43,492 nt of DNA from Candidatus Omnitrophota bacterium (GTDB lineage Bacteria > Omnitrophota > Gorgyraeia > JABMRN01 > RBG-13-46-9). The position numbers were made by a program, and so were the translations under genes. How positions within the stretch are numbered: position 1 is the stretch's first letter; each line of letters begins with the position of its first letter. The notes under the pieces were generated by a model. It searched no databases. It was given only the letters and a program-made list of their open reading frames with translations, and was not told where the DNA came from. Of this stretch, positions 1 through 43,492 are shown one piece after another. The stretch is taken from positions 1 through 43,492 of the forward strand of contig JADHYM010000008.1 in NCBI GenBank assembly GCA_016782445.1, written 5' to 3'.

Positions 1-30
1 ATCCATTACAACACTCCTTTTCCATGGCAT
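1..30 (-). CDS. Transposase N-terminus, IS481-like (partial, runs off window)
   Basis: Only the first ten codons are visible, reading leftwards off the window edge: MPWKRSVVMD. A strong ribosome binding site (AAGGAGGTG on the minus strand, about 34-44) lies just upstream of the ATG at 30. The MPWK...VM opening resembles, from memory, the N-terminus of IS481/IS3-type integrase-core transposases. The repeated TGTTACCTA motif upstream (88-125) fits the end of such an element. The catalytic domain is outside the window, so the assignment rests on a very short peptide and context. Confidence 0.5.
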   Translation of the reverse strand, partial: MPWKRSVVMD

Positions 31-87
31 AGTAGCACCTCCTTATGAATGCTCTAAAAGGCTATTCTATGCCAATTTTACCTTGAA

Positions 88-125
88 GTGTTACCTATGT
101 CTTCGGTATAATATGTTACCTAAGT
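88..125. repeat. Two direct TGTTACCTA repeats at presumed IS end
   Basis: TGTTACCTA occurs twice, starting at 89 and 114, with a 25-base period. It sits directly upstream of the minus-strand transposase start. Iterated motifs of this kind at the 5' end of an insertion sequence commonly serve as transposase binding sites. The exact IS border and target duplication cannot be fixed because the other end is not in the window. Confidence 0.45.
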
Positions 126-138
126 ATCAGGAAGGACA

Positions 139-180
139 CCGCACTTTTGATTAGAGGAAATCAAAGTGCGGCAATTTTTT
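139..180 (+). terminator. Terminator-like hairpin with T-tract
   Basis: The arm CCGCACTTT at 139 onward pairs with AAAGTGCGG near 163-171. A slightly imperfect continuation (TGATT/AATC) and a short loop complete the stem, and six T residues close the structure (CAATTTTTT). It has the form of a plus-strand intrinsic terminator, yet the visible gene to its left reads the opposite way. It may have belonged to a gene displaced by the insertion, or be part of the IS end. The remaining bases to 279 show nothing clear. Confidence 0.5.
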
Positions 181-279
181 GCTTCACAAAAAACAGGCCA
201 TTTGCTCCTCAAAGGGGAGGGGCAGTTGAAAGAAATGGATTGAAGATGCGGGTATAGCAGGATATAATATGGAAACAAA

Positions 280-1566
280 ATGAATGAAAAAAATATAAGA
301 ACACCCGTTTCTTTACTATTTCAAGTTGTTGATTTTTTTCTGAGACACAAACGACTATGTATCTTACTTGTCGTTACGTTCTTTGTTGGCGTAGGTATTT
401 CAACCCTTTTTCGTGGTGGGATCGGCCCACCTCCCAGGCGTACGGATCTAACGGTATTTTTGCGCGCGGCTGAAGCCATCCAATCAGGCGAGCATATCTA
501 CCTCGTCACTAATGCCAGGGGATGGTATTACGTGTACCTACCAATGTTTGCTATATTGCTTACACCCTTCGCGCAGCTTCCGCTTCTTGTTAATACGTTC
601 CTGTGGTACATGTTGTCTGTTGCCGCACTTTGTGGAACCATTTTTTTATCAGCTCGGTTGGTCCAAAATAGGTTACTAGGTATGCGCGCAGCTATCATGG
701 CAGCGCTGTTTTGTGTACCTTCCCTTTTGGAAAGCATGACCCGGGGTCAACTTGGGGTGATCAGCGTCTTTCTCGCCATCGCGGTTCTATACTTGTATGT
801 GCGGGGGCGAGCTGTCTGGGCAGGCCTCCTCTTTGCCTTTGCCGTTGTTTTGAAAGTCAGCCCGCTGGCGCCTCTAATTGTGCTGTTCCTTGTCAAAAGG
901 GAGTGGAAAATATGTGTAGCCGCCTGCCTGGGATTCTTCTTTTTTATCTGGGTATTTCCTTCTTTTGCCATTGGCACGGAGCAAAACTGGTTCTTTTTGA
1001 CTGAATGGAACCGCATTTTAAGTCACGCTATATCCGACGCGGGGCATACAAGCCACATATGGGGTCAGCTGGTTACTCCATTTGACGCGGATAACCAGTC
1101 GGTTTATGCTGTCTTGACACGGTGGGTCTGGCCCTCTGAAGCCGCTCTATTGAACCATGGTAATTTTTGGGTGCGATGGGTAGTCCGCGCATTTGGCGCT
1201 GCAACACTTTTCATGCTTGCTTTTATTAGCCGGCACAAAAGATCGCAAATATCCCGACAACGACTTGTACTCGAGTATTCGCTTTTTCCGATGCTTATGC
1301 TCTTAGTCTCGCCGGTTAGCGAAATTCACCACTACACAATGTTGTTCGTATTGTTTTTATCAACCTTTTTCTACCTCGAAGAACTGCCCCGGAATTCCGT
1401 GTCCTATCAAAGTCTCATGTGGGGCGCTTTGATCGCTGCGTTGACCCACATAACAGGTTATATTCCTCCGCTTGATTGCTGGGGTTTTCCGGCAATCGGC
1501 GCATTCGTGTTTTGGTGCGTATTATTTGTTTTCCTTGCGCGAAAGCCTGTTAGCGACGTTGTCTAA
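280..1566 (+). CDS. GT87-type polytopic membrane glycosyltransferase (DUF2029)
   Basis: This 428-residue protein is largely hydrophobic, with about nine or ten predicted membrane segments (for example residues 26-44, 105-128 and a dense block from about 150 to 240). After the first segment comes RTDLTVFLRAAEAIQSGE, then YVYLPMFAILLTPFAQLP. This is the Asp-containing extracytoplasmic loop and the Y-x-x-P segment typical of glycosyltransferase family 87/DUF2029, polyprenyl-phosphate-sugar-dependent GT-C fold enzymes. The acceptor and sugar are unknown. No clear Shine-Dalgarno precedes the ATG at 280. It lies between an insertion sequence edge and a tRNA gene, is poorer in lysine and A-tracts than its neighbours, and may be an acquired gene; that last point is inference. 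Confidence 0.75.
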   Translation: MNEKNIRTPVSLLFQVVDFFLRHKRLCILLVVTFFVGVGISTLFRGGIGPPPRRTDLTVFLRAAEAIQSGEHIYLVTNARGWYYVYLPMFAILLTPFAQLPLLVNTFLWYMLSVAALCGTIFLSARLVQNRLLGMRAAIMAALFCVPSLLESMTRGQLGVISVFLAIAVLYLYVRGRAVWAGLLFAFAVVLKVSPLAPLIVLFLVKREWKICVAACLGFFFFIWVFPSFAIGTEQNWFFLTEWNRILSHAISDAGHTSHIWGQLVTPFDADNQSVYAVLTRWVWPSEAALLNHGNFWVRWVVRAFGAATLFMLAFISRHKRSQISRQRLVLEYSLFPMLMLLVSPVSEIHHYTMLFVLFLSTFFYLEELPRNSVSYQSLMWGALIAALTHITGYIPPLDCWGFPAIGAFVFWCVLFVFLARKPVSDVV

Positions 1567-1619
1567 ATATGCAGGACACCGGTTCGGATACATACAGGAC
1601 AGTGTTTCCTCCAAACTCC

Positions 1620-1647
1620 TTGCAAATCCTGTCTCATATGATATAAT
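1620..1647 (+). promoter_or_regulatory. Sigma70-like promoter for tRNA-Val operon
   Basis: TTGCAA (1620-1625), a 16-base spacer and a perfect TATAAT (1642-1647) lie about 95 bases upstream of the tRNA. Transcription would start near 1654 and could run through the tRNA into the zinc-ribbon and RNase H genes, which follow closely. The stretch between the glycosyltransferase and the tRNA holds no other recognisable element. Confidence 0.55.
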
Positions 1648-1741
1648 TATTTTCTTAATAAGGCACAGGAGAAGGCAAATAAGGTCTTTCAGAAGCGGGG
1701 AAAGGTTCTTCGGCAGGGAGCGCTGCCCGTGTTGTAAATAG

Positions 1742-1815
1742 GGGCGATTGGCTCAGTTGGTTAGAGCGTTGCGTTCACATCGCAAAGGTCGTAGGTTCGA
1801 GTCCTACATCGCCCA
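1742..1815 (+). tRNA. tRNA-Val (CAC anticodon)
   Basis: A full cloverleaf can be drawn. The acceptor stem GGGCGAT (1742-1748) pairs with ATCGCCC (1808-1814), followed by discriminator A at 1815. The D-arm is GGCTCAGTTGGTTAGAGC, the anticodon stem-loop is TTGCG-TTCACAT-CGCAA, and the T-arm contains GTTCGAGTC. The anticodon CAC reads the valine codon GUG. CCA is not encoded. Only 11 bases separate it from the next start codon, so the tRNA is probably excised from a common precursor. Confidence 0.95.
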
Positions 1816-1826
1816 CGTCTAATAAT

Positions 1827-2546
1827 ATGGAAAATGTAAACATAGCAGAACAGATAAGAGTTATAGTTGAGTTGCAGGAACTCGACAAAGAGATTTATCG
1901 TCTTAGAAGCGTGATTGAGGGCGCGCCGGAAAAAACTAAAGAGTTGGACGACGGCCTGGAAAACAAAAAAGCCGCCCTGAAAGCTGCGGAAGATGAGCTT
2001 AAAAAACTGCAGATGGAGCACAAGGAAAAAGAGGGGGAGCTCGGGACGAAAGAGGGTGCGATAAAAAAGTACCAGACGCAGCAGAACCTGGTGAAGACAA
2101 ACAAAGAGTATTCGTCACTAGAAAAAGAAATTGCGAGCATAAAAGCGGATAACTCGCTTCTCGAAGAGGCGATCCTAAAATCATTTGACACGATAGAGGC
2201 CGCGCAAAAAACCATTTCGAAGGAAAAGCAGAAGTTCGAAGAAGAAAAACAGAAAACAGGTTCTCAAAAAAACGCGATCGAGGTAGAAAAAAAAGCAGCC
2301 GAAGCTGAGATGGCAAATTTAAACGAAAAACGGACGGCCTTTACGGAAAAGATTGATAAAGGTATTCTCGATAAATACGAGCGAGTTCTCGCGAATCGTA
2401 GCGGCCTTGCGGTTGTGCCCGTTGTAAACAAGACCTCATGCGGTGGCTGCAACATGAACCTTCCGCCCCAGGTCGTGAACGAGGCAATGCTAAAAAAAGA
2501 CATTGTGCTTTGCGGGAACTGCGCGCGGATACTTTACTGCGAATGA
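1827..2546 (+). CDS. Coiled-coil protein with C-terminal C4 zinc ribbon
   Basis: The protein has 239 residues. Residues about 10-185 form a long, charged heptad-rich coiled-coil hairpin. The C-terminus carries a four-cysteine zinc ribbon: C205-x2-C208 (SCGGCNMNLPP) and C229-x2-C232 (LCGNC). This is the architecture of the widespread DUF164/CT398-like family, often annotated as a C4-type zinc ribbon or putative nucleic-acid-binding protein. The molecular role is not firmly established; links to envelope or flagellar regulation have been proposed in some bacteria. It begins 11 bases after the tRNA. Its TGA stop overlaps the ATG of the RNase H gene (ATGA), so the two are translationally coupled. 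Confidence 0.85.
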   Translation: MENVNIAEQIRVIVELQELDKEIYRLRSVIEGAPEKTKELDDGLENKKAALKAAEDELKKLQMEHKEKEGELGTKEGAIKKYQTQQNLVKTNKEYSSLEKEIASIKADNSLLEEAILKSFDTIEAAQKTISKEKQKFEEEKQKTGSQKNAIEVEKKAAEAEMANLNEKRTAFTEKIDKGILDKYERVLANRSGLAVVPVVNKTSCGGCNMNLPPQVVNEAMLKKDIVLCGNCARILYCE

Positions 2547-2962
2547 CAAGGAAACTTAAGAAATTATCGATATATACCGACGGGGGCGCCAGGGGAAACC
2601 CCGGCCCGGCAGGAATCGGCGTCGTGATATTTGACGGTAAAAAGAAACTTAAAGAATTTAAAAAATATATCGGCACTGCAACTAACAATGTAGCTGAATA
2701 CACAGCCGTTCTTTACGCGCTGCAGGAAGCGCTGATGCAAAAGGCCGAAGAGGTAGAGCTTAATATGGATTCCGAGCTCGTGGCGCAGCAGCTCGAAGGG
2801 GAATACAGGGTTAAAAACGCGAATATAAAACCTTTATTTGAGCAAGCCCTGCATCTTATATCCGGTTTTAAGAAGGTGAGCATAAAGCGCATACCGAGAG
2901 AAGCGAATAAAGAAGCAGACAAGCTTGTCAACAAGGCGATAAATTTAGGCGGTCTTTTATAA
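2543..2962 (+). CDS. RNase HI-like protein (reverse-transcriptase-like/RnhA family)
   Basis: With the ATG at 2543, overlapping the preceding stop, the product has 139 residues and consists of one RNase H fold. The four acidic residues expected for two-metal catalysis are present: D13 in IYTDGGARGNPG, E52 in NNVAEY, D76 in NMDSE and D126 in ANKEADKL. The role is hydrolysis of RNA in RNA-DNA hybrids. It belongs to the short RNase HI subgroup without an N-terminal hybrid-binding domain. An upstream in-frame ATG exists inside the preceding gene (2438), but that extension is not conserved-looking and lies over the zinc ribbon codons, so it was rejected as the start. Zinc-ribbon protein, RNase H and rnpB follow in close order. 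Confidence 0.88.
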   Translation: MTRKLKKLSIYTDGGARGNPGPAGIGVVIFDGKKKLKEFKKYIGTATNNVAEYTAVLYALQEALMQKAEEVELNMDSELVAQQLEGEYRVKNANIKPLFEQALHLISGFKKVSIKRIPREANKEADKLVNKAINLGGLL

Positions 2963-2970
2963 GGTCCTTC

Positions 2971-2989
2971 GTCCCGCCTTTGGCGGGAC
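2971..2989. repeat. Short GC-rich palindrome
   Basis: GTCCCGCC (2971-2978), TTT, GGCGGGAC (2982-2989) forms a perfect 8-bp stem with a 3-base loop just after the RNase H stop. No T-tract follows, so it is not a canonical terminator. The same design (GC-rich arms around a 3-base loop) recurs at 43381-43410. Confidence 0.6.
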
Positions 2990-3030
2990 TCAGGATCAAT
3001 TCGCACGTTCAAGAAGAAATTCATAGATGA

Positions 3031-3069
3031 TGTATTTATGATTTCGCAATTGGCGAAATCATAAATACA
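3031..3069. repeat. Perfect 17-bp inverted repeat upstream of rnpB
   Basis: TGTATTTATGATTTCGC (3031-3047) is followed by the loop AATTG and by its exact reverse complement (3053-3069). It ends nine bases before the first paired base of the RNase P RNA. Position suggests a terminator, RNA-processing or protein-binding site. The lack of a T-run argues against simple intrinsic termination. Confidence 0.85.
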
Positions 3070-3078
3070 GTGCTCATT

Positions 3079-3525
3079 GGTGAAGCAGGCTGGGTGATCG
3101 CCTCCGAAACTTCGGGGGAGGAAAGTCCGAGCTCCGGAGAGCAGCGTAGCGGCTAACAGCCGTCCACTGAAAGGTGAGGATATCCGGCTTCGTCAAATAC
3201 TTATTGTGTTTGACTACGCCGGACCCGGCGAAGCTGAACGCGAAAGCAATTCAGCGAAGCCGGGCAGAGCCACAGAGACGCAGTAAATGCGCGGGAAATC
3301 TCGCGCATGGACGTGAAACGGGGCAATCTCTACGCGGAGCAAGGCCAAACAGATCCCGATCGAGGAGTTGCTCGTTCCTACCGTTATATGTCGGTATCGG
3401 GAAGGGTAGGCCGCAATGAGGTTGACAGTGATGTCAGCCCGAGATAGATGATCATCGTATGGGGTTGGTTCGAAGATCCTTCGGCGCCTCATTCACAGAA
3501 CTCGGCTTACGGGCCCGCTTCACCA
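3079..3525 (+). ncRNA. rnpB: RNase P RNA, bacterial class A
   Basis: This is the catalytic RNA of RNase P, which matures tRNA 5' ends. Diagnostic conserved blocks are present: GAGGAAAGTCCGAGCTCC near the 5' end, GCAAGGCCAAACAG and GGTAGGCCGC in the middle, then GATAGATGATCATCG and ACAGAACTCGGCTTAC near the 3' end. GGTGAAGC at 3079-3086 pairs with GCTTCACC at 3517-3524 to close helix P1. A long P12-type hairpin lies around 3180-3230. At about 447 bases it is somewhat longer than the usual type A RNA. A T-rich run starts at 3527 and probably provides termination together with P1. Exact ends are approximate. Short open frames over this region are spurious. Confidence 0.95.
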
Positions 3526-3653
3526 ATTTTTTTACATTTTTCCTTCCGCTACACCATATCGATACCTTGAGTCATCAATAGCCTAAAAGCACTATATGTT
3601 GTGTGATTCAGCCACTTAGTAAAAACTTTTAAAAAAACATAGAATATGTGCAC

Positions 3654-3682
3654 TTGACAAAGGTGCTGAATTAGGGTATATT
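3654..3682 (+). promoter_or_regulatory. dcw operon promoter (PmraZ)
   Basis: TTGACA (3654-3659), a spacer of exactly 17 bases and TATATT (3677-3682) make a near-consensus housekeeping promoter. Transcription should start close to 3689, immediately before the MraZ boxes. The remainder of the rnpB-mraZ gap shows no other feature. Confidence 0.8.
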
Positions 3683-3691
3683 TAAGAATAC

Positions 3692-3718
3692 AAAGTGGTA
3701 TAAAGTGGAGGAAAGTGG
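3692..3718 (+). promoter_or_regulatory. MraZ operator: three AAAGTGG repeats, 10-bp period
   Basis: AAAGTGG occurs at 3692-3698, 3702-3708 and 3712-3718, exactly one helical turn apart. This matches the known MraZ operator architecture of GTG/TGGG-type direct repeats on one DNA face upstream of mraZ. The array lies downstream of the predicted start point, and the second box shares bases with the GGAGG ribosome binding site (3707-3711). Bound MraZ could block initiation or early elongation and so autoregulate the cluster. Confidence 0.85.
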
Positions 3719-3724
3719 TTAATA

Positions 3725-4162
3725 ATGTTTTACGGCGAATACGAACATAAGCTTGATAAAAAAGGCAGGATAATAATTCCTTCCCGGTTCAGGGAAATAA
3801 GCAAGGATAATTACATCGAGAAATTTTTCATAACGAGGGGCCTGGATACGTGCCTTTTTATGTTTACCGAGGAAGAATGGAAAAACCAGGAACTAAAATT
3901 TAAAAACCTTTCTTTTACCAAAAAAGAAACGAGGCGTTTTAACCGCCTCTTTTTTGCCGGAGCCTCAGAGCTCATCCTGGACAAGCAGGGCAGGATCCTC
4001 GTGCCTGCGTATCTTAAAAGTTACGCCGAGATAAAAAAAGACATTATGATCGTAGGCGTCTCAAACAGGATAGAGATATGGTCAAGAGAGCGCTGGGACG
4101 AGTTCTACGCTACGTCGAAGGAATCGTTTGAGGATATAGCCGAAAAATTAATGGACATCTGA
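3725..4162 (+). CDS. mraZ: Transcriptional regulator MraZ
   Basis: The 145-residue protein is of usual length for the family. It has two SpoVT/AbrB-like swapped-hairpin halves: DKKGRIIIPSRFR near residue 12 and DKQGRILVPAYL near residue 88. Both carry the conserved Asp-x-x-Gly-Arg signature for DNA contact and ring formation. MraZ oligomers bind the direct repeats upstream of their own gene and regulate the dcw cluster. The gene is first in that operon and has the expected three-box operator. GGAGG lies 13 bases before the ATG, a rather long spacing but the best available start. Confidence 0.95.
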   Translation: MFYGEYEHKLDKKGRIIIPSRFREISKDNYIEKFFITRGLDTCLFMFTEEEWKNQELKFKNLSFTKKETRRFNRLFFAGASELILDKQGRILVPAYLKSYAEIKKDIMIVGVSNRIEIWSRERWDEFYATSKESFEDIAEKLMDI

Positions 4163-4184
4163 CCTTGAAGGAAGAGAGGAACCC

Positions 4185-4355
4185 ATGCTTACTTTTCATG
4201 TCATGAGAAAAACACATAAGGTGCGGATGGAAGATTATACTTCCGACATAATAGTCGAGAGGCTAAGAAAGGTCCGCGCCCTTCAGCCGGAGCGAGGATC
4301 GTGTTATAAACTTTCGAAGAGCGAGCGCGCAACCCGCAGATTTGACAGAGCTTAA
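4185..4355 (+). CDS. Small basic protein of unknown function, mraZ-rsmH spacer
   Basis: This 56-residue open frame fills the gap between mraZ and rsmH. It starts MLTFHVMRKTHK, contains MEDYTSDIIVERLRK and ends RATRRFDRA. It is strongly basic, with no membrane segment and a single cysteine. A good ribosome binding site (GAGAGG) lies 7-8 bases before the ATG, unlike many genes here, and supports real translation. Its last 14 bases overlap the TTG start of rsmH, so translating it may drive rsmH by coupling. I do not recognise a family. It could be a leader peptide, a small nucleic-acid-binding protein or a chance frame. Confidence 0.55.
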   Translation: MLTFHVMRKTHKVRMEDYTSDIIVERLRKVRALQPERGSCYKLSKSERATRRFDRA

Positions 4356-5241
4356 TTTTCATAAATCCGTCATGGCTGATGAGGCCATAGATTTTCTGAG
4401 GCCGCAAAAAGGCAGCGTCATCCTGGACGCCACCGTAGGCTGCGCGGGACACGCCGAAAAAATACTCGAGAAAATATCCCCGGGCGGTTTTTTAATAGGC
4501 ATTGACGCCGACCGAGAGTCGCTGGCCATAGCCGAAGAAAGATTAAAGAATTTTGAGCGGGCTTCCTACACATTGCTACACGGGAACTTCAGGGACATGG
4601 ACAGGCTTTTTGAAAAGCTAAATATAAAACGCATAGACGGCGCTCTTTTTGACCTCGGAATATCAAGCTACCAGCTGGAAAACCCGGAGAGGGGATTCAG
4701 TTTCGGGCGCAGCGGTTTTTTGGACATGCGGATGGATAAGTCAAATCCCCTACGGGCCTACGACGTGGTTAATAAGTGCAAACGAGAGGATCTCGAAAAT
4801 ATAATAAGAGATTTCGGCGAGGAACGCTACTTTAGGAGGATAACCGGAGCAATCCTCGAGGAAAGAAAAACCCGTTCCATAAAGACAACTAAAGAGCTGG
4901 CGGATCTTATAACACGGGCCGTAGGCGGAAGATATCGGTCGCAGAAAATACACCCCGCGACGCGCACCTTTCAGGCGCTGCGTATCGCGGTTAACGACGA
5001 GCTCAAAAGTCTAGAGGGCGCCATTTCGAAAGTATGGAATTTTTTAAATTGCGGAGCACGCGCCTGCATCATATCCTTTCACTCGCTTGAAGATCGCATA
5101 GTGAAGAGAAGCTTTAAGGAGCTGGCTAAGAACGAAAGGGCCCTGATACTGACGAAAAAGCCGGTTGTGCCTTCCGAAGATGAAAAAAGAGAAAACGCGC
5201 GTTCGCGCAGCGCAAAAATGAGAGCAGCGGAGAAAAAATAA
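4342..5241 (+). CDS. rsmH: 16S rRNA (cytosine(1402)-N4)-methyltransferase
   Basis: This is RsmH (MraW), the SAM-dependent methyltransferase acting on C1402 of 16S rRNA in the decoding centre. The 299-residue protein opens with the conserved His-x-x-Val segment (FHKSVMADEAIDFL), then the SAM-binding loop ILDATVGCAGHAEKIL. Further family blocks are DGALFDLGISSYQLENPERGFSF, IHPATRTFQALRIAVNDEL and ISFHSLEDRIVKRSF. The TTG start at 4342 is preferred because the first ATG (4372) would cut off the conserved histidine. It has no good Shine-Dalgarno of its own and lies inside the end of the preceding small frame, consistent with translational coupling. Its TAA overlaps the ftsL ATG by one base. Confidence 0.93.
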   Translation: MTELNFHKSVMADEAIDFLRPQKGSVILDATVGCAGHAEKILEKISPGGFLIGIDADRESLAIAEERLKNFERASYTLLHGNFRDMDRLFEKLNIKRIDGALFDLGISSYQLENPERGFSFGRSGFLDMRMDKSNPLRAYDVVNKCKREDLENIIRDFGEERYFRRITGAILEERKTRSIKTTKELADLITRAVGGRYRSQKIHPATRTFQALRIAVNDELKSLEGAISKVWNFLNCGARACIISFHSLEDRIVKRSFKELAKNERALILTKKPVVPSEDEKRENARSRSAKMRAAEKK

Positions 5242-5621
5242 TGGTCAATACGCGATTTCTAAAACATATTTTCTGCATTATAGCCTGCGGCGCAATGGCG
5301 CTTATTTACGTGCATCAGGAAGTGGAAATCGTAAAAACGAGTTACGCGATAAATGAGCATCGCAGGTCTCTCTCTTTCCTTCTTGACCAACACAGAGGCC
5401 TCGTATATAATCTATCCCGTCTTGGCGCTCCAAAACGTATCGAAGACAATCTCAAGCTGAACGAGGTTGTTTTGTGCATGCCCACAAAGGACAATGTCCT
5501 TCACCTGGACCCCGGCGAAAGCGTTTACCGGCAAAATGATAGAGCGACGAAGCCGAGTTCGCACCTAGCCAAAGTCCTGGATACGTTTACGGCCAAAGCG
5601 GAAGCAAAAGTTGCATATTAA
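5241..5621 (+). CDS. ftsL: FtsL-like cell division protein
   Basis: A 126-residue bitopic protein: short cytoplasmic N-terminus, one membrane helix at about residues 8-22 (HIFCIIACGAMALIYV), then a helical periplasmic region (residues 27-60) suited to a coiled coil. Sequence conservation in FtsL is low, so the call rests on topology, size and the canonical position between rsmH and ftsI. FtsL would form the FtsQ/L/B-type complex that activates FtsW-FtsI. The region after residue 70 is polar and longer than in many FtsL proteins. It starts on the last base of the rsmH stop and overlaps ftsI by 11 bases. Confidence 0.75.
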   Translation: MVNTRFLKHIFCIIACGAMALIYVHQEVEIVKTSYAINEHRRSLSFLLDQHRGLVYNLSRLGAPKRIEDNLKLNEVVLCMPTKDNVLHLDPGESVYRQNDRATKPSSHLAKVLDTFTAKAEAKVAY

Positions 5622-7314
5622 TTTTAAAAAAACACGCCTAATCGCACTTTTCGTACTCTCTATCTCGCTATTTGCCATTCTTTTCGGCCGACTTTTCTAT
5701 ATACAGGTCATAAATAGAAATTTCTACAAAGAACTTGCCGCAAAACAGCACAAGCTTTTTATTGAGCTTGTGCCCAGGAGGGGAGGCATATACGACAGGC
5801 GCAAGCGCATTCTAGCCACTTACCTCGAGGTACCTTCTATCTACGCTGTTCCGCGCCAGATAATAGAAAAAAAGTATGTTGCCCGCGCGCTCGCAGACGC
5901 GTTCGATTTGGACGAAGAAGATCTTTTGAAAAAACTCGAGCGCGACAATTACTTCGCCTGGGTAAAGCGAAAAATAACCGGGGATGAAGAAGCAAGATTG
6001 AAAAAACTCGATCTTAACGGCGTATATCTGAACAAGGAGAAAAAGCGTTTTTACCCTGCGGGCGAGCTTGCCTGCCACGTGCTGGGCATTGTGAACATAG
6101 ACAATCAGGGCCTGGAGGGAGTAGAACTCGCCTATGACAGAATATTAAAAGGCGAGCCGGGCTGGCGCAGGTCCTTTCGGGACGCGAAGCTTAGAGAAAT
6201 AAATTATGCCCGGGCCGAAGTGCTGCCGGCCAGGGATGGCTTCGGTGTGGTTTTGACGATCGATGAGATTATTCAGCATATTATAGAAAAGGAACTGGAT
6301 TTTTTAGTTAAAGAATATAGGCCCGATGCCGTTTCCATAGTAGCGATAGAGCCTTCAACCGGCGAGGTTCTGGGCCTGGCGAATTACCCTGCGTTTGACC
6401 CCAACCAGCTTGATCGTATAGAAATGGATTCTGTCCGTAATAGAGCAATAACCGATTCATTTGAGCCGGGAAGCGTGTTTAAAATAGTTACCGCATCCGC
6501 TGTGATCGAGGAAAAAGCCGCGGACCTCGAAGAGGAATTTTTCTGTGAAAACGGCACCTATCGGGTAGCGCGTAGGGTCTTGCATGATTATAGGGGTTAT
6601 GGTACATTAACATTCAGAGAGGTAATTGAAAAATCGAGCAACATAGGAACGGTAAAGGCTGCCTCGCGCCTCGGCAAGGAAAAACTATGCGAGTACATAA
6701 CAAAATTCGGTTTCGGGAAAAATACGGGAATCGACCTTCCGGGAGAGACCCGGGGCATAATGCGGGACCCTTCGGGATGGTCTGAGAGCGATATGACTAC
6801 GGTTCCCATGGGACAGGGCATAGCAGTGACGCCCATCCAGCTTGCCTCGGCAGTGTCGGCCATAGCTAACGACGGTGTTTTGATGAAGCCGCACGTTTTA
6901 AAGGAAATTCTTAATACGGAAGGTATTACTGTGCGCGAGGAAAAGCCGAAACCTGTACGACGTGTCCTGTCAAAAGAGGAGGCGCTTAAGGTAAAAGAAT
7001 TACTTATGGGCGTTGTTGAAAGAGGCACGGGGCGTCGCGCCAGGCTTGATAATTTTACGGCCTCCGGCAAAACCGGAACGGCCCAGAAGGTAAACCCGAA
7101 AGGGGGTTATTTTAAGAATAAATACATAGCCTCCTTTGTCGGTTTTGCCCCTTCGCGGGAACCGAGAGTAGCGCTTGTTGTATCGCTGGATAATCCGCGC
7201 GGCGAGCATCTGGGAGGAAGGGTAGCTGCGCCGGCATTCAAACGGATTATGGAAAACATATTATCCTACCTTGAGGTAGAAAGCGACAGGGATGAAACTA
7301 AGAGATCTTCTTGA
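5611..7314 (+). CDS. ftsI: Division-specific penicillin-binding protein FtsI (PBP3)
   Basis: This is a class B transpeptidase that cross-links septal peptidoglycan. The 567-residue protein has an N-terminal membrane anchor (residues about 10-28), the dimerisation/pedestal domain beginning RRGGIYDRRKRILA, and a transpeptidase domain. That domain carries all three active-site motifs: S288-V-F-K291 (nucleophilic serine), S342-S-N344 and K487-T-G. No PASTA domain is visible. The start is TTG at 5611, just ahead of the membrane anchor and within the end of ftsL. The 3' end overlaps murE by 23 bases. It sits in the standard rsmH-ftsL-ftsI-murE order, which supports a septal rather than an elongation role. 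Confidence 0.93.
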   Translation: MHINFKKTRLIALFVLSISLFAILFGRLFYIQVINRNFYKELAAKQHKLFIELVPRRGGIYDRRKRILATYLEVPSIYAVPRQIIEKKYVARALADAFDLDEEDLLKKLERDNYFAWVKRKITGDEEARLKKLDLNGVYLNKEKKRFYPAGELACHVLGIVNIDNQGLEGVELAYDRILKGEPGWRRSFRDAKLREINYARAEVLPARDGFGVVLTIDEIIQHIIEKELDFLVKEYRPDAVSIVAIEPSTGEVLGLANYPAFDPNQLDRIEMDSVRNRAITDSFEPGSVFKIVTASAVIEEKAADLEEEFFCENGTYRVARRVLHDYRGYGTLTFREVIEKSSNIGTVKAASRLGKEKLCEYITKFGFGKNTGIDLPGETRGIMRDPSGWSESDMTTVPMGQGIAVTPIQLASAVSAIANDGVLMKPHVLKEILNTEGITVREEKPKPVRRVLSKEEALKVKELLMGVVERGTGRRARLDNFTASGKTGTAQKVNPKGGYFKNKYIASFVGFAPSREPRVALVVSLDNPRGEHLGGRVAAPAFKRIMENILSYLEVESDRDETKRSS

Positions 7315-8773
7315 TGGAATCAGAATTGAACCCACTAGCGAGCTTCCCGAATGCGATATAAAGCACGTAACGATCAATTCAAAAAACGCAGGGCCAAAAA
7401 GCCTTTTTGTTGCGATAAAAGGCGCTGTTACGGACGGACATAATTTTGTCCGCGAGGCATTCAAAAAAGGGTCTCTTTTTGCGATCGTAGAAAAAGAACC
7501 AGCTTCCAAAAGCGGCCCGTTTGTTCTTGTCGAAGACACGAAAGCTGCCCTTGCGAAAATCGCCGCTAACTTTTACAAAAACCCTTCCGGAAAGCTGAAT
7601 ATAATAGGTATAACCGGTACCAATGGCAAGACCACAACCGCTTTTATCGTAGAAAGCGTATTCAAGGTCGCGAAAAGAAAGTGTGGGCTTATCGGAACCG
7701 TGAGCTATAATACAGGAAGCCGTTTTCTCCCTGCCGATAGAACCACGCCCAACGCGCTCTGCCTTAATTCTCTCTTCGCGGAGATGGTAAAATCAGGCAC
7801 GACGGACGCTGTCATGGAGGTGTCGAGCCACGCCCTCGAGCAAGAAAGAGTAAAAAACATCATTTTTAAAACAGCCGTCTTTATGAACCTGACGCACGAA
7901 CACCTCGACTATCACAAGACGATCAACCAATATTTTTTAAGCAAATCAAAGCTTTTCAAGCTCCTGGGAAAAGGCGGCATAGCCGTGATAAACGCTGATG
8001 ACAAAATGGCCGGACGCCTTATAAGCCGTATTTCAGGGCGCTATATTAGTTTTGGTATAAAAAAGCCCGCTACGATTGAAGCCCGCAACATAAATTCAGG
8101 TCTCGATGGTTCGCGATTTGAGGTATGGATAGAAAAGAAAAAGAAAATCAAAATTGAAACACCGCTAATCGGCACTCATAATGTTTATAACATACTCGCT
8201 GCGATAGCGACCTCTTGGGCGAATGGCATAAGCGAAAAGAACATAAAAAAAGGCGTTGAGGCGGTGAGGCTCATCCCGGGCAGGCTTGAATGCGTCAGGT
8301 GCCGGGGCGGGGTCAGGGTTTTTGTCGATTATGCCCACACTGACAACGCGCTTTTTAACGTTCTCGGTTTTCTTTCGCAAATGAAAACCCGAAAAATAAT
8401 AACCGTATTCGGAGCGGGTGGCGAGCGGGATACTGCTAAAAGGCCGCTCATGGGAAGGGCCGTGCAGAAATTCTCTGATTTTTTTATAATCACCAGTGAT
8501 AACCCCCGCGGGGAGAATCCCGGAAGAATAGCGCGTGAGATAGAAAAAGGCCTTCTGAAAGGCAAAAAAAAGTACAAAATAATTCTGAATAGAAAGCACG
8601 CTATAAAAAATGCTTTAGAGAAAGCTGAAAAAGGTGATATAGTATTACTGGCCGGAAAGGGGCATGAGGGATATCAGATAATCGGTAATAAAAAAATACC
8701 GTTTGATGATAGAATAGTGGCGGGAAAAATCTTAAAAGAAATCAAAAATACATGCGCATCAAAGACATTATAA
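7292..8773 (+). CDS. murE: UDP-MurNAc-L-Ala-D-Glu:meso-diaminopimelate ligase
   Basis: This 493-residue Mur ligase adds the third stem-peptide residue. It has three domains: a UDP-binding N-terminal domain (SKNAGPKSLFVAIKG), an ATPase domain with P-loop GITGTNGKTTT near residue 110, and a C-terminal domain. The D403-N-P-R406 motif is the signature of enzymes that select meso-diaminopimelate rather than lysine. This predicts A1-gamma-type peptidoglycan, common in diderm bacteria. Conserved blocks such as AVMEVSSHALEQERV and NLTHEHLDYH are intact. Its end overlaps murF by 22 bases. Confidence 0.96.
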   Translation: MKLRDLLDGIRIEPTSELPECDIKHVTINSKNAGPKSLFVAIKGAVTDGHNFVREAFKKGSLFAIVEKEPASKSGPFVLVEDTKAALAKIAANFYKNPSGKLNIIGITGTNGKTTTAFIVESVFKVAKRKCGLIGTVSYNTGSRFLPADRTTPNALCLNSLFAEMVKSGTTDAVMEVSSHALEQERVKNIIFKTAVFMNLTHEHLDYHKTINQYFLSKSKLFKLLGKGGIAVINADDKMAGRLISRISGRYISFGIKKPATIEARNINSGLDGSRFEVWIEKKKKIKIETPLIGTHNVYNILAAIATSWANGISEKNIKKGVEAVRLIPGRLECVRCRGGVRVFVDYAHTDNALFNVLGFLSQMKTRKIITVFGAGGERDTAKRPLMGRAVQKFSDFFIITSDNPRGENPGRIAREIEKGLLKGKKKYKIILNRKHAIKNALEKAEKGDIVLLAGKGHEGYQIIGNKKIPFDDRIVAGKILKEIKNTCASKTL

Positions 8774-10059
8774 AAAACACACCAAACATATCCATCGATT
8801 CACGCACCATAAAGAGAGGGCAGGTATTTATTGCCGTAAAGGGCGATAAATTTGACGGGCACAATTTTGTCGCGAGAGCCCTTCAAAGGGGAGCGTCCGC
8901 GGCTATAATTTCAAGAAATGTAAATACAAGGCCCAAAGACAGGCCCAGACTTATCAGGGTAAAAGATACTGTTAAGACTTTAGGCGAAGTCGCGCGCGCA
9001 CACAGGCTGAAATTCAAGATACCGGTGGTCGCTGTTACCGGCTCAAACGGCAAAACCACAACAAAGGATCTTCTCGCGCATGTTCTTTCGGTGCGGTACA
9101 GGGTTCTAAAAAGCGAAGCCTCTTTCAATAACCACATAGGGCTTCCGCTTACGCTTCTCAAGATAAGAGACAGGCACGAAGTGGTTGTTCTGGAGATGGG
9201 CATGAATCACAGAGGAGAAATAGGGCGGCTTTCCCGCATGGCAGTACCTGATATAGGCGTTATCACAAATATAGGCCCGGTGCACCTTAAGTTTCTAAAA
9301 ACGCTCAAGAACGTCTTTAATGCGAAAACAGAACTTCTAAAAGAGCTTAAGCCTGGGGGCACGGCTGTATTGAATAAAGACGATATATTTTTAAGAAATA
9401 TAAAAAATCCGGGATGCAAAAAAACGTATTTCGGAATATACGAAAAATGTACTTACCGGGCAAAATGCCTTGAAGAAAAGAGGAGCAGCTGGTCGTTCAC
9501 GATAGCGGGAAACAGGAGAATACACTTATCCATCTTGGGCAGGCATAATATATACAATGCCCTGGCCGTGATAGCTGCAGCAAAGGTCCTTAACATTGGC
9601 CTCGATGCGATAAAAAGGCGCATCGAATCGTTCAGGATGCGTTGCCCAAAGCGGCTTGATTTTAAAATTGTGAATGGCAGGCGCATACTTGACGACACGT
9701 ACAATTCTAATCCCGCATCTTTTCAATGCGCCGTGGACCTTCTGGAACGCTTCGAGGTTCCGGGAAAAAAAATAGTTGTGATGGGTGACATGCTGGAACT
9801 GGGCGCGAAATCCAGGAGCCTGCACTTAGCGGCAGGCGAAGAAATAGCCGGAAAAAACTTTGGCGCCCTAATTACGGTAGGCGCTTTTTCGCGGTTTGTC
9901 GCGGCCGCGGCCAGAAAAAGCAACATGGACTTCGTACGTCATGCCTCATCTCATCGAAATGCCGCTAAAATTCTAAAATCAATATCCAAAAAAGGAGACC
10001 TTGTCCTGGTAAAAGGGTCCCGTGGCATGCGGATGGAAAAGATTATAAACGCTTTATAA
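8752..10059 (+). CDS. murF: UDP-MurNAc-tripeptide:D-Ala-D-Ala ligase
   Basis: MurF adds the D-Ala-D-Ala made by Ddl (17057-17968) and completes the cytoplasmic precursor. The 435-residue protein shows the N-terminal ISIDSRTIKRGQVFIAVKG segment, the P-loop VTGSNGKTTTKD at about residues 95-106, the VLEMGMNHRGEIGRLS block and DDTYNSNPASF near residue 310. All are typical of MurF and distinguish it from MurE. The ATG at 8752 lies inside the end of murE, and the TAA shares its last base with the mraY start. Confidence 0.96.
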   Translation: MRIKDIIKNTPNISIDSRTIKRGQVFIAVKGDKFDGHNFVARALQRGASAAIISRNVNTRPKDRPRLIRVKDTVKTLGEVARAHRLKFKIPVVAVTGSNGKTTTKDLLAHVLSVRYRVLKSEASFNNHIGLPLTLLKIRDRHEVVVLEMGMNHRGEIGRLSRMAVPDIGVITNIGPVHLKFLKTLKNVFNAKTELLKELKPGGTAVLNKDDIFLRNIKNPGCKKTYFGIYEKCTYRAKCLEEKRSSWSFTIAGNRRIHLSILGRHNIYNALAVIAAAKVLNIGLDAIKRRIESFRMRCPKRLDFKIVNGRRILDDTYNSNPASFQCAVDLLERFEVPGKKIVVMGDMLELGAKSRSLHLAAGEEIAGKNFGALITVGAFSRFVAAAARKSNMDFVRHASSHRNAAKILKSISKKGDLVLVKGSRGMRMEKIINAL

Positions 10060-11147
10060 TGTTATACCAATTACTTTATCCACTGAAAGATCTTTGGTTC
10101 GGCTTTAATGTTTTTCAATACATAACATTCAGGGCCGCCATGGCGAGTATTACGGCTTTTCTCATAAGTGTGATACTCGGGCCGTTCATAATAAAGAAGC
10201 TGGCATATCTAAAGGTCTGCGAAATGCCGCGGAGGGAACACGTAGAAAATCTTTACGAGCTTCATAAACATAAAGAAGGAACCCCCACCATGGGAGGAAT
10301 AATCATTATAGCCTCGGTAATACTTTCTACTATACTGTGGGCCAGACTCGATAATCCGCTAATCATACTCGCCCTCATAACGGTCCTTTGGTTGGGAATC
10401 GTAGGATTCATAGACGATTACATAAAGCTTATTAAAATAAGGTCGCTCGGGCTTAGCACGGCGGCAAAATTTACAGGACAGATCATTATCGGAGCGGGAG
10501 TTGCCTTGTATTTATATTCGAGCGGAATCATCGGGACGGAGCTATATGTGCCGTTCGTAAAAAACGCGGTTTGTAACCTGGGAATTTTATATATTCCATT
10601 TGTGATGCTGGTTATAGTAGCTACAAGCAATGCTGTAAACCTGACAGACGGCCTTGACGGCCTGGCCGTAGGCTGCGTAAGTATCATCGCGCTTACTTAT
10701 GGCGTGATAAGTTACGCGACCGGGCACATAAACATTAGCGGATACCTTAATATATACTTTCTGCCTTTAAGCGGGGAGCTCACAGTATTTTGCGCCGCTA
10801 TCGCGGGATGCGGCCTGGGGTTTTTATGGTTTAATTCGTATCCGGCGAGTATTTTTATGGGGGACACCGGCTCTCTTCCGCTCGGGGGTGCCATAGGATT
10901 GATGAGCGTGCTCATAAAAAAAGAAATACTTTTATTCATAGTAGGCGGTATATTTATGGCAGAGGTCTTAAGCGTTCTCATACAGATGCTTTCGTTCAAG
11001 TTTTTTAAAAGAAGGGTTTTTCGTATGGCTCCTTTTCACCACCACCTCCAGCTGATCCGTTGGGACGAGCCGAAAATAACGGTGCGCCTGTGGATCGTGG
11101 CTATTATCCTTGCGCTACTGGCGCTTGCGACACTCAAATTACGATAG
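10059..11147 (+). CDS. mraY: Phospho-MurNAc-pentapeptide transferase
   Basis: MraY is the integral membrane enzyme that transfers phospho-MurNAc-pentapeptide to undecaprenyl phosphate, forming lipid I. The 362-residue protein has about ten membrane helices. It contains the family signatures EGTPTMGG, the catalytic-site DDYIKL, NLTDGLDGLAVG, SIFMGDTGSLPLGG and the cytoplasmic histidine-rich loop MAPFHHHLQ. Its length matches the family. The ATG overlaps the murF stop by one base, and murD follows after nine bases. Confidence 0.97.
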   Translation: MLYQLLYPLKDLWFGFNVFQYITFRAAMASITAFLISVILGPFIIKKLAYLKVCEMPRREHVENLYELHKHKEGTPTMGGIIIIASVILSTILWARLDNPLIILALITVLWLGIVGFIDDYIKLIKIRSLGLSTAAKFTGQIIIGAGVALYLYSSGIIGTELYVPFVKNAVCNLGILYIPFVMLVIVATSNAVNLTDGLDGLAVGCVSIIALTYGVISYATGHINISGYLNIYFLPLSGELTVFCAAIAGCGLGFLWFNSYPASIFMGDTGSLPLGGAIGLMSVLIKKEILLFIVGGIFMAEVLSVLIQMLSFKFFKRRVFRMAPFHHHLQLIRWDEPKITVRLWIVAIILALLALATLKLR

Positions 11148-11156
11148 AAAAAGAAT

Positions 11157-12509
11157 ATGGATCTTCGCAATAAAAAAGTAACGGTCGTTGGCCTTGGAGC
11201 GAGCGGCCTTGCGAGCGCGCTGCTTCTTGATGAGAATGAGGCGATCGTATTCGCGACAGACTCTTCGGATTCCGAACCCGTAAGAAAAAACGCGTCCTTC
11301 TTGAAAAAAAAATACATAGAAACCGAGATAGGCCGCCACACCGAATCTTTCCTCGAAGGAACAGAGCTTTTTGTCGTGAGCCCGGGCGTGGATAAGGACT
11401 CGACCCCCATATGCTACGCCCTCAAGAATAACGTCCCGGTCATAAGCGAGATTGAGTTGGGTTGCTATTTTTGCAGGGGCCCGATAATCGCTGTAACGGG
11501 AACGAACGGAAAATCCACTGTAGTCTCGCTTTTGGGCAAGATTCTAGCCGCGGCCGGAAAACCTTTTAACGTGTGTGGCAACATTGGAAAAGCCTTTACG
11601 GGAGAGGTTAAAAACATAACCAAGGAAACGTTTGTCATACTCGAGGTAAGCTCTTTTCAGCTTGAGCGGATAGAGACCTTCAGGCCCCTCATATCGGTTA
11701 TATTGAATATAACCGAAGACCACATGGACAGGTATAGGTCTTTTAAGGATTACGAAGACGTCAAAAAAAGAATCTTTAAAAATCAAAAGGACAATGATAT
11801 TACTATTTTGAATTACGACTTACTTAAAAAAATGTCTCCTCCGCGGCCCTTTTGCAGGACGTTCTATTTTAGCGCCGAAAAAAAGGTGGAGGGCGCATAT
11901 AAGGCCGATGGGGCTGTTAATGTTTTTTTACGAAATAAAGAAAAAAAGCTATTTAATCTGGATAACCTGAACCTAAAAGGTGAACACAATACGGAAAATA
12001 TTCTGGCTGCGACGCTTGTCGCACTTCTTATAGATGTCGATGCGGGCTTGATAGAAAAAGTGATCAAAGACTTTAAACCCCTTTCGCACAGGTTCGAGAC
12101 TTTGCGTGAGGTGGGGGGAGTCGAGTTCATAAATGACTCGAAGGCAACAAATATAGACTCGACCCGAAGGGCGCTTAAGTCGCTTGAGAAAAAAGCCGTT
12201 CTCATAGCCGGCGGAAAAGATAAGGCGCTTTCCTACGAAGAAATCGTTCCGTCTCTTAAAAAGCACGTAAAATCCCTCGTACTTATCGGCGAGACCAAGG
12301 AAAAAATTAAAAAAGCCCTAAAAAACGCCGTGCCGCTGGTAGAATGCAACACAATGGAGGATGCGGTAGGGGAAGGCTACAGGTTGGCCGGAAAAGGTGG
12401 GTGCGTGCTTCTGTCTCCTATGTGCGCGAGCTTCGACATGTTCGCCAATTACAAAGAGAGGGGAGAGGCGTTTAAGCGGGCGGTAGAAAAACTAAGGAAT
12501 AAAAGCTAA
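11157..12509 (+). CDS. murD: UDP-MurNAc-L-alanine:D-glutamate ligase
   Basis: MurD adds D-glutamate as the second stem-peptide residue. The 450-residue protein starts with a Rossmann-like UDP-binding domain (VTVVGLGASGLASALL). The ATPase domain follows with the P-loop IAVTGTNGKST near residue 112, then ILEVSSFQLE and NITEDHMDRY. The C-terminal domain contains INDSKATNIDST and LSPMCASFDMFANYKERG, both diagnostic of MurD. It lies nine bases after mraY and three before ftsW. Confidence 0.96.
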   Translation: MDLRNKKVTVVGLGASGLASALLLDENEAIVFATDSSDSEPVRKNASFLKKKYIETEIGRHTESFLEGTELFVVSPGVDKDSTPICYALKNNVPVISEIELGCYFCRGPIIAVTGTNGKSTVVSLLGKILAAAGKPFNVCGNIGKAFTGEVKNITKETFVILEVSSFQLERIETFRPLISVILNITEDHMDRYRSFKDYEDVKKRIFKNQKDNDITILNYDLLKKMSPPRPFCRTFYFSAEKKVEGAYKADGAVNVFLRNKEKKLFNLDNLNLKGEHNTENILAATLVALLIDVDAGLIEKVIKDFKPLSHRFETLREVGGVEFINDSKATNIDSTRRALKSLEKKAVLIAGGKDKALSYEEIVPSLKKHVKSLVLIGETKEKIKKALKNAVPLVECNTMEDAVGEGYRLAGKGGCVLLSPMCASFDMFANYKERGEAFKRAVEKLRNKS

Positions 12510-12512
12510 GCC

Positions 12513-13592
12513 ATGCGCAATATAAGAAGATCAATATTTATAATCATGATAGCGCTTTTAACGTTCGGCTGCGTCATGATATACTCGGCAAGCGCCATCC
12601 ACGCTCATGAAAACTACTCCGACAGCATGTATTTTTTGAAAAGGCACTTAATTTTTCTCTTGCTGGGATTCGGCCTCATGATTTTTCTGATGTCGGTTGA
12701 TATATCGCGCCTTGAGAGAGCCGCCAAGCCGCTAATGATAGCCTCTCTCGCACTTCTTGCGCTTGTCCTGATCCCCAACATAGGAAGCTCGGTCGCCGGG
12801 GCCCGCAGGTGGTTTAGAGCCGGGCCATTAAGTTTCCAACCCTCAGAATTGGCGAAATTCGCCCTGGTTATTTACATAGCGTCGTATCTCGATAGAAAGG
12901 GGTACAAAATAAAAGATTTTTTCTACGGATTTTTGCCGATCGTATCGGTTATATCGCTTACAGGGATACTCGTGCTTTGTCAACCGGATCTGGGAACGTC
13001 GCTTTCTGTATTTTTCATAGGATTTCTCATGCTCTTTGTAGGAGGCGCGAGCGTTCTTTATTTAGGCTCAATCGCGCTTTTGAGCCTGCCTTTTCTTTAC
13101 TATCTTATTTTTAGCGTTCCGTATAGAAGGAGAAGAATCCTTGTTTTTCTCGATCCCTGGCGTGACTCAGAAGGTGCCGGTTTTCAGATAGTTCAGTCGT
13201 TCATAGCCCTTGGTTCGGGCGGGCTCTTAGGGGTCGGCCTGGGGCAGTCTACGCAAAAACTTTTTTACCTACCTGAATCTTACACGGATTTTATTTTTTC
13301 GATTGTGGGAGAAGAGCTCGGGTTTCTCGGGGCGGCGTCTCTGGTTTTGTTATTTGGGGTATTCATATGGCAGGGAATGCGGGCCGTTTTTTTTACGGAG
13401 AGCATTTTCAAAAAAACGCTTCTTTTCGGCGTAACAGGCATGATAGCGTTTGAGGTGCTGATAAATATCGGCGTAAGCTCGGGCCTTTTCCCGACAAAGG
13501 GCCTGCCCCTTCCATTCATAAGCTATGGCGGGTCATCTCTATTGTTTCATATGGGCGCAGCAGGGATCATGTTGAACGCGATGAGGGAGTAG
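12513..13592 (+). CDS. ftsW: SEDS peptidoglycan polymerase FtsW
   Basis: FtsW is the septal SEDS-family glycosyltransferase that polymerises lipid II together with FtsI. The 359-residue protein has about ten membrane segments. It carries the family signatures ARRWFRAGPLSFQPSELAK, QPDLGTSLSVFF, LPESYTDFIFSIVGEELGF and LPFISYGGSSLLF. It is a paralogue of rodA at 34487-35581; the FtsW call comes from its place between murD and murG. A 104-base gap with a heptad-repeat hairpin separates it from murG, one of the few real gaps inside the cluster. Confidence 0.95.
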   Translation: MRNIRRSIFIIMIALLTFGCVMIYSASAIHAHENYSDSMYFLKRHLIFLLLGFGLMIFLMSVDISRLERAAKPLMIASLALLALVLIPNIGSSVAGARRWFRAGPLSFQPSELAKFALVIYIASYLDRKGYKIKDFFYGFLPIVSVISLTGILVLCQPDLGTSLSVFFIGFLMLFVGGASVLYLGSIALLSLPFLYYLIFSVPYRRRRILVFLDPWRDSEGAGFQIVQSFIALGSGGLLGVGLGQSTQKLFYLPESYTDFIFSIVGEELGFLGAASLVLLFGVFIWQGMRAVFFTESIFKKTLLFGVTGMIAFEVLINIGVSSGLFPTKGLPLPFISYGGSSLLFHMGAAGIMLNAMRE

Positions 13593-13604
13593 TTTGTACA
13601 TAAA

Positions 13605-13678
13605 CGTTCCGAAAGGACGAAGGACGATGGACGATTCGTCTCTCGTCTTTCGTCCCTCGTCCCTCGTCCATCGGAACG
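13605..13678. repeat. Heptad-repeat hairpin bounded by CGTTCCGA inverted repeat
   Basis: CGTTCCGA (13605-13612) and its complement TCGGAACG (13671-13678) enclose a block of seven-base units. Three copies of (A/T)GGACGA are followed by five copies of the opposite sense (TTCGTCT, CTCGTCT, TTCGTCC, CTCGTCC, CTCGTCC). The result is a long, register-shifting hairpin between ftsW and murG. No T-tract follows. Confidence 0.85.
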
Positions 13679-13696
13679 AGATAGGAATGTAATAAG

Positions 13697-14776
13697 ATGA
13701 AGATATTAATAGCTGCCGGCGGAAGCGGCGGGCACATATTTCCGGCTATAGCGCTTGCCCGGGAACTTGAAAAGGAAAAAAACAATATTGTATTTGTTGC
13801 TTCAAGAAGGAAGCTTGATAAAAAAATAATGCGCGGTCTCGAATACAAAAAGGTTTTTATGTCTGTAAACCCAATGCCCTACAAGATCGATTACCGGATT
13901 ATTCTGTTTATGATAAAGTCAGTTTATGATTTTATTCTTTCGATTATAACGCTCATCAGGTTCAGGCCTCGTGTTGTAGTGGGGTTCGGCGGCTATACGG
14001 GCGGCAGCGTAGTCTTTTTAGCGGCGGCTTTGCGAATCAAAACAGTGGTACACGAGCAAAACGTCATTCCCGGAAGGACCAACAGGTTGCTTGGGCCGCT
14101 CGCACGAAAAATCGCTGTCAGCTTTCCTGGCTCGGACAAATATTTTAAAAGCAAAAATACCGTATTTACAGGCAACCCCTTAAGAGAGGAAAGTCTCAAG
14201 CCCGGAGGCGGTTCGTCTAAAGCGAAATTTGGCCTTGATAACGGCAAATTTACCATACTTGTTATGGGCGGCAGTCAGGGGGCAAGCTCCTTAAATCGCT
14301 TCGCTTCGGTAAGCATAGGCGGTTTACTTCCCGGTGAGAAGAACGCTGTGCAGGTGCTGCATATAACCGGGCAGAAGGACGAAGCTGTGATCAGGGATTT
14401 TTACGAGAAACACTGCGTAAAAAACGCAGTGTTTTCGTTTATCGACTCGATAAACGAGGCGTATTCAGCAAGCGACATAGCCATAAGCCGTGCGGGCGCG
14501 TCGGCTATTTTTGAGCTGGCGACGTTCGGAAAGCCCATGATACTTGTGCCTTACCCGAGCGCCGGGAATAACCAGCGCTTTAACGCGCTTTTTCTGGCCG
14601 GGAAGGACGCAGCTATTTATGAGGATGAAAAGACAGCCGGCCCCGGGGACTTAAGACTTGATATAAGAAAACTTCTTGGAGACGAAGCGTTTCGAAGAAG
14701 CCTTTCCGAGAATGCGCGAAAACTTATCGTGACAGACGGAGCGAAGAGGCTTGCAAAAGTTATACTGGAACTTTAG
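13697..14776 (+). CDS. murG: Lipid II synthase MurG (GlcNAc transferase)
   Basis: MurG adds GlcNAc from UDP-GlcNAc to lipid I on the cytoplasmic membrane face. The 359-residue GT-B protein has the first glycine-rich loop AAGGSGGHIFPAIALA (residues 6-21) and a second, GGSQGASSLN, near residue 192. The UDP-GlcNAc-binding block follows: SRAGASAIFELATFGKP and the PYPSAGNNQRFNA segment around residue 290. AGGAAT upstream of the ATG could serve as a weak ribosome binding site. It lies directly after the heptad hairpin and eight bases before murC. Confidence 0.96.
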   Translation: MKILIAAGGSGGHIFPAIALARELEKEKNNIVFVASRRKLDKKIMRGLEYKKVFMSVNPMPYKIDYRIILFMIKSVYDFILSIITLIRFRPRVVVGFGGYTGGSVVFLAAALRIKTVVHEQNVIPGRTNRLLGPLARKIAVSFPGSDKYFKSKNTVFTGNPLREESLKPGGGSSKAKFGLDNGKFTILVMGGSQGASSLNRFASVSIGGLLPGEKNAVQVLHITGQKDEAVIRDFYEKHCVKNAVFSFIDSINEAYSASDIAISRAGASAIFELATFGKPMILVPYPSAGNNQRFNALFLAGKDAAIYEDEKTAGPGDLRLDIRKLLGDEAFRRSLSENARKLIVTDGAKRLAKVILEL

Positions 14777-14783
14777 TGATACA

Positions 14784-17039
14784 ATGAAATTGTGTAATAA
14801 AAAAATCCATATGATCGGCATAGGCGGCATAGGAATGAGTGCCCTCGCAACCGTGCTTATAGATAAGGGCTGTTGCATAACAGGCTCGGACATTAAGGAA
14901 AATGAACTAATAAAAAAACTGAAGGCAAGAAATGCCGAGATAAAAATCGGACACAAAGCATCCAATGTGAGCAGCCAGGATCTGGTAGTATATTCTTCCA
15001 GTATCAGGGCCGGGAATGCGGAAATCATAGAAGCGGGTAAAAGAAAAATACCCGCTATCCCCAGAATGGGGCTGCTTAAGGGCCTTATGGAGGAAAAGAA
15101 AAATAGTGTTGCTGTTACCGGCACCCACGGCAAGACGACAATCACGGCGATGGTCTCGTGCCTTCTTGAAAAGGCGGGCTATGATCCCTCTGTCCTCATA
15201 GGGGGTGAGCACAGCCTTTTTAACGGGAACGCGAAACTCGGTAAAAGCGAATACCTGGTTGCAGAGGTGGACGAAAGCGACAAAAGATTCGTTACGCTCA
15301 GGAGCCGATACCTAATAATACCGAACCTCGAAATGGAACACCCGGAATATTACAAGAGTGAAAAAGAGCTTTTCGGCGCATTCAGGACATTCCTAAAGTT
15401 ACAAAAAAAAAGCTCATCATGTTTTTATTGCAAAGACGAAGAAAAGCTTAATGAGGCGCTCATCGCATTTAAAGGGAGAAAGATAAGCTATGGTTTTTCG
15501 GAATCCTCGCGTTTCCGGGCGGCAAACGTACGCATCTCCCCGAGCAAGAGCGATTTTGATTGTTTCGACGGGCGAAAAAGAATCGGGCATTTCAGCCTTT
15601 TTGTGCCGGGCAGGCACAACATTGCTAATGCCCTGGCAGCTATTTCGTTCGGTACAACGCTCGGGATCGGTGTAGAGGCCATAAAAAAAGCGATCCGGGA
15701 ATATCGCGGCGTAAAAAGGCGTTTTGAGCTCGTAGGGAACGTAAACGGCATAAAAATAGTCGAAGATTACGCTCATCACCCGACCGAGATTAAAGCGACG
15801 ATAGAGGCGGCCAGAAGCCTTCGGCCCAAAAGGCTGATTACTGTGTTTCAGCCACACCGGTACACCAGGACGCACATCTTTACCGAAGAATTTTCCCGTT
15901 CATTCGACGGCTCGGATAAGCTTATACTGACCGAGATCTATGCCGCCAGCGAAGATAAGATAAAGAACGTAAGCGCGGAAAACATTTACAGGGCGATAAA
16001 AAAAAGGCGCCCGAGTCTGGCCGAGTACATGGGAAAGAAAAAAATCCCAAACTATGTTTCCGGAAAAACTAAGAAAGGAGACCTTGTGCTTGTATTGGGC
16101 GCAGGCGACATAAATAGATCCGCTCGCAGCATACTGGAAAGACTTAAAAAAATGCGGCAGGGTAAAAAAATACGATTGAAAGGCAGGGTTATTTTCGACG
16201 AACCGCTTTCAAAACGAACGACACTTGGCATAGGCGGAACCTGCGAGATGTGGGCAGAGCCCGTAGGGGAAATCGATTTAAGAAAAGTCGTGTCGCTTGT
16301 GAATTCCGAGAGAAAAAAAATATTCGTCATGGGCGCCGGAAGCAATATACTCGCGTCCGATCAAGGTTTTAAGGGTGTTGTGATAAACCTGAACGCCAAA
16401 GGATTCAAAAAAATAACCATTAAAAAAAAGCTCGTAAAAGCCGGAGCGGGGGTTCTCCTGGGGCGTCTCATAGGTCAAACCTCTAAAAAAGGGCTCGGGG
16501 GGCTCGAGGGGCTCTCAGGAATACCCGGTACTCTGGGAGGCGCAATATACATGAACGCCAGTTTCAAAGCGGGTATATTCGATTTTTTGGAAAGCATAAT
16601 GGTCATGGATATAAAAACGGCCCGTATAAAACGGTTGAAAAAAAAAGACATCTCTTTCGGCTACAGAAACTCAAACCTCGCCGGATACATAATACTGGAG
16701 GCGTCCTTCATGCTTAAAGCAGAGCGCCCCGGGGAGCTTTTAAGACGAGGTCGTGATTTTCTTAATATACGAAAAAAAACACAGCCCATTTTAGAGAAAA
16801 GCGCCGGGTGCGTGTTTAAAAATCCCGAAAAAAAGAGGTCCGCCGGATTTTATATAGAGCGAGCGGGGCTTAAAGGAAAGCGTGAAGGCGCCTTGCGCGT
16901 TTCGGAAAAGCACGCAAATTACATTGTTGCTGCTAAAGGAGCAAGTTCCGGGGATTTTATAAAACTTGTGAACATGATAAAAAAACGCGTTAGAAAAAAA
17001 TTTAATATTGATTTACAGCAGGAAATAATTATATTATAG
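14784..17039 (+). CDS. murC-murB: Fused MurC-MurB: UDP-MurNAc:L-alanine ligase and UDP-MurNAc dehydrogenase
   Basis: One uninterrupted 751-residue frame joins two consecutive pathway enzymes. Residues 1 to about 455 are MurC: IHMIGIGGIGMSALA at the start, P-loop TGTHGKTTITA near 112-122, and FQPHRYTRTHIF in the C-terminal domain. Residues from about 457 are MurB: RTTLGIGGTCEMW, FAD-binding VMGAGSNILASDQGF and GLSGIPGTLGGAIYMNAS. The general-acid position is Cys (C676 in SAGCVFKNP) instead of the usual serine, a known variant, and the catalytic Glu is E747 at the C-terminus. An in-frame ATG at 16152 with GGAAAG upstream could give free MurB. The start at 14784 is preferred over longer in-frame starts inside murG. 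Confidence 0.93.
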   Translation: MKLCNKKIHMIGIGGIGMSALATVLIDKGCCITGSDIKENELIKKLKARNAEIKIGHKASNVSSQDLVVYSSSIRAGNAEIIEAGKRKIPAIPRMGLLKGLMEEKKNSVAVTGTHGKTTITAMVSCLLEKAGYDPSVLIGGEHSLFNGNAKLGKSEYLVAEVDESDKRFVTLRSRYLIIPNLEMEHPEYYKSEKELFGAFRTFLKLQKKSSSCFYCKDEEKLNEALIAFKGRKISYGFSESSRFRAANVRISPSKSDFDCFDGRKRIGHFSLFVPGRHNIANALAAISFGTTLGIGVEAIKKAIREYRGVKRRFELVGNVNGIKIVEDYAHHPTEIKATIEAARSLRPKRLITVFQPHRYTRTHIFTEEFSRSFDGSDKLILTEIYAASEDKIKNVSAENIYRAIKKRRPSLAEYMGKKKIPNYVSGKTKKGDLVLVLGAGDINRSARSILERLKKMRQGKKIRLKGRVIFDEPLSKRTTLGIGGTCEMWAEPVGEIDLRKVVSLVNSERKKIFVMGAGSNILASDQGFKGVVINLNAKGFKKITIKKKLVKAGAGVLLGRLIGQTSKKGLGGLEGLSGIPGTLGGAIYMNASFKAGIFDFLESIMVMDIKTARIKRLKKKDISFGYRNSNLAGYIILEASFMLKAERPGELLRRGRDFLNIRKKTQPILEKSAGCVFKNPEKKRSAGFYIERAGLKGKREGALRVSEKHANYIVAAKGASSGDFIKLVNMIKKRVRKKFNIDLQQEIIIL

Positions 17040-17056
17040 TAGCGTAACTAATTAAT

Positions 17057-17968
17057 ATGGGAAAATACGGTAAAATAGTTGTTCTCGCAGGCGGTCCCTC
17101 AAGTGAGCGGGAAATAAGCTTAAGGAGCGGACGCGCTGTTGCCGGCGCTCTTAAACGCCGGGGGGAGGAAGCGGAACTTTTCGAGCTTAAGGACGATATT
17201 TACGATGAGGTAAAGTCAGTAACCGCTGGCATTGCTTTTATAGCGTTGCACGGAAAGTTCGGAGAGGACGGAACGGTTCAGGGAATTCTGGAAGATATGA
17301 AAGTACCCTATACCGGTTCCGGTATTCACGCCTCCAGGCTTGCTCTTGATAAAATTGCCTCGAAGGAACTTTTTTTTAGAAACGGGCTGAATGTCCCGGA
17401 TTATAGGATCGTCGAGAAAGAAGCCAAAATTTCTTTGGAGGAGTTTACTCCTTTTTTCGTGGTGAAACCCCCGCTTGAGGGCTCGAGCATCGGGCTTACG
17501 GTTGTCAGGGAAAGAAAAGAAACCAAAGCCGCGCTAAAGAAGGCGTGGCAATACAGCGATGCAGCGCTGGTGGAAGAATATATAGAGGGCCGGGAGCTTA
17601 CGGTAGGAATATTGGACGGGAAAGCGTTTCCGATAATCGAAATCTTTACAAAAAACAAGGTGTATGATTTCGAAGCCAAATATGTGGATGCCGGGACAAC
17701 ATATGAGGTACCGGCAAATTTAAAAAAAGAGGAAAGTGAAAAAGTCGAAGTCGCGGCTTTAGCCGCTTACAAAATTCTTGGATGCAGGCATTTTGCAAGG
17801 GTTGACTTAAAGTTGAACAAAAAAGGCGTAATATACGTTCTTGAGGTGAATACAATTCCCGGCATGACCGAAAGAAGCCTTCTCCCGAAAGCGGCAAGGG
17901 CCAGCGGGATAAACTTTGACGATTTATGTTTAAATATTATTGGGTTGGCTTACGGAAGAAAAGAATGA
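17057..17968 (+). CDS. ddl: D-alanine-D-alanine ligase
   Basis: Ddl makes the D-Ala-D-Ala dipeptide used by MurF. The 303-residue protein has the N-terminal VLAGGPSSEREISLRSG block and then ALHGKFGEDGTVQGILE. The ATP-grasp core follows (VVKPPLEGSSIGLTVV, ALVEEYIEGRELTVGI), with the metal-binding C-terminal LEVNTIPGMTERSLLPKAA. The size is normal for Ddl. No Shine-Dalgarno is obvious before the ATG. The gene is separate from MurC, unlike the chlamydial MurC-Ddl fusion. Confidence 0.95.
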   Translation: MGKYGKIVVLAGGPSSEREISLRSGRAVAGALKRRGEEAELFELKDDIYDEVKSVTAGIAFIALHGKFGEDGTVQGILEDMKVPYTGSGIHASRLALDKIASKELFFRNGLNVPDYRIVEKEAKISLEEFTPFFVVKPPLEGSSIGLTVVRERKETKAALKKAWQYSDAALVEEYIEGRELTVGILDGKAFPIIEIFTKNKVYDFEAKYVDAGTTYEVPANLKKEESEKVEVAALAAYKILGCRHFARVDLKLNKKGVIYVLEVNTIPGMTERSLLPKAARASGINFDDLCLNIIGLAYGRKE

Positions 17969-17976
17969 GAGGTAAC

Positions 17977-18738
17977 ATGAAAAAGAAGAACAATGCAAAA
18001 AACAAGAAAATAATGCCGAAAAAGCCGCAGGGAAAGGGCTTTTACAAAATCCTTATTACTGTTCTGCCCATTTGTGTTCTCACGCTGGCGCTTTTGGCTT
18101 TCTTTAGGAACTCCGACTATTTCAGGATAGCTGAAATAGAGATGATAGATAGCGAATCAGGCGCCGGGATTAGCGCAGGGGACCTCTTGAAAATGTATAA
18201 AGGGCGCAACATTTTCGAGGTAGATATAAACATGCTTGCCTCAAGGATAAAAACGGAAAATCCTTTTATTAAATACGCTATTGTTAAACGCGTTCTTCCC
18301 AACAGACTCGAGATCAGCGTTGTCGAGCGAATTCCCGTAGCGCTCGTCAAAGCCCGGGAAGACTATCCCGTAGATGCTGACGGCATGGTGCTGCCTTCTG
18401 AGGTGGGAGACAAACAACTTATCGCCATTAGCGGCGTGCATTCATGGGCAATACCGGAAGCGGGAAGAAAAATAGTGGATCGCAATTTAAGGACCGCACT
18501 AGCTCTTGTAAAACTATTTAAAGAAAAATCAATAACTGACGTGCGTTCGATAGACACAAGCGACCGGCGAAACGCTATTTTTCAGCTTAAAAACGGTGTC
18601 GAAATAAAAATAGGCAATGAAGACTTCGATCCGCGGCTTGATATGCTAAAAGCCACATTGAGCAGGAAGGGCCTGGACTTCGAGAATATAAGGTATATCG
18701 ATTTAAGATTCAAGGACGTAGTTATAAAGCCGAGGTAA
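17977..18738 (+). CDS. ftsQ: Cell division protein FtsQ (POTRA domain)
   Basis: A 253-residue bitopic protein. It has a lysine-rich cytoplasmic tail (residues 1-22), one membrane helix (about 24-44), then a POTRA domain starting at the conserved I-x-x-I-E segment (FRIAEIEM) with NIFEVDINMLASRI and ERIPVALVKARE. A following beta domain contains the usual region around VRSIDTSDRRN. FtsQ recruits FtsL/FtsB and regulates FtsWI. The ATG at 17977 is chosen because AGAGG lies close upstream; an in-frame ATG at 17965 overlaps the ddl stop and is the alternative. The position between ddl and ftsA is canonical. Confidence 0.9.
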   Translation: MKKKNNAKNKKIMPKKPQGKGFYKILITVLPICVLTLALLAFFRNSDYFRIAEIEMIDSESGAGISAGDLLKMYKGRNIFEVDINMLASRIKTENPFIKYAIVKRVLPNRLEISVVERIPVALVKAREDYPVDADGMVLPSEVGDKQLIAISGVHSWAIPEAGRKIVDRNLRTALALVKLFKEKSITDVRSIDTSDRRNAIFQLKNGVEIKIGNEDFDPRLDMLKATLSRKGLDFENIRYIDLRFKDVVIKPR

Positions 18739-18742
18739 ATTT

Positions 18743-19807
18743 ATGACAGGCCTCATTACAATTCTGGATCTTGGATGCGACAGATTGGCAGCCTGTTTGG
18801 GGAGCATCCACAAAAAAAGTTCACTTTCTATTTTTGCGCGAGAAAGCGCGCCCTCCCGCGGGATAAAGGACGGAGCTGTTATTGACGCGGCCATGGCCAT
18901 AGAGGAAATCACTGCGCTCCTCTCAAAGCTGCGCCGAAAAAATAAACGCGTTACACGCGGCGTACATGTTACTATAACCGGTTCCGGATTAAGCTCGCAG
19001 GTTTCGCGCAGCGTTATACCGCTTGCCAGGATACCCCGCGAGATCTCGAAAAAAGATATAAAAAAATGCATAAACATAGCGAGTCTAGTAAGGCTACCCC
19101 CTGACAGGGCTATCGTGCAGAAAATCGTTAAGGGTTATTCCGTGGATTCCGGCGCGCTTAACATTGTAAACCCCCTGGGCCTCTACGGAATAAAACTGGA
19201 GTCGGAAATGCTGCTTTTGACAGCGAGCCTATCTCATGTGGACACCATTTCTAAGGTTATAGATCATTCCGGATTTTTTCTGGAAAAATTTCATCTCGCG
19301 AGTCTCGCCAAATCGTACAGCCTGCTGGATGAGCGCGATAAAGACGCGGGGGCGATTTTGCTCGACGTTGGAACCGGGATAAGTGAGGCAGCGGTTTACA
19401 AAAATAAAAGTTTTTTGCAGCTCGAGACAATAAAGAAAGGAACGGGCTTTTTTATAAATAGCGACACAACGCTAAACAAAGAAAAACTAGGAACTCTTTT
19501 AAGCGAACTTTTTAAGGGCCTGGACCTTAAGGAGAAAAAGGATGTTGCCTCTTTAGTCATAACCGGGAAAGGCGCGCTTCTAGACGGCATGATAGAAGAG
19601 GCCGAGCGCGTAACCAAGATCCCGGCGCGCCTGGGCGCGATAAAGCGCGCGCCCGTGCAGCTTAACTCCGAAGATTCAATCGTGCACGCCGCGACGATAG
19701 GGCTCCTCTACCGTATAGCCGAAGAGTACCGATTTTTTGATATGACGAAAAACCCTATCCAAAAAACCCTCCACAAGCTGATCGATATCTACGAGAGTTA
19801 CTTTTAA
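18743..19807 (+). CDS. ftsA: FtsA-like division protein, shortened
   Basis: This is an actin-fold membrane tether of the divisome. At 354 residues it is well below the usual 400-plus. The phosphate-1 loop is atypical (ITILDLGCDRLAACLG). Subdomain 1C is recognisable: GVHVTITGSGLSSQVSRSV, REISKKDIKKCINIA, GYSVDSGALNIVNPLGLYG. Phosphate-2 is ILLDVGTGISEAAVY (D208) and the adenosine motif is ITGKGALLDG (273-282). Only about 67 residues separate these two motifs, far fewer than in typical FtsA, implying loss of most of subdomain 2B. A C-terminal amphipathic helix (KTLHKLIDIYESYF) fits a membrane-targeting sequence. No ftsZ follows. The family call rests on 1C, the C-terminal helix and position. 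Confidence 0.82.
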   Translation: MTGLITILDLGCDRLAACLGSIHKKSSLSIFARESAPSRGIKDGAVIDAAMAIEEITALLSKLRRKNKRVTRGVHVTITGSGLSSQVSRSVIPLARIPREISKKDIKKCINIASLVRLPPDRAIVQKIVKGYSVDSGALNIVNPLGLYGIKLESEMLLLTASLSHVDTISKVIDHSGFFLEKFHLASLAKSYSLLDERDKDAGAILLDVGTGISEAAVYKNKSFLQLETIKKGTGFFINSDTTLNKEKLGTLLSELFKGLDLKEKKDVASLVITGKGALLDGMIEEAERVTKIPARLGAIKRAPVQLNSEDSIVHAATIGLLYRIAEEYRFFDMTKNPIQKTLHKLIDIYESYF

Positions 19808-19840
19808 TAACAAACAATGCTTAACCCGTTTTTCGTCGGA

Positions 19841-19978
19841 CGGTTGCGGCTGTGTCCCTAGCGGTCTGTATAGAAAAATGCGTTGCTAGAGATTCTCTTC
19901 GGTCATCGCGCGAAACGTCGGGCGTTTTTCGGTTGTGTGTATTTTACTGACGCAACCGACCAACGGAAACCGCAACCG
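19841..19978. repeat. Dispersed palindromic element, copy 1
   Basis: CGGTTGCGG (19841-19849) and CCGCAACCG (19970-19978) bound a structured AT/GC-mixed element in the ftsA-yggS gap. It shares its left end (GGTTGCGGYTGTGTC), its right end (GACGCAACCGA...ACCGCAACCG) and a 13-base core (GCGCGAAACGTCG, 19908-19920, inverted) with copy 2 at 28907-29020. No open frame of note occurs in it. It separates the dcw cluster from the following promoter. Confidence 0.8.
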
Positions 19979-20000
19979 GGAGAGCATACTTTCAAATTTA

Positions 20001-20029
20001 TTGACATCATAATACATGTATGCTACCCT
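20001..20029 (+). promoter_or_regulatory. Promoter of yggS-proC operon
   Basis: TTGACA (20001-20006), 17 bases, then TACCCT (20024-20029). The box is preceded by TGC, giving an extended -10 form that may offset the weaker -10. It lies 25 bases before the yggS ATG, so the leader would be very short. Confidence 0.55.
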
Positions 20030-20053
20030 AAACGGTCATCATAGTAATATTAT

Positions 20054-20707
20054 ATGAATATTAGGCATAATATTAGTGAAGTACTGGCGAGGATAGACAA
20101 GGCTGCTAAAAAAGCAGGCCGCGATCCGGAAGCTGTTAAGCTTATTGTGGTTACAAAAGAGGCCTCGGAAGGCGAAATAAGGGAGGCTATCTCTTCGGGA
20201 CAGTTAGAGTTGGGCGAGAATAGGGTAAACGAAGCTCTTTTGAAGCAAAAAACAATTAAAAACGCTCGCTGGCACATGATAGGGCATCTCCAGACGCGAA
20301 AGGCAAAAGACGCCGTTCGGATATTTACGCTGATACATTCGGTCGACAGTATAAAACTTGCGGAAAAAATCGACGCTGAATCGACGAAAAGAGATAAAAA
20401 ACAGGATTTGCTAATAGAGGTAAATACCTCGGGCGAAAAAAATAAGTTCGGGATTGCGCCGGCGGAACTCGAAGATTTCATTAAGGAAACCGCCCGGCTC
20501 AAAAGCATAAAGATAAAGGGCCTTATGACAATGGCGCCTTTTTCCGGTAACGCGGAAGACTCCAGAGTTTTTTTCAGGAAATTGAGAGAGCTCGCGGATA
20601 AAAACAATTTAAAGGAACTCTCGATGGGGATGACGCAAGATTTCGAAGTAGCCGTAGCCGAAGGCGCGACAATGGTGCGCATCGGAAGCGCGATATTCAA
20701 GGAGTAA
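20054..20707 (+). CDS. yggS: YggS-type pyridoxal phosphate homeostasis protein
   Basis: This 217-residue single-domain PLP-binding barrel is of the YggS/PROSC family, which buffers PLP and affects amino-acid and cofactor balance rather than catalysing a known reaction. The Schiff-base lysine is K35 in VVTKEAS. Other conserved blocks are GENRVNEALLKQ, WHMIGHLQTRKAK, IHSVDSIKLA, VNTSGEKNKFGI and the phosphate-binding LSMGMTQDFEVAVAEGATMVRIGSAIF. No Shine-Dalgarno is seen, and the leader is short. YggS next to proC and yggT is a recurrent arrangement beside dcw clusters. Confidence 0.94.
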   Translation: MNIRHNISEVLARIDKAAKKAGRDPEAVKLIVVTKEASEGEIREAISSGQLELGENRVNEALLKQKTIKNARWHMIGHLQTRKAKDAVRIFTLIHSVDSIKLAEKIDAESTKRDKKQDLLIEVNTSGEKNKFGIAPAELEDFIKETARLKSIKIKGLMTMAPFSGNAEDSRVFFRKLRELADKNNLKELSMGMTQDFEVAVAEGATMVRIGSAIFKE

Positions 20708-20711
20708 AAAA

Positions 20712-21509
20712 ATGAAATTAGGCATAATCGGTTGCGGGAACATGGGAAGTGCTTTAGTGGAGGGCGTTATTTCTAAACGCATACTTCCTTTTAACCGCAT
20801 TTTCATAAGCGACAAGGACCCGCACAAGACAAAAAGGCTAAACAGGAAATTCGGGCCGCGTATTAGCTCGACCGAAGACATTGGAAAAAACTGCGACTTT
20901 ATAATCATAGCAGTCAAGCCGCAGGATTCAAAGAATGTGATTGCCAAGATTTCGGAGAATCTCAGCGCCAGGAAGCACCTCGTGTCAATCATGGCAGGGG
21001 TTACACTAAAAAAACTCGAGAATCTTGCGGAAAAAAAAATAGCGATAACGCGCGTTATGCCTAACATTGCGGCCCTCGTAGGCAAAAGCATGACAGTTCT
21101 TTGTCATAACAAGCTGGTAAGGGATAAAGCGGTTGTTAATAGGGTCCTCTCTTCCATCGGCGAGGTTATTGAAATTGACGAGCGACACATGGACGCGGCG
21201 ACGGCCGTGGTAGGGTCGGGCCCGGCCTATTTTTTCTATCTGGCCGAGCATTTAAGGGACGCCGCTATGAAACTCGGTATAAAAAAAGACATTGCCTTAA
21301 GGCTCGCGCTTTTTACGCTTGTCGGCAGCGGGGCGCTGGCAGAGGCACTTCCGGAAACCCCCGAGTCCCTACGCGCACGCATAACATCCGGGAAAGGAAC
21401 CACTGAGGCGGCTCTCAAGGTTCTCGTCAGGAAGGAATTTAAAAAAGTGATGCACGAGGCTGTTCGGGCCGCTGCGAAAAGATCAAAAGAACTTTCAATG
21501 GGGGCATAA
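20712..21509 (+). CDS. proC: Pyrroline-5-carboxylate reductase
   Basis: ProC catalyses the last step of proline synthesis, reducing 1-pyrroline-5-carboxylate with NAD(P)H. The 265-residue protein has an N-terminal Rossmann loop (LGIIGCGNMGSALVEGV), the middle blocks AVKPQD and ITRVMPNIAALVGKS, and the C-terminal helical dimerisation domain with GSGPAYFFYLAEHLRDAA and RARITSGKGTTEAAL. Length is typical. It begins four bases after yggS and ends one base before yggT. Confidence 0.95.
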   Translation: MKLGIIGCGNMGSALVEGVISKRILPFNRIFISDKDPHKTKRLNRKFGPRISSTEDIGKNCDFIIIAVKPQDSKNVIAKISENLSARKHLVSIMAGVTLKKLENLAEKKIAITRVMPNIAALVGKSMTVLCHNKLVRDKAVVNRVLSSIGEVIEIDERHMDAATAVVGSGPAYFFYLAEHLRDAAMKLGIKKDIALRLALFTLVGSGALAEALPETPESLRARITSGKGTTEAALKVLVRKEFKKVMHEAVRAAAKRSKELSMGA

Positions 21510-21510
21510 A

Positions 21511-21798
21511 ATGTATACTTTTTTTTCGGGTCTTGCGTGGCTAGTAGATAAAATATTTCTAATAATCTATTATCTTTTGGTTGTCCGCATTATATTGTCA
21601 TGGTTCGGAATGAATCGCTACAATGAGCTTACGCAGATTCTTCTTAAGATAACGGACCCGATTTTAATGCCTTTCCGCAGGCTTCCTCTGCAGGTAGGCC
21701 CCATGGATTTTTCGCCTATCCTTGCGTTTTTTATCCTGTGGTTTTTGAGGATACTAATCGTCGGATGGCTAATCAGGTTAGCGGCTTTATTTTTATGA
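21511..21798 (+). CDS. yggT: YggT family membrane protein
   Basis: A 95-residue protein with two hydrophobic helical regions (about 10-30 and 65-92) flanking a conserved loop. The family signature is VVRIILSWFGMNRYNELTQ followed by TDPILMPFRRLPL and MDFSPILAFFILWFLR. Members are inner-membrane proteins next to yggS/proC and division genes. Roles in osmotic tolerance and cell-envelope or chloroplast division-like processes have been suggested for relatives. The exact function here is unknown. Confidence 0.92.
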   Translation: MYTFFSGLAWLVDKIFLIIYYLLVVRIILSWFGMNRYNELTQILLKITDPILMPFRRLPLQVGPMDFSPILAFFILWFLRILIVGWLIRLAALFL

Positions 21799-21829
21799 AC
21801 TCACATAAACAAAGTATTCGGAGGCCATG

Positions 21830-22690
21830 ATGGCAAAAATAGGCGTTTTCGGCGGAAGCGGTTTGTATAATATCGAAGGTATAAAGATAAAAGAGAAAAA
21901 GCGTCTCGAAACTCCGTTCGGGGAGCCTTCCGACGAATTCGTTATAGGTGATTTAAGCGGAAAAGAGGTCGTGTTTCTGCCGCGCCACGACAGATACCAC
22001 ACAATAAGCCCGACGCATATAAACTATCGCGCCAACGTATACGGCATGAAGGAGCTTGGCGTGGAAAAAATAATCTCTGTATCGGCCTGCGGGTCCCTGA
22101 AAAAAGAATTACGGCCGCTCGACTTTGTCGTTCCGCTTCAGTTCGTGGACCGCACGAGCCAGGCGAGAAAACACACGTTTTTCGATAAGGGAATCGTTGC
22201 GCACATAAGCTTTGCCCATCCTATATGCGAAAATCTGGCAAAAACCGTTTACGAAGCGGCAAGGACGAGCCGGATCGCTGCGCATTTCGGGGGAACCTAT
22301 ATCAATATGGAGGGCCCCCAGTTTTCAACCCTGGCCGAATCTAATTTATATAGGAGCTGGGGCATGGACATTATCGGCATGACGAACATGATAGAGGCGC
22401 GTCTGGCGCGCGAGGCTGAAATATGTTATACGACGCTTGCGGCTGTAACTGACTACGATTGTTGGCACGAGACAGAGGAATCAGTGACGATAGACGCGAT
22501 AATAGAGAACCTAAGGAAAAACGTGGATAATTCGAAAAAGATTTTAAAAGCTGCGATATTGGGAATCGACGCGGGTAAAAAGTGTGGCTGTCAGGAGGCC
22601 TTGAAATACGCGGTTATAACGAACCCGGAAGCCATATCAAAGGAAAAGAAGAAAAAGCTCGGACTTATAATAGGCAAATACATAAAATGA
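21830..22690 (+). CDS. mtnP: S-methyl-5'-thioadenosine phosphorylase
   Basis: MtnP splits methylthioadenosine with phosphate into adenine and 5-methylthioribose-1-phosphate (methionine and purine salvage). The 286-residue protein has the phosphate loop GVFGGSGLYNIEG, LPRHDRYHTISPTHINYRAN, and the purine/ribose site block NMEGPQFSTLAESNLYR-SWGMDIIGM. TDYDCWHE carries the Asp typical of the MTA-type subgroup rather than guanosine/inosine phosphorylases. Two ATGs are adjacent; GGAGG at 20-24 of this segment (21820-21824) is only two bases before the first but five before the second (21830), so the second is preferred. Overlaps the kinase gene (ATGA). Confidence 0.93.
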   Translation: MAKIGVFGGSGLYNIEGIKIKEKKRLETPFGEPSDEFVIGDLSGKEVVFLPRHDRYHTISPTHINYRANVYGMKELGVEKIISVSACGSLKKELRPLDFVVPLQFVDRTSQARKHTFFDKGIVAHISFAHPICENLAKTVYEAARTSRIAAHFGGTYINMEGPQFSTLAESNLYRSWGMDIIGMTNMIEARLAREAEICYTTLAAVTDYDCWHETEESVTIDAIIENLRKNVDNSKKILKAAILGIDAGKKCGCQEALKYAVITNPEAISKEKKKKLGLIIGKYIK

Positions 22691-23589
22691 GCATACTTAT
22701 AGTAGGTTCGGTTGCGCTTGACGGAATAAAAACGCCCCTCGGAGAGTGCCGCGAGGTATTGGGAGGCTCTGCAACATATTCATCCACAAGCGCCAGATTC
22801 TTCAGCCCCGATGTAAATATTGTCGCGGTAGTAGGGAAGGATTTTCCGGAAAAACACGTAAGGTTCTTCAAAAAAAGAGGAATAGGCACTGACGGCCTGG
22901 CACGCGAGAAAGGGAAGACGTTCCGCTGGGAAGGGGAATATGGCCCGGATATGGCCGATGCAAGGACCATAGCCACGCATCTTAACGTATTCGCCGATTT
23001 TAATCCCTGCATTCCGCAAGCACTTAAAAAAAGTAAATTCCTTTTTCTCGCGAATATAGACCCGGACCTGCAGGATAAGGTTTTGAAGCAAATTGCGAGG
23101 CCACAGCTTATCGTGTGCGATACGATGAACTACTGGATAGAAAAAAAACCCCGCCAGCTTAAACGCCTCATAGGAAAGGTCGACGTCATGCTTCTAAACG
23201 AGTCCGAGGCCAGGCAGCTTACCGGTGTTACGAGCGTTATAAAAGCCGCCAAATCCATAAGAAAGCTGGGCGCGCGTATCGTAATCGTCAAAAAAGGGGA
23301 GCACGGAGCGCTTTTGTTTTTGAAGGACTCGATTTTTAGCGCGCCGGCATATCTAATGGAATCCGTATTTGATCCTACAGGCGCCGGGGACACTTTCGCG
23401 GGCGGATTTCTGGGTTATCTTGCCGGCCGGAAGAGAATCAATGACGCGGAATTGAAAAAAGCGCTCGTGTACGGGAATATAATGGCGACATTTGCCGTTG
23501 AGGATTTTAGCCTGGGGCGCCTCAACTCTATTACCAGGAAAGATATCGAAAAAAGATTCCGGGAATTCAAGACCCTTACAAGGTTTTAG
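22687..23589 (+). CDS. PfkB family carbohydrate/nucleoside kinase
   Basis: A 300-residue ribokinase-fold protein. N-terminal blocks are ILIVGSVALDGI, GGSATYSSTSARFF and VAVVGKDFPEKHV. A lid region follows, and the C-terminal PfkB signature FDPTGAGDTFAGGFLGYLAG holds the anion-hole GAGD with the catalytic Asp. LLNESEARQLTG and VVKKGEHGALLF are usual mid-domain motifs. The substrate is not predictable from sequence alone. Coupling to mtnP by an ATGA overlap suggests a salvage role, perhaps on adenosine or a ribose derivative; this is inference. The true start is the ATG at 22687; longer in-frame starts lie inside mtnP. Confidence 0.85.
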   Translation: MSILIVGSVALDGIKTPLGECREVLGGSATYSSTSARFFSPDVNIVAVVGKDFPEKHVRFFKKRGIGTDGLAREKGKTFRWEGEYGPDMADARTIATHLNVFADFNPCIPQALKKSKFLFLANIDPDLQDKVLKQIARPQLIVCDTMNYWIEKKPRQLKRLIGKVDVMLLNESEARQLTGVTSVIKAAKSIRKLGARIVIVKKGEHGALLFLKDSIFSAPAYLMESVFDPTGAGDTFAGGFLGYLAGRKRINDAELKKALVYGNIMATFAVEDFSLGRLNSITRKDIEKRFREFKTLTRF

Positions 23590-23590
23590 C

Positions 23591-26392
23591 ATGAACTACA
23601 AAGATACCCTAAATCTGCCAAAGACCGGCTTTAGTATGAAGGCGAACCTTCCCCAGAAAGAGCCGGGTATACTTAAAAAGTGGGAAGAGACGGGCGTTTA
23701 TGCGGAACTAAGGAAAGCGCGCAAGGGAAATAAAAAATTTATCCTTCACGACGGGCCGCCTTACGCGAACGGCCACATACACATGGGCCACGTCCTCAAT
23801 AAGATTCTCAAGGACATAACCTTAAAATTTTACTCCATGAATGGCTTTGATTCTCCATTCGTGCCCGGATGGGACTGTCATGGCCTTCCGGTAGAACACC
23901 AGCTTTTTAAGGAGCTGGGTATTTCAAAATACGATATTTCGCAAATAGATTTTAGAAAAAAGGCCCAGGACTATGCGCTTCGTTATGTAGGGTTGCAGAA
24001 GGAGGAATTTAAACGCCTGGGCATTTTTGGCAGGTGGGAAAAACCATATCTTACGCTCGATTCTTCTTATGAAACCGCAATTGTGCGTTCTTTCGGAAAA
24101 CTGGTAAAAAAAGGCTACATATACAGGGACATGAAGCCGGTTAACTGGTGTACAAAATGCGAGACAGCGCTTGCAGAAGCCGAGGTTGAGTACGCGAACC
24201 ATACCTCACCGTCTATCTACGTAAAGTTTAATGTAAAAAATCCTGAGAAACTTTCCTATCAAACGCCTAACGCCCAACGCCACCGCCCGACACATCTTTT
24301 AATATGGACAACGACACCATGGACGCTTCTGGCTAACGTAGCCGTAGCAGTTCACCCTGATAAGGACTATGTTTTTCTGGAAGCAGGGAATGAAATCTGG
24401 GTCATGCTCGAGACGCTTGCCGAAAGCGTCATGAAGAAGTTCGCGAAACCTATTACGATTGTCGGAAAAACAAAGGGAAGCTCCCTGGCGGGCGTCATAT
24501 GCGAACACCCGTTTATACGTAGGGATTCAAGAGTGGTAACGGCCGGCTATGTTTCTTCTGTGGATGGTACCGGTTGCGTGCACACGGCTCCCGGCCATGG
24601 CCAGGAGGACTATATTACAGGTAAAAAGCATAACCTTCCCATGATAATGCCGGTTGACGCGAAGGGTAATTTTGACAAGACGTGCGAAGATTTATCCGGT
24701 ATAAACGTCCACGAGGCCAACCCCAGGATAATAAAGCGCCTCGGCGAAAACGGCGTTCTCTTATTTTCAGAGAACATAACGCATTCATACCCTCATTGCT
24801 GGAGGTGCAAGTCTCCTATTATATTCCGTGCCACGGACCAGTATTTCATGAGGATCGATCACGACAGCTTGAGGCAAAAAATGCTGAAGGCTATAAAAGA
24901 AAAAGTTTCCTGGCATCCTGCTGTAGGAGAATCGCGTATATCGGCGATGGTCGCGGAGCGCCCGGACTGGTGCCTTTCAAGGCAAAGATATTGGGGTGTT
25001 CCAATAATCGCATTTAGGTGCGTATCCTGCAAGCAAACGATTCTCGACGCAGCACTCATAGAACACGTAGCCAAAATAGTCGAGATCGAAGGGGCTAATG
25101 CCTGGTTTGCCAGGAAAGTTGAGGACCTTTTACCGAAGGGCGCGAAGTGTCCGTCATGCAAGAATGAGCACCTCGCAAAAGAAAACGACATTATTGACGT
25201 ATGGTTCGAATCCGGCGTAAGCCACCAGGCGGTCCTGAAGAAAGAGCTCGAGCTTGATTATCCGTGCGAGCTTTATCTCGAAGGCTCTGACCAGCACAGG
25301 GGCTGGTTTCAGTCATCCCTCATAACCTCGTGTGCGCTGGACGGAAGTCCTGCTTACAGGGACGTTCTCACGCACGGGTTCGTAGTGGACGGAGAGGGTA
25401 AAAAGATGTCGAAATCACTCGGCAACGTCATATCCCCGGAAGACGTGATGAAGAAATACGGGGCCGATATACTTAGGCTCTGGGTTGCCTCGAGCGACTA
25501 CAATGACGACGTGCGACTTTCAGATGAGATCCTGGCGCGCCTGGCGGACGCGTACCGAAAAATACGAAATACCTTCAAATATATCCTGGGCAACCTCTAT
25601 GATTTTAATCCTGAGAAGGATGCCCTCGCGCCGGAAAAAATGGAAGAAATAGATCGCTGGATGCTCTCGAGGCTTTCAAGCGTTATAAACGAGGTCAAAG
25701 AAAACTACGGAAAGTTCCTCTTTTATAAGGTATTCAGGTCCGTTTATAACTTTTGCGTATATGAAATATCGAGCGTCTATCTTGATATATTAAAGGACAG
25801 GCTCTATACCTTTAAGAAGGATTCGCGTCTCCGGCGCTCCGCGCAAACTACCCTCAATGAAATACTAGTAGCGCTAATTAAAATTTTGGCTCCCATATTG
25901 CCGTTTACAGCAGAGGAGGCATGGCAAGAGCTGGGCCGCTGCCCAACAAAAGAACAGTCTGTTCATCTTGCGGCGTGGCACTGGAAAAAAGATGAACTTT
26001 TAAAGTGGAAAGATGAAGCGCTTGATAAAAAGTGGTCAAAGATTCTCGAGATTCGCGAGGTCGTCCTGAAAGCCCTGGAGGCAAAAAGGTCCGAAGGCGC
26101 GATCGGTGGATCACTTGACGCCCGTGTAGTGCTTTTTGGCGAAAACGAAAAAATGAATAAGTTCCTGGAAGAAAACGCCCGGCTTTTTCCCTCGGTTTTC
26201 ATAACATCAGAGGTTGAGGTCGCAGGTTCAAAAACCGAAAATCTTAATAAGGCGGATAATGTACCCATAATGATATCGGTCGGAAAGGCTTCCGGAAAAA
26301 AATGCGCGAGGTGCTGGAATTACTCAAAATCAGTGGGAACCGACGCTCGTTATCTCGATATTTGTTCCCGCTGCGTAAAAACAGTCAGTTAA
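23591..26392 (+). CDS. ileS: Isoleucyl-tRNA synthetase
   Basis: A 933-residue class I synthetase that charges tRNA-Ile and edits valine. The class I HIGH motif appears as HMGH in PPYANGHIHMGHVLNKILKD. The editing (CP1) domain contains TTTPWTLLANVAVAVHPD and GTGCVHTAPGHGQEDY. WCLSRQRYWGVPI and the KMSKS loop (GEGKKMSKSLGNVISPEDV) follow. The anticodon-binding domain and a C-terminal zinc knuckle close the protein (CARCW...CSRC). The zinc ligands and size indicate the bacterial IleS1-type enzyme. The start at 23591 follows the kinase stop by one base; an upstream in-frame ATG lies within the kinase gene. Confidence 0.97.
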   Translation: MNYKDTLNLPKTGFSMKANLPQKEPGILKKWEETGVYAELRKARKGNKKFILHDGPPYANGHIHMGHVLNKILKDITLKFYSMNGFDSPFVPGWDCHGLPVEHQLFKELGISKYDISQIDFRKKAQDYALRYVGLQKEEFKRLGIFGRWEKPYLTLDSSYETAIVRSFGKLVKKGYIYRDMKPVNWCTKCETALAEAEVEYANHTSPSIYVKFNVKNPEKLSYQTPNAQRHRPTHLLIWTTTPWTLLANVAVAVHPDKDYVFLEAGNEIWVMLETLAESVMKKFAKPITIVGKTKGSSLAGVICEHPFIRRDSRVVTAGYVSSVDGTGCVHTAPGHGQEDYITGKKHNLPMIMPVDAKGNFDKTCEDLSGINVHEANPRIIKRLGENGVLLFSENITHSYPHCWRCKSPIIFRATDQYFMRIDHDSLRQKMLKAIKEKVSWHPAVGESRISAMVAERPDWCLSRQRYWGVPIIAFRCVSCKQTILDAALIEHVAKIVEIEGANAWFARKVEDLLPKGAKCPSCKNEHLAKENDIIDVWFESGVSHQAVLKKELELDYPCELYLEGSDQHRGWFQSSLITSCALDGSPAYRDVLTHGFVVDGEGKKMSKSLGNVISPEDVMKKYGADILRLWVASSDYNDDVRLSDEILARLADAYRKIRNTFKYILGNLYDFNPEKDALAPEKMEEIDRWMLSRLSSVINEVKENYGKFLFYKVFRSVYNFCVYEISSVYLDILKDRLYTFKKDSRLRRSAQTTLNEILVALIKILAPILPFTAEEAWQELGRCPTKEQSVHLAAWHWKKDELLKWKDEALDKKWSKILEIREVVLKALEAKRSEGAIGGSLDARVVLFGENEKMNKFLEENARLFPSVFITSEVEVAGSKTENLNKADNVPIMISVGKASGKKCARCWNYSKSVGTDARYLDICSRCVKTVS

Positions 26393-26410
26393 CAAAGGGA
26401 GGATAAAAAA

Positions 26411-26839
26411 ATGGCAAAAAAGAAAACCAAAAAAACCAGGAAAAAACTAAGCAAAAAAGATCTGACGGTGTTCAAAAAATTATTAATAAAGGCGAAGTCT
26501 GAGCTTCTGAGCGAGTTGAGCGCCATAACGAACGAAAATCTCAAAAGGAGCCAGAGGGATGCCTCCGGTGACCTTTCCGGGTATACCTACCACATGGCTG
26601 ACATGGCGAGCGACGTGTACGAGAGGGATTTTTCGCTTCAGCTGGCTTCCGGCGAACGTGAGCTGCTTTTAAAAATAGACGAAGCCTTACGCCGTATCAG
26701 AGACGGAGAGTACGGCTATTGCACAAATCCCGAATGCGGAAAAAAAATCTCTAAAATACGCTTAAAAGCTTTATCACACGCGGCCTACTGTCTGTCGTGT
26801 CAGAAAAATGAGGAAAAAAACAAGCCTTCGCAAGGCTGA
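26411..26839 (+). CDS. DksA/TraR family zinc-finger protein
   Basis: A 142-residue protein with a lysine-rich N-terminus, a helical coiled-coil region (about 20-85) including DMASDVYERDFSLQLASGE, and a C4 zinc finger (YGYCTNPECGKKISKIRLKAL...YCLSC). DksA proteins enter the RNA polymerase secondary channel and act with ppGpp. Many short TraR/DksA-like proteins are less well characterised and may act differently. The GGGAGG before the ATG is a strong ribosome binding site. The place between ileS and lspA recurs in many bacteria. Confidence 0.88.
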   Translation: MAKKKTKKTRKKLSKKDLTVFKKLLIKAKSELLSELSAITNENLKRSQRDASGDLSGYTYHMADMASDVYERDFSLQLASGERELLLKIDEALRRIRDGEYGYCTNPECGKKISKIRLKALSHAAYCLSCQKNEEKNKPSQG

Positions 26840-26843
26840 CGCT

Positions 26844-27293
26844 ATGCGCTCATTATGGTTTATCCTAGCGATAATCATTGCCGTAACGGATCAGGCCTCA
26901 AAGTTTTTTATTTCTTCGAACCTGAATCTCAATGAACCGGTCCCGGTCATACAAAATTTCTTTCATCTTGCGCTGGTCCACAATACCGGAGTCGCGTTCG
27001 GTCTTTTAAAAAACTCGACCCTTTTCTTTGCGGGTATTTCGCTTGTCGCGGTTCTCTTTATAATCTTTTATCTTACGAGAAGAACCGATAAAAATTTTAC
27101 ATTTAAACTGGGCCTTACCATGATCCTCGGCGGGGCAATTGGAAACCTGATAGACCGCGTTCGCCTGGGTTATGTTATCGATTTTCTCGATTTTCTCGTT
27201 TGGCCGGTATTTAACATCGCCGACTCATGCATAACAATCGGCGCAGTTCTTATATTGGTAAGTATTTTTATCCATAAACGCACGGCGCAATAA
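26844..27293 (+). CDS. lspA: Lipoprotein signal peptidase (SPase II)
   Basis: LspA cleaves the signal peptide of diacylated prolipoproteins in the inner membrane. The 149-residue protein has four membrane helices and the conserved blocks DQASKFFI, VHNTGVAFGLL, IGNLIDRVRLGYVIDFLDF and FNIADSCITIGAVL. The last two contain the catalytic aspartates. The ATG at 26844 lies four bases after the DksA-like stop with AAGG nearby; a longer in-frame start overlaps that gene and adds no conserved sequence. It is followed by lgt with a one-base overlap, placing two lipoprotein maturation steps together. Confidence 0.95.
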   Translation: MRSLWFILAIIIAVTDQASKFFISSNLNLNEPVPVIQNFFHLALVHNTGVAFGLLKNSTLFFAGISLVAVLFIIFYLTRRTDKNFTFKLGLTMILGGAIGNLIDRVRLGYVIDFLDFLVWPVFNIADSCITIGAVLILVSIFIHKRTAQ

Positions 27294-27991
27294 TGCATCC
27301 TGTACTCTTCGAAATAGGCCCATTTACGATACGCACATACGGCGTTATGCTGGCCATAGCATTTGGCGTAGGTTTCTCGCTTATGTATCGCGAGGCAAAG
27401 CGAAAGTGTTTTTACCCCGATAAAATCCTGGATCTCCAAATGTGCATCGTGGTTTTCGGCATTTTGGGGGCGCGACTCTTTCATGTTCTTCTGCATTTCG
27501 GGGCATATAGAAATTCACCCCTTGAAATTTTCATGCTCTGGAAGGGCGGGCTCGCATTTCAGGGCGGACTTTTTTTGGCGTTTCTTTCGTGCTGGATTTA
27601 TGTAAGAAAGCAGAAGCTGCCACTTTTTAAACTAGCGGATTTCATGATTCCTTATGTTGCCCTGGGACATTCGATAGGGAGAATAGGCTGTTATTTTAAC
27701 GGGTGCTGCTTCGGAAATAGCGCGGCGTTTCCAACACAAATTTTGAGTTCATTAGGGCTTCTTTTTATTTTCATCGTTCTAAAAATGCTCGAAAAAAAGA
27801 AGCCCTTCGACGGTTTTATAATAGGGGCCTATTTCGTTCTTTACGCCACGATGAGATTTTTTGTGGATTTTCTTCGAGCTGACCTTACCCCCTGCGCTAT
27901 GGGGTTCACTGTATCGCAGTTTATAAGCGGAGGATTTTTTTTGCTGGGTATTCTGATTTTTATTATGGGCCGCAAAAATGCAAAACTTTAA
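27293..27991 (+). CDS. lgt: Prolipoprotein diacylglyceryl transferase
   Basis: Lgt transfers diacylglycerol from phosphatidylglycerol to the lipobox cysteine, the step before LspA. The 232-residue polytopic membrane protein opens with FEIGPFTIRTYGVMLAIAF. It contains ILGARLFHVL, the MLWKGGLAFQGGLF segment, the signature HSIGRIGCYFNGCCFG and a later YATMRFFVDFLRAD segment, all characteristic. It is slightly shorter than the E. coli enzyme but shows no obvious gap. Its end overlaps the pseudouridine synthase start by 14 bases. Confidence 0.95.
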   Translation: MHPVLFEIGPFTIRTYGVMLAIAFGVGFSLMYREAKRKCFYPDKILDLQMCIVVFGILGARLFHVLLHFGAYRNSPLEIFMLWKGGLAFQGGLFLAFLSCWIYVRKQKLPLFKLADFMIPYVALGHSIGRIGCYFNGCCFGNSAAFPTQILSSLGLLFIFIVLKMLEKKKPFDGFIIGAYFVLYATMRFFVDFLRADLTPCAMGFTVSQFISGGFFLLGILIFIMGRKNAKL

Positions 27992-28889
27992 TCTAAAGGC
28001 AACGAAAGACGATTCAAAAGAGCGCCTGGATAAATTTCTGGTTGACGCCCTCGGCAGGAAATACTCGAGGACGTTTGTCCAAAAGCTGATTGAAGGTAAA
28101 AACATTTTAGTGAATAACGAGCCGACGAGCGCGCACCATAGGCTTTCTTCCGGGGAGGAGGTCCGCGTTAAAATTCCGGATCCCGTGAAACTCAAGCTCG
28201 AAGCGGAGGAGATGTCGCTTCGCGTGGTATACGAAGACCGGGATGTTATTGTGATAAACAAGCCGGCGGGTCTTTCAGTGCATCCTTCCGGAAAAAATTT
28301 ACGTCACACGCTGGTAAACGGACTTTTGGCTCATTGTCGCGATCTCTCCGGAATAGGTGGGGTTTTGAGGCCCGGCATTGTGCACAGGCTGGATAAGGAC
28401 ACGACAGGGCTTCTTGTAGTCGCGAAAAATGACGCCGCTCACATAAATCTTTCAAACCAGTTTAAAAAGCGCAAAGTAAAGCGCATATATATCGCTCTCG
28501 CCAGGGGAGTTGTCCAGCTAGATAATGGCATCGTGGACCTACCTCTTAAGCGCCACGTACGGGATGTGACGAAAATGGCCGTTTCCTTTGTAGGCGACGA
28601 CAAAAAGAAAGCTGTAACCTTATATAAGGTGATCAAGAGGTTTAAGCAGTTTACAGAGCTTGAGCTTTCACTTCAAACAGGAAGAACGCACCAAATACGG
28701 GTTCACATGGCATACATAGGCCACCCGCTTCTGGGCGACAGGGTATACGGTGCGGCGAAGGGGATGCCGCGCCAGGCACTTCACGCGAAAACGCTTGGTT
28801 TTTTCCATCCGGTTATGCGCAAATTTCTAGAATTTAATTCGGAGATTCCCGATGATATGCGGGAGTTGATTGAGAGAGGGATTATCTGA
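27978..28889 (+). CDS. rluD: RluA/RluD-family 23S rRNA pseudouridine synthase
   Basis: A 303-residue protein with an N-terminal S4 RNA-binding domain (residues about 12-75: ERLDKFLVDAL, FVQKLIEGKNILVN) and a pseudouridine synthase domain. The catalytic aspartate lies in the signature GIVHRLDKDTTGLLVVAKN; INKPAGLSVHP and LQTGRTHQIRVHMAYIGHPLLGDRVYG are further family blocks. S4 plus RluA-type catalytic domain and the lspA/lgt neighbourhood fit RluD, which modifies helix 69 of 23S rRNA. RluC-like specificity cannot be excluded. Confidence 0.9.
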   Translation: MQNFNLKATKDDSKERLDKFLVDALGRKYSRTFVQKLIEGKNILVNNEPTSAHHRLSSGEEVRVKIPDPVKLKLEAEEMSLRVVYEDRDVIVINKPAGLSVHPSGKNLRHTLVNGLLAHCRDLSGIGGVLRPGIVHRLDKDTTGLLVVAKNDAAHINLSNQFKKRKVKRIYIALARGVVQLDNGIVDLPLKRHVRDVTKMAVSFVGDDKKKAVTLYKVIKRFKQFTELELSLQTGRTHQIRVHMAYIGHPLLGDRVYGAAKGMPRQALHAKTLGFFHPVMRKFLEFNSEIPDDMRELIERGII

Positions 28890-28906
28890 TATAATGAAAA
28901 GTACAA

Positions 28907-29020
28907 GGTTGCGTCGATTGGTTGCGGTTGTGTCGCGAGAATCGGGTGCGTTGGAAAAGCACGCAACCCTTTGACGATCGACGTTTCGCGCGACGCAACC
29001 GAACAATACAACCGCAACCG
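28907..29020. repeat. Dispersed palindromic element, copy 2
   Basis: Two inverted-repeat pairs interlace. GGTTGCGTCG (28907-28916) is complementary to CGACGCAACC (28991-29000). GGTTGCGGTTGT (28920-28931) is complementary to ACAACCGCAACC (29008-29019). The pairs cross rather than nest, so one strand could fold as alternative hairpins or a pseudoknot. The core CGACGTTTCGCGC (28979-28991) is the exact complement of the core of copy 1. The element lies between the rluD-type gene and aroA and holds no coding sequence. Confidence 0.85.
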
Positions 29021-29035
29021 TATCAAGTAAATTTT

Positions 29036-30322
29036 ATGGATAAAACAATAAAACCTATAGAATCAATTCGCGGCGAAATAGAAGTACCCGGAGATAAATC
29101 TATCTCCCACAGGGCTGTTTTCTTGGGCGGTATTTCACGCGGGAAAACGGAAGCGCATAATTTCCTGGAAGCAGAAGACTGTCTTCACAGCGTTTCGGCA
29201 TTTCGCGCGATGGGCATAGAAATAAGCCTGAAAGAAAAGACAATAATCATAAATGGCGCGGGCCTACGCGGCCTAAAAAAACCTGAGAAAGCGCTATATC
29301 TGGGCAACTCCGGAACCACGATGCGTATTCTTCCGGGCATACTCGCGGGGCAGAATTTTGAAGCTACCCTTACAGGCGACGAGTCTTTAAACAAACGGCC
29401 GATGGCGAGGATAGTGGAGCCGCTCAGTAAAATGGGCGTTTCGATAAGCTCAAGGGACGCGAGAGGCCTTCCTCCGCTTGTAGTAAAAGGGGGACCGGTT
29501 AAACCCGTAGAATACGATACTAAAGCGGCCAGCGCTCAAGTGAAATCGTGCGTTCTTTTTGCCGGCCTTTATCCGGCCGGCGAGACGGTTCTTCGTGAGG
29601 CATGCCAGTCGCGCGACCACACTGAGCGAATGCTTGAATTTTTCGGAGCGCAGATTAAAAAAGAAAAGCTTTTTACGAAGGTTAACGGCAATCAGGAACT
29701 TAATGGACGGGATTTCTTTATTCCGGGCGATATCTCAAGCGCAGCTTTCTTTATGGTGGCAGCGTGCATGCTGGAGGGCTCGGATATTACAATACGAGAG
29801 GTGGGCTTAAATCCCACGCGCATGGGTCTGGCCGATGTTCTCGAGAGCATGGGAGCCGACATTCAAATAAAAAGGGCGAAAAAAGCGATCGAGCCATACG
29901 GCGATATAAGGATACGATTTGCACCCCTAAAAGGGACAACCGTAGAAAAGGAAAAAATTCCGCTTCTTATCGATGAGATTCCGGTGCTCGCTGTTTTGGC
30001 AGCGAGCGCGGAGGGCGAGACGTGCATAAAAGGCGCCGGGGAACTAAGAGTTAAGGAGACGGACAGAATTTTTTCCATCTCGGAGAATTTAAAGCGGCTC
30101 GGTGCTGAAATTACCTCGCGCGGGGAAAACCTTATAATAAAAGGTTCCGGGCGGAGGTTCCGAAAAAGCCGCCTTGAGAGTTTTGCCGATCACAGGACCG
30201 CAATGGCGATGTCCGTAGCGGCGCTTTTGGCGGATGGCGAGTGCACTATAAAGAATATTGATTGCGTTAATACCTCGTTTCCCGGGTTTTTCGATATGCT
30301 CGGCTACCTAAAAAAAGTTTGA
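29036..30322 (+). CDS. aroA: 3-phosphoshikimate 1-carboxyvinyltransferase (EPSP synthase)
   Basis: AroA joins shikimate-3-phosphate and phosphoenolpyruvate in the aromatic amino-acid pathway. From the ATG at 29036 the product has 428 residues, standard for the two-domain inverse alpha/beta barrel. Conserved blocks are VPGDKSISHRAVFLGG, YLGNSGTTMRILPGILAG, KAASAQVKSCVLFAGL, IPGDISSAAFFMVAACM, RVKETDRI and ADHRTAMAMSVAALLADG. Longer in-frame starts upstream run into the palindromic element and were rejected. No Shine-Dalgarno is visible. The stop codon lies within the -35 box of the mreB promoter. Confidence 0.96.
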   Translation: MDKTIKPIESIRGEIEVPGDKSISHRAVFLGGISRGKTEAHNFLEAEDCLHSVSAFRAMGIEISLKEKTIIINGAGLRGLKKPEKALYLGNSGTTMRILPGILAGQNFEATLTGDESLNKRPMARIVEPLSKMGVSISSRDARGLPPLVVKGGPVKPVEYDTKAASAQVKSCVLFAGLYPAGETVLREACQSRDHTERMLEFFGAQIKKEKLFTKVNGNQELNGRDFFIPGDISSAAFFMVAACMLEGSDITIREVGLNPTRMGLADVLESMGADIQIKRAKKAIEPYGDIRIRFAPLKGTTVEKEKIPLLIDEIPVLAVLAASAEGETCIKGAGELRVKETDRIFSISENLKRLGAEITSRGENLIIKGSGRRFRKSRLESFADHRTAMAMSVAALLADGECTIKNIDCVNTSFPGFFDMLGYLKKV

Positions 30323-30347
30323 CAAATAGAACGGCGTTTGTTATTAT
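30319..30347 (+). promoter_or_regulatory. mreB operon promoter
   Basis: TTGACA (30319-30324), 17 bases, TATTAT (30342-30347). The -35 box includes the aroA TGA stop (30320-30322), so the mre promoter is embedded in the end of aroA. It is followed by a 29-base AT-rich stretch to the mreB ATG. Confidence 0.75.
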
Positions 30348-30370
30348 GTTTCTTAACATCTTTATATTAA

Positions 30371-31450
<1,080 letters not shown>

Positions 31451-31471
31451 AAATTATTCTTCCCAAAAAAG

Positions 31472-32257
31472 TTGCAATTCTATAGAATAAGAAAATTTCC
31501 CACCAAGCTCACAATTGTCTTTATCATATGCCTTGTATTTTTTTTAAATCCGGACTTGCGGCTTTGGCTTAAAAAATTTACTTTTCATGTCGCCTACATA
31601 CCTGCGCGTGCCTTTCAAAACATAAAAAACAGCTTCGCAAAAACAGAACGCTTAAACGAAGAAAACCTGGATCTCAAGCGTAGGGTAGGGGAGCTGTCAG
31701 TTGAACTCTCGCGAATGAAACAAAAAAAGGAGCAAATTGAACGCCTTGAGGAACTTTTGGGCTTCAAGCTATCCTTGCGATATGAAGCAAAAGCCTCCCG
31801 TGTCATAGCGCGGGATATCGCCGGCTTTAGAAAGTTTTTTGTAATCGATAAAGGCTCTAGAGACGGAATAAACGAAAACACCCCATGCGTGAGCCTTGAG
31901 GGAATAGTGGGAAACGTTGTCGCTGTTTCGCCCAATACCTCAAAGGTCATGCTCATTACGGACCCGGCTTCCCGCATAGGCGTAACTGTTACTTCATCTT
32001 GCGAGACCGGTCTCATGTTGGGCTCTGTCGAGGGGCAGTGCAGAGTGATCTATCTTGGCCTTGACGGGGACATAAAGGAAGGTGATGAGGTCGTTACAAG
32101 CGGTACCAGCTCTCTTTTTCCGGAGGGTTTGCCGGTCGGCACGATAAAACATGTCGGGATAGAGCGCACGAAATTATATAGGTATGCTGAAATAATTCCT
32201 TACGCCGAGATGAGTAAAATCAGGGAAGTCCTTGCCATGAATACCGGTGAGCGATGA
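31472..32257 (+). CDS. mreC: Rod-shape determining protein MreC
   Basis: A 261-residue bitopic elongasome protein. A membrane helix (about residues 11-31) is followed by a coiled coil (about 45-90: ERLNEENLDLKRRVGEL) and the beta-barrel domain with FFVIDKGSRDGINENTPC, GIVGNVVAVSPNTSKVMLI and the DVVTSG-like segment DEVVTSGTSSLFPEGLPVG. MreC links the MreB cytoplasmic system to PBP2. The start is TTG at 31472, with no clear ribosome binding site; no better start precedes the membrane helix. The frame is the same as mreB, eight codons after its stop. Confidence 0.93.
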   Translation: MQFYRIRKFPTKLTIVFIICLVFFLNPDLRLWLKKFTFHVAYIPARAFQNIKNSFAKTERLNEENLDLKRRVGELSVELSRMKQKKEQIERLEELLGFKLSLRYEAKASRVIARDIAGFRKFFVIDKGSRDGINENTPCVSLEGIVGNVVAVSPNTSKVMLITDPASRIGVTVTSSCETGLMLGSVEGQCRVIYLGLDGDIKEGDEVVTSGTSSLFPEGLPVGTIKHVGIERTKLYRYAEIIPYAEMSKIREVLAMNTGER

Positions 32258-32772
32258 GCGTAAAGGCGCGGCTCAGGGTAACGCTTTATCTCTTAGTATT
32301 TTGTTTGATGATATGCGAGATTTTTATCTCGAGCGCGGCCCGAACAGTTTATGTTAAAACGGAACTCTTGCTTCTTGTAACCGTTTTTTCAGGCCTATAC
32401 TTAGGTCCGCGATACGGCGCCGAAATGGGATTTTTTTCAGGCTTGCTAAAAGATCTTATAAGCATAGGCCCTTTCGGAATAGCTGCGCTTTCTTTTTTTA
32501 TCGTGGGGCTTTTATGTGGATATCTAAAAAATCGCCTTACGCGGGAAACTTTTTTTACTCAAGTTTTAGTCTCGTTCGTTTCAAGCGTGTTTTTTTCTTT
32601 TATGGTTCTAGGATGCTTAAAAACTTTTTCCGGGGTACTTCCGGACAGAATAATTCTTAAAAATATTTTATTCCAGGCGCTCTTGACCGGAGCCTTGTCA
32701 TTGCCCTTCTTTTTCGTATTTGGAGCGGTATTTAGAAGGGCCGGGTCTCAAGTTTTCGAGGCAAACCCGTGA
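32254..32772 (+). CDS. mreD: Rod-shape determining protein MreD
   Basis: A 172-residue integral membrane protein with about five to six helices. MreD sequences are weakly conserved, but the family-like segment GPRYGAEMGFFSGLLKDLISIGPFGIAALSFFI (residues 50-82 region) with a Gly-Pro-rich turn is recognisable. MreD supports MreC and elongasome assembly. Position between mreC and mrdA is decisive. The ATG overlaps the mreC stop (ATGA) and its own stop overlaps the GTG of the next gene (GTGA). Confidence 0.88.
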   Translation: MSVKARLRVTLYLLVFCLMICEIFISSAARTVYVKTELLLLVTVFSGLYLGPRYGAEMGFFSGLLKDLISIGPFGIAALSFFIVGLLCGYLKNRLTRETFFTQVLVSFVSSVFFSFMVLGCLKTFSGVLPDRIILKNILFQALLTGALSLPFFFVFGAVFRRAGSQVFEANP

Positions 32773-34490
32773 GGCTCAGGATTCTGGGAGGCGTAATATT
32801 TCTTTTTTATTTTGTTACGGTTCTCGGGCTTTTTAACGCTCAGGTTACAAACTATAAAATTTATCGGGGCCTCTCGGAAAAAAATCGAATCAGAATACTG
32901 CCGCTCGTGTCCCCAAGGGGAAAAATCTATGACCGCTCGAAGAAGCTTCTTGTGAGCAACAGAATTGCTTTTACGGTCGGGGTGGTGTACCAGGAGCTCG
33001 GGGATAAAGAAAAAATCCTTCGTATCCTAAGTGATAAATTGGGTATCCCGGAAAAAAAACTTTCAGGAAAAATTGAAGAAGCCGGGATAAATCCCTTCGT
33101 GCCTTACAGCGTGGCAGACGAAGTAGATAAAGAAAAAGCTATACAGCTGGAAGAAATGAAATACAAACTGCAGGGCGTTATAGTTACCGCAAGGCCCATG
33201 CGGGACTATCTCTACGGCGAAAAGCTCTCGCATGTTACAGGCTATCTTGGAAAAATAAGTAAGGAGGAACTCGGAAAATTTCGTACATACGGATACATGC
33301 TCCAGGACCTTGTCGGGAAGGATGGACTGGAACGGGAATACAACGAGTATTTAAGAGGCAAAAGTGGCGGACTTCAGGTAGAAGTGGATTCCAAGGGCCG
33401 GCAGTTAAGGGTGCTGGCACTCAAGGAGCCTGCGGAAGGAAAAGATCTTTATCTTGAGATCGATCTGGAGCTTCAGGATTTCTGCAACGACGTGCTGGGA
33501 GAAAAAAGTGGCGCGATTATTGTCATGGATCCTTTTACAGGAGGCGTGTTAGCTCTTGCAAGTCGTCCGGGCTATGATCCCAATGCATTCGTGAGTTCTG
33601 AATCGGCAGGTGAAGTAAATAAGATTTTGCAGGACAGGGCGTTATACCCGCTTCTCGATCGCGCAATCGCATGCGCTTATCCCCCTGGCTCGGTTTTTAA
33701 GGTTGTCGTGGCCGCCTCTGTCCTCGATACGGGAAAACTCAACGAAACCAAGACACTTTTTTGCGGGGGAAGTTACCGAGTGGGCAACAGGGCTTTTAAA
33801 TGCTGGAAGAAGCCCGGCCACGGCACACAGAGTATAAGGGAAGCCATAAAAAATTCCTGCAACGTATTTTTTTACCAGCTTGGGTTTATAGCGGGAACAG
33901 ATTTACTGGCAGAGTATGCGCGACGCTTCGGTTTCGGTGAAAAAACCGGAATCGACCTCCCGGGGGAATCAGCCGGTTTCGTACCCACTATCGCATGGAA
34001 AAAAGAAACCCTCAAGGAGTCATGGTTCAAGGGCGAGACAGCCAATTACGCCATAGGCCAGGGATATCTTCTGGTTACGCCTATACAAGTCCTGCGCATG
34101 ATGGCTGCGGTTGCGAACGGCGGGGAGCTTCTAGTGCCGCACGTGGTAGATCGCATAGAGAACGTCGAGCTGTCACAGGGGAAGCCGCAGAAAATTGACA
34201 TTAATGGCGAGTCGCTCGAAATAATACGGGAAGGCTTAAGGATGGTTGTCAATGACCCGCATGGTACAGGAATCTACGGCCGGGTAAAAGGCGTGGTAGT
34301 AGCCGGCAAAACGGGAACGGCCGAGAACTCTCTCGGTAAGGCGCACGGCTGGTTTTCAGGTTTTGCGCCTTTTGAAGGACCGAAGCTTTGTCTTGTTGTT
34401 TTTGTCGAGCATGGCGGAAAGGGCGGAGTGGGCGCAAGCATGATAGCGCGTAAAGTCATAGAGAAGGCAAGAGGGCTGGGACTTTTATGA
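32769..34490 (+). CDS. mrdA: Elongation penicillin-binding protein 2
   Basis: A class B transpeptidase of the elongasome, partner of RodA. The 573-residue protein has one N-terminal membrane helix (residues about 3-22), a dimerisation domain beginning SPRGKIYDRSKKLLVSNR and a transpeptidase domain. Motifs are S308-V-F-K311 (nucleophile), S363-C-N365 and K514-T-G. It is distinct from FtsI (5611-7314) but shares the domain plan; the call as PBP2 comes from the mreD-mrdA-rodA context. The start is GTG at 32769, overlapping the mreD stop. The 3' end overlaps rodA by four bases. Confidence 0.94.
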   Translation: MRLRILGGVIFLFYFVTVLGLFNAQVTNYKIYRGLSEKNRIRILPLVSPRGKIYDRSKKLLVSNRIAFTVGVVYQELGDKEKILRILSDKLGIPEKKLSGKIEEAGINPFVPYSVADEVDKEKAIQLEEMKYKLQGVIVTARPMRDYLYGEKLSHVTGYLGKISKEELGKFRTYGYMLQDLVGKDGLEREYNEYLRGKSGGLQVEVDSKGRQLRVLALKEPAEGKDLYLEIDLELQDFCNDVLGEKSGAIIVMDPFTGGVLALASRPGYDPNAFVSSESAGEVNKILQDRALYPLLDRAIACAYPPGSVFKVVVAASVLDTGKLNETKTLFCGGSYRVGNRAFKCWKKPGHGTQSIREAIKNSCNVFFYQLGFIAGTDLLAEYARRFGFGEKTGIDLPGESAGFVPTIAWKKETLKESWFKGETANYAIGQGYLLVTPIQVLRMMAAVANGGELLVPHVVDRIENVELSQGKPQKIDINGESLEIIREGLRMVVNDPHGTGIYGRVKGVVVAGKTGTAENSLGKAHGWFSGFAPFEGPKLCLVVFVEHGGKGGVGASMIARKVIEKARGLGLL

Positions 34491-35581
34491 ACGGTAGTTC
34501 AAAACGGCAACTGGGAAAATTCGACTTCGTTATTTTTTTGGCAACTGTTTTTTTGAGCATATTCGGGCTTTTTTGCTTATATAGCGCGGCAGCCCAATAT
34601 TTTTCAAAGGCAATTATTCTTCGGCAAGCCATATGGCTTTTAGCGGGGCTTCTTATTTTTTGCGTGGCGCTTTTCATCGACTATAGAAAAATCGTTAATT
34701 TCTCATATTTATTCTACGGGATAACAATTCTTTTACTGATTCTTGTCCTTGCCTTCGGCCAGACGCGCGGCGGCTCGCATCGGTGGATAAACCTGGGGCT
34801 TTTTAATCTGCAGCCGTCGGAACTAGCGAAAATAGCGCTCGTATTCGCGCTTTCGACGTATCTTGGGCACAGGAAAAGGGACTCTGAGAAACCGTCATTT
34901 GTAGTGGGCGCGGCGTTAATCACGCTTCCTGTATTTTGCCTTATTCTCATTGAACCGGACCTCGGAACGGCTCTTCTTTTATTGCCCACGGCCCTTGCGC
35001 TTCTATTCATCGGCGGTGCAAAGCTGCGTTATCTTATATCGATAGCTCTTGCGTCACTTTTGTGCGTTCCGGTTTTCTGGCATTTCCTGAAGGATTACCA
35101 GAAAGAACGACTTTTGGTTTTTATCAATCCCAACATAGACCCGTTGGGGGCCGGCTACACCATAATACAATCTAAGATTGCCATAGGCTCGGGCGGCATT
35201 TTCGGGAAAGGGTGGCTTAGTGGTACCCAGAATACGCTCAATTTTCTTCCGGAGCGTCACACGGATTTCATATTTTCGGTCGTAGGAGAAGAATGGGGAC
35301 TTCTGGGCTGTCTCGTGTTTGTTTTTCTTTACTGCCTCATCGTATATAGGGGCTTGCGAATTGTAAGCCTGACAAGCGATATATATGGAAAGCTTATCGC
35401 AACCGGGTTTATAACCATATTCGCAGTTCAATCGGTCGTAAATATCGCGATGACAATAGGACTGTCGCCCGTGGTAGGGCTTACGTTACCCCTTGTAAGC
35501 TATGGAGGTTCCAGTCTAATCATTACACTTTTCTCATTAGGCGTTGTTTTAAACATAGGCATGCGACGGAGCCTATTCTAG
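34487..35581 (+). CDS. rodA: SEDS peptidoglycan polymerase RodA
   Basis: RodA is the elongation glycosyltransferase that polymerises lipid II with PBP2. The 364-residue protein has about ten helices and SEDS signatures: HRWINLGLFNLQPSELAKIA, EPDLGTALLLLPTALALLF, LPERHTDFIFSVVGEEWGLLG and LPLVSYGGSSLI. PERHTDFIFSVVGEEWG is the RodA version of the motif seen as PESYTDFIFSIVGEELG in FtsW. It closes the mre operon; a new promoter begins seven bases after its stop. Confidence 0.95.
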   Translation: MNGSSKRQLGKFDFVIFLATVFLSIFGLFCLYSAAAQYFSKAIILRQAIWLLAGLLIFCVALFIDYRKIVNFSYLFYGITILLLILVLAFGQTRGGSHRWINLGLFNLQPSELAKIALVFALSTYLGHRKRDSEKPSFVVGAALITLPVFCLILIEPDLGTALLLLPTALALLFIGGAKLRYLISIALASLLCVPVFWHFLKDYQKERLLVFINPNIDPLGAGYTIIQSKIAIGSGGIFGKGWLSGTQNTLNFLPERHTDFIFSVVGEEWGLLGCLVFVFLYCLIVYRGLRIVSLTSDIYGKLIATGFITIFAVQSVVNIAMTIGLSPVVGLTLPLVSYGGSSLIITLFSLGVVLNIGMRRSLF

Positions 35582-35587
35582 GCTATA

Positions 35588-35616
35588 TTGACAAAATAAT
35601 GTATATGGAGTATACT
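35588..35616 (+). promoter_or_regulatory. Promoter of type IV pilus operon
   Basis: TTGACA (35588-35593), exactly 17 bases, TATACT (35611-35616): close to consensus. Transcription would start about 35623, and GGAGGGG just before the ATG at 35648 is a strong ribosome binding site. The promoter separates the pilus operon from rodA. Confidence 0.78.
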
Positions 35617-35647
35617 TAAATTGCAATATAATAATTGGAGGGGTTAA

Positions 35648-37075
35648 ATGAAGATGCACGAGACCGTAAAGAAAATATCCGTATTACCTCGGGGCATACG
35701 CTATAAGCTTCTCATAGCGTTTAGCCTGATGTCTGTCATACCACTGCTTGTCGTAGGTTACGTCATCACCAATTTTATCTTTCTGAATGAAACAAAGGAG
35801 ATCACCTACGTAAGTACCCTCATTTTGATATGCATAATTATCGCATGGCTGGGGCTCCTGCTCGCAAAAAGCATAATTGACAGGGTGATAGATATTTCGG
35901 TCGAGTCGCGAATCATAGCGAGCGGCAATTTTAATACGCGCATAGTGATTGATGCGAGCGATGAGATAGGCCAGATTGGCGAAACGATGAACCTTTTGAC
36001 GAGGAGAATAAGGGATAATATCCTGGAGCTCAAGGATTATCAGGAAAAAACACGGGAAATCAACATGGAAATCCAGAAAAAAGTCCTTGTGTTATCAAAT
36101 CTTATGCAGGTAGGAGACCTTATTTCCGCGTCCGCGAATATAGACAGCATTATTAACCTCGTATTGAGCAAGCTGTCGCAGCTCTATGAAGGCGGTTTTG
36201 CAGCGCTCTACACCTTTGACGAAGAGCAGAAAAATTTGAAGCACCGCTCATCCTTTAACATAACGCATAACGAGCTTCTCAATCTCGAGATTGTCGCCGG
36301 CCAAGGTCTGTTTGGAGGGGTGATTCCATCGAGAAAGCACCTGATCGTTGATGCATCGTCGGGTTCGCTTGAGAGCGTCTCATTCAAATCCCGCTTTGGC
36401 CTTGACAACGCGGTTATATTTCCGATTTTCCTGATGCGGGATGTGCGCGCAGTTCTTCTGGTCGGAAACAGTATCAAAAATTTCACTTACACGAACGAAG
36501 ACCTTGACATAATCAACGTATTTGCGAAACAACTTTCGATCGCGATCGAAAGCAATATGCTTATAAGAAAAGCCGAAAGCCTCGCGATAACAGACGACGT
36601 TACAAGCCTTTTTAATAAGAAGTATATTAGAGAGCGCTTGAGTGAGGAGATACGGAGGGCGCAGATCACGCACAGGCCGTGCTCGTTAATTCTCATGAAC
36701 ATAGATGATTTCAGGAAATACGAATCTGAAAATGGTCCGGCAGAGGCTGAAATGGCGCTAAAGAAAGTTGCCAAGGTTTTTATCGAATTTTCGTCTCCCG
36801 CTGGAAAGGCAGGCAGGATCGACAGAGATTCGTTCGCGCTCATCCTTCCGGAGGCAAGCAAAAAAGAGGCCATGCAGACCGCCGAAAAGATCAGGCAACA
36901 TATAGAGCGTTCGGATTTATCCGGGGACAAGAAACGTAAACTTACTACGAGCGGTGGGGTGAGCGAAAATCCGCTCGATGGCTCGACAGCCGAAGAAATT
37001 TTTAATAAAGCAGAGCTTGCGTTTCTGGAAGCAAAACAAAAGGGGAAAAATAAAGTGTTAGCGTCAGGAGTATAA
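35648..37075 (+). CDS. Membrane HAMP-GAF protein with degenerate GGDEF domain
   Basis: The 475-residue protein has two N-terminal membrane helices (about 20-43 and 52-75) with almost no periplasmic loop, a HAMP-like linker (to about 125), a coiled-coil segment, a GAF-like sensor domain (about 165-300) and a C-terminal GGDEF fold (about 310-475). The fold is clear (AITDDVTSLFNKKYIRERL, NIDDFRKYE, GGVSENPLDGSTAEEIF, AFLEAKQKGKNKV). The active-site loop reads R390-I-D-R-D-S-F396 where R-x-G-G-D-E-F is expected, so cyclic-di-GMP synthesis is unlikely. It may bind nucleotide or act as a scaffold. As first gene of the pilus operon, two bases before pilT, it probably tunes pilus activity; that is inference. 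Confidence 0.85.
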   Translation: MKMHETVKKISVLPRGIRYKLLIAFSLMSVIPLLVVGYVITNFIFLNETKEITYVSTLILICIIIAWLGLLLAKSIIDRVIDISVESRIIASGNFNTRIVIDASDEIGQIGETMNLLTRRIRDNILELKDYQEKTREINMEIQKKVLVLSNLMQVGDLISASANIDSIINLVLSKLSQLYEGGFAALYTFDEEQKNLKHRSSFNITHNELLNLEIVAGQGLFGGVIPSRKHLIVDASSGSLESVSFKSRFGLDNAVIFPIFLMRDVRAVLLVGNSIKNFTYTNEDLDIINVFAKQLSIAIESNMLIRKAESLAITDDVTSLFNKKYIRERLSEEIRRAQITHRPCSLILMNIDDFRKYESENGPAEAEMALKKVAKVFIEFSSPAGKAGRIDRDSFALILPEASKKEAMQTAEKIRQHIERSDLSGDKKRKLTTSGGVSENPLDGSTAEEIFNKAELAFLEAKQKGKNKVLASGV

Positions 37076-37076
37076 T

Positions 37077-38144
37077 ATGGGAAAAGATGTAAAAAAACTA
37101 TTAAAGTTGATGCTTGAGAAAAATGCCTCGGACCTGCATATAACCGCAAATTCTTCTATACACTTCAGGGTAGACGAAAAGCTTCTTCCGTTTGAAGAAG
37201 ATCTTTCTCCCGAAGAGGCAAAAGAGGCGGTGTACAGCCTGCTTAAACCGGCGCAGAAGGAGCAGTTTGAAAAGGATAAAGAGCTGGACTTCTCGTTTGA
37301 GATGAAGGGCTTTGCGCGGTTCAGGGTAAACGTGTTCTATCAGCGTGGCTCTGTAGGATGCGCGATACGCTTTATTCCGTTCGAAATATGGGGTTTTGAT
37401 AAGTGTGGCATACCGAAAGAGCTCGCCCTGGAGATCTGTAAAAAACCCAAGGGCCTTGTTCTCGTTACGGGCGCTACCGGTAGTGGTAAATCCACTACGC
37501 TCGCCTCGATGGTTGACTATATAAATTCAACAAAGCAGAACCATATAATAACAATAGAGGATCCGATCGAATTTGTGTACAGGAATAAAAAATCCATAGT
37601 GAACCAAAGAGAGGTATACTCAGATACCAGCTCGTTCGGGGCCGCCCTAAAACACGTGTTGAGGCAGGACCCCAACATAATACTGATAGGTGAAATGCGC
37701 GACCTTGAGACCATAGAGAGCGCTTTGGTAATCGCTGAAACCGGCCACCTTGTTTTTGCGACGCTGCATACCTCGGACGCGTCGCAGACGATAAACAGGA
37801 TCGTAGATGTTTTCCCTGCCTATCAGCAGCAACAGATAAGAACCCAGCTTTCCTTTGTTCTTTTGGCTGTACTTTCCCAGCAGCTCATACCGCATTCAAG
37901 CGGCAAGGGTCGGGTTTTGGCCACCGAGGTTTTAATAACTAACCCGGCGGTGAAGAGCCTGATAAGAGAGGGCAAGATCCACCAGATATATTCTACGATC
38001 CAGACTTCTCAGAAAGAGCACATGAGGACTATGAATCAGTCCCTGGCGGATTTATGCAAAAAAGGCCTGATCACAAAAGATGCGGCTTTTTCAAAGTCTA
38101 TATACCCGGATGAGCTCAAGAGGCTAATGGGATTGGAAAAATAA
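37077..38144 (+). CDS. pilT: Type IV pilus retraction ATPase PilT
   Basis: PilT powers pilus retraction. The 355-residue protein has the N-terminal PAS-like half with ASDLHITANSSIHFRVD and GCAIRFIP. The RecA-like ATPase has Walker A GATGSGKSTTLAS near residue 131, Asp box HIITIEDPIEFVY, Walker B ILIGEMRDLETIESAL and the His box GHLVFATLHTSDASQTINRIVDVFP. It lacks the N-terminal MshEN domain and zinc motif of PilB, which fits PilT. It begins two bases after the GGDEF-like gene and ends one base before the next gene. Confidence 0.95.
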   Translation: MGKDVKKLLKLMLEKNASDLHITANSSIHFRVDEKLLPFEEDLSPEEAKEAVYSLLKPAQKEQFEKDKELDFSFEMKGFARFRVNVFYQRGSVGCAIRFIPFEIWGFDKCGIPKELALEICKKPKGLVLVTGATGSGKSTTLASMVDYINSTKQNHIITIEDPIEFVYRNKKSIVNQREVYSDTSSFGAALKHVLRQDPNIILIGEMRDLETIESALVIAETGHLVFATLHTSDASQTINRIVDVFPAYQQQQIRTQLSFVLLAVLSQQLIPHSSGKGRVLATEVLITNPAVKSLIREGKIHQIYSTIQTSQKEHMRTMNQSLADLCKKGLITKDAAFSKSIYPDELKRLMGLEK

Positions 38145-38145
38145 T

Positions 38146-38601
38146 ATGGCGCCCTTCAAACGCATAGTAAAAAAACAACTGGGTGAACTCTTGATCGAAA
38201 GGGGCGTTATAACGAAGACGCACCTCGAGACAGCGCTAAAAATACAGAAAACAAAAGGTGGCTTAGTGGGCGAGATCCTCGTGGGCCTCGGTTTTACTAA
38301 AGAAGAGGAAATCGCACAGGCCCTTACGATACAGTACGGCTTCCCATTTTTGCCGCTTCAGAGTTACGAATTAAACGAAGCCACTGTAAAACTCGTGCCT
38401 GAGAACGTGGCGCGCCAATATTGCCTCATCGCCATCGATAAAATAGGGGACACCCTAACCGTTGCGATGTCAAACCCATTGAACGCGAAAGCCGTAGAGG
38501 ACATAGAGTTTCTGACGCATTGTAAGGTCCAGGTTTTTGTAAGCACGCTCTCCGATGTTAATGACGCGGTAAATAAGATCTACGGCAAGGGAAAGAAGTA
38601 A
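38146..38601 (+). CDS. Stand-alone MshEN-like (GspE N-terminal) domain protein
   Basis: A 151-residue protein consisting only of the domain normally found at the N-terminus of GspE/PilB/MshE ATPases. Its first 65 residues follow the cyclic-di-GMP-binding MshEN pattern: QLGELLIERGVITKTHLETAL..Q then VGEILVGLGFTKEEEIAQAL..QYGFP. The first motif has Gln where MshE has Arg. The rest (EATVKLVPENVARQYCLIA..., LTVAMSNPLNAKAVEDIEFLT) is the second half of the same domain. No ATPase follows in frame, and the gene ends normally 18 bases before the next start. It may be a separate nucleotide sensor or adaptor for the ATPases; the role is inferred. Confidence 0.8.
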   Translation: MAPFKRIVKKQLGELLIERGVITKTHLETALKIQKTKGGLVGEILVGLGFTKEEEIAQALTIQYGFPFLPLQSYELNEATVKLVPENVARQYCLIAIDKIGDTLTVAMSNPLNAKAVEDIEFLTHCKVQVFVSTLSDVNDAVNKIYGKGKK

Positions 38602-38619
38602 CCCGAGGGTTTATACTTA

Positions 38620-40365
38620 ATGGAAGGCAATATCCTGTCGATCAGGGACAAAATAACAAAAGTCTTGATTGATAAAAAGCTTCTCACCGAAAACGACATA
38701 AAAAAAGCGGTTGAGCTACAAAAAAATAAAGGCGGGAAACTAAGCGACATATTTGTTGGAATGGGCCTTGTTTCCCGTAGTGACCTCACCCTCGCGTTAA
38801 GCGAGGAGCTTGGCATACCCCCCATAGACCTTTCCCGATATACCATATCGCAGGAGCTCGTAAAACTTATTCCTAAAAAAACAGCGAAAAACTACCGCGT
38901 CATGCCGGTTTCCGCGGTAGGGAAGCTATTGACCCTTGCGACAGCGGATCCCTTAAATGTGTTCGCTATCGACGACATCTCAACGCTTACAGGCTACAAG
39001 ATAAGCGTTGTCATAGCGGACGAAAACGATATTAACCACGCAATAGCTGAAAACTACGAGGCCGGCGCCACAGAAGCCATAGAGAAAATTATAGGTGGAA
39101 TGGAGCCGCAGGATATCAGGATGGTTGAAGAAGCGGATCGCGATAGCCTTAGTTCGACAGATCTCATAAAGCTGACCCAGGATGCGCCTGTTGTGAAGGT
39201 CACCAACATGGTACTTGCGGAGGGCGTTCGGCGCAGGGCGAGCGATATCCTCATAGAGCCGCTTGAAAACGCGCTTCGCATACGCTACCGCATAGACGGC
39301 ATTCTGCAAGAGGCCGAGAGGCCTCCCAAGCGCATACACCAGGCGCTCGTATCGCGGATCAAGGTCATGTCAGACCTGAACATAGCCGAGCGTCGCTTGC
39401 CGCAGGACGGGCGTTTCAAACTAAAAATACATCACAGTGAGGTAGATTTCAGAGTTTCTATTATACCATCAAGTACGGGCGAAAAGGTAGCGCTTCGGAT
39501 ACTTGATAAGTCACAGGCTATGCTTAATCTGGACAAGCTCGGGTTTGAGGAAAAAACGCTCGCGGATATAAAAGCAGTTTCGAAGCGGCCCCATGGAATG
39601 ATCCTAAGTTGCGGCCCGACAGGCTGCGGCAAGACCACAACGCTCTACTCTATTTTAAAATTCGTGGATTCACCGGAAAAAAATATCATTACGGCAGAAG
39701 ACCCTGTCGAATACCAGCTTGAAGGCATAAACCAGCTTACTGTGCAGCCTGAAATGGGCCTTACTTTCTCTTCGAGTCTGCGCTCGTTTTTACGGCAGGA
39801 TCCGGATATCATAATGGTCGGCGAAATCAGGGATTTCGAGACGGTTGATATCGCGATTAAAGCAGCTCTTACGGGCCACCTCGTATTGAGTACGCTGCAC
39901 ACGACGACTGCAAGTGGCTCTATTATACGCCTCGTAAATATGGGCGTTGAGCCTTTTCTTATAACTTCGTCATTGATACTCGTTGTGGCGCAAAGGCTCG
40001 TAAGGCGTATTTGTCTTAATTGTCGCGAAGAGTATAAAATTACCGATGAGACGGCCAGGAAGCTTAAGTTGAAAGCCGGCGTGAAGCGCGTGGCGTACCA
40101 TGGAAAAGGTTGCAAGGAGTGCAGATCGACCGGTTACAGAGGGAGAGTGGGCCTGGCTGAAACGCTGGTCCTTTCCCCTAAAATACGGGAACTCGTAATG
40201 AAAAAAGCGCAGGAATATGAGATAAAAGCCGCTTCGCGCCGGGAAGGTATGACAACGCTCAGGGAAAATGGGATAGAAAAAGCACTGCGTGGCGAAACAA
40301 CATTAGAGGAGATTCTAAGGGTAACAGTGGGCGACCAGGAGATCAATATGCAGGACAAAGGCTAA
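38620..40365 (+). CDS. Type IV pilus/type II secretion assembly ATPase, PilB/GspE type (copy 1)
   Basis: A 581-residue extension ATPase. The N-terminal MshEN-like domain (about 1-150) includes IPPIDLSRYTISQELVKLIP. The ATPase core has SDILIEPLENALRIRYRIDG, Walker A CGPTGCGKTTTLYSIL near residue 330, Walker B PDIIMVGEIRDFETVDIAI and TGHLVLSTLHTTTASGSI. A four-cysteine zinc motif (RRICLNCREEY...GCKECRSTGYRGR) is typical of PilB/GspE. Its N-domain lacks several MshEN ligand positions. It is a tandem paralogue of the next gene; which one serves extension in a pilus and which a secretion-like pseudopilus is open. Separated from the preceding gene by 18 bases. Confidence 0.92.
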   Translation: MEGNILSIRDKITKVLIDKKLLTENDIKKAVELQKNKGGKLSDIFVGMGLVSRSDLTLALSEELGIPPIDLSRYTISQELVKLIPKKTAKNYRVMPVSAVGKLLTLATADPLNVFAIDDISTLTGYKISVVIADENDINHAIAENYEAGATEAIEKIIGGMEPQDIRMVEEADRDSLSSTDLIKLTQDAPVVKVTNMVLAEGVRRRASDILIEPLENALRIRYRIDGILQEAERPPKRIHQALVSRIKVMSDLNIAERRLPQDGRFKLKIHHSEVDFRVSIIPSSTGEKVALRILDKSQAMLNLDKLGFEEKTLADIKAVSKRPHGMILSCGPTGCGKTTTLYSILKFVDSPEKNIITAEDPVEYQLEGINQLTVQPEMGLTFSSSLRSFLRQDPDIIMVGEIRDFETVDIAIKAALTGHLVLSTLHTTTASGSIIRLVNMGVEPFLITSSLILVVAQRLVRRICLNCREEYKITDETARKLKLKAGVKRVAYHGKGCKECRSTGYRGRVGLAETLVLSPKIRELVMKKAQEYEIKAASRREGMTTLRENGIEKALRGETTLEEILRVTVGDQEINMQDKG

Positions 40366-40367
40366 AG

Positions 40368-42080
40368 ATGAAGGATAAGGCGCTTTCCGACAGATTGCTT
40401 GATGTGCTCGAAAAGAAGAATATTTTAACCTTACCTGAGCGTAAAAGAATTCTCGAGATCCGCAAGAAAAAAGGCGGCTCGGTCGGTAGAGTACTAGTGA
40501 GAGAAAATATTATAAACCAAAGGGAGCTTCTCGTTCTTTTGAGCCAAGAGCTCGACATACCGCCGATAGACCTCTCGAAGTACAGGCTCGACCCGTCGCT
40601 TGGGAAGCTCGTGCCGGAGAAAATAGCCCGTAAATATAATCTTGTACCTATATCGAAGCTTGGTAACAGGCTTACACTGGCAATGTCAGACCCGACGGAT
40701 ATAATGGCGCTGGATGATTTACGGACAGTCGTATTGGCAACCGTTGACGTTGTTATCGCTGCGGAGAATGACATAAACGACGCCCTCTCGAGGGTCTACG
40801 GAAGCACAACCGAGGATATGTCAAAAATAATGAAAGAGGTTGAGCCGGGAGAGATCGAGGTAATAGAAGAGGAAAGAATAGACGTAGCGGATATAACCGC
40901 TGAGAGCCAGAGGGCGCCGATCGTAAAGATCGTTTCGCTCATATTAAACGAGGCACTTTTAAAAAGAGCCAGCGACATACATATAGAGCCTACTGAAAAG
41001 GATTTACGGGTACGGTACCGGGTGGATGGGGCGCTCCACGAAGCAATGAGGCTGCCCAAAAAAAATCAGAACGCCGTTATAGCGCGGTTAAAAATAATGT
41101 CGAAACTCGATATCACTGAAAGCAGGATTCCCCAGGACGGGCGGTTTAAAATAAAATTCGGGGACAAAGAAATAGATTTTCGCGTAAGCATTCTTCCCAT
41201 CGCCTTTGGCAATAAGATCGTATTAAGAGCGCTTGATAAGGCAAATTTAAACGTTGGACTGGACAAACTCGGTTTTTTGCCTCAGCCGCTCGAGGCGTTC
41301 AAGAAGGCGCTCGCGAGGCCATATGGGATGATCCTTCTTACCGGCCCGACCGGGAGCGGAAAATCCACAACGCTTTATTCCATAGTGAACAAACTGAACA
41401 CGCCGGAAGTGAATATAATAACAGTTGAGGATCCTGTTGAGTACCAGGTCGAAGGAATTACCCAGGTACAGGCGAAGCCGGACATAGGCCTTACATTTGC
41501 GAGTGGCCTCCGTTCGATACTCAGACAAAATCCGGATGTAGTAATGGTAGGCGAAATAAGGGATTTTGAAACAGCTGATATCGCTATAAAGGCATCGCTC
41601 ACCGGGCAGATCGTTTTAAGTACACTACACACTAATGATGCTGCAGGCGCTGTAACGCGCCTCATCGACATGAATGTGGAGCCGTTTTTAGTTTCTTCAA
41701 GCCTTGTTCTTGTAGCGGCGCAGAGGCTGTGCAGGAAAATATGTCCGAGGTGTAAAGAGAAGGTTGATATTCCGCGTAAAGTTTTTGAGCGCATGGAGGG
41801 CGTAAACGCGGATGCCATTATGAAGAAAAAACCTTTCTATACGGCAAAGGGTTGCCCCCGTTGCAGTGAAACAGGATACATGGGGAGGTTTGGATTGCTT
41901 GAGTCGCTTGTTATAGATGACACGATTCGTGACATGATCATAAAAAGGGCATCAACCGACGAAATAAAGAAGTATGCCATTTCCAAAGGAATGATGACAT
42001 TGCGCGACAGCGCGATGGAGCTTTTTACCCGGGGCGTTACCACGCTCGAAGAGGTAATGCGGATTACAGCGGAGGAATAA
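40368..42080 (+). CDS. Type IV pilus/type II secretion assembly ATPase, PilB/GspE type (copy 2)
   Basis: The 570-residue protein has the same layout as copy 1. Its N-domain (IPPIDLSKYRLDPSLGKLVPEKIA) is followed by SDIHIEPTEKDLRVRYRVDG, Walker A TGPTGSGKSTTLYSIV near residue 327, Walker B PDVVMVGEIRDFETADIAI and a zinc motif (RKICPRCKEKV...GCPRCSETGYMGRFG). It starts two bases after copy 1 and ends one base before pilC. Direct adjacency to pilC and a canonical GSGKS P-loop make this the likelier main pilus-extension ATPase; that is inference. Tandem duplication with divergence is visible by eye. Confidence 0.92.
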   Translation: MKDKALSDRLLDVLEKKNILTLPERKRILEIRKKKGGSVGRVLVRENIINQRELLVLLSQELDIPPIDLSKYRLDPSLGKLVPEKIARKYNLVPISKLGNRLTLAMSDPTDIMALDDLRTVVLATVDVVIAAENDINDALSRVYGSTTEDMSKIMKEVEPGEIEVIEEERIDVADITAESQRAPIVKIVSLILNEALLKRASDIHIEPTEKDLRVRYRVDGALHEAMRLPKKNQNAVIARLKIMSKLDITESRIPQDGRFKIKFGDKEIDFRVSILPIAFGNKIVLRALDKANLNVGLDKLGFLPQPLEAFKKALARPYGMILLTGPTGSGKSTTLYSIVNKLNTPEVNIITVEDPVEYQVEGITQVQAKPDIGLTFASGLRSILRQNPDVVMVGEIRDFETADIAIKASLTGQIVLSTLHTNDAAGAVTRLIDMNVEPFLVSSSLVLVAAQRLCRKICPRCKEKVDIPRKVFERMEGVNADAIMKKKPFYTAKGCPRCSETGYMGRFGLLESLVIDDTIRDMIIKRASTDEIKKYAISKGMMTLRDSAMELFTRGVTTLEEVMRITAEE

Positions 42081-42081
42081 G

Positions 42082-43299
42082 ATGCCAACATATAAATATC
42101 TTGCGAAAGAAAAAACCGGAAAAACGCTAAAAGGTGTTTTTGAAGCCGCTTCGAAGGAAGAGGCCGTAGAGATGCTTCGAAAAAAGGACGTTGTAATTGT
42201 ATCACTGGAAGAGGCAAAAAAAGGAGCTTCATCCATCTCTGGATTTAAGTTCAATAAGGGCATAAAATTAGACGAGCTTGTAATATTTTCACGCCAGCTC
42301 GCCACGATGGTCGACGCCGGAATTCCCATCGTAAATGCCCTCGACATACTGGGAGAACAGATCGAAAACGTGTCCTTCAAACAGGTTATCTCAAAGATCA
42401 GGGATGATGTTGAGACCGGGTCGAGCCTCTCAGAGGCATTTGCTAAGCACGCGAATATTTTTTCCGACCTTTTTATCAATATGGTAAGGGCAGGGGAGTC
42501 AAGCGGTATGCTGGATGAGATATTGGACAGGGTTGCCATGTATCTTGAAAAAACGTCATCGCTTCAGAAAAAAATAAAATCAGCGCTAGTCTATCCCGTA
42601 GCCGTCGTTATCATGGCGCTTGGCATTACGGCTTTTTTGATGCTTAATGTTATACCGGTCTTTAAGGATATTTATGAAGGCTTCGGTGCGACCTTGCCTA
42701 CGCCCACAGCGGTTCTTCTCGCAATAAGCGACTTCATGCGGCACTATTTTTACGTAGCCATTGTTTTCGCGGTTGCAGCCGGCTTTGCCATTTTGCGTTA
42801 TATAAAAACAGATAAGGGAGGGCTTGCCCTTGACAGGCTCAAGCTCAATATGCCGATTTTTGGTGTTCTTGCAAAAAAAATAGCCGTGGGAAAATTTACC
42901 CGTACGCTATCAACGTTAATACGAAGCGGCGTTCCCATTTTGGATTCTCTTGATATCGTAGGGAAAACTGCCGGGAACAGGGTCATAGAGATAGCAGTAG
43001 AGAGCGTGCGACAGAATGTTAAGGAGGGCGAGGCCATATCAGAGCCGCTGGCAAAAAGCGGGGTTTTTCCTCCCATGGTCGTGCGCATGGTGTCAGTAGG
43101 TGAGCAGACAGGGGAACTCGAGAAAATGCTCACAAAAATAGCGGATTTTTACGACGACCAGGTTGACGCTGCAGTAAGCGGGCTCACGAGCCTCATCGAG
43201 CCGCTTATAATAGCGTTCTTAGGCATTGTTGTAGGCGGCATCGTTATCTGCATGTTCCTTCCGATCCTTAAAATCACTAGTGTTGTCGGCGCCGGCTAA
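42082..43299 (+). CDS. pilC: Type IV pilus inner-membrane platform protein PilC (GspF family)
   Basis: PilC is the inner-membrane platform on which PilB and PilT act. The 405-residue protein starts with YKYLAKEKTGKTLKGVFEA and has the two repeated GspF domains. The first is around 68-190 (FSRQLATMVDAGIPIVNALDIL, FINMVRAGESSGMLDEIL). The second is around 270-390 (FTRTLSTLIRSGVPILDSLDIVG, MVRMVSVGEQTGELEKML). Membrane helices lie near 170-193, 215-240 and at the C-terminus (LIIAFLGIVVGGIVICMFLPI). The length is typical. The gene is complete and closes the visible operon; pilins and pilMNOPQ are not in the window. Confidence 0.95.
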   Translation: MPTYKYLAKEKTGKTLKGVFEAASKEEAVEMLRKKDVVIVSLEEAKKGASSISGFKFNKGIKLDELVIFSRQLATMVDAGIPIVNALDILGEQIENVSFKQVISKIRDDVETGSSLSEAFAKHANIFSDLFINMVRAGESSGMLDEILDRVAMYLEKTSSLQKKIKSALVYPVAVVIMALGITAFLMLNVIPVFKDIYEGFGATLPTPTAVLLAISDFMRHYFYVAIVFAVAAGFAILRYIKTDKGGLALDRLKLNMPIFGVLAKKIAVGKFTRTLSTLIRSGVPILDSLDIVGKTAGNRVIEIAVESVRQNVKEGEAISEPLAKSGVFPPMVVRMVSVGEQTGELEKMLTKIADFYDDQVDAAVSGLTSLIEPLIIAFLGIVVGGIVICMFLPILKITSVVGAG

Positions 43300-43380
43300 G
43301 TAATCGCCCGCTGCTTTCGGGGCACTCCTTAAGACGACTTGATACTAAGAGGGTTACGGGCATTGCTTTCGCTTGACGTT

Positions 43381-43430
43381 TCCGCCAGAGGCGGACCCGC
43401 CTCGGGCGGGCGCTCGGGGATACGCGCCCC
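43381..43430. repeat. Tandem short palindromes downstream of pilC
   Basis: Three small stem-loops follow one another: TCCGCC-AGA-GGCGGA (43381-43395), CCCGCC-TCG-GGCGGG (43396-43410) and GGGG...CCCC (43416-43430). The first two have the same arm length and 3-base loop as the palindrome at 2971-2989. The rest of the tail to 43492 contains no recognisable gene. It may be the edge of a structured intergenic repeat or a transcript end; no T-tract was seen. Confidence 0.6.
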
Positions 43431-43492
43431 TCGCTCACTCTACAAAAGTCGCTCATGCCCTACTGCGCAAAAGATTGCCCGCCTGACCGGAC

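Follow-up and report, generated by a model that had tools for sequence, protein, structure and literature searches.

Omnitrophota, a phylum of the PVC group, appear from profile searches to lack FtsZ, the ring protein used for division by nearly all bacteria, across essentially the whole phylum, and they keep FtsA, its usual membrane partner, which in the genome studied here and in several other lineages is without most of subdomain 2B. The best explanation overall, in which we place moderate confidence, is FtsZ-less division in which FtsA would serve as a membrane adaptor, with MreB the likeliest scaffold.

The 43-kb stretch of DNA analysed (hereafter the window) comes from a Candidatus Omnitrophota assembly (1.0 Mb, 86% complete, 37 contigs) and is a contiguous division and cell-wall region, composed of the dcw cluster, then yggS-proC-yggT and later mreBCD-PBP2-rodA. 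The dcw genes run in the order mraZ, mraW, probable ftsL, ftsI, murE, murF, mraY, murD, ftsW, murG, a murC-murB fusion, ddl, ftsQ and ftsA, with murE, murF and mraY assigned from position only. They are followed by yggS, proC, yggT, more genes including ileS, and then mreB, mreC, mreD, PBP2 and rodA. The dcw and mreBCD-PBP2-rodA clusters lie on one strand within 32 kb (window 3725-35581), division and elongation genes being nearly contiguous. The probable ftsL product has a single N-terminal hydrophobic stretch and no Pfam match. The features were as follows:

5241..5621, + strand: probable ftsL (position only: between mraW and ftsI)
5611..7314, + strand: ftsI, PBP3-type transpeptidase (Pfam Transpeptidase, PBP_dimer)
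12513..13592, + strand: ftsW (Pfam FTSW_RODA_SPOVE, 2.4e-109)
17926..18738, + strand: ftsQ (Pfam FtsQ_DivIB_C, POTRA_1)
18743..19807, + strand: ftsA, 354 aa, a short form that has lost most of subdomain 2B (Pfam SHS2_FTSA, E 8.7e-13; PDB FtsA matches)
18980..19222, + strand: FtsA subdomain 1C (SHS2), residues 80-160, full length (Pfam PF02491)
19433..19477, + strand: 2B excision site, residues ~231-245 (alignment and fragment model)
19751..19804, + strand: FtsA C-terminal amphipathic membrane-targeting helix, NPIQKTLHKLIDIYESYF (hydrophobic moment, YF end)
19808..20053, + strand: empty ftsZ slot (246 bp from ftsA to yggS, containing an imperfect inverted repeat)
20054..20707, + strand: yggS (ylmE-like PLP protein), first of the yggS-proC-yggT cluster (Pfam Ala_racemase_N)
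20712..21798, + strand: proC and yggT (Pfam P5CR_dimer, YGGT)
30377..31450, + strand: mreB (Pfam MreB_Mbl, 1.6e-151)
31472..35581, + strand: mreC, mreD, PBP2 (mrdA) and rodA (Pfam)

Consistently with a preliminary description of this DNA, in which the dcw cluster was canonical from mraZ to ftsA and ftsZ was absent from its usual place, ftsA comes directly after ftsQ and the interval from ftsA to yggS (20054-20707) contains no ftsZ. The source genome (86% complete) contained no FtsZ by either a tubulin/FtsZ domain model or a full FtsZ model, and profile searches found none in its family (0/8 genomes) or its order (0/11). None of the 285 genomes of an Omnitrophota phylum sample, 216 of which were at least 90% complete, held an FtsZ above the cut-off, and in a class sample of 384 genomes, which overlaps the phylum sample, a single genome (G415) did so, on a contaminant contig. 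The same search engine scored FtsZ in 13 of the 14 control genomes, and assemblies of a single contig, such as G002 (CP070780), are among the negatives. The loci examined share the gene order ddl-ftsQ-ftsA, in many of them with yggS and/or proC next, which closes the ftsZ slot. MinC and ZapA were likewise absent (0/117 genomes), which agrees only weakly with the absence of FtsZ, since many FtsZ-containing controls also lack both. The preliminary description had proposed either a relocated, altered FtsZ or division that does not need FtsZ; profile searches of the genome, family, order, phylum and class rejected the former, while the latter agrees with an absence that extends from the genome to the family, the order and, in practice, the phylum. 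At the genome level, FtsZ-independent division thus appears well supported.

Several FtsZ-like sequences were encountered in the wider samples. The G415 hit is a canonical FtsZ within an Omnitrophota assembly, carried by a 3.66-kb contig (3659 bp) that also encodes archaeal EF-1alpha and an FKBP-type isomerase; it was rejected as a native gene, and the contig is archaeal contamination. Another genome (G332, 80% complete) carried, at the edge of a contig (bases 3-116), an FtsZ-like fragment of 53 aa, a candidate chimeric end or contamination. Finally, divergent TubZ-like tubulins with a lysine-rich N-terminal extension were found in two genera of Omnitrophota, each from a different family (G206, L001:1012-2295; G415, L120:999-2261), the former matching Pfam Tubulin and TubZ-like_C. 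They reached ~50 bits to FtsZ against a cut-off of 295 bits, occurred in 2 of the 384 class genomes and were absent from the window's family and order.

In the gap that now occupies the ftsZ slot, a palindromic element and a new yggS promoter had been described. An imperfect 27-nt inverted repeat is present (19827-19853 / 19946-19972, 78%), together with one shorter repeat; folding of the gap was not significant (z = -1.6) and no consensus promoter or terminator was found in it, so the promoter was not borne out and neither element was retained as anything beyond chance.

We then explored the FtsA encoded in the window, whose homology to FtsA is clear. Its SHS2 (1C) insertion in the actin fold was recognised (PF02491, E 8.7e-13, residues 80-160) and measures 81 residues, compared with 78 in E. 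coli. The NCBIfam ftsA model matched residues 5-233 only (E 2.1e-41), ending where 2B should begin, and its equivalog cut-off was missed (142 bits vs 176). The spacing between D208 of the phosphate-2 motif and G275 of the adenosine motif, previously given as about 67 residues, counted exactly 67, compared with 126 in E. coli FtsA; by this spacing, 83 FtsA sequences sorted into three classes, a short one of 48-68 residues, a long one of 108-157 and, between them, a small one of 95. In the alignment, the 2B stretch was 20 residues long, compared with 70 in E. coli, whose positions 246-295 have no counterpart in the window protein; positions 246-267 and 279-295 were unmatched in every short form, and 268-278 in almost all. 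With approximate subdomain limits, the median 2B length was 18 residues in the short class and 69 in long-form Omnitrophota, and the two classes differed at 2B only; lengths were normal for 1A, 1C, the beginning of 2A and the C-terminal part. The excision falls after the third 2A strand and before the helix that leads into the adenosine strand.

Structure prediction agreed with the alignment. The full-length AlphaFold model was poor (pLDDT 44) and was set aside, the domain-2 fragment alone being usable (residues 186-334; pLDDT 73, pTM 0.69). In this fragment model the three 2A strands (the last at 223-230) are predicted to be followed by a short loop, a 14-residue helix (246-259) and then the adenosine strand (270-274), with no 2B elements. 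Its top PDB matches were the FtsAs of S. aureus, V. maritimus and T. maritima. The earlier proposal that most of subdomain 2B, which bears the FtsZ-tail site, is missing is therefore supported by both alignment and model. The protein keeps 1A, 1C, 2A and a C-terminal amphipathic tail, whose last 18 residues have a hydrophobic moment of 0.53 (0.51 in E. coli), and 76 of 80 relatives end in YF. The conserved tail helix and YF end argue for a maintained, membrane-bound FtsA rather than a relic. The ATP loops have diverged and the phosphate-2 loop is without GGT. An atypical phosphate-1 loop had been considered telling; it proved not to be diagnostic, as the loop reads DLGSNKI in close relatives and the phosphate-2 loop of S. 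aureus FtsA (DIGEDVTQ) is equally non-canonical, and for the latter reason we also rejected degenerate ATP loops as a marker of lost function.

FtsA is widely retained. Its SHS2 domain was detected in at least 251 of the 285 Omnitrophota genomes, and a phylum profile recovered an FtsA-like protein ending in YF from at least 8 of 20 genomes without an SHS2 match. The short form accounted for 28 of 78 Omnitrophota FtsAs, in ten family-level groups and more than one class, alongside long forms. Sister genomes bore out the shortening, since the 2B deletion was found in every close relative or family member whose ftsA was read, as well as in other families; being common to independent genomes, it is not an assembly error. 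In an FtsA tree built with the 2B columns left out, six changes were preferred over a single origin of the short form, yet one clade was not rejected (AU p 0.36). FtsZ loss is phylum-wide but 2B loss is not, so life without FtsZ does not require the loss of 2B, and 2B loss looks to have followed later, as a consequence of FtsZ loss; the simplest order would be that FtsZ was lost first and 2B later in some lineages.

Three further groups of FtsA stood out. Three FtsAs of family f5 (L018, L020, L021) are intermediate, their spacing being 95 and ~46 residues remaining in 2B; they are nested among the long forms of the same family, as a separate and partial trimming of 2B. In family f49, which belongs to another class, the genomes of L087, L088 and L092 encode a short FtsA and gave no match to the RodZ HTH model, making this family a place for separating the roles of FtsA and RodZ. 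Two FtsA-like proteins of family f8 (L102, L106) have a C-terminus other than YF and a 1C domain missed by Pfam, and are possibly a further diverged form.

Our preferred reading is that ftsZ was lost at or near the base of Omnitrophota, with the downstream cell-wall divisome and FtsA kept. In this lineage FtsA would act as an adaptor tethered to the membrane; consisting of 1A, 1C, 2A and the C-terminal helix, it would connect the cytoplasmic side of the division site with FtsQ, FtsW and FtsI, all three of which are encoded in the window. In E. coli FtsA, deletion of 2B abolishes the interaction with FtsZ, and 1C is needed for recruitment of FtsQ and FtsN (PMC4281207); FtsA filaments are held by a longitudinal IIA-IIB contact and a lateral IC-IC contact (PMC7613929). 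With 1C and the tail kept and 2B gone, the recruiting face and membrane tail are retained, and the FtsZ site and standard filament contact are lost; in shedding 2B, FtsA would have given up FtsZ docking together with its canonical longitudinal contact. The positioning or force-bearing polymer would most likely be another actin-like protein, with MreB as the best candidate, probably with a RodZ-like protein. MreB was present in 114 of 117 genomes, and a RodZ-type HTH in 103 of 117; mreB also lies in the window. The chlamydial pair of MreB and RodZ is able to take over FtsZ activity in E. coli (PMC7029139). These counts concern presence only, and MreB retention does not by itself imply a division role, because FtsZ-bearing rod-shaped bacteria also have MreB. 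A broader proposal, which we put forward tentatively as possible rather than probable, is that division in the whole phylum relies on an actin-only cytoskeleton, and that FtsA, released from FtsZ and in several lineages stripped of 2B, is itself what organises septal wall synthesis; this would be a third division type besides FtsZ-based and FtsA-less MreB-type division.

The chief rival to FtsA as an adaptor is that 2B-less FtsA assembles by itself, using either the lateral contacts of 1C or a new longitudinal one, and replaces FtsZ as the scaffold, which we judge unlikely. FtsA is the sole early-divisome protein kept across the phylum, and the plasmid actin AlfA, which is without subdomain IIB, still forms filaments. 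AlfA (6bqw) was among the weaker fold matches of the fragment model, and the two proteins share an actin fold without IIB; the fold match is weak, however, and AlfA, whose role in plasmid segregation is unrelated, has neither 1C nor a membrane helix. The source of lateral contacts, 1C (PMC7613929), is intact in the window protein, but the known longitudinal contact is removed and the ATP loops have diverged. Moreover, long-form relatives also live without FtsZ, so that loss of 2B is unlinked to the gain of a scaffold.

Rather improbable, in our view, is a Chlamydia-like situation in which MreB and RodZ do everything and FtsA is a decaying relic, its loss having been completed in planctomycetes and chlamydiae. 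Near-universal MreB, common RodZ-like HTH proteins, the loss of 2B in several lineages, the strong divergence of FtsA in some families and the several genomes without FtsA by model would all fit such decay, and chlamydial MreB and RodZ can substitute for FtsZ activity in E. coli (PMC7029139). However, the length of 1C, the membrane helix and the near-invariant YF end are kept in about 80 diverse FtsAs and ftsA still adjoins ftsQ, which implies selection on FtsA, and family f49 combines a short FtsA with no clear RodZ match.

A diverged or relocated FtsZ, or another tubulin, that binds FtsA by a different surface is very improbable, and for the source genome this explanation is largely refuted: the TubZ-like proteins lend it some substance in two genomes, but their rarity, their absence from the window's family and order and their low FtsZ scores speak against it. 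It is possible that Omnitrophota possess an extremely diverged, unrecognised polymer. That ftsZ and 2B are merely hidden by missing contigs or a frameshift has a negligible probability despite the incomplete, fragmented source assembly, since the ftsZ slot was read through on a single contig, the deletion recurs in assemblies made independently, a single-contig chromosome among them, and FtsZ is absent across the phylum.

The absence of FtsZ in Omnitrophica has already been noted in one paper, Pende et al. 2021, where a figure legend counts them as an FtsZ-less phylum and the wording implies that FtsA is present (PMC8178401). In Rivas-Marin et al. 2016 a single Omnitrophica genome, OLB16, was reported to have FtsZ, the other two being left uncertain (PMC5147048); OLB16 is now classified as Candidatus Hinthialibacterota and was therefore rejected as a counter-example, which corrects the record and allows Omnitrophota to count as an FtsZ-less phylum. 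A 2025 study found the dcw genes highly conserved in Omnitrophota and did not single out ftsZ (PMC12283558), and the text of the main survey of the phylum is silent on both FtsZ and FtsA (PMC10066038). We found no account of an FtsA without 2B in the open-access literature, and the conserved 2B-less form appears undescribed. FtsA is normally defined by FtsZ tethering, and an FtsA without FtsZ separates an FtsZ-independent job, the recruitment and activation of wall synthases, from that tethering. Through natural deletion, the short forms lack just the subdomain that serves FtsZ docking and filament contact; they make the role of FtsA without FtsZ, and its need to polymerise, testable in vitro and in E. 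coli, and FtsZ-less Omnitrophota with a trimmed FtsA constitute a natural test of FtsZ-free division.

Compared with the FtsAs of E. coli, Thermotoga maritima, Staphylococcus aureus and Vibrio maritimus, the window protein has the same actin fold, the same 1A, 1C and 2A subdomains and the same C-terminal amphipathic membrane helix; its gene follows ftsQ in the dcw cluster as theirs do, here with no ftsZ behind it. It differs in the absence of GGT from its phosphate-2 loop, in a genome without FtsZ and in the loss of ~50 residues of 2B, and hence of the FtsZ-tail site and the canonical IIA-IIB longitudinal contact. We do not claim it as an FtsZ anchor, its defining partner being absent from the genome. 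The earlier likening to planctomycetes and chlamydiae holds in that Planctomycetota and Chlamydiota, of the same PVC group, also have no FtsZ, with MreB present in many; peptidoglycan genes are kept here, as in Chlamydiota and some planctomycetes. It fails for FtsA, since Planctomycetota and Chlamydiota are also without FtsA and have a degraded dcw cluster (PMC8178401, PMC12283558), whereas Omnitrophota keep both FtsA and a contiguous dcw cluster.

Follow-up and report, generated by a model that had tools for sequence, protein, structure and literature searches.

Activity of the MSHA pilus in Vibrio cholerae is controlled by c-di-GMP via the extension ATPase MshE (PMC7096442, PMC5013675). The receptor in this system (PDB 5HTL) is the N-terminal domain of the ATPase itself, where two copies of the 24-residue motif RLGxx(L/V/I)(L/V/I)xxG(L/V/I)(L/V/I)xxxxLxxxLxxQ, separated by a 5-residue spacer, form the ligand pocket (PMC5013675); studies of Thermus thermophilus PilF have widened the first place of the motif to Arg, Lys or Leu (PMC11731258). 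PilF carries several MshEN copies, GSPII-A, GSPII-B and GSPII-C, in one chain of one extension machine, and some of these copies bind the ligand and one does not (PMC11731258, PMC12002112). The pocket of GSPII-A is blocked by an extended, Ncap-stabilised helix 1, and restoring the consensus did not by itself bring binding back, further changes being needed, which shows that presence of the motif alone is insufficient for c-di-GMP binding (PMC12002112). In Xanthomonas citri, PilB has an MshEN fold without the motif, and the c-di-GMP receptor is a separate EAL-domain protein, FimX, acting via PilZ (PMC8389850). Acinetobacter baylyi possesses two phylogenetically distinct extension ATPases, PilB and TfpB, and a small separate regulator, CpiA, an inhibitor of PilB to which that work assigns no role as a c-di-GMP receptor (PMC8213720). 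Finally, Myxococcus xanthus MXAN_7500 is an MshEN protein with an intact motif (PMC8844925). Non-ATPase MshEN proteins, a degenerate PilB working with FimX, and the two motors PilB and TfpB are already known, each separately (PMC5013675, PMC8389850, PMC8213720).

The operon considered here lies on a window of 43,492 nucleotides, the whole stretch of DNA that was analyzed, from a genome of 1.0 Mb (86% complete) whose relatives are Omnitrophota. Six plus-strand genes with spacing of 1 to 18 bases occupy positions 35648-43299. They encode, in this order, a membrane HAMP-GAF-GGDEF protein (475 aa, 35648..37075; Pfam, GGDEF E=2.6e-27), a PilT-type retraction ATPase (355 aa, 37077..38144; Pfam T2SSE, PilT type), a stand-alone MshEN-domain protein (151 aa, 38146..38601; Pfam MshEN only, E=2.3e-18), two extension-type ATPases, PilB1 (581 aa, 38620..40365) and PilB2 (570 aa, 40368..42080), both matching Pfam MshEN and T2SSE, and the PilC platform protein (405 aa, 42082..43299; Pfam T2SSF). 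All these genes were found where the first-pass annotation had placed them, including the 151-residue protein between pilT and the PilB-type genes, in which Pfam recognizes MshEN and nothing else. The contig stops soon after pilC; in Ca. Velamenicoccus archaeovorus a pilin-like gene and PilM follow downstream of pilC, and with PilT, PilB and PilC in the window and pilin and PilM known from the latter genome the locus is a type IVa pilus operon. A candidate sigma-70-like promoter, TTGACA-17-TATACT (35588..35616, plus strand, 11/12 consensus bases), sits within the 66 bases that separate rodA from the GGDEF gene and is a possible start of the pilus-motor operon, such sites being no commoner in the region than in shuffled sequences. 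The rodA gene, assigned with Pfam, lies directly upstream of the operon next to genes that we take, by sequence recognition, to be mreB, mreC, mreD and mrdA; the rod-shape genes mreB-mreC-mreD-mrdA-rodA occupy 30377-35648, and rodA keeps its place in many relatives. At 44 loci a radical-SAM-like gene, so labeled by inspection, is inserted between rodA and the GGDEF gene, and is absent there in the window.

The stand-alone protein shares with MshE the fold, the two 24-residue motifs and the 5-residue spacer. At the pocket positions 9, 10, 11, 18, 25, 29, 32 and 38, 39, 40, 47, 54, 58, 61 of V. cholerae MshE (PMC5013675) it has Q, L, G, G, L, L, Q and L, V, G, G, I, L, Q, respectively, retaining the G-G-Q-Q polar contacts and the Leu clusters. 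In its own numbering, motif I (residues 11-34, 38176..38247, plus strand, QLGELLIERGVITKTHLETALKIQ) contains Q11-L12-G13...G20...L27...L31...Q34, and motif II (residues 40-63, 38263..38334, plus strand, LVGEILVGLGFTKEEEIAQALTIQ) contains L40-V41-G42...G49...I56...L60...Q63, the motif being defined as in PMC5013675 and PMC11731258. Q11 is the sole key position off the extended consensus, and V41 and I56 are conservative replacements. In particular, Gln, which is outside the tested R/K/L set, fills the first place of motif I in 63% of free domains; at the first place of motif II, 93-98% of them have Leu, the same replacement of Arg as in GSPII-B, the Thermus PilF copy that binds with nanomolar affinity (PMC11731258). 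An alignment of 56 free domains contains seven invariant columns, three of which are the ligand contacts G13, G42 and Q63; L27, L31, Q34, L40 and I56 are nearly invariant. The entropy of the contact positions is 0.58 vs 1.52 for the remaining subdomain (permutation fraction 0.00025).

The AlphaFold2 model of the free protein, built from 56 aligned sequences (pLDDT 92, pTM 0.80), has as its best PDB match MshE with c-di-GMP (5htl, TM 0.77-0.83), followed by c-di-GMP-bound PilF GSPII-B, and by both Pfam match and fold the protein belongs to the MshEN family (PF05157). Helix 1 of the model begins at residue 12, and the stretch equivalent to the GSPII-A extension, K5-R6-I7-V8-K9-K10, has neither a Ser, Thr or Asp cap nor an acidic or Gln residue at N3, suggesting that the helix-capping motif that blocks binding in GSPII-A is absent. 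On the strength of these sequence features we propose that the free 151-residue protein is a c-di-GMP receptor subunit. Its natural ligand could also be another cyclic dinucleotide such as 3',3'-cGAMP, given that V. cholerae MshEN binds cGAMP too, weakly (PMC5013675), and that the product of the Omnitrophota GGDEF proteins is putative; however, MshEN strongly prefers c-di-GMP and both half-sites of the free domain keep the guanine-reading glycine, so we regard this substitution of ligand as barely plausible.

The pocket of the two ATPases that follow is changed. At the same positions in MshE numbering, PilB1 has K, I, T, K, I, V, Q and K, L, S, G, L, L, E (substitutions G11T, G18K, G40S and Q61E), and PilB2 has R, L, L, N, R, L, R and S, V, G, N, L, L, E (substitutions G11L, G18N, L25R, Q32R, G47N and Q61E), so that neither N-domain in the window retains the intact motif of a c-di-GMP-binding PilB of the MshE type. 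Several of the positions altered in PilB1 and PilB2 are also changed in XpsE of Xanthomonas, which has lost binding (PMC5013675). A total of 285 Omnitrophota genomes were searched for relatives of the free domain, and the residues G11, G40, Q32 and Q61 (MshE numbering) were scored after removal of redundant sequences. The complete set of these four polar contacts occurs in 139/143 free domains, in 0/127 PilB1 N-domains and in 0/101 PilB2 N-domains, with Fisher p of about 1e-73 vs PilB1 and 1e-64 vs PilB2, both values being overstated owing to the relatedness of the sequences. Of the four exceptions among the free domains, three have Lys for Q32 and one is an outlier; in PilB1 and PilB2, positions G11, G40 and Q61 are highly variable. 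The first-pass annotation had claimed that the free domain keeps the motif better than either ATPase N-domain, and both the aligned pocket positions and the counts bear this out; intact motifs in both ATPases, the counter-case it had named, occur nowhere in these sets.

The conserved Gly, Gln and Leu residues might instead serve folding or protein contacts in a crown subunit of the motor that has a structural or assembly role and binds no nucleotide. The Gln at position 1 of motif I and the use of a motif-less PilB N-domain as a docking site for PilZ in X. citri (PMC8389850) are compatible with such a role, whereas the ATPase N-domains lose the ligand residues and yet keep their Pfam MshEN match, which means that these residues are not needed for the fold; moreover, conservation of the free domain falls on the ligand contacts, and its best fold match is the ligand-bound form of MshE. 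A purely structural subunit thus appears quite improbable. The rates of divergence can be compared in 79 operons, where the mean pairwise identity is 61% for the free domain, 60-62% for the ATPase cores, and 49% and 44% for the ATPase N-domains; in rate of change the free domain is on a par with the slowly evolving motor core and slower than the ATPase N-domains.

Outside their N-domains the ATPases are well preserved. Both PilB1 and PilB2 of the window have intact Walker A and GEIRD motifs and, as PilB-type extension ATPases, retain Walker A, GE-RD, LHT, QDGR and two C-x2-C pairs. Among PilB1 and PilB2 orthologues, respectively, Walker A is kept in 76/79 and 77/77, GE-RD in 74/79 and 76/77, and the C-x2-C pairs in 78/79 and 74/77 proteins. 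Since the ATPase motifs and cysteine pairs are kept, neither protein looks dead. A tree built from 155 ATPase domains groups PilB1 and PilB2 in one phylum-wide clade each (support 0.89 and 1.00, respectively), and therefore the tandem pair predates the sampled families.

Most genomes of the class to which the window belongs hold a close relative of the free protein (about 50-74% identity), in almost every case encoded by a frame of about 150 codons, and the order GGDEF-(pilT)-MshEN-pilB1-pilB2-(extra gene)-pilC is retained across families and in other classes. The pilB1 gene directly follows the free MshEN gene in 138/144 loci, with a median gap of 8 bases, some of the 144 loci being one genome retrieved by two routes; co-conservation beside pilB, which the first-pass annotation had suggested checking, is thus observed. 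The split design that it had put forward, with a separate intact domain and diverged ATPases, also holds up, being a phylum-wide and ancient arrangement and no oddity of the window genome. A strict either-or rule, by which a genome would have either the free gene or an ATPase with an intact motif, was considered and rejected: in 13 class-level genomes the free gene is not detected and an intact-motif ATPase is present, but this ATPase belongs to neither the PilB1 nor the PilB2 clade. It is therefore another paralogue, and what the pattern reflects is absence of the whole operon and not a swapped sensor. Genome G104 retains both ATPases with the free gene undetected, so the motors may work without the free subunit.

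The free domain could be a c-di-GMP receptor that merely shares the operon and acts on PilM, PilC, PilT or some other protein. Its contact with PilB is hypothetical, and its gene comes after pilT in some operons; against this, its neighbor is nearly always pilB1 and not pilT, pilT is missing from many free-domain loci, and it is precisely the two ATPases of the same operon that have lost the ligand motif. We consider a target other than PilB unlikely.

The arrangement differs from each of the described systems. In MshE the ATPase senses the ligand by its own N-domain, whereas in Omnitrophota the intact domain is a protein of its own, encoded next to ATPases with degenerate N-domains. All copies of PilF reside in one chain, whereas here the intact one has a gene to itself and two ATPases are present. 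The situation in X. citri is similar in combining a motif-less PilB with a separate receptor, but the Omnitrophota candidate is a stand-alone paralogue of the PilB N-domain and not an EAL protein acting via PilZ. The two extension ATPases and the small separate protein recall A. baylyi, and the intact free motif recalls MXAN_7500, which, unlike the Omnitrophota protein, is not reported as a partner of motif-less motors (PMC8844925). The combination of these features on a phylum-wide scale, with a freed paralogue of the motor N-domain as the receptor, was not found in the open-licence papers searched.

The loop of the GGDEF domain encoded by the first gene of the operon is G-R-I-D-R-D-S-F (residues 389-396), with the degenerate signature D-R-D-S-F (residues 392-396, 36821..36835, plus strand) in place of GGDEF; the GG(D/E)EF signature of diguanylate cyclases is lacking, and the protein is probably catalytically dead, in agreement with the earlier description of this loop as inactive-looking. 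That description applies to the family of the window, where the loop is degenerate in four sampled members, but does not extend to all operons: a perfect GGDEF is kept in two operons (L080, L081) of family f2 of the same class, and some operons with the free domain have no GGDEF gene. Because its decay is lineage-specific and the gene is missing from some operons, the GGDEF protein does not define the split design. Eight GGDEF domains are encoded in the window genome, namely four with GGEEF, one with SGEEF, the DRDSF domain of the operon and two degenerate ones; the latter two lack the signature loop and end histidine-kinase-like proteins (L041 and L042, contig 35 of the same genome). This genome also has five HD_5 (HD-GYP) matches; its nine PilZ proteins are all encoded outside the operon, and no EAL domain was found in it at 86% completeness. 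An HD-GYP phosphodiesterase gene occurs after pilB2 in 38/144 operons, including that of Ca. Velamenicoccus archaeovorus, and both the HD and GYP motifs are recognized in 34 of these 38 genes. It is usually located just before pilC, for example at L310:11421-12500 (REC-HD-GYP) and L315:401-1468. On the simplest reading, the operon once had its own cyclase, receptor and motors, the cyclase now decaying in some lineages and a phosphodiesterase being present in others.

Since the free protein keeps the pocket residues and both motors have lost theirs, pilus extension is probably under a detachable sensor. We hold it moderately probable that the 151-residue protein serves in trans as the c-di-GMP receptor subunit of an extension machine for type IVa pili that has two motors; that it binds the ligand, touches the ATPases and acts in favor of extension is what we infer for it, the direction by analogy with MshE, through which c-di-GMP promotes pilus function. 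In such a machine c-di-GMP would come from diguanylate cyclases encoded elsewhere in the genome, and perhaps, in sister lineages, from the GGDEF protein of the operon as well, and HD-GYP phosphodiesterases would remove it. c-di-GMP would bind the four-helix pocket of the free MshEN domain, and the loaded subunit would dock on the N-terminal crown of PilB1, PilB2 or both, whose MshEN domains, no longer binding the ligand, would act as docking and coupling parts. Docking would tip the balance to pilus extension over PilT-driven retraction. A PilB N-domain without the motif can indeed dock proteins, as PilZ does on X. citri PilB (PMC8389850). A more specific version, which we offer tentatively and with some doubt, is a three-protein motor in which PilB1 and PilB2 form a mixed hexamer or a stacked pair and free MshEN is a stoichiometric, ligand-gated subunit of the crown; if so, sensing has moved out of the motor chain across the whole phylum.

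Members of the Omnitrophota occur widely, have not been brought into culture and are often regarded as predators or as dependent on a host, and the type IVa pilus is one of their most common organs of attachment (PMC10066038). The open-licence papers searched make no mention of c-di-GMP together with Omnitrophota, and the operon offers a testable signal pathway for their pili. If the proposed receptor role is true, nature would offer here a PilB motor whose sensor is a protein of its own, 17 kDa in size. The effect of c-di-GMP on the motor could then be supplied, withdrawn and titrated in vitro, something that the fused designs of MshE and PilF do not permit. It may also bear on why some bacteria have two extension ATPases (PMC11656802).

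Several variations were seen in the search. A fusion of the free domain with PilB1 was sought and none was found, the longer ATPases carrying a C-terminal PilZ or REC domain and no second MshEN; plasmid records gave two weak matches only and no free-domain operon. A frame of 24,655 aa with an MshEN domain in genome G045 was ruled out as a giant gene, since it consists of masked N. A second free MshEN gene, its ligand residues intact, follows pilB2 in families f19 and f26, and such a second gene lies between pilB2 and pilC at L116:8659-9108, L119:2617-3054, L123:2369-2824, L125:8430-8897 and L132:8177-8632. Family f9 has a second split system, in which a free intact MshEN protein accompanies an ATPase (about 710 aa) that combines a degenerate MshEN with a PilZ domain at its C-terminus. 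PilB-like ATPases with C-terminal PilZ, each preceded by a free MshEN gene with an intact motif, are encoded at L305:4309-6423, L307:4648-6795 and L308:4432-6591, and another PilB-like ATPase, at L296:3222-5363, ends in a response-regulator receiver domain. Finally, a protein of 765 aa (L138:5438-7732) has an N-terminal MshEN domain without an ATPase or any other Pfam match.
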